A stretch of DNA of 37,623 bases from Ignavibacteria bacterium (lineage in GTDB: Bacteria; Bacteroidota; Ignavibacteria; Kapaibacteriales; UBA2268), in contig JAOAEE010000058.1 of NCBI GenBank assembly GCA_026416955.1, forward strand, positions 1-37,623, written 5' to 3'. The position numbers and the translations under genes were made by a program. Shown here piece by piece: positions 1 through 37,623 of this stretch. The notes under the pieces were generated by a model that worked only from the letters and a program-made list of their open reading frames with translations, ran no database searches and was not told the DNA's origin. Position 1 is the first letter of the stretch. The number at the start of each line of letters is the position of its first letter.

Positions 1-208
1 ATAAGTTTCTGTTTTTCAACATCTTAATTGTTGTTTCATTAACTCCGAAATGTTTTATTTATTAATCTTGTTAAACATTTTTGGTTAGTAATGAACAATC
101 TATTTTTTATTTTATGTTACCCTCCCCAAGCAAGTGGATTGCTTAGTGTTTCTCTCAATCTTGCTGCTGACCCGCAACTCTAACAGAATATAATGATTCA
201 CCTTTTTT

Positions 209-484
209 GTGGAAGAAAATTTTGGGGATTCACTTTATTGTTCTTGTGGAAATACTCTTGCATCTTTGTCTCACACTAATGGTATAATCCCATATACTGT
301 TGAGTTGCCTATGAACTTTGTAGAAACATTTAAAGGAGAACAAAGCAAGTATTACAGAACCTCAATTGAAAATTTATTTAAAAAAGTGAGACTGATACTT
401 TGAAAAGATGGTCTCGACTATTTGAGTGGAGTATTTTTCTTCAATACAAAAGAGCTATTGAAAAGGTACTACAAGCCAGCCTAG
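209..484 (+). pseudogene. Unrecognised gene fragment with internal stop
   Basis: An open stretch of 64 codons from a GTG ends in TGA (401-403) and continues in the same frame for about 26 more protein-like codons to a TAG at 482-484. A TGA also lies just upstream in frame (194-196). The translated text looks like real protein, with a CSC motif near residue 12 and a mixed charged C-terminal part. I do not recognise the family. The stops on both sides and inside suggest a decayed coding sequence, but a chance open frame in AT-rich DNA cannot be excluded. Confidence 0.3.
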
Positions 485-660
485 TCGATAGTTATAGAAA
501 GTGTCGTGAATAAGATACGACTACAATTAAGTTGAGAAAGTGATTATTATGAATGCAAGAAGTAAAATAATGCTTGGAGAAGTATGGAAATTTTTTGAGA
601 TAAGAAAGAGTAGGTATTTTTTTTTCATTTATGAGCACCAAAATGTGAGAAGGAATTAAT

Positions 661-978
661 GTCAAGAAAAATTTTTCGGAACAGAAAATATGATTGAAGG
701 TGCGGGAGAGAACAAACCAAAACAGACTTACAATCGGAGTAGCAGTGGTAGAAACAAAAGCAAAGGCAACTAAGTTTTTACACTGGGAAGGGAAAAACAA
801 TATTCGAAGGGAACTTGAACGAAGGTAAGTATAAGTTCAAAGTATAGATAAAGGAACTTCCTAACAGGTTGTATTTTGTAATAGTGCAAGTTTTGCAAAG
901 CAAAAGGGAAACAAGATAATTTTAGCGAGTTTAAAAGATGATTTACTCAGATTTATCGACAATTTGGGATATATATGA
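661..978 (+). pseudogene. Possible decayed 3' end of an unrecognised gene
   Basis: One plus-strand frame carries two protein-like stretches (about 724-825 and 868-978) separated by stop codons. The last ends in TGA at 976-978. Its final 30 residues (alternating hydrophobic and charged, ending DLLRFIDNLGYI) vaguely recall the C-terminal helix of STAS-type domains, which is only an impression. It lies in a different frame from the fragment at 209-484, so the two could be parts of one frameshifted gene or be unrelated. No function can be assigned. Confidence 0.2.
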
Positions 979-1013
979 GGTTTGAGAGAGAAACCAAAAA
1001 TAGTCAAACAAAA

Positions 1014-1037
1014 ATAGGCGGGGATATACCCGCCTAT
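1014..1037 (-). terminator. Rho-independent terminator after the aldehyde dehydrogenase gene
   Basis: A perfect 9-bp stem (ATAGGCGGG at 1014-1022 pairing with CCCGCCTAT at 1029-1037) has a 6-nt loop. Read on the minus strand it is followed by TTTTTGTTT. It lies 33 nt beyond the stop codon of the minus-strand gene ending at 1071, so it probably ends the transcript that comes through radC and the dehydrogenase gene. Confidence 0.8.
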
Positions 1038-1070
1038 ATAAATAAACTTATGCACCAAAATCGAAAGGTT

Positions 1071-2552
1071 TTAGTAATTGTCGATTTGGGCCCTTTGCAG
1101 TTTATTGGAATAATCAATATAAACTGTTTTCCATTCAGTGAAGATATCGAAAACAGTCCAGCCACCTTCTCTGTGTCCATTGCCAGTACCTTTGACACCA
1201 CCGAACGGCATATGTGCTTCTGCCCCGATAGTAGGAGCATTAATATATGTGATACCTGCCTCAAGGTCCCGGATAGCGATGAATGCGTTATTAATGTTTG
1301 TTGTATAAATAGAAGAAGAAAGTCCATAGTCAACAGCGTTTGCAAGCTCGATTGCGTGTTCTAAAGACTCGGCTTTGGATACTGAAAGAATGGGACCAAA
1401 AATTTCTTCTTTAAAAAGGCGCATATTTGGAGTAACGTCGATGAATATTGTTGGCTCGAAGAAATACCCTTTTGCAAGTTCCCCGTCGGTTGCTCTTTTC
1501 CCGCCACAAACTAATTTTGCACCTTCTTCTAAACCAATTTTAACGTATTCTTCGCAAGTGCGAAGTTGTTGCTCGTGAATAACAGGTCCGACATCAACTC
1601 CCTCGTTTAAACCGTTACCAAGGCGAAGTTTTTTGGTTCTTTCAACAAGTTTGTTGATAAAAGAATCATATATATCTTTATGCAAAATTAATCTTGAAGT
1701 TGCAGTACATCTTTGTCCAGTAGTACCAAACGCGCCCCAAAGAACACCATCGAGGGCTAGTTCCATATTTGCATCGGGCATAACTATTAGAGGATTTTTA
1801 CCACCCATTTCGAGAGAAATTCTTTTGTTTAGTCGGCCGCAAATTTCTCCAAGTTTTGTTCCGATTTCGGTTGAACCAGTAAACCCAATAACTTTTACAT
1901 CTGGATGTTCAACAAGCATATTCCCCATATAACCTTTACCAAGCACAACGTTGAAAACTCCTGGTGGAACTCCAGCCTCTTCTAAAACTTCTGCGAAAAC
2001 CACTCCACTGTGTGGAACATCCTTTGATGGTTTGAAAACAACAGTATTACCAGCGGCAATGGCTGGAAGAATTTTCCAAGATGGAACCGCAATTGGGAAA
2101 TTGAAAGCAGTAATTACTCCAACTACACCTATTGGAACTCGAAACGATAGATTTGCTTTGTCGGGGAGTTCGCTTGGGGTGTTGTGTCCAAAAAGTCGCC
2201 GAGTTTCCGAAGCTGCATAATATGCGGTGTCTATTGCTTCTTGGATATCGCCTCGGGTTTCGAATACGGGTTTTCCCATTTCTCTGGTCATAATTCTAGC
2301 TATTTCTTCTTTCCTTCGAGCAAAAATATCCCCTGCTCTTTTGATAATTTCCCCTCGTTTAGGTGCAGGAACAAGTCGCCATCTTTTAAATGCTTCCTTA
2401 GCAGCTAAAACCGCTTCGTCGACATCTTCTTTTCCAGATTCTGGGAATTCGCCAATAATATCCTCTGTATTTGCTGGATTAATGTTTAAGAAGTACTTTC
2501 CACTTTTGGGTTCGACCCATTTACCATTGATAAAGTTTTTAAATCTTTGCAT
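1071..2552 (-). CDS. NAD(P)+-dependent aldehyde dehydrogenase
   Basis: A 493-residue enzyme of the ALDH superfamily, cytoplasmic, oxidising an aldehyde to its acid with NAD(P)+. The N-terminus FINGKWVEPKSGKYF is the usual family opening. The NAD-binding part has ITAFNFP and GNTVVFKPS, then GFTGSTEIG. The catalytic Glu lies in LEMGGKNP and the nucleophilic Cys in GQRCTATSR. The C-terminal PFGGVKGTGNGHREGG is intact. Overall it resembles the ALDH7-like or aminoadipate-semialdehyde-type dehydrogenases often annotated only as aldehyde dehydrogenase, so the substrate is not known. The ATG is preceded by AGGAGG at good spacing. It lies 51 nt after radC with no terminator between and is followed by a strong hairpin. 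Confidence 0.93.
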   Translation of the reverse strand: MQRFKNFINGKWVEPKSGKYFLNINPANTEDIIGEFPESGKEDVDEAVLAAKEAFKRWRLVPAPKRGEIIKRAGDIFARRKEEIARIMTREMGKPVFETRGDIQEAIDTAYYAASETRRLFGHNTPSELPDKANLSFRVPIGVVGVITAFNFPIAVPSWKILPAIAAGNTVVFKPSKDVPHSGVVFAEVLEEAGVPPGVFNVVLGKGYMGNMLVEHPDVKVIGFTGSTEIGTKLGEICGRLNKRISLEMGGKNPLIVMPDANMELALDGVLWGAFGTTGQRCTATSRLILHKDIYDSFINKLVERTKKLRLGNGLNEGVDVGPVIHEQQLRTCEEYVKIGLEEGAKLVCGGKRATDGELAKGYFFEPTIFIDVTPNMRLFKEEIFGPILSVSKAESLEHAIELANAVDYGLSSSIYTTNINNAFIAIRDLEAGITYINAPTIGAEAHMPFGGVKGTGNGHREGGWTVFDIFTEWKTVYIDYSNKLQRAQIDNY

Positions 2553-2603
2553 AAAACCTCCTATTTTGAATGAAAAGAATACAAAATTAACATAATTTAT
2601 TTT

Positions 2604-3338
2604 CTAAGGTTTGATATATCCAAGCCGAGCAAGGCTTGTAAATTTGTCGCCAGCTATTATAATGTGGTCTAATATTGGAATATCGATGAATTTACTTGCT
2701 TCTACAAGTTTGCGTGTCATATTAATATCCTCATCGGAAGGAGTAGGATTTCCTGAAGGATGGTTGTGAATGAGGATAATTGATGCTGCTGTTTCAATGA
2801 TAGCGAAGCGAAAGACTTCACGTGGATGAACTAAACTTGCATTCAGTGTACCTTCTGTTACCATTTTAATTCTGGTAATCTTATTTGTTGAATTTAAGAG
2901 AACAACATAAAATCTTTCTTGTTTGATACCTCGCAAAATAGGAATAAAATAGTTTGCAACATCCTCAGGAGAGCGAAAAATTGGGCTATCATCGAGACTT
3001 GCAGATTGAATTCTTCGGGATATTTCAAAAGCGGCAGAAAGCGTAATTGCCTTTGCAAGCCCAATTCCTTTGATGCTTTTCAATTCAGAAACGTCTCTCG
3101 AGGCGAGTTCCCGTAGATTTTGAAAGCGGTCGAGTAAGAATTTTGCAAGGTCAAGGGCAGAAAGATTTTTCGTTCCCGTTGAAATTAATATTGCAAGAAG
3201 CTCGGAGTCGGAAAGAGCCGAAGGACCATTTTTCAATAATCTTTCCCTTGGTCTTTCATCTTCTCTCCATTCCTTTATTGGTTTATAAATACTTTCTTTG
3301 TTATTGGGGTAAAAAGAATTATGCCTGACCTCTTCCAC
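2604..3338 (-). CDS. radC: RadC family (MPN/JAB domain) protein
   Basis: A 244-residue RadC (UPF0758) protein. The N-terminal part has the helix-hairpin-helix region (SALSDSELLAILISTGTKN, then LKSIKGIGLAKA). The C-terminal JAB domain carries the metal site HNHPSGNPTPSDED. Its cellular role is poorly defined despite the old DNA-repair name. The start is a GTG that lies inside the end of the upstream glycosylphosphotransferase gene (20-nt overlap), which indicates translational coupling with the polysaccharide operon. No ATG alternative exists before the conserved KEWREDERPRERL segment. Confidence 0.93.
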   Translation of the reverse strand: MEEVRHNSFYPNNKESIYKPIKEWREDERPRERLLKNGPSALSDSELLAILISTGTKNLSALDLAKFLLDRFQNLRELASRDVSELKSIKGIGLAKAITLSAAFEISRRIQSASLDDSPIFRSPEDVANYFIPILRGIKQERFYVVLLNSTNKITRIKMVTEGTLNASLVHPREVFRFAIIETAASIILIHNHPSGNPTPSDEDINMTRKLVEASKFIDIPILDHIIIAGDKFTSLARLGYIKP

Positions 3339-4728
3339 GAAGCACCAAGTATATTGTTCTTAAAATTATTTCTATATCAAGTTTAATGGACATATTTTCG
3401 ATGTAATAAAAATCATCTTTCAGTCGATTTTTTAGGTGTTCGACACTAATTTCGAATAGGGGAGATTTTACTTGGTTCCAGCCAGTGATGCCTGGACGAA
3501 CTACCAAGCGTCGCTTAAACAAAGGAACCATTTTGCTGTAACTTTCGATAAAAACTGGTCGTTCTGGCCGAGGACCAACCAAACTCATTTCTCCTTTAAG
3601 AACATTCCAAAATTGAGGAACTTCGTCGATATGGGTTTTTCTAAGGAACAGTCCTACTCGAGTTACTCTTGGGTCGTTGATAACAGTGGTTTTTGGTCCA
3701 GTTTTTTCTGCATCTGCATACATAGACCTAAATTTATAGCAAATAAAGATTTTTCCGTTTTTTCCAACCCGTTCTTGTTTGTATAAAATTGGACCTTTCG
3801 AGTCGAGTTTAATTAAAATGCCCACAATAATCCATAATGGTAATCCACCTATCAATACAATTAAACTAACAACTATATCTAATGTTCTTTTCAAGAATGC
3901 TTCCCAAGGTCGAAGCAGTTGCGTACTAATTTCAATAAGTGGAATAGAATAAAGAGGGAAAGTTTTTACTAATCCAGTTAAAACATCGTAAAGGTCTGGA
4001 ACAATTTTCACAACAACTTGCCTTTCTGCACATCTGTTTGCAATATCCAACAATACTTCGTGGTCTGGTTTCGAAATCGATATAAACAGTTCCGAAGGTT
4101 GAACTTCATCGAGTACTTTGTCGAGTTCCTCGAACTTGTAAATCGGGATATTAAAATTTTCGTTTTCGGTAGAGTTATCCAAAAGTATTAAGGCTTTAAC
4201 ATCGAAACCCCATTCTGTGTATGTATAAACTTTTTTTAATAAATCGAGTACTTCGTGTTTGGTGCCCAAAATTACTACTGGTATTTGAATTACTTTCTTT
4301 TGTCGGAGAAACTTTTGAAGCCTACGGGCAAAAAACCTACCTAAAAGTACAAAGAAAGTAATATCTACGAAATAAATTAGAAACAATAACCTTGGTCTTT
4401 GCGAACTATCTAAGAAAACGAAAAAGAACAACAAGAAGTTGAAAAAGAACGAGGTTTTGATAACAGAAAAGAATTCATCAAAAGGTGAGCGAACAAACCA
4501 ATTTCTATAAAGACCAGCAAAAAAGAAAGCCACTAACCAATATATTAGAAGAATAGCCCCGGTAACGACAGCATCGGTGAAAGATGGATGTATGTCTGTT
4601 TCGAACCAACCGGATTCAAAACGAATGTAGTAATGAATGACATAACTTATTGTAATAGCAATAATATCGAATGCTATTTCGAAAATTACGGGAGAATGTA
4701 AGTTGAACTTTTCTTTAAGTCTTTTCAT
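3319..4728 (-). CDS. Polyprenyl-phosphate sugar-phosphate transferase starting exopolysaccharide synthesis
   Basis: A 469-residue integral membrane enzyme of the WcaJ/WbaP type. It moves a sugar-1-phosphate from a nucleotide sugar to undecaprenyl phosphate, the first step in building a surface polysaccharide repeat unit. The N-terminal third has about four or five hydrophobic segments, then a nucleotide-binding-like middle region (VVILGTKHEV). The C-terminal bacterial sugar transferase domain starts with a membrane segment after KRTLD and contains YKFRSMYADAE, DEVPQFWNVLKGEMSLVGPRPE and the PGITGWNQV motif. It overlaps the preceding glycosyltransferase gene by 14 nt and radC by 20 nt, so it belongs to one operon. 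The sugar donor cannot be read from sequence. Confidence 0.93.
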   Translation of the reverse strand: MKRLKEKFNLHSPVIFEIAFDIIAITISYVIHYYIRFESGWFETDIHPSFTDAVVTGAILLIYWLVAFFFAGLYRNWFVRSPFDEFFSVIKTSFFFNFLLFFFVFLDSSQRPRLLFLIYFVDITFFVLLGRFFARRLQKFLRQKKVIQIPVVILGTKHEVLDLLKKVYTYTEWGFDVKALILLDNSTENENFNIPIYKFEELDKVLDEVQPSELFISISKPDHEVLLDIANRCAERQVVVKIVPDLYDVLTGLVKTFPLYSIPLIEISTQLLRPWEAFLKRTLDIVVSLIVLIGGLPLWIIVGILIKLDSKGPILYKQERVGKNGKIFICYKFRSMYADAEKTGPKTTVINDPRVTRVGLFLRKTHIDEVPQFWNVLKGEMSLVGPRPERPVFIESYSKMVPLFKRRLVVRPGITGWNQVKSPLFEISVEHLKNRLKDDFYYIENMSIKLDIEIILRTIYLVLRGRGQA

Positions 4729-5887
4729 TTTGGCTTACAAGACCTTCCAGTGTCCAACTTGAATTTTGTTTACCCAGTAATGCTCTAAAGATACCAGCTA
4801 TAGTTCCTGCAATTGAAAAGAAAACATACATAGGTATTCTTAAAATTTTTATACACTTTCCAGACAAATATAAATTTAATAAACCTATTGTAAAGATAAA
4901 AATAGTAAAAATGATTAGGATTAAGATAGTAAGTTTCAACAAATGAAGTTTGGTAAAAAGTAAAAAAATTAAAGCGCAAAGAATAAAAAAAGGGCTGAAC
5001 CAACGAAGCAGCTTGTGCGACAAAATAAAGAAAAGAATTAGTGGTTTCAAAAGAATTTCTGGAACAGAAAAAAGGGTTGAAATTCCACCAGCGGAAAAAC
5101 GCATTTTTCTATAATATTCTTTCCAGACTTCAACTCTTTCTCTCACATCGAAAACAAGAGCATCCTCTGCCATTATCATTCTTTTCCCTTTTCCAATAAT
5201 TTTAAGAAGGATAAAAAAGTCGTCGCAAACTTTATCGTTTGGAATTGGAACAAAAAAGCTCTTTCTAATGGCATAACAAGGACCATTATTGTTTACTGTT
5301 GAGTAAATGTCGCTTTCCCATTTCCGTATTCGCCCAAAAAATTTTTGGGTACTTTTCTCTTCGAATGTATATTCTGTTTTGCCTCGATGTGAAACAATAA
5401 TATTAGAAAGAACACCACCTACTTTCTCGTCGTTAAAGTAAGAAATTAATTTATGTAAAGTTTCTTTAGTTATTCTAATGTCAGCGTCAAGAAATACGAT
5501 AATTTCGTGCTTTGCTTTGGGGACTAACTGGTTTATAATGTAGTTTTTCCCTTTTTTTGGAAATAAATAATATTCAATAAAATTATGTTTTTTCGATACT
5601 TCCTCTAAGAGTTCATTTGTTTTGTCTGTCGAGCCGTCGGAACCAAAAATGTATTGAATTTTTGTTGTAGGATAGTCTGAGTTAATTATTGATTCTACTA
5701 ATGGAATAATATTTCTCTCCTCGTTATGGACGGGGGTGATTATTGTAATATTTGGTTCAAAATCTTTGCCAATATTAATCCTATTTTTGAAGATTTTGCG
5801 AATTAATGAAAGAATTAGTGGATAAATAATAAAGGGATATAAGCCAGCAAGTATTAATGTAAAAAATATTATTTCAGTAATTCCCAT
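4715..5887 (-). CDS. Membrane-bound family 2 glycosyltransferase
   Basis: A 390-residue GT-A fold glycosyltransferase anchored in the inner membrane. An N-terminal hydrophobic segment (residues about 4-28) is followed by the GT2 catalytic part: ITPVHNEERNI, FGSDGSTDKT, the metal-binding FLDADI and a CDDF acceptor-side motif. Hydrophobic segments fill roughly residues 285-375. Such enzymes extend polysaccharide chains from nucleotide sugars at the cytoplasmic face. The gene sits 2 nt after the Wzi-like gene and overlaps the glycosylphosphotransferase gene, so it acts in the same capsule or exopolysaccharide pathway. Donor and acceptor are unknown. Confidence 0.9.
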   Translation of the reverse strand: MGITEIIFFTLILAGLYPFIIYPLILSLIRKIFKNRINIGKDFEPNITIITPVHNEERNIIPLVESIINSDYPTTKIQYIFGSDGSTDKTNELLEEVSKKHNFIEYYLFPKKGKNYIINQLVPKAKHEIIVFLDADIRITKETLHKLISYFNDEKVGGVLSNIIVSHRGKTEYTFEEKSTQKFFGRIRKWESDIYSTVNNNGPCYAIRKSFFVPIPNDKVCDDFFILLKIIGKGKRMIMAEDALVFDVRERVEVWKEYYRKMRFSAGGISTLFSVPEILLKPLILFFILSHKLLRWFSPFFILCALIFLLFTKLHLLKLTILILIIFTIFIFTIGLLNLYLSGKCIKILRIPMYVFFSIAGTIAGIFRALLGKQNSSWTLEGLVSQNEKT

Positions 5888-5889
5888 AA

Positions 5890-7536
5890 TTAAAAGTCTT
5901 CGAACCGAAACACAAATTTCGTCAAAAAATATCCTTCCGAATTTTTGGGTTTTCTATATTCAATATGGAATTGAATGTTGAAATTTCGTACTACTTCAAT
6001 TCCGCCTAATAAAGTTAGTGTTAGTAAATCTTTTCGAATACCATCCAAAAACTTTACTCTTTCGTTATCGGTGGGAGAGTGATTGACGTTGAAATCACCG
6101 CCTACATTGCGAATAACTTTGCCACTGCTATCTGTAATGTTTGCCCCGTGCCTTTGATAAGAAATTTTAAAAATCAAAGGATAACGAGGAATAAAAAAAC
6201 TTTTTAACGAGAGGGAAATTTCATCAGAATTTGGGTTTAGATAAGTCCCAATTAATTTCCCATCATTAGTTCTGTTGTTGAGGTTGTTGAAGTGGGTGAA
6301 CATATAAGGTTCTACTCGTGTGTATTCTAGACCAAAGTCTATAGTTAAAGGAGATGCATAAATAAGACCAATGTTCCAAGCTGTTTTGTTCCCCCAGAAG
6401 TTTTTTCCTATTTCCGAGAAAATCAAATCTTCCATCATCCAGGTACCAAGTAGTTGAAATTTTGGAAGAATACACCATTCGAAGCTTAACCCCATAGCGG
6501 CTTTGTCGCGGTCGTGCAGCGAATGTTCGACAGATTTAAGAAAAGTAAAAGGATTTAAATATGCAAGTTCCACGCTTCGATTTGAATAGATAATAGTCTC
6601 GAAATATGTTAGGTTCCAATCTTTGAATTTGAAAGTGGCATAGTGGAGAACAAGATATTTCGGAGGAATTTCAGTTGAAAAACCAGCAGGTACCTCGGTT
6701 TTGGGTTTGGCAATTAGGCTAAAGTGTGAAAAGTTATAACGGAAGTTTTTGAAATTTACTCCAGCAAAAAACTCATCCATTGGTGGAGCATTGTCGGAAA
6801 CCATTAAGTTTTGGTTAACTCCGGAACCAAGGTAACGAGTTTCCCGCGAAATCCCAGTAAAGAACCATTTATTTTGATAACGAATATGCGATTCTACCAA
6901 GTCGAAGTCACTATTAAGAAGGGTAAATTTAACACTATTTGATAATGTTTTATCTTCTTGAATTCCAAGGGTTCTATTCCCAGAAAGGAATTTTCCGTTA
7001 GTGGCTTGAAGAAAATACCCCAAACAAGAATCAATTGTACCGTATATTCTGAAACCAAGGTTGCCATAGAAGGCTCTGTCTGTTTCAGTTTCGGGCGAAA
7101 GCTTTAAAACCGACCGAAGAGAACCCAAAGGTTTTACAGAAACAGAATTTTTATCCCCAGAATAATGATATATGTATTTATCATAATTAGAGAACATACG
7201 GTACGATAAAACTTGTGATGTATCAGTTTCGCTTGGGATTAATATTGCATTTTCTTTTTGAATGATACCAAACTCAAAAAGAAAGTTGTTCAAGTTCCTT
7301 CTTTCAAACTCATTTAATTTATCTTGGTGTTGTAAAATTTCTCTTAACATATTCTGGATTTCTTGACGAGTAAAAGGAATTTTAAAGAAACTGTTACCTT
7401 GGATTAATCCTTTCACTTGCATACGTTTGAGGAAATGATAAACTGGATTAGTTGTCGGAACATTTTCGACTTGTGAAAAAAGAAAAGTCTGTAAGAGAAT
7501 GAACCAAAAAAGAGTACATTTATATACTTTTGTCAT
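5890..7536 (-). CDS. Capsule assembly Wzi-like outer-membrane beta-barrel protein
   Basis: A 548-residue secreted protein with an N-terminal signal peptide (KVYKCTLFWFILLQTFLFSQ). A helical N-terminal stretch (VYHFLKRMQVKGLIQG to NFLFEFG) is followed by long alternating beta-strand sequence rich in Tyr, Phe and Asn, ending in aromatic FRFEDF, as in outer-membrane barrels. The arrangement matches the Wzi capsule assembly family, which holds capsular polysaccharide at the cell surface. It lies between the SLBB exporter (3-nt gap) and a glycosyltransferase (2-nt gap), which supports that role. The family call is from recalled resemblance and is less sure than the outer-membrane location. Confidence 0.68.
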   Translation of the reverse strand: MTKVYKCTLFWFILLQTFLFSQVENVPTTNPVYHFLKRMQVKGLIQGNSFFKIPFTRQEIQNMLREILQHQDKLNEFERRNLNNFLFEFGIIQKENAILIPSETDTSQVLSYRMFSNYDKYIYHYSGDKNSVSVKPLGSLRSVLKLSPETETDRAFYGNLGFRIYGTIDSCLGYFLQATNGKFLSGNRTLGIQEDKTLSNSVKFTLLNSDFDLVESHIRYQNKWFFTGISRETRYLGSGVNQNLMVSDNAPPMDEFFAGVNFKNFRYNFSHFSLIAKPKTEVPAGFSTEIPPKYLVLHYATFKFKDWNLTYFETIIYSNRSVELAYLNPFTFLKSVEHSLHDRDKAAMGLSFEWCILPKFQLLGTWMMEDLIFSEIGKNFWGNKTAWNIGLIYASPLTIDFGLEYTRVEPYMFTHFNNLNNRTNDGKLIGTYLNPNSDEISLSLKSFFIPRYPLIFKISYQRHGANITDSSGKVIRNVGGDFNVNHSPTDNERVKFLDGIRKDLLTLTLLGGIEVVRNFNIQFHIEYRKPKNSEGYFLTKFVFRFEDF

Positions 7537-7539
7537 TGA

Positions 7540-9261
7540 TTATTTTCTACTTGTTAAATTAATTATTAAGTAAGTCAAACTTATTAAAGTAGCTATTCCC
7601 GTGGCAATAAGGCTATAATATTGATATTCAGTTCCCGGGGGATAATCTGGAGGACCGGGTACATAAATTTCGTCACCGTCGTTAATTGTAACTTCGTTTG
7701 GTTTAAGCCAAACTTTTTGTGCCCCACGTATTACTCGAACTCGAGATTTTCGGGCAGTGCTAAGGTATCCACCAGCCTTTTCTATGTACCATTCGTAATT
7801 TTTACCTTTTTCGTATGTTACAAAACCCGGGTTTTTAACTTGGCCCCAAACATACACGCTGCGTGTTCTTTGTGGCAAAACAATTAGGTCTCCGTCGGAA
7901 AGAAGCACATTTTGTGTTTCATTTTTATTGACAATTAGGTCGTAAAAATCGCAAGAAACAAAGTATCCCTTTGTAAACAAGTCCATTTTAAATCGAGTGG
8001 TGTCCTCCATTGTCAAATTGCTTTGTTTGAAAATAGTGAACAAATCCAACGAAGGTTCTTCCCAAAATTGTCGTTTTTGATAACTTCTTAGAATAAAGGA
8101 TTTCGAAAGAGCTGGTTCACAAGTTAATCCGCCTGCAAGATTAATTAAATCCAACACACGAGTTTTTCCTAATTCGATTGGATATATACCCGGTTTTTCA
8201 ACACAACCATAAATACCTGCAACTCCATTTTTGTCATTGACTTGGGGTTTAATTTCCCCGACAATTACATTCATAAATGGTTCCAAAGCGAAATCGTTTT
8301 CGATTTTTAGGTTTCTATCGAAAGTAACTTTTTGTGTTTCCTTTCCATTTTGAACAATAATATTAGTAAAATCCACATTTTCTTTGAACCCTTTTGCAAA
8401 CGAGAACAAGTCGCTAACCTTATCGCCCGGTTTAAAATGATATTTTCCAGGTTGAACAACGGCACCCGAGATAGTAACATATTCAAAATTAACAGGAATG
8501 TAAGGAACAAAAATTTCGTCTCCTTCGCGAATGTAAGGGTCGTATTCAAAAGTATTTCGCGATTTGCTTAGCTCAAGGTCTGCCTTTTTAAAACCATAGT
8601 TTTGATTATAAATAAATATATTTCTGGTGGGAAAATAAAAATCGCTTGGAATACCTTTGTCGATTAGTTCAGATTGCCGCTTTCTTTCTAAGTCGTTAAC
8701 AAAAATAGAAGATTCGAGCTTACTGATTGTTGCTTCTTCGGTCGTATAGTCTGTATTTGCAATTGATATTGCATCGGAAACTCTAAAACTTGATGGAAGG
8801 TAGTATACCCCAGGCTTTTTCACATTTCCATATATTTTCACAAAGCAAGTTCGGGGCGAATAAAGCGAAATTGAAACAGAGGCGTTTGGATTGAATACCT
8901 TAATAACTCTCTCAACTTCTTTTTTTACTTCTAAAAGGGTTTTTCCTTTTACATCTACAAAGCCATAGCGTGGCAATATTAACTGTCCATCCGATGAAAT
9001 CTTTGTCAATTCTGGATTAATGTTGGTCGGGCTAATAAAAATGGTAAAAACATCGTTTGGACCAACATAGTAGAATGAATCTATTACAATGGTGGTTACT
9101 GGATATATTTCTTTTTCGGGTTTTATTTGTTGTTGAAATTGACTCTTAAGTTCATCCCCAATGCCAAGTTCTTTTTGAAAAGTTGGGAAACCAGTAACTT
9201 GTGAAAAAGATTGAAAAAATGCAATCATCAAAAATAACAAAGACCAATGAAACAGTTTCAT
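7540..9261 (-). CDS. Polysaccharide export protein with poly-export and multiple SLBB domains
   Basis: A 573-residue periplasmic or outer-membrane exporter of the Wza type. Signal peptide KLFHWSLLFLMIAFFQSFSQ, then a poly-export domain (VGPNDVFTIFIS, LILPRYGFVDVKGKTLLEVKKEV). About four SLBB-like beta-grasp units follow, recognised by repeats of GNVKKPGVY, GAVVQPGKY, GCVEKPGIY and GQVKNPGFV. A hydrophobic segment near the C-terminus (SLIATGIATLISLTYLIINL) could be the outer-membrane or inner-membrane anchor. I use the ATG at 9261 because the longer frame begins with TTG and extends the signal peptide without need. It is the first gene of the polysaccharide run, starting about 75 nt beyond the terminator of the sulfur block. 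Confidence 0.88.
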   Translation of the reverse strand: MKLFHWSLLFLMIAFFQSFSQVTGFPTFQKELGIGDELKSQFQQQIKPEKEIYPVTTIVIDSFYYVGPNDVFTIFISPTNINPELTKISSDGQLILPRYGFVDVKGKTLLEVKKEVERVIKVFNPNASVSISLYSPRTCFVKIYGNVKKPGVYYLPSSFRVSDAISIANTDYTTEEATISKLESSIFVNDLERKRQSELIDKGIPSDFYFPTRNIFIYNQNYGFKKADLELSKSRNTFEYDPYIREGDEIFVPYIPVNFEYVTISGAVVQPGKYHFKPGDKVSDLFSFAKGFKENVDFTNIIVQNGKETQKVTFDRNLKIENDFALEPFMNVIVGEIKPQVNDKNGVAGIYGCVEKPGIYPIELGKTRVLDLINLAGGLTCEPALSKSFILRSYQKRQFWEEPSLDLFTIFKQSNLTMEDTTRFKMDLFTKGYFVSCDFYDLIVNKNETQNVLLSDGDLIVLPQRTRSVYVWGQVKNPGFVTYEKGKNYEWYIEKAGGYLSTARKSRVRVIRGAQKVWLKPNEVTINDGDEIYVPGPPDYPPGTEYQYYSLIATGIATLISLTYLIINLTSRK

Positions 9262-9336
9262 CACAAACACCAATAAAGTTTACAAAATTACAAAAATAAA
9301 GGGAGTTGTTCGATGTTTGATTTCAACCGAAAAAAG

Positions 9337-9365
9337 AAAGGACTGCTCAATGAAAGCAGTCCTTT
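9337..9365 (-). terminator. Intrinsic terminator ending the sulfur gene block
   Basis: A perfect 11-bp stem (AAAGGACTGCT at 9337-9347 with AGCAGTCCTTT at 9355-9365) has a 7-nt loop and is followed on the minus strand by CTTTTTTCGG. It begins 15 nt past the dsrK stop codon and separates the sulfur block from the polysaccharide genes. The plus-strand side also has a short T run, but no plus-strand gene needs it here. Confidence 0.88.
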
Positions 9366-9380
9366 TTAGAAGATAATCCT

Positions 9381-10994
9381 TTACATCATAGAGAAATCGA
9401 TGAAAGGTTCCTTTAAGTCTGCCATTGCGTTAACAACCAATTCTACTAAACCTCCGTAATAGATACCAGACTTTTCTTTTGCCCCGTAATAATCGAGTAT
9501 GTCGCGTATTTGGCCCTTACAATTCGAGCAAGGAGCACATACATATTTGGGAACTTCTGGTCCGGGAGGTTCATCTTTGAAAGCGTCCAAGATTTGTTTG
9601 AATTTCTTTCTACCACTAATATGAATTCTCCAATCCAAGAAGTTATAAGGTGTCATAACAGCAAATCCGCTTCCACCCCCACAGCAATAATTTTCGACTC
9701 CGTGTGGCTCCATTTCTCTAAACTTTGGTGCAAGGAAGCGAAGAACTCTTCTTTGGGGTTGGACAATTCCCATCAATCGCACAATGTTGCAAGGGTCGTG
9801 AAGTGTTACTGGGAAATTGTTTCTTTCGGGGTCAAATTTTATTTTTCCACTGAATACAATGTGTTCAATCAAACTCATTGTATTTATGGTTTTAATTTCA
9901 TTACCAAAAATTCGTTCTGCAATAATTGCCATTGATTTCGACTCGTGACCACATTCCCCCATAATTATTCCTTTTACACCTAATTTCTTAGCGATTTCAA
10001 AGTGCCTCATTGCAATTCTTGAAAATTGGAAATCGTCGTACCAAACACCATAATTAACACCGTCGTAGCCAAGAAGTTCACTTGAATAAGTCCATTTTAT
10101 TCCTGCTGCGTCCAACAAAATTGCAAATGCAGCGGGGTTTTCGGGCCAAGATAGAAATTCACCAGCGTTGTGAAGAACAAGGTAATCTGCTCCTTCAATG
10201 TCCCATTTTGATTCGACTTTTATTCCAAGTCTTTCGCTTAAATCTTCGTCAATAAACGAAACATTGTCTTTTACAACTTCTGGGGTCATTCCAGTTGATG
10301 AACCAACAAGAAGATGTTGTACTGTTCCCTTATCGTGAATTTCCTTTGCAGCAATTCCCATTTCTTGACTAAATAATTTTCTCAGCTCGTGAGTGATTAA
10401 TCCGTTGTCTATTCCTATTGGGCAAGCTTGTGCACATCTTCTGCAAATTGTACATCTATAAGCTAATTCAACAAGTCGCGAAATTAATGTCCAATTCAAA
10501 TCAATATCGCCTACTTGGAATTTTTTTAACAATGGGCTTCCTGGTTTGACATATTTGAAGTAAAGTCTTCGTAATATTTCTGCTCGATATGTCGGACGAT
10601 AAATTTCTTCGTAACCACTGGCTTCGAAAATTGGGCATTCTTCGGAACAAGTTTGACACTTTGCGCAATGTTCCATTGTAAGAACAAGAGGTTGGAGAAA
10701 TGTCCAATTGTTTTCTTTTGAGAACAATTTAATTAGCCCAGAAATAAATTTTTCGACAAGCTCTTGTTCTTCTTCGGGGGTTTTTGGTTTTGGAACACCG
10801 ATAGCAACAACTCCATCAAGAGAATCGTCTACACTCTGGCGAGTTGCTTCACTTAATTTTTTAAATCCCGGTAAGTCTTCCAACTTATCGTATGGAGGGG
10901 GGAGCTCGATTGTATTGGTTGGTGCCACTTCTACAAGTGGCTGTAAATTTGGGTTGCTTATGTCTGTTATTTTAATTTTTCTTTTCTCAGCCAT
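9381..10994 (-). CDS. dsrK: DsrK, HdrD-like catalytic subunit of the DsrMK complex
   Basis: A 537-residue cytoplasmic iron-sulfur protein. It works with DsrM to reduce the DsrC trisulfide made by sulfite reductase, or the reverse. Two 4Fe-4S motifs are visible (CAKCQTCSEECP and CTICRRCAQACP). They are followed by the CCG-type site of heterodisulfide reductase HdrD: HDPC, then ENYCCGGGSGF, then CAPCSNC, which should hold the non-cubane catalytic cluster. I choose the ATG at 10994 because AAGGAG precedes it and the first 12 residues of the longer frame are not family-like. It overlaps the end of dsrM by 8 nt, so the two are translationally coupled. No dsrJOP follow. Confidence 0.95.
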   Translation of the reverse strand: MAEKRKIKITDISNPNLQPLVEVAPTNTIELPPPYDKLEDLPGFKKLSEATRQSVDDSLDGVVAIGVPKPKTPEEEQELVEKFISGLIKLFSKENNWTFLQPLVLTMEHCAKCQTCSEECPIFEASGYEEIYRPTYRAEILRRLYFKYVKPGSPLLKKFQVGDIDLNWTLISRLVELAYRCTICRRCAQACPIGIDNGLITHELRKLFSQEMGIAAKEIHDKGTVQHLLVGSSTGMTPEVVKDNVSFIDEDLSERLGIKVESKWDIEGADYLVLHNAGEFLSWPENPAAFAILLDAAGIKWTYSSELLGYDGVNYGVWYDDFQFSRIAMRHFEIAKKLGVKGIIMGECGHESKSMAIIAERIFGNEIKTINTMSLIEHIVFSGKIKFDPERNNFPVTLHDPCNIVRLMGIVQPQRRVLRFLAPKFREMEPHGVENYCCGGGSGFAVMTPYNFLDWRIHISGRKKFKQILDAFKDEPPGPEVPKYVCAPCSNCKGQIRDILDYYGAKEKSGIYYGGLVELVVNAMADLKEPFIDFSMM

Positions 10995-11916
10995 TTTTTT
11001 TCTCCTTTGTTGGTAAAGGTGATGATGCAATTATTAACCATGTTTTGGTTCCATCTGCACCAATATGAGGTGCTGACCATTGGACTGGAAAATTAAGCTG
11101 TTCCATTAGTTTTTTTCTGAATTTGCTTCCGGGTAAGTTTGGTTCATCATCCCAACGCACTTTGTGGTATGTAAAGTATTTCATAAAGAAATGTGTCATA
11201 TGGGTGAATGGTAAATAAAAAAGAAAGAATGATAAAAGATAGAAATGTATATATCCTACAATTGGCAAAGATGGAATTTGAGAAAAAGAGAAAACACCTA
11301 AGTAAAAACCAAATATCTCTTGAATTGTATTTTCAGAACTCAGCAACCAAATAAAGGAAGTAACATAAAGTGCACCAATCAACAAAATATTGAAATAATG
11401 ACTTGCATTAGAATAAAGTTTTAAATTGCTATCGAATATTCTTTTTAGAAATAAGACAATAGCACCAATAATTCCAAAAATACTTGATATCCAAAGTAAG
11501 ACATTTAGAAATTTAATTATTGAATGATTAGAGAAACCTTCAATTGTAGGGGTTAGTCCAAAAATTAAACTCAGCAGAGTTAAAATAGTAAATACAACAT
11601 AGAGATACAAAGCGTAATGAAATGGTGCAGAACCGAACCAAAGCGAGCGATTATGTTCCCAAACCCCTTTTAGAAACACTATTTCTTGGAACATTGTCCA
11701 AACTTCTCCAAGTAGGTTCTTCTGCAAGGGCTTTGTCCACCATTCAAATTCTTCGAGATAAGAACCACCGTAATGTGCTTTGCCCTTTTCGTGGGCAACT
11801 GGATATAATTCCCAGCGAAGGTGAACAGGAGCAGTTGCAATTTTAATAGCTTTTGCAAAAACGATTACTAAGAAAATGATTAACCCCAAATAGAAAGCAA
11901 GATGAATTAGTTCCAT
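10987..11916 (-). CDS. dsrM: DsrM, membrane cytochrome b subunit of the DsrMK complex
   Basis: A 309-residue integral membrane protein of the NarI-like type. It should oxidise menaquinol and pass electrons through b hemes to DsrK. About five or six hydrophobic segments are visible, starting with IHLAFYLGLIIFLVIVF and ending with the FYLLSFFLFYLPFTHMTHFFMKYF region, whose histidines are candidate heme ligands. I use the ATG at 11916, since the longer frame opens with TTG and adds a polar leader. It follows dsrC by about 130 nt, with a hairpin in the gap, and overlaps dsrK. Confidence 0.92.
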   Translation of the reverse strand: MELIHLAFYLGLIIFLVIVFAKAIKIATAPVHLRWELYPVAHEKGKAHYGGSYLEEFEWWTKPLQKNLLGEVWTMFQEIVFLKGVWEHNRSLWFGSAPFHYALYLYVVFTILTLLSLIFGLTPTIEGFSNHSIIKFLNVLLWISSIFGIIGAIVLFLKRIFDSNLKLYSNASHYFNILLIGALYVTSFIWLLSSENTIQEIFGFYLGVFSFSQIPSLPIVGYIHFYLLSFFLFYLPFTHMTHFFMKYFTYHKVRWDDEPNLPGSKFRKKLMEQLNFPVQWSAPHIGADGTKTWLIIASSPLPTKEKKNG

Positions 11917-12006
11917 ATTTTTCTCTATTTTAAACCAAAACTGATTTTCAAAGGTTTTACCTACAAAAATCAATTTTGGATTTAGGAGAAAAGAATTAAT
12001 AACTTA

Positions 12007-12030
12007 GAACAAGGGGAAAGCCCCTTGTTC
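12007..12030 (-). terminator. Hairpin between dsrC and dsrM
   Basis: A perfect 10-bp stem (GAACAAGGGG at 12007-12016 with CCCCTTGTTC at 12021-12030) has loop AAAG. On the minus strand it lies 15 nt after the dsrC stop, but the T run precedes rather than follows it (TTTTTTTTCGG, then stem). It may therefore protect the dsrC transcript end or partly terminate rather than act as a full terminator. Confidence 0.5.
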
Positions 12031-12044
12031 CGAAAAAAAAATGA

Positions 12045-12362
12045 TTAAACACAACCAGTAGGTTTTGCCAAACCAGCTACTTTGCACGCACCTTTAGCTG
12101 GTCCAGAGGGGAATAGGTCGTAGATTTGTTTCAATGTAAAGCCAGTTTCTTTGCACAATTTACGAATCATTGGAGCAATACCATATTGCTTGTAATAGTC
12201 GCGCAAATAATTAATAACTTTCCAATGGTCTGGGGTAAGTTCAGTAATTCCTTCTGTTGAGGCAAGTGCTAAGGCAACTCTTTCGTTCCATTCTTCTGGA
12301 TTCGCCATAAAACCGTCTTCATCGACTTCGATTTTGATTTCATTCCATTCAAACATTGGCAT
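12045..12362 (-). CDS. dsrC: DsrC, sulfur carrier of dissimilatory sulfite reductase
   Basis: A 105-residue DsrC/TusE family protein. It is the co-substrate of DsrAB: its two C-terminal cysteines bind the sulfur from sulfite as a trisulfide, which DsrMK then reduces. Both are present, C93 and C104, in KGACKVAGLAKPTGCV, with the conserved penultimate position and the 10-residue spacing of true DsrC. The body motif TPDHWKVINYLRDYY and the insertion typical of DsrC (KLCKETGF, IYDLFPSGP) are intact. It lies 50 nt downstream of dsrL and is followed by a hairpin. The two close Met codons make the exact start uncertain by 2 residues. Confidence 0.97.
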   Translation of the reverse strand: MPMFEWNEIKIEVDEDGFMANPEEWNERVALALASTEGITELTPDHWKVINYLRDYYKQYGIAPMIRKLCKETGFTLKQIYDLFPSGPAKGACKVAGLAKPTGCV

Positions 12363-12412
12363 TTTTTTAACCTTTTAATTAATTTAACATACCAGTTTTG
12401 GTTTACAATTTA

Positions 12413-14167
12413 TCATCCAGCAAAGATGACCTTTCCAGTTTCTGGGTCGCGTGGGGCAATTTGGCCCGTAAATGGGTCTTTCATTTCAATATAACCGCAA
12501 GGACAAGCCTCGGCACATTTATTGCACCCTTTGCAAAGTTCAAGTTTAAATGTATAAGTTTGAAATTTTTGTACAGGTTTGTGAATCACTTGGTCTTGGC
12601 AAATGCTCCAACAGGTTCCACAATCGAAGCAAGAACCACAACTCATACATCGGCGTGCTTCCTCGATAACTTGCTCTTCGGTCAAAGTACAAGTAATTTC
12701 CTTTTCGAGTTCTGCAAGTCTTTCCTCTGGTGGTAATCGCAATGCTTCGTTTCTAAATTTTTCTGTATAATAGGAAAATACAATTCTATCTTTGGTAACA
12801 ATAGGATAGGAGAGTTCAGGGTCTTTTTCAATTGGAATTCCTCTAAAAGTACTATGAATTGTTTCTGCTGCCATCCGTCCTTGGTAAATAGCAATTGTAA
12901 CTAAGCCCAACTCAAGGTCATCCCCACCAGAATAAACCTTTGGGTCTTTTATAGAGCGGAAGTTTTCGTCGACCTTTATCCAATCTCTACCTTCTCGAAG
13001 GTGTTCGAGCCCATAAAAGTCGGGTTCTTGGCTAATTGCTGCAATAAGAGTATCGCATTCGTAGGTCTCTTCGGCTCCGTCGATTGGGACTGGTCTCCTT
13101 CTGCCAGATTCGTCGGGCTCACCAAGTTGCATTTTTTGACATTTAACTGCTTTAACTTTTTCTCCATCTAAAATTAGTTCTTTTGGTGCGACAAGGAAAA
13201 CGATATTGACGCCCTCTTCCTCTGCTCCTACAATTTCTTCTTCGATAGCGGGCATTTCATTTCGAGTTCTACGATATAGTATTGTTACTTCCGCTCCAAG
13301 CCTTCGGGAAACTCTTGCAGCATCGATTGCAGTATCTCCACCTCCAACCACAAGGACTTTTTTACCAACTTCAATAGTGCGTCCCGAATTAACCATATTA
13401 AGAAATTCCGTACCAGTAAATACATTTGGTGCGTCCTCGCCGGGTAGACCTAGATTTTTTCCTTTATGAGCACCAATTCCTACAAATACAGCATCGTATT
13501 TTTCTCGAATTTCTTGATAAGGAATATCTTTTCCGACAGATGTGTTACAAATAATTTCCACCCCTAAATCCTCAATTCTTTTGATTTCTGCATCGAGTAT
13601 GTGTTCGGGCAATCTGTATTTTGGGATTCCATAACGGAGCATTCCACCGGGTTTACTGAAAGCCTCGAAAACAGTAACTTTGTAACCTCGTCTTGCAAGT
13701 TGGTATGCACAAGAAAGGCCTGCGGGTCCTGCACCAACTACAGCAATTTTTTCGGGATATTTTTCTTCGGAAAGTTTTGGTAGTGGGAACTTATGCTCGA
13801 GTGCGTAATCCCCAATAAATCTTTCGATACTGTGTATATTCAAAGAGCCATCTTTGTATTGCCGATTACAATTTTCTTCGCAAGGATGTGGGCAAACTCG
13901 ACCGCAAACTGCTGGAAACGGGTTTCTTTCGGCGAGAATTTCGAATGCAAGTCGATACGATTCGTCGTAAGTTCTTCCCCTGTCTTCGGTTTGAGAAATT
14001 GCAAGTAATATTTCACGAATTTTAGTTCCATTTGGGCAGCCTGAGCGGCAGGGGGCAAGTTTGGGAACATGAACGGGACGCAAAGGCGAGGTTTCGACCC
14101 CAGATGTTCCAGTGCTTGTTCCCCTAATTTTACCCAAAGGCTTTTTATCTTTTTTTACGAGTCCCAT
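12413..14167 (-). CDS. dsrL: DsrL, NAD(P)H-acceptor iron-sulfur flavoprotein
   Basis: A 584-residue GltD-like oxidoreductase that exchanges electrons between NAD(P)H and the DsrAB-DsrC system. N-terminal cluster cysteines: C40, C44, C88, C92, C96, C100. FAD site VVGAGPAG (about 143-150), pyridine nucleotide site VVGGGDTAIDAAR (about 273-285) with YRRT after the second strand, as in NADP(H)-using relatives. The C-terminal part carries a further Cys-rich segment (CMSCGSCFDCGTCWSIC) and a ferredoxin motif CKGCNKCAEACPCG. It stops soon after the ferredoxin and so seems to lack the longer C-terminal extension of the roughly 650-residue DsrL of purple sulfur oxidisers. The best fit is a DsrL-2-like form, which is an inference. 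It lies between a ferritin-like gene and dsrC. Confidence 0.9.
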   Translation of the reverse strand: MGLVKKDKKPLGKIRGTSTGTSGVETSPLRPVHVPKLAPCRSGCPNGTKIREILLAISQTEDRGRTYDESYRLAFEILAERNPFPAVCGRVCPHPCEENCNRQYKDGSLNIHSIERFIGDYALEHKFPLPKLSEEKYPEKIAVVGAGPAGLSCAYQLARRGYKVTVFEAFSKPGGMLRYGIPKYRLPEHILDAEIKRIEDLGVEIICNTSVGKDIPYQEIREKYDAVFVGIGAHKGKNLGLPGEDAPNVFTGTEFLNMVNSGRTIEVGKKVLVVGGGDTAIDAARVSRRLGAEVTILYRRTRNEMPAIEEEIVGAEEEGVNIVFLVAPKELILDGEKVKAVKCQKMQLGEPDESGRRRPVPIDGAEETYECDTLIAAISQEPDFYGLEHLREGRDWIKVDENFRSIKDPKVYSGGDDLELGLVTIAIYQGRMAAETIHSTFRGIPIEKDPELSYPIVTKDRIVFSYYTEKFRNEALRLPPEERLAELEKEITCTLTEEQVIEEARRCMSCGSCFDCGTCWSICQDQVIHKPVQKFQTYTFKLELCKGCNKCAEACPCGYIEMKDPFTGQIAPRDPETGKVIFAG

Positions 14168-14205
14168 TTTCGCACCCCTTCATAAGTTTAACAAAAAATG
14201 ACCAC

Positions 14206-14643
14206 TTAGTATCCACCATACGGATACATTCCTTGCTTAATTTTGTTCATTTCTTCCAACAAATTGTCGTGTTTGGTCTCATCATATAATAGATAATCTA
14301 AAAGATAACGAGCAATAGGGGATTTTACATCTTCGAGGGCTTCTTTTGCCAGTGCTATTGTTTTCTTTTCAACTTCGTCGTGCTCTTCGACCAAAGACCA
14401 GAAAGCAGCCAATTCTTCTGGGTTCATTGTTATTGGTTGTTTTTCAAAATGGTCGATAATTAATTGTTGTACCCTTCGGTGCATTACTGAGTCTTGTCGT
14501 ATGATTTCCATTACAAGATGTACCAAAGGGTTGTCTGTTTTCTTAATTATTTCCGTAGTATTTTTGATAGAAGCGTCCTCAATCTTTTGCCACCTTTTCA
14601 AGAGGTCGACTAATTTTTCGATAGTTTCTTTTTGTGTTGCCAT
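14206..14643 (-). CDS. Ferritin-like four-helix protein in the dsr block
   Basis: A 145-residue, almost entirely helical protein that looks like a ferritin or rubrerythrin-type four-helix bundle. Possible di-iron ligands are E22 in helix 1, E46/D51/H55 in helix 2 (RQDSVMHRR), E86, E87 or E90 in helix 3 (VEEHDEVEKK) and E122/H125 in helix 4 (DETKH). The first ExxH is altered, since the position expected for Glu is Ser52. There are no cysteines, so there is no rubredoxin domain. AAAGGAG precedes the ATG. It lies between dsrN and dsrL with gaps of 46 and 38 nt, so it is surely co-expressed. It could protect the block's iron-sulfur enzymes from peroxide or handle iron; its function is not known. 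Confidence 0.75.
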   Translation of the reverse strand: MATQKETIEKLVDLLKRWQKIEDASIKNTTEIIKKTDNPLVHLVMEIIRQDSVMHRRVQQLIIDHFEKQPITMNPEELAAFWSLVEEHDEVEKKTIALAKEALEDVKSPIARYLLDYLLYDETKHDNLLEEMNKIKQGMYPYGGY

Positions 14644-14689
14644 TTGATATTCTCCTTTTTTGACAAACTTAATTTACATATCTTAAATT

Positions 14690-16096
14690 CTATTTTGCAA
14701 TATCAATTGTATTTCTGTATAATAATTTGTTTTTATAACACAAATCTACGAAGTTCTTTGCCCAGAAAGGGCTACCGCAAGTGTGGATATGGAAGTAGGA
14801 AGCAAAAACATTGTTTAGGAAAAGCCCGTCGCGATTATTACTACATCCGACGCCTCGGATTACTTTTACAGCAGTTTCAATTTCCATCTTATATTCACTT
14901 ATGAAGGAGTAATGGAATTCGTGACCACGAATGTATGTCCCAACCTCGAAGAATGGATTTTCCCTGTCGATTATGCCTTCGAAATATCCGTGGCCAACTG
15001 GTTTAGAATTTAATGAAACACGAACTGGCAAAACCCCACTTAGTTTGTAACTTCCGTTATATTCTAACTCGTCGGCCAGGTAAATCAATCCCCCACATTC
15101 AGCGAAAACAGGTAAACCATTCGAAACCTTGTTCTTGAAATCTACCAAGAATGTTAAGTTAGAAGAAAGGTCAAATGCATTTGTTTCTGGAAATCCACCA
15201 CCAATGTAAATTCCGTCAACTTCTGGAACTGTGGAACTTTCAATTGGTGAAGTAGGTATTAATTCTGCTCCAAATTTCTCGAGAGCTTCAAGATTTTCTT
15301 TATAATAGAAACAAAAGGCTTTATCCCAAAAGTAACCTATTTTGACATTTTTTTTAATAAAGTTTTTTGTTTCTTCTAATTTTGTTACATAAATTTCATT
15401 GGTTCTATTTGCTATTTCTATTATTTTTTCTGTTTCTACATAGTCTTCGATAATTTTCCTAGCATTTTCAATTGCTTCGATTTTTTCGTTCAATTCATAA
15501 GGAGTTGTAAGTCCTAAGTGACGCGAAGGGAAGAGAATTTTATCTTGTATTTTAGGGATAGCACCAATAACTGGAAGACCAGAAATTTCCGTAATCGATT
15601 TAGAAACTATTTCTTTGTGCCTTTTGCCAGAATAGTTGTTAACAATTACCCCAGCAACATTTAGTCCTATATCGAAATATCGAAGTCCCCAAGCAATTAC
15701 GCCAGTCGTTCTAGTCATTTTTTGGACGTTTAATACCAAAATTACTGGCGATTCGAGTATTTTAGCCAGTTCAGCAGTGCTATGCGAACCGTTTTCGTCA
15801 AAACCATCGAAGAGACCCCTGTTGCCTTCGATAATTGCAATTCCATTTGGGTGGGTATTAGAAATAAAGGAGTGTAAAATCGATTGCTTTCCCATAATAA
15901 AGGTATCGAGATTTCGGGCATTTGACCCCGAAGCTATGGAAAGCCACATTGGGTCGATATAATCGGGGCCCTTTTTGAAAGGGAAAATTGTAAAACCCTT
16001 ATTTTTAAGGTAGGAACATAAACCTACGGAAACAAGTGTTTTTCCACTATCTCCGGATAAACCAGCAATAACTACCCTCGGACGCTTTAAATTCAT
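14690..16096 (-). CDS. dsrN: DsrN, siroheme amidase (CbiA-like glutamine amidotransferase)
   Basis: A 468-residue enzyme of the cobyrinic acid a,c-diamide synthase family. DsrN amidates siroheme to siroamide, the prosthetic group of DsrAB, using ATP and glutamine. The N-terminal P-loop (GLSGDSGKT) and KKGPDYIDP belong to the DTBS-like ATPase half. The C-terminal class I amidotransferase half has the catalytic Cys in FAECGGLIYL and the His in the ASYFHIH region. CbiA for cobalamin is the alternative, but its place inside the dsr block and the absence of other cobalamin genes favour DsrN. I choose the ATG at 16096, which has GGAG 6 nt upstream, over the TTG four codons earlier. Confidence 0.92.
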   Translation of the reverse strand: MNLKRPRVVIAGLSGDSGKTLVSVGLCSYLKNKGFTIFPFKKGPDYIDPMWLSIASGSNARNLDTFIMGKQSILHSFISNTHPNGIAIIEGNRGLFDGFDENGSHSTAELAKILESPVILVLNVQKMTRTTGVIAWGLRYFDIGLNVAGVIVNNYSGKRHKEIVSKSITEISGLPVIGAIPKIQDKILFPSRHLGLTTPYELNEKIEAIENARKIIEDYVETEKIIEIANRTNEIYVTKLEETKNFIKKNVKIGYFWDKAFCFYYKENLEALEKFGAELIPTSPIESSTVPEVDGIYIGGGFPETNAFDLSSNLTFLVDFKNKVSNGLPVFAECGGLIYLADELEYNGSYKLSGVLPVRVSLNSKPVGHGYFEGIIDRENPFFEVGTYIRGHEFHYSFISEYKMEIETAVKVIRGVGCSNNRDGLFLNNVFASYFHIHTCGSPFWAKNFVDLCYKNKLLYRNTIDIAK

Positions 16097-16113
16097 CGGA
16101 CACTCCAAAAAAT

Positions 16114-16142
16114 AAATGGGCTCTCGGAAGGAGAGCCCATTT
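16114..16142 (-). terminator. Terminator-like hairpin between dsrD and dsrN
   Basis: A perfect 12-bp stem (AAATGGGCTCTC at 16114-16125 with GAGAGCCCATTT at 16131-16142) has a 5-nt loop and is followed on the minus strand by ATTTTTTGG. It starts 3 nt after the dsrD stop codon and ends just before the GGAG of dsrN. It should reduce readthrough from dsrABD into dsrN and the genes after it. Confidence 0.82.
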
Positions 16143-16144
16143 TA

Positions 16145-16399
16145 TTAGTCGTTTGCTGCTCCTTCTTTGTGTGGTATTTCGAGGTAGCTGCCGCCAAAAT
16201 ATGTATAAACTAAACGCCCAGAATTCACTAATTCTTTTATTGCTTCTTTGCACAAATTTTTATCGCAACGGTCTTCTCCAAATAATTCGATTGCAGCTTT
16301 TTGCAAATCCATAGCCTTCCACTTCTTCATACCCATTGTATCCTTAACCATTTTGTACATTGCTTCGGCAACTTCCTCGATTGTTACTTTTTCTGCCAT
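16145..16399 (-). CDS. dsrD: DsrD, activator of dissimilatory sulfite reductase
   Basis: An 84-residue winged-helix protein of the DsrD family (about 78 residues in Desulfovibrio). Known work shows DsrD stimulates sulfite reduction by DsrAB, and it is found mainly in organisms that run Dsr in the reductive direction. Helical N-terminal half (VTIEEVAEAMYKMV, then MKKWKAMDLQKAAIELFG), a recognition-helix-like CKEAIKELVNSGRLVYTYFGGSYLEIP and a short polar tail. The ATG has AGGAGG 6 nt upstream. It sits 8 nt after dsrB, as in typical dsrABD operons. Confidence 0.95.
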   Translation of the reverse strand: MAEKVTIEEVAEAMYKMVKDTMGMKKWKAMDLQKAAIELFGEDRCDKNLCKEAIKELVNSGRLVYTYFGGSYLEIPHKEGAAND

Positions 16400-16407
16400 A
16401 ATTCCTC

Positions 16408-17490
16408 CTAATATGTCAAATGAACAGATGTCTTGTATGTTAGACCAGCGTGTTTAAAGTCGTCGATATGTTGTTTTGTAAATTCTATCCCAGTTAATTT
16501 AAAGAACTTGGGCCATCCAATCCTTTCAATCCATTCTCCAACTCTTTCGTGTTTGTGTGCATTAGCTGCCCAAACCTCGACAATTTTCTTAACAGTTTGT
16601 ACCACTTCGGGCCATCGGGGTGGATTATTGGGCAAGTAAGGTACAGCAAGCTTAGAAAACATTGGCTCGGTTCGAGCATTCGAAACTTTTCCACCAACCC
16701 AAATAGAGATTCCATCAGTTTGAGCATTATTCAATGGTAAAGCTGGGCAGACAGTGTAGCAATTGGCACAATACATACATTTTTCTTCTTCGATTTCCAC
16801 ACTTGGTTTTCCATCATATGTAGAGGGACGAATAGCGGCAGTTGGACACGATGCAACAACATTGGGAATCTCGCAAACTTTTGGTAATAGGTCGTAATTG
16901 ATTTTTGGTGGTCGTGTGTGGATACCCAAAATTGCAATGTCCGAACAGTGAACAGCACCACACATATTCAAGCAACAAGCCAATGCTAAACGAATTTTTG
17001 CGGGCAACTTCATTGTCTTGAAATAGTCAATAAGTTCGTCCATAACTGCTTTTACAATGCCAGAGGCGTCGGTTGCTGCCGAATGGCAATGTATCCAACC
17101 TTGCGTATGGACCATACTCGAAATAGCATTCCCAGTTCCACCTACTGGATGCCCAATTGATTCAAGTTCTTGAATTAATGGGTCGATTTTCGATGGGTCG
17201 GTTAATAAGAATTCAACATTGTGCCGAGATGTAAATCTAAGATAACCATCAGAATATTTTTCTGCTAGTTGGGCAAATTTTCGGATTTTAGCTGTGCTTA
17301 AAAGCCTTGGAGAGGCTGCTCTAACAGTGTATAGTTTGGCCCCAGTTTCAGAAATATGAACAATTACCCCGGGTCTTGGTATTTCGTGGTATTTCCATTT
17401 TCCGTAATTTTCTTTAATAATTGGAGGAAGGAATTTTTCGTAATGCGGTGGTCCAATGTCTGTAATCCTTTTTTGTGCTGTCTCTGCCAT
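16408..17490 (-). CDS. dsrB: DsrB, beta subunit of dissimilatory sulfite reductase
   Basis: A 360-residue subunit that, with DsrA, forms the cytoplasmic A2B2 sulfite reductase. The siroheme-4Fe4S binding cysteines are in [13 protein letters not shown] (C172, C173, C177, C182). The inserted ferredoxin domain has [12 protein letters not shown] (C238, C241, C244, C248) with a fourth-ligand region at ASCPTAAI. C135 and the [10 protein letters not shown] motif are typical. I use the ATG at 17490, with GGGGAGA upstream, instead of a TTG nine codons earlier. It lies 37 nt after dsrA. No substitution of a key residue is apparent. Confidence 0.98.
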
Positions 17491-17527
17491 ATTAATTATC
17501 TCCCCTTTATTTGACAAAATTAATAAA

Positions 17528-18727
17528 TTATTCTTCTTCTAAATAGTTTTCATAAAATACATATGGGTTTGTTCTTGGATGCCGAATCATCTCTGGTTGT
17601 GGGTCGAGCCCTATAGCTTCGAGGTAATTACCCAATCCAACTCTTTGAATAAATTCCCCGACCCGTTCACGATTCTTTCCTTCTTCGACCCAAGGTTCAA
17701 GAATAGCGTCGATTAGTTCAACAATGTCGTTGAATGAATCTTCATCATCGAGTTTAACAAAAGGAACAATAACCGATGAAAGAATTGCACCTTCGACAAT
17801 AGGTGCTTTTGAGCCCAAAAGAATAACCGCACCACGGTCCTTTCCGGGAGCAAGTGCCTTTGGAAGAACATTAATACAATGCATACAGTGTCGGCAACTA
17901 CTGTCGTCTATTTTTAGAGTTTCTCCATCCCAATCAATGCAACGACCCGGGCAAAGAGCGACTACTTCTTTTACTATATCAACACCGTTTTTTGCATATT
18001 CACGAACCATTTCTTGGTCGATTTGGATTTCGTCCCGCCAAGTACCAATAACAGAAAAGTCTGCTCGAGCAATTGATGCAACACAATCGTTTGGACAACC
18101 AGAACATTTTATCTTGAACTTATAGGGAAGTGCAGGACGATGGATTTCATCTTGATAGTGTTGTGTTAGGAAATATGTTAATTTCATTGTGTCGTAACAA
18201 GCCCATTCGCACCTAGCCATACCACAACAGCAACTTGGGGTTCGAATGTCGGAACCAGAACCACCAAGGTCGAAACCTGCTTGAGTTAATTCAGAAAAGG
18301 TTGCTTCTAATTCTTCTGTCCTTGTACCTAAGAAAATAATATCTCCAGTTGAGCCGTGAAAGTTGGTAAGACCTGAACCGTGCCTATCCCAAATATCTGC
18401 AAGTGTACGGAGTGCTTCCGATGTGTAGAACCAACCAGCGGGTTGATTAACTCTCATAGTATGAAAATGCGAGACATTTGGGAATTCGTCGGGCAAATCG
18501 GTATATCTACCGATAACACCACCACCATAACCCATTACCCCAACGATACCTCCGTGTTTCCAGTGCCCAATTTTGTCGCGATACGACCTTTCCAACAATC
18601 CAAGTAGGTCGTTCGCCATTGGGTTCCAATCTGCCGCAGTTTTGATTTCCTTTACGAAACTTGGCCACGGACCTTTTTCCAACTCATCAAGCAGTGGGGT
18701 TTCGTACTTTTTCATTTGTTCTGCCAT
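17528..18727 (-). CDS. dsrA: DsrA, alpha subunit of dissimilatory sulfite reductase
   Basis: A 399-residue partner of DsrB, which together carry out six-electron reduction of sulfite or deliver the sulfur to DsrC. Cofactor motifs are intact: [12 protein letters not shown] (C166-C168, C173, C177) and CSGCPNDC (C208, C211, C215). A ferredoxin insert has CPGRC and CRHCMHC. The N-terminal [18 protein letters not shown] and [15 protein letters not shown] segments are strongly conserved in DsrA. AAAAGGAG precedes the ATG. It follows qmoC by 33 nt. Phylogeny of this and DsrB would decide whether the pair belongs to the reductive bacterial clade. Confidence 0.98.
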
Positions 18728-18760
18728 ATTAACTCCTTTTAATGATAAACATAAGTTTAA

Positions 18761-19987
18761 TTAGTTTGAAACTGAATAATTTATTATTCTATTCTCTCTT
18801 CCATACATTTTTAAAAATACTAATCCAAGAAATCTATAAACCATATGGGCAAACTTGGAATAGGGCATATACCAGAGCAAGAAGTAAACTAATATCAAAT
18901 GGATAAAATATGTTGGGAACCCTAATACTGCTGTTTGCATTAATCGAAAGAGGACACACAGCAAACCAGTAAATGCTACACCCCAAATAATCCAAAGAAA
19001 CAACATATCGCTGTAACTTGATTTGCCATATTGTGGTTCTGTTCTGTATCGTCTAAGTATGCACATTAAACTTCCAAATACGATTAAAAAACCAGCAAAA
19101 ATTCCAAAAAGTTTAACGATAAGTCCAAAAAATTCACGAACTTCGTTGGGATTATTAATATCAAAGCCAGCAAGCAACCCAATAGGCAAATTCATATCTT
19201 CTGGTAGGATTTGCCCGAAAATGCCCACAACATTGACGACAACCACGGCTGTTGCTATCATTGCTCCAAGAAAACCATAAAAGATAAAAAGATGACCTAA
19301 GTAACGAGTGCTATTTGTTGTGCATTGTTTGAACTTTTTGTGTAGAGCAAGGTCGATTAAAACCTTTACGACAGCGCTTCCAAAAGAGCATTCTTTTGGT
19401 TTATTTAATTTGCATTTTAAGTTGTGCCAATATCTTTTATACCCCCAGAAAGTAAAAGCAAAGATTAAAATATTTCCAGAGATGAAAAGATACTCAATAG
19501 GTCCGTGGGCTACGAATTCTTTGTATCGAAAAGGACCTTCCTTAATTGGGAACAGATTGCCTAAGTCCCAGTTTTGTGTAATTAACACAAGAATTGAGAT
19601 TAGGATAGCTGGTAATAGGAAAAGAAGGGGTAAATACTTTGGGGAACCAAGAGCAGTACCCATAAACTTAGGAACGGCAAAATGCTTGTAAACGTAATCA
19701 CGAATAGCCGACATTAAATCGGCTGGTCTTGCTCCACGGGGACATTTTTCGCTACATTCCATACAACCGTGGCAAAGCCAAATATCTGGGTCGGAAAGAA
19801 GTTCATTTTTCAAACCCCAACTTGCCCAAATCATCTCTTTGCGTGGGAAGGCACTTTCGTTAGGTGACAAATCGCAAACAACAGAGCAAGTTGCACATTG
19901 GAAGCATTTTTTTAAGGTCTCGCCACCACGCTTTTTTAGTTCTTTGATAAACTCTACATCGTTTTTAATTTCGATGACGTCACGCAT
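18761..19987 (-). CDS. qmoC: QmoC, iron-sulfur and cytochrome b membrane subunit of quinone-interacting oxidoreductase
   Basis: A 408-residue fusion of an HdrC-like domain and a NarI-like membrane domain. Two cluster motifs: C28-x2-C31-x2-C34-x3-C38 and C72-x2-C75-x2-C78-x3-C82. The C-terminal two thirds has about six hydrophobic segments, with histidines in LGHLFIFYGF, FIHLILVYF and SKFAHMVYRF as candidate b-heme ligands. In sulfate reducers QmoC moves electrons from menaquinol via QmoAB to AprAB. Here QmoA and QmoB are not next to it. Instead a YkgJ-type gene lies 10 nt upstream. A DsrM-like or other HdrC-cytochrome b protein is the alternative, but the domain order fits QmoC best. Confidence 0.85.
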   Translation of the reverse strand: MRDVIEIKNDVEFIKELKKRGGETLKKCFQCATCSVVCDLSPNESAFPRKEMIWASWGLKNELLSDPDIWLCHGCMECSEKCPRGARPADLMSAIRDYVYKHFAVPKFMGTALGSPKYLPLLFLLPAILISILVLITQNWDLGNLFPIKEGPFRYKEFVAHGPIEYLFISGNILIFAFTFWGYKRYWHNLKCKLNKPKECSFGSAVVKVLIDLALHKKFKQCTTNSTRYLGHLFIFYGFLGAMIATAVVVVNVVGIFGQILPEDMNLPIGLLAGFDINNPNEVREFFGLIVKLFGIFAGFLIVFGSLMCILRRYRTEPQYGKSSYSDMLFLWIIWGVAFTGLLCVLFRLMQTAVLGFPTYFIHLILVYFLLWYMPYSKFAHMVYRFLGLVFLKMYGRENRIINYSVSN

Positions 19988-19997
19988 CTCGAAGCCT

Positions 19998-20816
19998 TTA
20001 TTGTTTTACTTTATTTTTATCCAAATCAAGGTAGTCTTTTCGCAGTTCGAAAACTTTTTCGCCAAAAATGCTGAAGCGCAACCACTCAAAACCGAATTTG
20101 ATTAATTCAGCATCGTTGTAGCGTATTTTCTCTTTTCTATCTTCATCAACATCGAATCTTTTGAAAAAAGTACTTTCGAAAAGAAATTTTCTGAATTTGT
20201 CGATGTCGTAGCAGACCATATAAAACATTTCTAATTTTACTGGTTCAATTGCTCGGGCAGTTACAAAAAATTTGTGCAGAGAAATTTCTTTGAATAGTTC
20301 CCCTAATTCTTGGTATTCATCTAAACCTTGGTCGGTAAACCATTCATCTATTGTCCATTCTCGGTTTTGGTCAAATCCCTTACAAACATCTTCTTTGATT
20401 AAAAAGTAGAATTCTTCGCCATTATTTAATTTTTCTGCTTCATTAGGAGAGGCAATTCCTATTGGGAACATACGACAACTCCAAGGTCTGTCGTTGTAAA
20501 CTAAGCAGCCATCATCGCCCAAGAAAGGACAGTTCAATGTTTTCTCATCCATTCGAAGCATTACTATGGGATGGCGTAAATTTTGTGCTATTGGTAAAAT
20601 AGTGTATTTGCTAAGGAATTCTGTGGAATCGATTCCCAAAGCCTTGCGAAGTCTTGCTATATCATATGGTGTTAGGAAAATATTCACATTGTTACAGCAT
20701 TTGTTGAAACATTCTATACCGGGCTTGCACTCAAATCGAAATTTGGAGTTTTTATCTATTTTAGGATAATTAGAAATTAATTCCTCACTTATTATCCTTG
20801 CATTTTTTTCAAACAT
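19998..20816 (-). CDS. YkgJ-type cysteine-cluster protein
   Basis: A 272-residue protein of the YkgJ (CxxCxxCC, UPF0153-like) family, thought to bind zinc or an iron-sulfur cluster. The N-terminal ligand group is C30, C36, C40 and C41. The second is C96, C104 and C114, in CPFLGDDGC and RPWSCRMFP. The C-terminal 140 residues are less conserved and may form a helical domain (DLDEYQ-like acid-rich stretch near 165, then a Lys-rich tail). It is encoded between the zinc-ribbon gene (5-nt gap) and qmoC (10-nt gap), so it is tightly co-translated with a respiratory subunit. A role in cluster assembly or electron transfer for the Apr/Qmo step is inferred from position only. Confidence 0.85.
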   Translation of the reverse strand: MFEKNARIISEELISNYPKIDKNSKFRFECKPGIECFNKCCNNVNIFLTPYDIARLRKALGIDSTEFLSKYTILPIAQNLRHPIVMLRMDEKTLNCPFLGDDGCLVYNDRPWSCRMFPIGIASPNEAEKLNNGEEFYFLIKEDVCKGFDQNREWTIDEWFTDQGLDEYQELGELFKEISLHKFFVTARAIEPVKLEMFYMVCYDIDKFRKFLFESTFFKRFDVDEDRKEKIRYNDAELIKFGFEWLRFSIFGEKVFELRKDYLDLDKNKVKQ

Positions 20817-20821
20817 AGGAA

Positions 20822-21094
20822 TTACCTTTCAATTTTCTCCAAATATGCATTTTTAATATCATTTTCTTTGGTGACTGGATAAGGACCTTGGTAACCATTG
20901 AATGGATTGAACATAAAGCGATAGGAAGCGTGGACGTGATAGTTATTCCACATCCAATCCCAACCTCGGCGAAAGTATCCACAATCGTCGTTTATGCAAA
21001 TAAAAAGATATTCTACTCCCCAATCGGAATCTACTGGTAAGTAAACTTTTTTTATTTCACTACCACAATGTTTGCAAAAATATTTTTGTTCCAT
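20822..21094 (-). CDS. Small zinc-ribbon-like protein in the apr-qmo-dsr block
   Basis: A 90-residue protein with a probable zinc ribbon: C7 and C10 (FCKHCG) paired with C33 and C38 (ICINDDCGYF). An aromatic segment follows (GWDWMWNNYHVHASYRFMFNP). From memory it resembles small conserved proteins of deltaproteobacterial sulfate reducers with a CFNDxC and SYRFxxNP pattern, but I cannot confirm this. GGAGGG is 5 nt before the ATG. The upstream gap to aprA (143 nt) has two hairpins, and the downstream YkgJ-type gene follows by 5 nt, so it opens the second segment of the block. Its function is unknown; a cluster or metal-handling partner is possible. Confidence 0.8.
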   Translation of the reverse strand: MEQKYFCKHCGSEIKKVYLPVDSDWGVEYLFICINDDCGYFRRGWDWMWNNYHVHASYRFMFNPFNGYQGPYPVTKENDIKNAYLEKIER

Positions 21095-21138
21095 AGTTTC
21101 CCTCCAATTATGGTGAATTTGGGGATGGAAAAGCAGAA

Positions 21139-21161
21139 TTAAGATGATTAGAGCATCTTAA
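21139..21161 (-). other. Hairpin in the leader of the zinc-ribbon gene
   Basis: An 8-bp stem (TTAAGATG at 21139-21146 with CATCTTAA at 21154-21161) has a 7-nt loop and imperfect pairing beyond it on both sides. It lies in the gap between aprA and the zinc-ribbon gene, downstream of the stronger hairpin. With no T run it is not a terminator; it may be a leader structure or chance. Confidence 0.35.
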
Positions 21162-21204
21162 TCCAGCATTTCGCTCCCAATTATCAAACAACTATATCAT
21201 ACAA

Positions 21205-21230
21205 AGTGTCCCGGGTTGCCCCGGGACACT
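21205..21230 (-). terminator. Strong hairpin after aprA
   Basis: A perfect 11-bp GC-rich stem (AGTGTCCCGGG at 21205-21215 with CCCGGGACACT at 21220-21230) has loop TTGC. It lies 8 nt after the aprA stop codon. On the minus strand the following bases are TTTGTATGATA, only weakly T-rich. It could terminate partly or stabilise the sat-aprBA transcript 3' end. Confidence 0.65.
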
Positions 21231-21237
21231 GTATTGA

Positions 21238-23109
21238 TTAAAATATTCGGATAATATCGCGTGTAAACACATTCCAAGTGTCGGTTTTTCGGTCGTAGGT
21301 CATATTTACAAATTTTTCCCAATTTGGGTCTAAGCTTGGTTTGTCTGCACGGAAGTAATAGCCGGGCCATCGAGTTTCTTCGCGGAATAGTATTGCTCGG
21401 ATGTGTGCTTCTGCTTGATACATTCTATGGATATTTTCCCAGCAGCGCATTAGTTCGTGCAAATCGCAAGCTGCGAGTTTTTCGCTATCTTCTTTTAGCA
21501 TTTGCATCAACTGCAAGCCTTTTTCGAGCAATGGTTTACTTGTCTTAAATTGCGAAGTTACTCCACCAGCATATTCATCCATAAGTTTTTGTAATCGGAA
21601 CATAAACATTTTGGGTCGAATGTAATTTGGGTTGATATCTGGGTCGGTTGTTTCTTTGTAATGTGCTTCGTATACTTCTAATGGTTTGTAAATCTTTTTC
21701 TTGAGTTCTTCAATTTGATTTTCGTCGTAATTTAATTGCGGATTTTCTTTTACAATGTATTCAATTGCACCTTTTGCTGCAATACGACCTTCGGCGTGGG
21801 AACCAGAAGAAAACTTGTGGCTAGAAGCACCAGAAGCATCTCCAGCACAGAACAATCCTTTTACTGTGGACATATTTGGATAACCCCAGAAATATTCTGG
21901 TGGGGCAAGGTCTTTCGGTCCACTGACCCAAGCGCCAGAAGCACCAGAGTGTGAACCAATAAAGTATGGTTCGGCAGCGGCAATTTCCGATGGTGCTTGT
22001 TCTGGGAATGTATTGGTGGCAGCCCAGAGTATTGCTTGGGAAATTGTCATATCGAGGAAGTCTTCCCAGGCTTCTTCTTCCAACTCTTTCATCTTTTTCT
22101 TATATGCTTTCGGGTCGTCTTTGTATTGGTCTGCAATTTTTTGAATTGCTTCTTCGGTCCTCATATAGATTGGTCCTTTCCCTTCCATTACATCGAGCAT
22201 ACCAAGCCAGTTTCGCAAGTTGGCTGGAATTGGTTTTACTTTCCCATAGGGCAACCATTTCTCTAATTCGTCGGTTCGTTCGACCATATAATCCCCGCCG
22301 AAAGCATTTGTTGCACGGGATTTGAATAAAAGGAACCAAGCACCAACTGGTCCGTAAGCATCTTTGAAGCGAACTGGAATAAATCGAACTTCTTGGCAAG
22401 TCATTTCGGCACCAGCCATTATTGTGAAGTAGGCACTCGAGCCAGAGTTCCAAGGTGGATACCAAGCACGGCCAAGACCTTCACCAGTTGAACGAGGACG
22501 GAACACGTGAACTGCACCCCCCATTGCCACTAATGTCGCTTTAGCTTTAAAGACATAGAATTTATTGTCTCTTACACTAAATCCCACAGCACCAGCGCAA
22601 CGGTCTCCGTCCATTAATGGTTCAACTATGAATATTCTCTCGTAAATATTTTCGATACCAAGTGCATTTTTTGCAGCCTCGGCAACAACAACTTTGTATG
22701 ATTCCCCGTTAATCATTAATTGCCATCGACCTTCGTGGACATAATTGCCTTCTTCATCTTTCCAAATTGGTAGACCCCACTTTTCAAATAGATGTACGGT
22801 CGAGTCGACGTGGCGAGCAATGTTTGCGACCAAATCTTCCCTAGTAATTCCCATTAAGTCGTTTCTTACGTAATCAACGTAGTCTTTGACAGTATTTTTT
22901 CCAGAGTTAAGGTCTACATAAAGATTGATAGCAGAAAGGCCCATTGCAACAGCACCACTTCTGTCGAGAGCGGCTTTGTCTACAAGGGTAACTTTCAAAC
23001 CGTGTTTCTTTGCCCAATATGCTGCTTCGACTGCTGCACCGCAAGCAGCCATACCACCACCAACAATCAGTAGATCGGTGTTGACTTCTACAGTTTCAAA
23101 TGGTCCCAT
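21238..23109 (-). CDS. aprA: AprA, alpha subunit of adenylylsulfate reductase
   Basis: A 623-residue FAD enzyme that interconverts APS and sulfite plus AMP, in complex with AprB. The FAD site GGGMAACGAAVEA (about 17-29) opens the protein. The conserved RPRSTGEGLGRAWYPPWNSGSSAY region, the SHSGASGAW motif and GLFCAGDASGASSHKFSSGSHAEG match AprA closely. It is a little shorter than the usual 650-660 residues. AAAGGAG precedes the ATG. It lies 29 nt after aprB, and a strong hairpin follows its stop. Clade I versus II, and so direction of use, cannot be read by eye. Confidence 0.98.
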   Translation of the reverse strand: MGPFETVEVNTDLLIVGGGMAACGAAVEAAYWAKKHGLKVTLVDKAALDRSGAVAMGLSAINLYVDLNSGKNTVKDYVDYVRNDLMGITREDLVANIARHVDSTVHLFEKWGLPIWKDEEGNYVHEGRWQLMINGESYKVVVAEAAKNALGIENIYERIFIVEPLMDGDRCAGAVGFSVRDNKFYVFKAKATLVAMGGAVHVFRPRSTGEGLGRAWYPPWNSGSSAYFTIMAGAEMTCQEVRFIPVRFKDAYGPVGAWFLLFKSRATNAFGGDYMVERTDELEKWLPYGKVKPIPANLRNWLGMLDVMEGKGPIYMRTEEAIQKIADQYKDDPKAYKKKMKELEEEAWEDFLDMTISQAILWAATNTFPEQAPSEIAAAEPYFIGSHSGASGAWVSGPKDLAPPEYFWGYPNMSTVKGLFCAGDASGASSHKFSSGSHAEGRIAAKGAIEYIVKENPQLNYDENQIEELKKKIYKPLEVYEAHYKETTDPDINPNYIRPKMFMFRLQKLMDEYAGGVTSQFKTSKPLLEKGLQLMQMLKEDSEKLAACDLHELMRCWENIHRMYQAEAHIRAILFREETRWPGYYFRADKPSLDPNWEKFVNMTYDRKTDTWNVFTRDIIRIF

Positions 23110-23138
23110 TTTTATCTCCTTTATTATTCAACAAATGA

Positions 23139-23582
23139 TTACTTATTAAGTGTGAACAATGAATCTAACTTAAGCGAGCCGGGTTCAGTAAAGAGCAGTG
23201 GGCTAGAAATATCGTCAGTTGCAGTTTCCCAACCTCCATCTGGAACTGCTGAACCCTCGGGAGTAGTTCGAATTGGGAATTTGAATCTTTTCAGTTCGCC
23301 ATTACGGAATTTTACAGTCCACATAATCGAATCGGAACTTCTCATAGGAGTAACTTGTGCTCCTAATGGAACAAAGTCAGCGTATCCGCGTACTTCGATT
23401 GCTTGGTTTGGGCAAATTTTAACGCAGTTATAGCATTCCCAGCACAATTCTGGCTCGCGGTTGTAAGCTTTCATCGTGTCTTTATTTAGGACCATTAGGT
23501 CGTTTGGGCAAATGTACTGGCAAGCAGTCTTGTCCAGTGCTTTGCACCCATCGCATTTGTCTACTATTACGTAGCTTGGCAT
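23139..23582 (-). CDS. aprB: AprB, iron-sulfur beta subunit of adenylylsulfate reductase
   Basis: A 147-residue ferredoxin-like partner of AprA that carries electrons to its FAD through two 4Fe-4S clusters. The cysteines are C10, C13, C21 and C25 in the first motif and C47, C50, C53 and C57 in CWECYNCVKIC. The C-terminal 80 residues form the tail that wraps AprA in known structures (FVPLGAQVTPMRSSDSIMWTV). AAAGGAG lies before the ATG. It is placed between sat and aprA, with 45- and 29-nt gaps, which is the common order in sulfate reducers. Confidence 0.98.
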   Translation of the reverse strand: MPSYVIVDKCDGCKALDKTACQYICPNDLMVLNKDTMKAYNREPELCWECYNCVKICPNQAIEVRGYADFVPLGAQVTPMRSSDSIMWTVKFRNGELKRFKFPIRTTPEGSAVPDGGWETATDDISSPLLFTEPGSLKLDSLFTLNK

Positions 23583-23627
23583 TTTAGAACTCCTTTAATT
23601 AATTAAACATACATAATATAAATCATT

Positions 23628-24848
23628 TTATTCTCCAGTTGCTGCTTTGTGCAGCTTGATTTCTACTTTTTCTTGTAATCCAGAATAATATTCTCGTAAT
23701 ATCGCAAGAACTTCTGGTCGCGAGAATTCCTTTGGTACTTCTAAGCCTTCGGATAGAGCTTTTCGTAGCATTGTACCGCTTAGTAGGAGACGGTCTTCTT
23801 TCGAATGGGGGCAAGTTTTCATCGAAGCCATTCCTTCGCATTTGTAGCAATAGAAAGTCCAATCAATTTTTAATGGTTTGCAAAGTAGGGCCCCTTCCCA
23901 AAGTTCGTCGAAAATTTCTTGTGCTTCGAATGGACCATAGTAATTTCCAACCCCAGCGTGGTCGCGTCCAATTATCATATGAGTGCAACCATAATTTTGT
24001 CGGAATAAAGCGTGGAGCAACGCTTCTCGTGGTCCTGCATACCGCATATCAAGTGGGTATCCACCTTGGAGAACAGTATCCTTCACGAAATAATGTTGAA
24101 CAAGAACATCAATGCATCGAACACGGACGTCGGCTGGAATATCGCCGGGTTTTAGTTTGCCAACTAATTGGTGAATATATAAGCCATCGGAAACCTCGAG
24201 TGCAATTTTAGCAAGGTATTCGTGCGAACGATGCATAGGGTTTCGGAGTTGTAAAGCAGCAATTGTTTTCCACCCGCGTTCTGCAAATATTTTTCTTGAT
24301 TCTTCTGGTCTTTGATAAATTCCTTTAAATTGTTCGGGGAATGGTCCTTCGCTAAGAACCTTAACTGGACCAGCAAGATTGATTTCTGCCTGGTCCATAA
24401 CCATCTTCACACCGGGATGTTCGAGGTCAGTAGTTTTGAAGACGTTCTTGCATTCGAATTCCTTATCGATTTTGTACTTTTCGACAACTCGCATTGTAGC
24501 CATAATCTCGTTATACTCGTCGGAGTAAAGGGCTACCTCGTCGCCAATTTTGATTTTGTCCGCGGTTTCCTTGTCGGTGGAGACAGTGATGGGAATTGGC
24601 CAAAACAAGCCATTTTTGCTTGGCATTTTCATCTCTTCGCATACGCTTTTCCAATCGTCATAGCCCATAAAACCGTCGAGTGGGGTAAATCCACCAATAC
24701 CCATCATAATCAAGTCCCCAGCTTCACGACTGGTGATTGGGACTTTAAGAAGCTTTTCGGCTTTCTTTTTCTCCTCGGCAAGTTCTTCTCCTTCCAATAG
24801 TAATTTGATTAATTCGGGGCTTCCGTGGGGGCTAATTAGCTTTGTCAT
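23628..24848 (-). CDS. sat: Dissimilatory ATP sulfurylase
   Basis: A 406-residue homo-oligomeric sulfate adenylyltransferase of the dissimilatory type. It makes APS from ATP and sulfate, or ATP and sulfate from APS and pyrophosphate when run backward. Key motifs: [11 protein letters not shown] (200-210), GRDHAGVG (294-301) and a zinc site C334, C337, C346, H348 typical of the bacterial and archaeal dissimilatory enzymes. I start at the ATG at 24848, which is 7 nt after AAGGAG; a longer frame begins 13 codons earlier without such a site and overlaps the predicted -10 box. It is the first gene of the sulfur block. Confidence 0.98.
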
Positions 24849-24886
24849 TTCTTTCTCCTTAATAAAACTAAACAAATTCAATTGCA

Positions 24887-24915
24887 ATATTAGATTTGTA
24901 ATTAATTATCAACAA
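24887..24915 (-). promoter_or_regulatory. Predicted sigma70-like promoter of the sat-apr-dsr block
   Basis: On the minus strand TTGTTG (24910-24915) is followed 17 bp later by TAATAT (24887-24892), a near-consensus pair at ideal spacing. Transcription would begin near 24880, giving a leader of about 30 nt to the sat ATG at 24848. The lineage may use a different consensus, so this is a pattern match only. Confidence 0.45.
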
Positions 24916-24960
24916 CTTATTTAGGTGTTTTGTATTCACATTGTAGTTTTAGGAAAGTCT

Positions 24961-24980
24961 AAAATATTATTTAATATTTT
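24961..24980. promoter_or_regulatory. 20-bp AT-rich palindrome upstream of sat
   Basis: AAAATATTA and its mirror TAATATTTT flank a central TT, a perfect 20-bp inverted repeat ending about 45 bp upstream of the predicted -35 box. It could be an operator for an activator, but palindromes of this composition arise easily in AT-rich DNA. Confidence 0.25.
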
Positions 24981-25053
24981 GAAATGCTTTTAAATAAATA
25001 ATCTCAAAAAGAGAATTTTTGGAGGGGAATAAAATGCAACAAATTTGTTACAG

Positions 25054-25620
25054 TTATTGGGTAATTTTTTGAACTAAATTGACTAATTCTTTCTTTGCTT
25101 TTTCTAAGTCGTCATTTACTAATATATAATCGAATTGGTCTTTAATTGCCATTTCCATTTCTATTCGTTCGAAGCGTCTTTTCAATTGTTCAGGTGTTTC
25201 GGTTTTTCGAGCGATTAATCTTTCTTTTAGGACTTGTAGGGAAGGTGGTGAAATGAAAATAAGAAATGAACTTTCTGGATACAACTTTTTTATCGATAAA
25301 GCACCTTTGACATCTATATCGAAAACGACTATTTCTCCATTTGAAAGGTGTTTCTCCACTTCGCTTTTCAAAGTACCATAATAATTTCCAAAGATATTTT
25401 CGTATTCGATAAAACCATTCTCCGAGATAATTTTTAGAAACTCCTCTTCGGTTAGGAAGTAATAATCCTTACCGTTAATTTCATTTTCCCTTGGAAGTCT
25501 GGTGGTTGCAGATATCGAAAACTTAAAGTTTGGGAAAACATCTAATAGATGGCGTGCAAGAGTAGTTTTTCCAGCCCCACTTGGTGCAGATAGTACAATT
25601 AGCTGCTTTTTCCTTTCCAT
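25054..25620 (-). CDS. gmk: Guanylate kinase
   Basis: A 188-residue cytoplasmic kinase phosphorylating GMP to GDP with ATP. The P-loop SAPSGAGKTTL (11-21) is intact, followed by SATTRLPRENEINGKDYYFL and the GMP-binding region GNYYGTLKSEVE. FDIDVKGA carries the Asp of the Walker B-type strand, and the lid has RLIARKTETPEQLKRR. Length and motifs are ordinary. It is probably expressed with bshC upstream (84-nt gap). The 205-nt gap downstream contains the predicted promoter of the sulfur block, so gmk readthrough into sat is possible but not required. Confidence 0.97.
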   Translation of the reverse strand: MERKKQLIVLSAPSGAGKTTLARHLLDVFPNFKFSISATTRLPRENEINGKDYYFLTEEEFLKIISENGFIEYENIFGNYYGTLKSEVEKHLSNGEIVVFDIDVKGALSIKKLYPESSFLIFISPPSLQVLKERLIARKTETPEQLKRRFERIEMEMAIKDQFDYILVNDDLEKAKKELVNLVQKITQ

Positions 25621-25704
25621 AAAACTAATTCGAATTTATTATTTAACAATTGTAACTAATTCCGTTCGTTGAAACTCGAAATTAATGATAAAGTAATTTT
25701 AAGT

Positions 25705-27324
25705 CTAAAATATTACTAAATAATGTTTTGTTGATGGTCTTTCAATTACCGGTTGTATTTCAGCCTTGAATTTTTCTTCACCGAATAGTAATATAGGAAA
25801 AACAAACCCCAATAGGCGTTCTTGAAGAGAGCCTTTTGGATAAAGAATATTGTTCAATTGATAAAATTCCTTGTTTTTTTCCAATATGTTTCTTTTTTCG
25901 GCTGTGAAGATTTTAGCAATCAACGAATTGAAGTTTTTTAGAGATTTTTTGTAATGTGCTTCTGCGCTTATTATTAGGGATTGTTCAAATTTTGAACCTA
26001 GTTCGCTCAATTTTTCGAATATGTTTGCAAATTCCTTTTCTAAATTGTTAATTGTTTCTAATAAATCCAAATTTCGTAGGGATGAATAAATAAAATTTTC
26101 TATTTCTTTACTATTTTTCAAGAAGAATGTAAAACCTTTCGTTTCGACTAAATCCCAGAATTTGCTGGTTATGAATGAAATGGAATGGCGAGGTATTACT
26201 GCTGGTGCTTGAACTTGGTGCCAATAATAAAGTTCTTTGAGCTGAGCGAAATATCCTATTTCGCTAGGTCCAAGTACCGATAGAACATTTGGTAGTAAAA
26301 AATCTTGACAAATTGGGCGCAGAAGCACATTCGGAGAAAACTTGTCGATATTGCTTTCAAAGAAATGTAGTATTTCGTCTTCAGGCACTTCAAATCCATC
26401 AAGAATAAATGTTTTCTTTGCTTCATTCCAAACGATTTTTGTTCTTTTTGTGTTGGAGTGAAAGAAAAGATTTGGGAGAGAATTTTTTGCTTGTATGTGA
26501 TACCCTTGCGATTCGATTAAACTGTTTGCTGTTTCAATAATCGAGTAACTCGCTGCGAAATTATCTAACTCTCGATATAAAATTTCTTTAAATGCTTTGT
26601 ATTGTCTACATTTCGAGGCTTCGATAAACAAAATTCCATCTTCATTGAATAATTTGTTTAATATGGATTTGAAGGATTTTACTAAGGAGTTTTCTGAATT
26701 ATATAGTTCTGAAAGAAATTTAGAAAATTCAAAGTTTTTATCGTAGAACGAGGAAAAGTTCAAGTAGAAATCTAAAAATTTATAATTGCTTTCAGAAAGA
26801 TAATACTCCGAAAGTGGTAGTTTCCAAGTATTAAGACAAATTTCATCAATTGGAATTTCGACGAGATTGTAGTTTTTGTCCAGAAATATTGTTTGAAATG
26901 CCTCGATACAGTCGTGGTCGTTGTCTTCAATCCAAAATACTGGAACAAAGTTATATTCGGGGTACTTTTCGCTTAATAAGTTCGCAATTTTAATTGTTGT
27001 ATATGTCTTATAGTATATGTAGAGAGGTCCTCCGAAGAAAGCAGGTTGTTGTCCAGTAACGACAACCGCAGTGTTTTCTTTATTAATTTTCTCTAAGTTA
27101 ATCTTTTGCTTGTAGGATAATTCTAAATTAGAATTGGAGATTTCAATGATTTTTGAAAAAAGTTCTCTATTTTGATATGAAGTTAGTTTCTTTTGAATTA
27201 GCTTATCGCTTATTAATAAATCTTCAAGGTAGTGGAATCTTTCTTCAAAGAATGATGTTCGTTTAAGAAAGTCGTTGAAAAGTTTAGAAAAACCCGGTAT
27301 TTCCTCAAAACTAAATTCGAACAT
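25705..27324 (-). CDS. bshC: BshC, putative cysteine-adding enzyme of bacillithiol synthesis
   Basis: A 539-residue protein of the BshC (YllA) family. It should join cysteine to glucosaminyl-malate in the last step of making bacillithiol, a low-molecular-weight thiol of Firmicutes, Bacteroidota and some other phyla. Conserved N-terminal signature VVTGQQPAFFGGPLYIYYKTYTTIK and VPVFWIEDNDHDCIE are complete. A middle region with RPICQDFLLPNVLSVLGPSEIGYFAQL and a long coiled-coil stretch (about 400-480) match the family architecture. bshA and bshB are not in the window. It is divergent from the flavodoxin-fold gene, with 92 nt between. Confidence 0.92.
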   Translation of the reverse strand: MFEFSFEEIPGFSKLFNDFLKRTSFFEERFHYLEDLLISDKLIQKKLTSYQNRELFSKIIEISNSNLELSYKQKINLEKINKENTAVVVTGQQPAFFGGPLYIYYKTYTTIKIANLLSEKYPEYNFVPVFWIEDNDHDCIEAFQTIFLDKNYNLVEIPIDEICLNTWKLPLSEYYLSESNYKFLDFYLNFSSFYDKNFEFSKFLSELYNSENSLVKSFKSILNKLFNEDGILFIEASKCRQYKAFKEILYRELDNFAASYSIIETANSLIESQGYHIQAKNSLPNLFFHSNTKRTKIVWNEAKKTFILDGFEVPEDEILHFFESNIDKFSPNVLLRPICQDFLLPNVLSVLGPSEIGYFAQLKELYYWHQVQAPAVIPRHSISFITSKFWDLVETKGFTFFLKNSKEIENFIYSSLRNLDLLETINNLEKEFANIFEKLSELGSKFEQSLIISAEAHYKKSLKNFNSLIAKIFTAEKRNILEKNKEFYQLNNILYPKGSLQERLLGFVFPILLFGEEKFKAEIQPVIERPSTKHYLVIF

Positions 27325-27488
27325 ATTTTTTCATACAAATAAATTTTTTAATAAAGTATAAGTTTTCAGTTTATTTTAAAAATGCAAATTAACAACAAGT
27401 TTCTGGGTTTATTTTAATGAAAAAAGTTATTACAATAAATAAATTTTTTTGGTTTTCGTTTAGTTTTATTAACTTGAGAAAGAGCAAA

Positions 27489-28163
27489 ATGGAAACAATT
27501 ATACTTGATTTCACTAAGCCAACCAATAAAGTCCTTCAAATATTTCTTACGAATTTTTCAAATGGACTAAAAAAATCTGGTTCTTTATTTCATCAAATAA
27601 ATTTAAATGATGTTTATATTCTTGATTGTTTAGGTTGCACAGAAGATATTTTTTTCGTTTCCAATGGAAAATGTAAATGTAATGACGAATTGGAAAAGGT
27701 TTACCCCTTACTGATGAGTAGCCAAATTTGGGTCTTTGCTCTTGATATTACAGAAAGCAAATCAATAGAGCAATTCATCAAGGTCCTTAACAGAATGGAA
27801 CCTATATTCACTTTATCTTTGAATGGAGACAAGTCTCTACCAAAGAAGAAGGTTATGTGCTTGCTTTTTTCTCGCGAAGGGAAATCGCAACCACAGTATA
27901 TTTTGAATTTGTTAAAGGAATTTGCAAAACTTTTTAATTATGATTATCTTGGTTCAGTGTTTCGAACAAAATATAGTCTTTTTGAGTTTATGCCAGAAAG
28001 TGTGATTAATAGCTTTGCTTTCAACCAAGACTATTACAACTTAGCCTTTGAACTTGTTACTAATGGATTATTGAACAATGTTATCGTAGAAAGAATTCAA
28101 AGAGAAATAGTACCAAAAGATTCTTTTCTACAAGATATCTTAGCACTTCTTAAAAGTGTCTAA
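27489..28163 (+). CDS. Flavodoxin-fold NAD(P)H-dependent oxidoreductase-like protein
   Basis: A 224-residue protein with the outline of the NADPH-dependent FMN reductase or iron-sulfur flavoprotein family. The N-terminal strand-helix is followed by DCLGCTEDIFFVSNGKCKC (around residues 45-63), which corresponds to the Cys-rich loop of such proteins, and then by a CNDELEKVYPLLMSSQIWVFA segment. Some features of the group are weak: the phosphate-binding loop is poor and the cysteine spacing is stretched. A longer frame starts at 27417, but its leader is rich in Phe and Lys and looks like a chance extension; I prefer the ATG at 27489. It converges with the hydroxylase gene with a 4-nt overlap. 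Function is not known. Confidence 0.6.
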   Translation: METIILDFTKPTNKVLQIFLTNFSNGLKKSGSLFHQINLNDVYILDCLGCTEDIFFVSNGKCKCNDELEKVYPLLMSSQIWVFALDITESKSIEQFIKVLNRMEPIFTLSLNGDKSLPKKKVMCLLFSREGKSQPQYILNLLKEFAKLFNYDYLGSVFRTKYSLFEFMPESVINSFAFNQDYYNLAFELVTNGLLNNVIVERIQREIVPKDSFLQDILALLKSV

Positions 28164-28789
28164 CCTTTATTTTCTTTTGGAATAGTTCCAAAAATCATAT
28201 CCCACAAAGGTGAACTAACCCCGAACCGAGACTGCTCGTTTGAATAATGATGTTTCATATGGTGCGATTTAATTTTCAAGAAAAATTTATTTCTTATTGC
28301 AAAGTGGTGAATAGCATAATGAGTTGTGTCGTATATTAAATAACCTAAAACAAAACCACCATAGAAGGGCAAATTTAGATTATTTGGTAAAATTAGTTTA
28401 AACAAAAAGAAGAATAAAATAGCAAGCGGAATACTTACCGAAGGAGGCATAACCAATCGCAATGGGTCGCGAGGGTAACTATGGTGAATCCCGTGGAAAA
28501 TGAAGAGAATTTTTTCGCCGAATTCGGTTTTTGGTGTATAGTGGAAAACAAATCGGTGCAACAAGTACTCAACTAAAGTCCAAAGAAAAATTCCAGCTAT
28601 CATTAGAGAAGTAGAAGTAAGAATAGACAGCTTTGCAATAAATAATGAATAGTATAGTGAAAAGAAAATTACTGGAATGTAGATAATTAGAGGAACATAC
28701 CAACTTACTTTCGAGAAAAATTCAAGAATGTTATTTTTGAAAAGTCTTGGGGTTATTTGCTCATTTGATATTATTTGAGACATATCCAC
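28160..28789 (-). CDS. Fatty acid hydroxylase superfamily membrane protein
   Basis: A 209-residue integral membrane enzyme of the sterol desaturase or fatty acid hydroxylase type, a di-iron oxygenase. Histidine clusters that bind iron are visible: HRFVFH, HGIHHSYP, HYAIHH and HHMKHH, with about four hydrophobic helices around them. Relatives hydroxylate fatty acyl chains or sphingolipid and carotenoid substrates with oxygen, so the gene hints at some oxygen exposure in this organism. The substrate is unknown. It is 66 nt downstream of aat on the same strand, and its end overlaps the convergent flavodoxin-fold gene. Confidence 0.9.
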   Translation of the reverse strand: MDMSQIISNEQITPRLFKNNILEFFSKVSWYVPLIIYIPVIFFSLYYSLFIAKLSILTSTSLMIAGIFLWTLVEYLLHRFVFHYTPKTEFGEKILFIFHGIHHSYPRDPLRLVMPPSVSIPLAILFFFLFKLILPNNLNLPFYGGFVLGYLIYDTTHYAIHHFAIRNKFFLKIKSHHMKHHYSNEQSRFGVSSPLWDMIFGTIPKENKG

Positions 28790-28855
28790 ATACCAATTTT
28801 AATTTAACTAAACGAAGAGATTTTTTCAATATTTTTAAATGTATTTTTAATGTTA

Positions 28856-29449
28856 TTAAAATTTAACATCGGTTTTGTATATTGCAAATTTCAGAATCTT
28901 CAAATACTGGTTCCGAGAAATTTCGATTGCACCTAACATTTTCGTATGGGGATTAATAAATTGGCTATCGAGAAGGACAAATCCTTTTTCCTTCAGTCGC
29001 TCAACGAGATAATAAAAAGCAACTTTCGAAGCATTACTTACTTTCGAAAACATAGATTCGCCAAAAAAAGCCGCCCCAATAGCAACTCCGTATAATCCAC
29101 CAACAAGTTCACCATCTTTAAATGTTTCGACAGAATGAGCGTAGCCTAAATGGTGAAGATTTATGTAGGAATTAATGATTACATCATTTATCCAGGAATC
29201 AGGTCTATTTGCACAACCAAGAATAACCCTTTCGAAACAAGTATCAAATTTTACTTCGAATAATTTTTTCTTTAGGATTTGTTTTGTTGAATGAGAAGGT
29301 TTTATGTGGTGCAAAGGGAAAATAGCCCGAGGGTTTGGTGAATACCATTCAATTTCACCAGTTTCAGAGTTTGCCATAGGGAAAAACCCCTCTGAATATG
29401 CTTCGAGTAATAGTTGCGGGCTAATTATTTTATCATTTTGGCTTGTCAT
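28856..29449 (-). CDS. aat: Leucyl/phenylalanyl-tRNA-protein transferase
   Basis: A 197-residue enzyme that adds Leu or Phe from tRNA to proteins with basic N-termini, marking them for ClpAP degradation under the N-end rule. Strong motifs: YSEGFFPMANSETGEIEWYSPNPRAIFPL, WINDVIINSYINLHHLGYAHSVE, GLYGVAIGAAFFGESMFS, and LLDSQFINPHTKMLGAIEI. Length fits the compact family form. It begins 2 nt after queA ends, indicating one operon. Confidence 0.96.
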   Translation of the reverse strand: MTSQNDKIISPQLLLEAYSEGFFPMANSETGEIEWYSPNPRAIFPLHHIKPSHSTKQILKKKLFEVKFDTCFERVILGCANRPDSWINDVIINSYINLHHLGYAHSVETFKDGELVGGLYGVAIGAAFFGESMFSKVSNASKVAFYYLVERLKEKGFVLLDSQFINPHTKMLGAIEISRNQYLKILKFAIYKTDVKF

Positions 29450-29451
29450 CT

Positions 29452-30693
29452 TTATTTGTTGATGTTAAACAGTAATGACGCATCCCCATAACTTAGAAAT
29501 CGGTAATTTTTTTCGAGTGCCTCCTTGTAAATTCGTTTCCACTCGTTTCCAACGAAAGAGTATATAAGTAAAAGTAAAGTACTTTTTGGTTGATGAAAAT
29601 TCGTAATTATTGCCTCGAAAAAATTGATTTTATAATCGGGTGTAATATAAAGTCTTGTTTTGCCCTCAATTTTTTCAAGTTTGTTCAAATGCATTTTTTC
29701 CAACAATATTTCTAATGATTGAATAGGTGTTAAACTCGCGATGGTTTCTTTCCAAATGTATTGAGAAATATCAAAATTACCAGCAATCACGTTTTCTTTG
29801 TTGTTGTATATTTTTTGTGCTAACCAGAAAATGGATTCTAAAGTTCTTACGCTTGTAGTTCCAACTGCAACAAATATTTGGTGTTCCTTGCGATTGCTAA
29901 GGAATTGGTATATTTTGTTTAAAGTGGTTAGTGAAACGGAGAATTTTTCTTCGTGCATTTTGTGCGAAAAAATGTTGGAGCTCTGAATAGGTTTAAATGT
30001 TCCTAAGCCTATGTGTAATGTGATATCGGCAAAATCAATATTATTTTTGGTTAATTCATTGATTACATTGTTTGAGAAGTGTAGTCCAGCTGTGTGCGAG
30101 GCAACTGAACCTAACTGGTCTCCATAAATTGTTTGGTATCGTTCTTTATCGAGTTCTTCGTCGTCTCGGTGGATATAAGGGGGCAAAGGAATTTTTCCTA
30201 AGTATTCTAAAATTTCTGAAAATTGTAAATTTTCGTTTGCCCATTCAAAATCAACTATGTAATGGTCCTCGTTTTTTTCGTTGATTGTACAAATCATATC
30301 GAAATTTCTTTCACTATAGTTTGGCAATACCAGTTGCAAGCCAGTCTTTAAATTTTTACCCCGCATCAAGACTTTCCACGAGCACTTTTCTCTTGAAGAT
30401 AAGGCAAGTTGCGGGTCGGAGGAAGGGTAAGTTGGTTCTAAAAGTAAAATTTCGACTTTTCCCCCACTTTGTTTTTGGAGAAAAAATCTTGCTGGAATAA
30501 CTTTAGAACTATTTCTTAAAAGTAAACTTCCTTTTGGCAATAAGTTTGGCAATTCAAAAAATTTATGATGTTCAATTATTTTACTTGGATAAAAGACTAA
30601 TAAATTACTTTGGTCTCGGTCTGGCAAAGGATACTGGGCTATCCGTTCTTGGGGTAAATAGTAATCGAAATCATCAAGTGAAAAATTGTTCAT
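29452..30693 (-). CDS. queA: S-adenosylmethionine:tRNA ribosyltransferase-isomerase
   Basis: A 413-residue QueA, which builds epoxyqueuosine from preQ1 in the wobble base of tRNAs using the ribosyl part of SAM. Typical start motif DFDYYLPQERIAQYPLPDRDQSNLLV, then RNSSKVIPARF, the central GDQLGSVASHTAGLHFS and ITLHIGLGTFKPI, and the C-terminal NFHQPKSTLLLLIYSFVG and YGDASLLF. It is longer than the common 340-360 residues; the extra length lies between the middle and the end (an insertion of roughly 50 residues, rich in Ile, Asn and Lys). It starts divergently from a glycosyltransferase. Confidence 0.96.
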   Translation of the reverse strand: MNNFSLDDFDYYLPQERIAQYPLPDRDQSNLLVFYPSKIIEHHKFFELPNLLPKGSLLLRNSSKVIPARFFLQKQSGGKVEILLLEPTYPSSDPQLALSSREKCSWKVLMRGKNLKTGLQLVLPNYSERNFDMICTINEKNEDHYIVDFEWANENLQFSEILEYLGKIPLPPYIHRDDEELDKERYQTIYGDQLGSVASHTAGLHFSNNVINELTKNNIDFADITLHIGLGTFKPIQSSNIFSHKMHEEKFSVSLTTLNKIYQFLSNRKEHQIFVAVGTTSVRTLESIFWLAQKIYNNKENVIAGNFDISQYIWKETIASLTPIQSLEILLEKMHLNKLEKIEGKTRLYITPDYKINFFEAIITNFHQPKSTLLLLIYSFVGNEWKRIYKEALEKNYRFLSYGDASLLFNINK

Positions 30694-30786
30694 ATGTAGT
30701 CTTGGGTTTTTAAATATGTATAACGAAAAAGGATAGAAAAAAATGGATTAATTTTGTAATTTTTATTTACATTTTATTAATTGTTA

Positions 30787-31503
30787 ATGAAAAACGAGCT
30801 GGTTTCGCTGGTTATTCCAGTTTATAACGAAGAAGATAGAATTGTATCAACTTTGGAAAAGGTCTGGAATTATTTAGACACACACAATTATCATTTTGAA
30901 ATTGTTGTTGTTGATGATGGTTCTAAAGACAATACACTCGAAAAGTTGCAACAATTTAAAAATCAAGTTAAAGTAATTAGTTACTATCCTAATCGAGGCA
31001 AAGGTGCTGCTGTTCGAACTGGTATGCTTTCTTCGAAAGGGAAGTTTCGTATTTTTTCGGATGCTGACCTTTCTACTCCAATATACGAGATTGAAAAACT
31101 CTTGGAAAAACTAAAAGGGGGCGCAGATATATGCATAGGTAGTCGAGCTTTGGACCCATTGCTGATTAAGGAGCATCAACCATTCTATCGCGAATTTATG
31201 GGAAAAATGTTCAACAAATTTGTACAATTGATTGTGTTTAAAGGGATTGAAGATACCCAATGTGGATTCAAAGGCTTTACCGATAAAGCTGCTGAATTAG
31301 TTTTTTCGAAATCAAAAATTGATGGGTTTAGTTTCGATGTGGAGATACTTTTTTTGGCAAAAAAAGCTGGACTTCGGATAGAACAAGTTGCAGTTGAGTG
31401 GTACAATGATAAAAGAACCAAAGTACATCCAATAAAGGATTCAGTAAATATGTTCATTGAATTGTTGAAAATAAAAAAACATCATTCTAATACTATTTTC
31501 TAA
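30787..31503 (+). CDS. Family 2 glycosyltransferase of the polyprenyl-phosphate sugar synthase type
   Basis: A 238-residue GT2 enzyme without clear membrane helices, resembling dolichyl-phosphate glucosyltransferase or mannosyltransferase (ALG5/DPM1-like). Visible motifs: SLVIPVYNEEDRIV, VVDDGSKDNT, RGKGAAVRTGM, FSDADLSTP, GSRA and EDTQCGFKGF, ending in the VEWYNDKRTKV segment. It would load a sugar from a nucleotide donor onto a lipid phosphate at the inner membrane. The frame also begins with a TTG two codons earlier; the ATG at 30787 is likelier. It sits 1 nt upstream of the MFS gene, so the two are co-translated. Confidence 0.9.
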   Translation: MKNELVSLVIPVYNEEDRIVSTLEKVWNYLDTHNYHFEIVVVDDGSKDNTLEKLQQFKNQVKVISYYPNRGKGAAVRTGMLSSKGKFRIFSDADLSTPIYEIEKLLEKLKGGADICIGSRALDPLLIKEHQPFYREFMGKMFNKFVQLIVFKGIEDTQCGFKGFTDKAAELVFSKSKIDGFSFDVEILFLAKKAGLRIEQVAVEWYNDKRTKVHPIKDSVNMFIELLKIKKHHSNTIF

Positions 31504-31504
31504 A

Positions 31505-32725
31505 GTGAAAGTAAGCACATTAATAGTAAAATATAAATTTAGCGAAGTCTGGGAGCGAAATCTTTTATTTTTAGCCCTATCGCAATTTATCGCAATGATG
31601 GGGATGAATGCTTGTGTCCCTTTTTTGCCATTATATGTAAGGGAACTTGGGGTCGTTGGGGACGCAGCCCAAAGGTTTTGGAGTGGTTTGGTTTTTGCTG
31701 GACCATACTTTCTTTCAATAATTTTTGTTCCGATTTGGGGAAATCTTGGGGATAGGTATGGTAAAAAGTTAATGATTATTCGGGCAATTCTTGGTTTAGC
31801 TTTGGCAATGTTTCTGATGGGATTTGCTCGTAATGTTTTAGAATTATTTTTGCTTAGAGTTTTCCAAGGAGCAACAAGCGGTTTCATTGCTGCTAATCTT
31901 GGTTTTACAGTTGCAAATACTCCCCCAGAGAAAAAAGGGTTTTCGGTTGGTTTCCTACAAAGTTCGCAATCGGCTGGTGCTATTGCCGGACCTCTATTAG
32001 GTGGTTTTGTATCGGATTTGATAGGTTTCCGCGAAGTCTTTTTCGTTGTTGCTGCATTGTGTTTAATAAGTGCAGTTTTGATATTCTTTTTTGTCAAAGA
32101 AGTAAATAAAGGTAACGAAAATAAAAGTGAAAGCATTTTGAAAATTTTTAAAACCGTTCTAATTGAAAGAAAATATAGATATCCATTAATTATGATTTTA
32201 TTAAGCCAAATTGGGATTTTTTATTCATTCCCAATTTTGCCATATTTTTTAGAGGGTCTTAATACTCCAAAAGAAATTCTAAGTACAGTAACTGGGATTG
32301 TTGTAGGTTTGACAAGTATCTTTAATATTATTTTTGCACCGATTTGGGGAAAGTGGTCGGACAAATATCCAATATTTAGTTTAATGAGGAAATCTACAAT
32401 AATACTTTGCATTGCTCTATTTCTTCACTTTTTTGCAACGTATTATGTTTTTGTTTTCCCACTTAGAGTATTAGTTGGAATTTCTATTGCTGGAACAATT
32501 CCTCTTCTTTATTCTTATTTAGGAAAGATAGCTGAACCCGAAAGAGTAGGGAGTATTATGGGTTTTGCTTCTTCTGCTACCTTATTTGGTTCTTTGGTAG
32601 CCTTTCTTGGTTCCGCACTTATTTCCCCAATCATTGAGTTGAAATGGATGTTTGTTATGAGTGGATTAATACTGCTTTTGGTTTTCTTTCTTACTAATAA
32701 GATTGAATATAATTCTGGGAGATAA
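31505..32725 (+). CDS. Major facilitator superfamily transporter (efflux-like)
   Basis: A 406-residue integral membrane protein with about 12 hydrophobic helices in two halves. After helix 2 comes the family loop WGNLGDRYGKKLMI, followed by RVFQGATSGFIAANLGF and the efflux-type motif C region SAGAIAGPLLGGFVSDL. The second half repeats the loop as WGKWSDKYP. Drug/H+ antiporters have this design, but the substrate is unknown. It begins with GTG 1 nt after the glycosyltransferase stop, and its 3' end overlaps hrcA on the other strand by 32 nt. Confidence 0.9.
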   Translation: MKVSTLIVKYKFSEVWERNLLFLALSQFIAMMGMNACVPFLPLYVRELGVVGDAAQRFWSGLVFAGPYFLSIIFVPIWGNLGDRYGKKLMIIRAILGLALAMFLMGFARNVLELFLLRVFQGATSGFIAANLGFTVANTPPEKKGFSVGFLQSSQSAGAIAGPLLGGFVSDLIGFREVFFVVAALCLISAVLIFFFVKEVNKGNENKSESILKIFKTVLIERKYRYPLIMILLSQIGIFYSFPILPYFLEGLNTPKEILSTVTGIVVGLTSIFNIIFAPIWGKWSDKYPIFSLMRKSTIILCIALFLHFFATYYVFVFPLRVLVGISIAGTIPLLYSYLGKIAEPERVGSIMGFASSATLFGSLVAFLGSALISPIIELKWMFVMSGLILLLVFFLTNKIEYNSGR

Positions 32726-33782
32726 CTTTAGAAATTACATCGACAAGTTTGATTACTTTAGGGTAATTCATTCTTTTTGGACCAAGCAATCCGATGTAAC
32801 CTATTGCATTTGTAATCCAATAAGGAGAGGCAATAATTGAGAAGTCGTAAAGCAATTCATTCTCTGTTTCGGTCCCAATAAGTATTTTTAATCTTGGTGA
32901 ATCTTGATTTGAAAATTTATTTAGAACTTTTAATATCAAGTCTGAATTTTCTAAAATTGTAATCATTCTTTTGATATGTTGAGGTTCTTGGAATTCCGGA
33001 TAGTCGAGCAAATATTTAACACCAGAAATCATTGTTCTTTCTTGTTCGAGTAAATTATTGTAGATTTTATCGAAAAAGTTGAAAAACAAATTGATAATTG
33101 GAGATTCTTTGTAATCTGTTTCTTCTATCAAATAGTAGAAATTTTCGTATATGAATTTTAGAGATTTTCCAGAAATTTTTTCGTTAATGTGATTTACAAT
33201 ACTTTCAATTTGACTTTCTTCAATGTCAAATTCCGCCTCAATTGTTAAAGTTTCGACTAAATTCGAATTTAGTGCTAATACAAATAGAAGCCGATTTCCA
33301 GTCAGTGGGAAAATTTCGAGTTTCTCAACTGTAATGTTTTGGATTTCGGGTATAATGATAATACTTAAATACTTTGAAAGAAAACCTAAAATTTTAGATG
33401 CAACTTTAAGAATATTTTCGATGTTGGTAGTTTCTGCTTTTTTGAATTCTTGTTCAATTTTTCGAATTTCCTTTTCAGTAGGTTTCACTTGTGGTAAAAT
33501 AGTATCTATGTAGTATCTATATCCTTTATCTGTTGGAATTCTTCCGGATGAAATGTGTGTTTGTTGCAATAGTTCCATTTCTTCCAGTTCGGACATAATG
33601 TTTCTGATTGAAGCTGGACTTAGTTTTAATTTGTTTTCGAGGTATTTCGACAATAAACGTGAACCAATAGGTTGTGCTGTTGAAATGTGGAGTTGAACGA
33701 TTGCACGCAGCACTAAGCTTTCTCGTTCGTTTAGCGAGACAACCGCTTCTTTTGTTTTTATCTTTAATAAATTTGGTTTCAT
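32694..33782 (-). CDS. hrcA: HrcA heat-inducible transcription repressor
   Basis: A 362-residue HrcA, which represses heat-shock genes (groE, dnaK) by binding CIRCE elements in promoters. An N-terminal winged helix is visible: LVLRAIVQLHISTAQPIGSRLLSKYLENKLKLSPASIRNIMSELEE, then THISSGRIPTDKGYRYYID. The GAF-like middle and the insert match the family, and the C-terminal IIASPYWITNAIGYIGLLGPKRMNYPKVIKLV is diagnostic. No CIRCE repeat (TTAGCACTC-N9-GAGTGCTAA) appears next to it, and grpE or dnaK are not adjacent. It is divergent from manC, with 79 nt between. Confidence 0.95.
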   Translation of the reverse strand: MKPNLLKIKTKEAVVSLNERESLVLRAIVQLHISTAQPIGSRLLSKYLENKLKLSPASIRNIMSELEEMELLQQTHISSGRIPTDKGYRYYIDTILPQVKPTEKEIRKIEQEFKKAETTNIENILKVASKILGFLSKYLSIIIIPEIQNITVEKLEIFPLTGNRLLFVLALNSNLVETLTIEAEFDIEESQIESIVNHINEKISGKSLKFIYENFYYLIEETDYKESPIINLFFNFFDKIYNNLLEQERTMISGVKYLLDYPEFQEPQHIKRMITILENSDLILKVLNKFSNQDSPRLKILIGTETENELLYDFSIIASPYWITNAIGYIGLLGPKRMNYPKVIKLVDVISKVISQNYIQSY

Positions 33783-33861
33783 AAATAAAAAGTAATATTT
33801 TTATTCTTTATAAAAGACATAATTTAGCAAATTTTATTTTGTTTATTTAATTTACAGACAT

Positions 33862-34983
33862 ATGAAGAAGATAGCAATATTATTAGCAGGTGGAAGTGGT
33901 GAAAGATTTTGGCCTGTTAGTAGGTTGAAAAAACCAAAACAACTTCTTCCATTAAATTCTAACAAACCTTTGATTGAAGAAGCCATAGAAAGAATCACAA
34001 CAGTTATACCCTTGAATGATATTTATATTTTTACGAACTTGATTACTTACGAGCCCATTAAAGAAGTTCTTCATTACTTTCCAAAGGAGAACATAATACC
34101 CGAACCTTTAAAACGAAACACTGCCCCAGCATTAGCATATGCAATGAGTTTTATTCTTTCAAAGTATGGACAACAATATAAAAATGAAGAAATTTTGGTT
34201 GGAGTCTTTACTTCTGACCAGAAAATTGACCCAATCGACAAGTTCCAACAGACAATAGAAGTTGCATTCGAATATGTGTCGAAAAATCCAAAAATTGCTA
34301 CAATTGGCATTGTGCCAACAAGGCCCGATACTGCATTTGGTTATATTGAAGTTGGAAATGCTTTGGATAGCGAAACCAAAATTTTGTATGAAGTCCAAAG
34401 ATTTCGAGAAAAGCCCGATTTCGAGACCGCAAAGAAATACATTGAACAAGGAAATTATTATTGGAATAGTGGGATGTTTTTTTGGCGTTTGGACACTTTT
34501 TTATATGAATCTCAAAGGTATATGCCTTTGATTTTTGAAAAAATTTTTTCGTTAAAGGCGATATTCGAGGAGTACAAGAATTTCTATACAGACCAAATTA
34601 TTGAAAAAATTCTTCCAATTTTTGATTCTTTCCCAGATATTTCAATTGATTATGCGCTGATGGAAAAGACCAAAAACATTGTATTAGTAAAATCCCAATT
34701 CGATTGGGATGATATTGGTTCTTGGGATGCATTGGATAGAACAAAGCAAAAGGATGGTAATGGAAATGTTAATTTTGGAAATAACCTTCTAATAGAAACT
34801 TCAAATTCTATTGTTTTCAATAATACTACTTGTGATGGGTTAAAGGTATGTTTAGTGGGAATGGAAAATGTCGTTGTTGTTGTAACAAATGATGCTGTTT
34901 TGGTTTGTGCAAAGGAGCAAGTTCAAAAAGTTAAAAAGTGTGTAGAGGAATTGAAAAAGAATTCAGAGGATAAATATTTGTAA
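33862..34983 (+). CDS. manC: Mannose-1-phosphate guanylyltransferase
   Basis: A 373-residue enzyme making GDP-mannose from mannose-1-phosphate and GTP, supplying mannose or fucose for surface polysaccharides. The pyrophosphorylase signature LLAGGSGERFWPVSR is near the N-terminus, followed by KPKQLLPL, KRNTAPALAYA, GYIEVG, FREKP, and YYWNSGMFFW. The C-terminal part has SIDYALMEKT and the WDDIGSWDAL motif. It is the monofunctional short form with no phosphomannose isomerase domain. It lies 17 nt upstream of hutI, probably co-transcribed though the functions differ. Confidence 0.95.
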   Translation: MKKIAILLAGGSGERFWPVSRLKKPKQLLPLNSNKPLIEEAIERITTVIPLNDIYIFTNLITYEPIKEVLHYFPKENIIPEPLKRNTAPALAYAMSFILSKYGQQYKNEEILVGVFTSDQKIDPIDKFQQTIEVAFEYVSKNPKIATIGIVPTRPDTAFGYIEVGNALDSETKILYEVQRFREKPDFETAKKYIEQGNYYWNSGMFFWRLDTFLYESQRYMPLIFEKIFSLKAIFEEYKNFYTDQIIEKILPIFDSFPDISIDYALMEKTKNIVLVKSQFDWDDIGSWDALDRTKQKDGNGNVNFGNNLLIETSNSIVFNNTTCDGLKVCLVGMENVVVVVTNDAVLVCAKEQVQKVKKCVEELKKNSEDKYL

Positions 34984-35000
34984 TTAATAGAGTTTGCTAT

Positions 35001-36251
35001 ATGAGAATATTGGCTAAAGACATTAGTTCATTGGTTACTGTTTCTGGTGAGAATAACAAGCCAAGAAAGGGTAAACTTCTAAATGAAATTGGAGAAATTA
35101 AGAACGGTGCGCTATATTTTGATGAGAAAATACTTTGGGTTGGAACTACTACTGAAGCAGAAATAAAGCTCCAAAATGGTGAAATTAAACCCGATAAAAT
35201 TGTTTCGCTTAAAAATAAAACAATATTACCGGGATTTGTAGATTCTCATACCCATTTGGTTTTTGCGGGCGACAGGTCTGAGGAATTTTCAAAGAGAATT
35301 GCTGGAGCAACCTACCAACAAATAGCAAATGAAGGTGGTGGAATAATTTCTACAGTAACGGCAGTAAGAAATTCAACCGAAAATGAACTTTTTGAAAATT
35401 CTTGTAAATATTTAGAAAGTGCAATAAGGTATGGAACAATTGCTTTCGAAATTAAAAGCGGATATGGTTTGGATACCAAGAACGAAATAAAAATGTTGAA
35501 AGTAATAGAGCGCCTTTCAAAAGAATTTCCAGTTTACATAGTTCCAACATTTCTTGGGGCACACGATATTCCTCCTGAATACAAATTTTACCCCGACGAG
35601 TACATAAAACTTATTTGTGATGAAATGTTGCCAAGGGTATCGGAATTAGGATTGGCAAAGTATTGTGATTGCTTTGTTGATAAAGGTTACTATACAATAG
35701 AACAAGCAAAAAAGATTTTCGATACTGCTTTAAAATTTGGTTTGAAGATAAGAATGCACGCCGATGAACTTGCCGACGTTGGTGCAGCTGAATTTGCTGC
35801 AACTATTGGGGCAGTTTCTGCCGACCATCTTTTGTTTGTTTCGGATAAAAGTATTCAGGCATTAAAGAATTCCGCTACCATCGCAACACTATTACCCGGA
35901 ACTTCTTATTTTATTCGAATGCCCTATGCACCAGCAAAAAAACTAATTGAAAACGATATCCCAATTGCTTTGGCTACCGACTTTAACCCTGGTTCTTGTT
36001 TTACGGAAAATATGCAAATCATTCTTTCTCTTGCTGTTATCAATCTTGGTTTAAATTGCGAACAGGCAATCGTTGCTTCTACTATAAACGGGGCACATTC
36101 CTTAGAATTAAATGATAAAATTGGTTCTTTGGAAATTGGGAAAGATGCAACTTTTATTGTTTTCGATTGCAAAAACTATTTAGAAATTTTCTACCATTTT
36201 GGTGTAAATAATGTTGAAATGGTTTGGATAAATGGAAAAAGATTTTGGTGA
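35001..36251 (+). CDS. hutI: Imidazolonepropionase
   Basis: A 416-residue metal-dependent hydrolase of the amidohydrolase superfamily that opens imidazolonepropionate to formiminoglutamate in histidine breakdown. Metal site HTHLVFAGDRS, then KSGYGLDTKNEIKML, FLGAHDIPPEY, MHADELADVGAAEFA, SADHLLF, and ALATDFNPGS. Length is normal. The other hut genes (hutH, hutU, hutG or ftcD) are not in the window. It follows manC by 17 nt; two intrinsic terminators downstream end the transcript. Confidence 0.96.
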   Translation: MRILAKDISSLVTVSGENNKPRKGKLLNEIGEIKNGALYFDEKILWVGTTTEAEIKLQNGEIKPDKIVSLKNKTILPGFVDSHTHLVFAGDRSEEFSKRIAGATYQQIANEGGGIISTVTAVRNSTENELFENSCKYLESAIRYGTIAFEIKSGYGLDTKNEIKMLKVIERLSKEFPVYIVPTFLGAHDIPPEYKFYPDEYIKLICDEMLPRVSELGLAKYCDCFVDKGYYTIEQAKKIFDTALKFGLKIRMHADELADVGAAEFAATIGAVSADHLLFVSDKSIQALKNSATIATLLPGTSYFIRMPYAPAKKLIENDIPIALATDFNPGSCFTENMQIILSLAVINLGLNCEQAIVASTINGAHSLELNDKIGSLEIGKDATFIVFDCKNYLEIFYHFGVNNVEMVWINGKRFW

Positions 36252-36410
36252 AACATAATTTTTTTCTTAACTTTAATTTTTTTAGGAGAACAAAAATTTT
36301 TATTTATCTAACTTAAAAATATTGAGTTACAAAGCAAAGCATTTTCAAAAAAAACAAAATCTTTATTTTAAACAAAAGAAAATACTAATTTTTTATAGTT
36401 ATTCTAAGAT

Positions 36411-36442
36411 AAACAAAGGCTGGGTTTTCCCAGCCTTTGTTT
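36411..36442 (+). terminator. First intrinsic terminator after hutI
   Basis: A perfect 14-bp stem (AAACAAAGGCTGGG at 36411-36424 with CCCAGCCTTTGTTT at 36429-36442) has a TTTT loop and is followed by TGTTTCTT. It lies 160 nt past the hutI stop codon, with no gene between that I can support. Confidence 0.85.
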
Positions 36443-36489
36443 TGTTTCTTATTGCACCAAAAAATGAACAATTAGAGAAAGAAATGGAG

Positions 36490-36505
36490 GCGGGGGAAAC
36501 CCCGC
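36490..36505 (+). terminator. Second intrinsic terminator after hutI
   Basis: A 6-bp GC stem (GCGGGG, loop GAAA, CCCCGC) is followed at once by seven T residues (36506-36512), the textbook form. It lies 48 nt after the first hairpin, so the pair would insulate the manC-hutI transcript from the downstream pseudogene. Confidence 0.85.
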
Positions 36506-36539
36506 TTTTTTTCAACAATTAATTAATCGTTAGGAGGTT

Positions 36540-37499
36540 TTATTAACAAAAAACACAATTATTCTCAAAGGCCTTATCTATCAATCTGCGTTGTAGTTTC
36601 TTTGTAGTAAAGGTTTTATTGGGATATCCTATCCCGGAATCACAAATGCTACTGGTTCTTGCGAAGCAGTGAGCAACGATTTCACACTACAAGGTAAGGA
36701 ATTTTTAAAACTAACTCAAACGGTTCAATTACATTTAGAGAAGGATATAATCAAAAACGGATTACCAAGAATGTTTTCGTCTAATCGCTCGTTTAGGAAA
36801 GACAATACCAATTGAAAGTCTGATGGTAGGCATTTAAATGATTTTGAGCTTCTTGAAACAGAAGCATTAGATACAGACTTAAATTGGCTTTTGAAACATT
36901 GTAGGGATATTTTAAATTATATTTTTGTGAAAGTACTTAGTATGTCTTCGAAATACGGACTTCTTACACCAGAGCAACACCATAATCTGTATGTTTATTA
37001 TGAGAAGGGTTTTGAAATTATTACCTACACTGAAGCAATCGAGGTTTTACAAAAAGAATTTAAGATAAATATTTTGTGGGGAGACGATTTGAAAGTAGAG
37101 AATGAACAAAATTTGGTCAATTATTTTGATAAAAACTTGATGTTTACTCATTATCCTGAGGCGATAAAATTTTTCAATATGAAATTGACACGAGATTGCG
37201 ACCCAAACTTTCAAACCTGCGATTGTGTGGACGTCATTTTAAAGTTCTCTGGAGAAAGTATTGGTGGTTCCAAACGAGAATATGATATACTTGGGAAAAG
37301 ATTGTTTGAAGGTACAATGATTAAACAACTTAAGCAATTGAAGGTTGCACACGACAATAAACCCGAAAAAATTGACCTTGTCTTCGAGGAATATTTAGAT
37401 TTGTTTAAAAACAATCCAGTAAAACGTTCAGGAATGGGTTTAGGTTTTGGTAGGGTTGCTCAATTTATTCTTGGTTCAGGCGAAATAGTCCCATTTTAA
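36540..37499 (+). pseudogene. Dead asparaginyl-tRNA-synthetase-related (AsnA-like) gene
   Basis: A single frame of about 312 codons from 36561 to the TAA at 37497 encodes a class II synthetase-core protein resembling the AsnRS-related paralogs without an anticodon domain. Visible parts: YPGITNATGSCEAVS, KLTQTVQLHLE, the motif 2 region (SNRSFRKDN, then SDGRHLNDFELLETE), FTHYPEAIKFFNMKL, ESIGGSKREYDI and the motif 3 region SGMGLGFGRVAQFILGSGEI. TAG at 36594-36596 and TGA at 36813-36815 interrupt it, the second inside motif 2. No good start codon remains near 36540, although AGGAGG lies at about 36532. Upstream terminators isolate it. It is probably a pseudogene; sequencing error would have to explain two separate stops. 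Confidence 0.75.
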
Positions 37500-37577
37500 T
37501 CTTGAAGAGCGACAACAGTACTTAGATTTGTTAATAAATATTGTAGAAGAACTAAAACAGAAAAATGTTTTGAAATT

Positions 37578-37603
37578 AACAAGGGGGTTCTTGCCCCCTT
37601 GTT
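37578..37603 (+). terminator. Hairpin after the synthetase-like pseudogene
   Basis: A perfect 10-bp stem (AACAAGGGGG at 37578-37587 with CCCCCTTGTT at 37594-37603) has loop TTCTTG. No T run follows on the plus strand. The stem closely resembles the hairpin between dsrC and dsrM. It lies about 80 nt past the pseudogene stop. Confidence 0.5.
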
Positions 37604-37623
37604 GGTAACACAAAGTATTTTAA

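Follow-up and report, generated by a model that had tools for sequence, protein, structure and literature searches.

A cysteine-rich protein of the YkgJ type co-occurs with aprA, the gene for the alpha subunit of APS reductase, and its gene takes several positions within sat-apr-qmo operons or next to them. The association extends to unrelated bacteria and to some archaea. In the class of the Ignavibacteria bacterium analysed here it forms a conserved trio, zinc ribbon-YkgJ-qmoC. A link of YkgJ to AprBA/Qmo as an accessory is, in our judgement, very probable.

Results

Genes of the window

The window, the whole stretch of 37,623 nucleotides that was analysed (contig JAOAEE010000058.1 of assembly GCA_026416955.1), carries on its minus strand sat, aprB, aprA, a zinc-ribbon gene, YkgJ, qmoC, dsrA, dsrB and more dsr genes (Table 1). 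The curated cut-offs of NCBIfam (for AprA, AprB and QmoC) and the Pfam gathering score of PF03692 (23 bits, for the YkgJ-type protein) were exceeded in all four cases. The original prediction had placed two small Cys-rich proteins between aprA and qmoC, and it was right in content, coordinates and spacing: the YkgJ ORF is flanked by gaps of 5 nt on the zinc-ribbon side and 10 nt on the qmoC side. The names of sat and of most dsr genes rest on inspection and on the gene order of Thiel et al. (PMC6338057). The true start of sat may lie further inside the ORF as listed.

Table 1. Positions of the genes discussed, in the window and on contig C76 of the same genome
Stretch	Feature	Coordinates	Strand	Basis
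Window	sat (ATP sulfurylase)	23628..24887	-	419-aa ORF, TTG start; inspection and order in PMC6338057
Window	aprB (APS reductase beta subunit)	23139..23582	-	TIGR02060 205.6 bits, cut-off 135.65
Window	aprA (APS reductase alpha subunit)	21238..23109	-	TIGR02061 904.7 bits, cut-off 641.75
Window	zinc-ribbon protein, 90 aa	20822..21094	-	CX2C + CX4C (C7, C10, C33, C38)
Window	YkgJ-type CxxCxxCC protein, 272 aa	19998..20816	-	PF03692 39.8 bits, cut-off 23; CX5CX3CC + 4 more conserved Cys
Window	qmoC (Qmo membrane subunit)	18761..19987	-	NF038018 396.9 bits, cut-off 300
Window	84-aa ORF	16145..16399	-	dsrD position in PMC6338057
Window	145-aa ORF	14206..14643	-	between dsrN and dsrL
Window	DsrM-/DsrK-like ORFs	9381..11973	-	DsrK-like 298.6 bits (cut-off 400), DsrM-like 36.6 bits (cut-off 300)
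C76	first HdrA-like frame (QmoA)	29046..30305	+	FAD and Fer4 domains
C76	second HdrA-like frame (QmoB)	30325..32505	+	FAD, Fer4 and terminal FlpD (PF02662, 2.3e-41)

The dsr block closes on the DsrM- and DsrK-like ORFs, both under their NCBIfam cut-offs and with dsrJOP not adjoining; they are the dsrM-2 and dsrK-2 of Thiel et al. (PMC6338057). The 145-aa ORF matched nothing in Pfam above cut-off or in NCBIfam at E ≤ 1, and is the 'hyp' within dsrD-dsrN-hyp-dsrL-dsrC in the same source. The 84-aa ORF was missed by the PF08679 genome search at E ≤ 1e-5 and may be a diverged DsrD. As a marker of reducers and oxidisers, DsrD (PF08679) was uninformative, since it gave matches in 8 of 80 genomes, and the window's genome was not among them.

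A qmoAB pair on another contig

The original prediction had described the locus as QmoC without QmoA and QmoB. This holds for the interval between aprA and qmoC, where neither gene occurs, but not for the genome, where a normal pair lies on another contig, a possibility that the prediction had itself allowed. In the window's genome (2.49 Mb, 78 contigs, 98.3% complete) the HdrA2 profile matched two adjacent frames on contig C76. Both encode HdrA-like 4Fe-4S flavoproteins, the second ending in an FlpD/MvhD domain (Table 1). The pair was called QmoA and QmoB from domains and adjacency, and is normal by its domains, as expected; the HdrA2 cut-off (1100 bits) was not reached, as is also expected for a related family.

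The pair on C76 corrects the impression that this lineage is without QmoAB. No route replacing QmoAB is therefore required, and the proposal that the Cys-rich proteins provide one can be set aside. The gene arrangement of this lineage was already known, since Thiel et al. (PMC6338057) printed sat-aprBA-hyp-hyp-qmoC, with qmoAB in another place, in 2019 for Candidatus Thermonerobacter thiotrophicus.

The trio in the window's own class

The zinc ribbon-YkgJ-qmoC order, whose recurrence had been proposed as a check, was found again in other genomes. In the window's class (197 genomes), aprA (over cut-off) and YkgJ (profile A3) occurred in the identical nine, and in all nine (including G000, which is the window's genome, G179 and G105) zinc ribbon, YkgJ and qmoC or a qmoC-like gene stood next to aprA. 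The trio was also present in locus L035 and in L037, which is bin MS-B_bin-24 of Thiel et al. (PMC6338057). Seven of the nine class carriers belong to a sister family, f13. Four of its seven stretches fetched (L074, L078, L079 and L080) hold the whole block qmoA-qmoB-sat-aprB-aprA-zinc ribbon-YkgJ-qmoC; in the other three (L075, L076 and L077) the contig stops within aprBA or next to it. On NF038018 the f13 QmoC-like proteins scored 227-245 bits, below the cut-off of 300. One genome of the window's genus (G186) had neither aprA nor YkgJ. The trio is more than a chance arrangement; the nine carriers represent two genera, so that the perfect match of aprA and YkgJ stands for few independent events.

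YkgJ and aprA in Nitrospirota

A contig scan with a narrow two-row alignment gave relatives in an Archaeoglobaceae and a Nitrospirae MAG, the latter with a like zinc ribbon adjoining YkgJ, and aprA was present in all four genomes behind L035, L037, L038 and L039. The survey with profile A3 of the YkgJ subfamily covered, besides the window's class, 148 genomes sampled from Nitrospirota, the phylum to which L039 belongs, and 59 Archaeoglobi genomes.

The YkgJ profile scores of Nitrospirota were two-peaked, with 226-397 bits in 57 of the 148 genomes and a next best score of 72.6 bits. We found aprA over cut-off in 53 of the 57 YkgJ carriers and in 8 of the 91 other genomes (Fisher p = 1.4e-26, kinship ignored; the genomes are related, so the co-occurrence p-values overstate the evidence). 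The four carriers without full aprA were G233 and G276, which have aprA fragments, G273, whose contig ends within qmoB and has YkgJ close to qmoC, and G268, with YkgJ on a contig of 4.5 kb; its neighbour there is the gene, to the eye like a membrane pyrophosphatase, that precedes YkgJ in L087 and L126. The eight aprA carriers without YkgJ were G203, G212, G213, G222, G239, G246, G259 and G284. A qmoC gene (E ≤ 1e-30) was found in 52 of the 57 YkgJ carriers and in 6 of these 8 genomes, so YkgJ tracks apr and not qmoC as such. In the remaining five YkgJ carriers the genome searches found no qmoC at this threshold, which shows that YkgJ is not dependent on QmoC.

In 24 of the 57 carriers no more than 12 kb separated YkgJ from aprA or qmoC, against an expectation of about one (assuming 2% per genome, relatedness ignored); in the other 33 it was further away or on a separate contig. 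At least five arrangements near apr/qmo genes were seen: sat-aprBA-qmoABC-YkgJ (L084, L089 and L090); sat-aprBA-qmoABC followed by one or two genes and then YkgJ (L086, L087 and L126); YkgJ four kb beyond qmoC (L085); sat-aprBA-YkgJ (L081 and L082); and sat-aprBA-YkgJ-YkgJ-qmoAB (L083). The YkgJ neighbourhoods of L088 and L123 held no apr or qmo gene. A shared function accounts more readily for such varied positions in one operon than a single inherited order does.

Two further observations concern these neighbourhoods. The genomes with sat-aprBA-YkgJ (G206 and G225) have qmoAB nearby and no qmoC at E ≤ 1e-30 genome-wide, and their Qmo may use a different membrane partner. In several Nitrospirota a gene stands between qmoC and YkgJ (L087 5815-7884, L125 11210-13279 and L126 12148-14211) that looks, by eye, like a membrane pyrophosphatase; if so, it would fit the clearing of pyrophosphate after Sat.

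Archaeoglobi and a plasmid record

YkgJ (at least 212 bits) was present in 18 of the 59 Archaeoglobi genomes. There aprA was over cut-off in 14 of the 18 carriers and in 15 of the 41 others (p = 0.0048, kinship ignored), a modest association and weaker than that in Nitrospirota. Among the other four carriers, G386 and G388 have aprA fragments and G355 and G391 are without aprA. Sixteen Archaeoglobi aprA carriers, one of them with a fragment, are without YkgJ, and together with the eight such Nitrospirota genomes they show that YkgJ is not obligatory.

One archaeal genome, G357, has an operon (L116, 6860-16898) that reads sat, a DUF6955 gene, aprB, aprA, YkgJ, qmoA, qmoB and qmoC. The AprA encoded there shares 77% identity with that of the Nitrospirota genome G332, and the operon could reflect an inter-domain transfer or a mis-binned bacterial contig. 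No apr or qmo gene was near YkgJ in the other six Archaeoglobi neighbourhoods read (L117-L122); one of these unlinked copies stands beside elongation factor and ribosomal protein genes.

A plasmid search returned three records with one good match, a YkgJ relative with 37.5% identity over 93% (L127, NZ_CP061968.1, 5953-6720) in a record that carries the label of a Klebsiella pneumoniae plasmid. Scores of apr, qmo and dsr references on this record stayed at 12 bits or below, and the neighbouring genes did not look enterobacterial by eye. It is probably a mislabelled contig.

The zinc ribbon

The four cysteines of the zinc ribbon (Table 1) were invariant in all five rows of alignment A4. The window's protein scored 20.8 bits on the Ogr/Delta zinc finger PF04606, under the gathering score of 26.3, and two relatives from f13 scored 45.0 and 29.0; the wider family may belong to Ogr/Delta, with the window's member not filed there. 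Ogr/Delta proteins are phage transcription activators. A structure model of the zinc ribbon (mean pLDDT 79.7) had no PDB match at E ≤ 0.001.

Profile A4 found the zinc ribbon in 23 of the 148 Nitrospirota genomes, 22 of which also carry YkgJ (hypergeometric p = 6e-10); the remaining one, G284, has aprA. The two genes adjoin in 2 of the 10 Nitrospirota loci fetched (G200 and G223) and are apart in the other eight. The pairing of zinc ribbon and YkgJ is real, and looser than the link between YkgJ and apr.

Cysteines, models and distances of YkgJ

Eight cysteines (C30, C36, C40, C41, C96, C104, C114 and C145) were invariant in all 63 non-redundant YkgJ homologues fetched, which include part of the Nitrospirota and Archaeoglobi profile matches. 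The first four form CX5CX3CC. FliB, a flagellin lysine methyltransferase with one oxygen-sensitive [4Fe-4S] cluster (PMC8598068), likewise has eight conserved cysteines, and a four-Cys motif near its N-terminus that includes a CC pair. The FliB motif, CX4CX3CC, is of the same PF03692 type and its spacing is off by one; the likeness is one of motifs, not of alignment.

The AlphaFold model of YkgJ (six rows) was weak, with a mean pLDDT of 69 and values below 50 in much of the Cys region. Foldseek gave no PDB match for it at E ≤ 0.001, and the top match among viral models was a phage 'zinc- or iron-chelating domain' protein (E = 0.32). A comparison with PDB sequences also gave no match (best E = 0.52).

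Over up to 20 loci, pairwise YkgJ distances correlated with those of AprA (r = 0.85), AprB (0.84) and QmoC (0.79, two rows partial), and less with those of Sat (0.50) and QmoA (0.48). The AprA-AprB correlation was 0.94; the comparison as a whole holds no housekeeping baseline. G357 and G332 break the pattern, with close AprA and distant YkgJ. These correlations weakly support a link of YkgJ with AprA and QmoC.

Discussion

We read the locus as belonging to what would be a complete sat-apr-qmo system, with the qmoAB pair of this genus at a separate site and electrons presumably still travelling via QmoABC to AprBA. The YkgJ-type protein would be a dedicated accessory of AprBA/Qmo and the zinc ribbon its less widespread companion, perhaps an adaptor. 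CX5CX3CC and the four further invariant cysteines would hold a [4Fe-4S] cluster, as in FliB, and with this cluster YkgJ would act in the maturation, protection or repair of a centre, Fe-S or flavin, in AprBA or one of the Qmo subunits. Maturation or repair is favoured because YkgJ is dispensable in some apr carriers, stands beside both apr and qmo genes, and has a studied relative whose cluster is oxygen-sensitive. As the actual role of YkgJ it is nevertheless a tentative choice, somewhat short of an even chance, and we put the statement as a whole, from the complete system to Fe-S maturation, protection or repair by YkgJ (with the zinc ribbon), at about even.

The original prediction had suggested that the two proteins might be assembly factors or otherwise serve AprBA. 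The recurring trio, the tracking of aprA by YkgJ and the varied operon positions give this genomic support, while the exact role is one that we infer. The same prediction had named two findings that would together count against it, a qmoAB pair elsewhere in the genome with normal HdrA features and no recurrence of the trio; a pair with HdrA-like features does exist, and the trio nonetheless recurs.

A direct interaction of Qmo and Apr is reported for Desulfovibrio, and it speaks against a view of YkgJ as a redox partner, that is, a soluble Fe-S protein between QmoABC and AprBA or one feeding the second donor of a Qmo confurcation. The encoding of a Cys-rich protein between aprA and the qmo genes would suit such a carrier, as would the distances that track AprA and QmoC, and Ramos et al. 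(2012, cited in PMC3949148) proposed a Qmo confurcation whose partner is unsettled. However, the studied PF03692 relative, FliB, is an enzyme and not a carrier (PMC8598068), five of the 57 Nitrospirota YkgJ carriers have no recognisable qmoC, and the eight Nitrospirota aprA carriers without YkgJ, at least six of them with qmoC, indicate that transfer from Qmo to Apr is possible without it. We consider this role unlikely, and similarly doubt its broader form, in which YkgJ would be the Fe-S partner in electron delivery in several sulfate-activating phyla, as a third partner in Qmo confurcation or a mediator between Qmo and Apr.

The shared Pfam type and the eight conserved cysteines would also allow YkgJ to be a FliB-like [4Fe-4S]/SAM-dependent methyltransferase acting on lysines of AprA, AprB or a Qmo subunit. 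SAM binding and methylation would be putative for a likeness that rests on motifs, and to our knowledge the PF03692 members other than FliB have no known activity; we hold this role to be improbable. The two genes might instead have no functional tie to their surroundings: the zinc ribbon could be a regulator, and YkgJ a metal or stress protein of general use that happens to travel with sulfate-respiration operons. Ogr/Delta as the nearest Pfam family of the zinc ribbon would fit a regulator, and the Archaeoglobi copies read, apart from that of G357, are unlinked, one of them beside translation genes. Hitch-hiking would, however, favour a single order, and the several orders seen argue against it; the copies outside the operons are still in aprA-bearing genomes. 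Of a chance association of this kind we are distinctly sceptical, and the preferred reading stays that of a dedicated accessory.

The path of menaquinol electrons to APS reductase and the coupling partner of Qmo are unsettled. A conserved Cys-rich YkgJ that tracks aprA across phyla is a candidate for the missing part, be it a maturation factor, a modifier or a redox partner, and an anonymous 'hypothetical' of sat-apr-qmo operons gains a testable role. A YkgJ subfamily that follows APS reductase appears unreported: among the matches listed in a search of open-licence literature, none linked YkgJ, UPF0153 or CxxCxxCC proteins to QmoC, APS reductase or sulfate reduction.

Known systems resemble the locus in different respects. 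In Desulfovibrio vulgaris an uncharacterised, promoter-distal hypothetical gene lies beside qmoABC (Zane et al., 2010); we liken it to YkgJ by position alone and claim no relation. The cluster of Thiel et al. (PMC6338057) agrees with the window in gene order, in the two conserved hypotheticals between aprA and qmoC, in qmoAB lying elsewhere and in the dsr genes past qmoC. It differs in that the excerpted text of that paper gives the two genes only as 'conserved hypothetical', without a family or a spread beyond the lineage. FliB, which resembles YkgJ in its cysteines, has flagellin as its substrate (PMC8598068), whereas the YkgJ genes lie with those of APS reductase.
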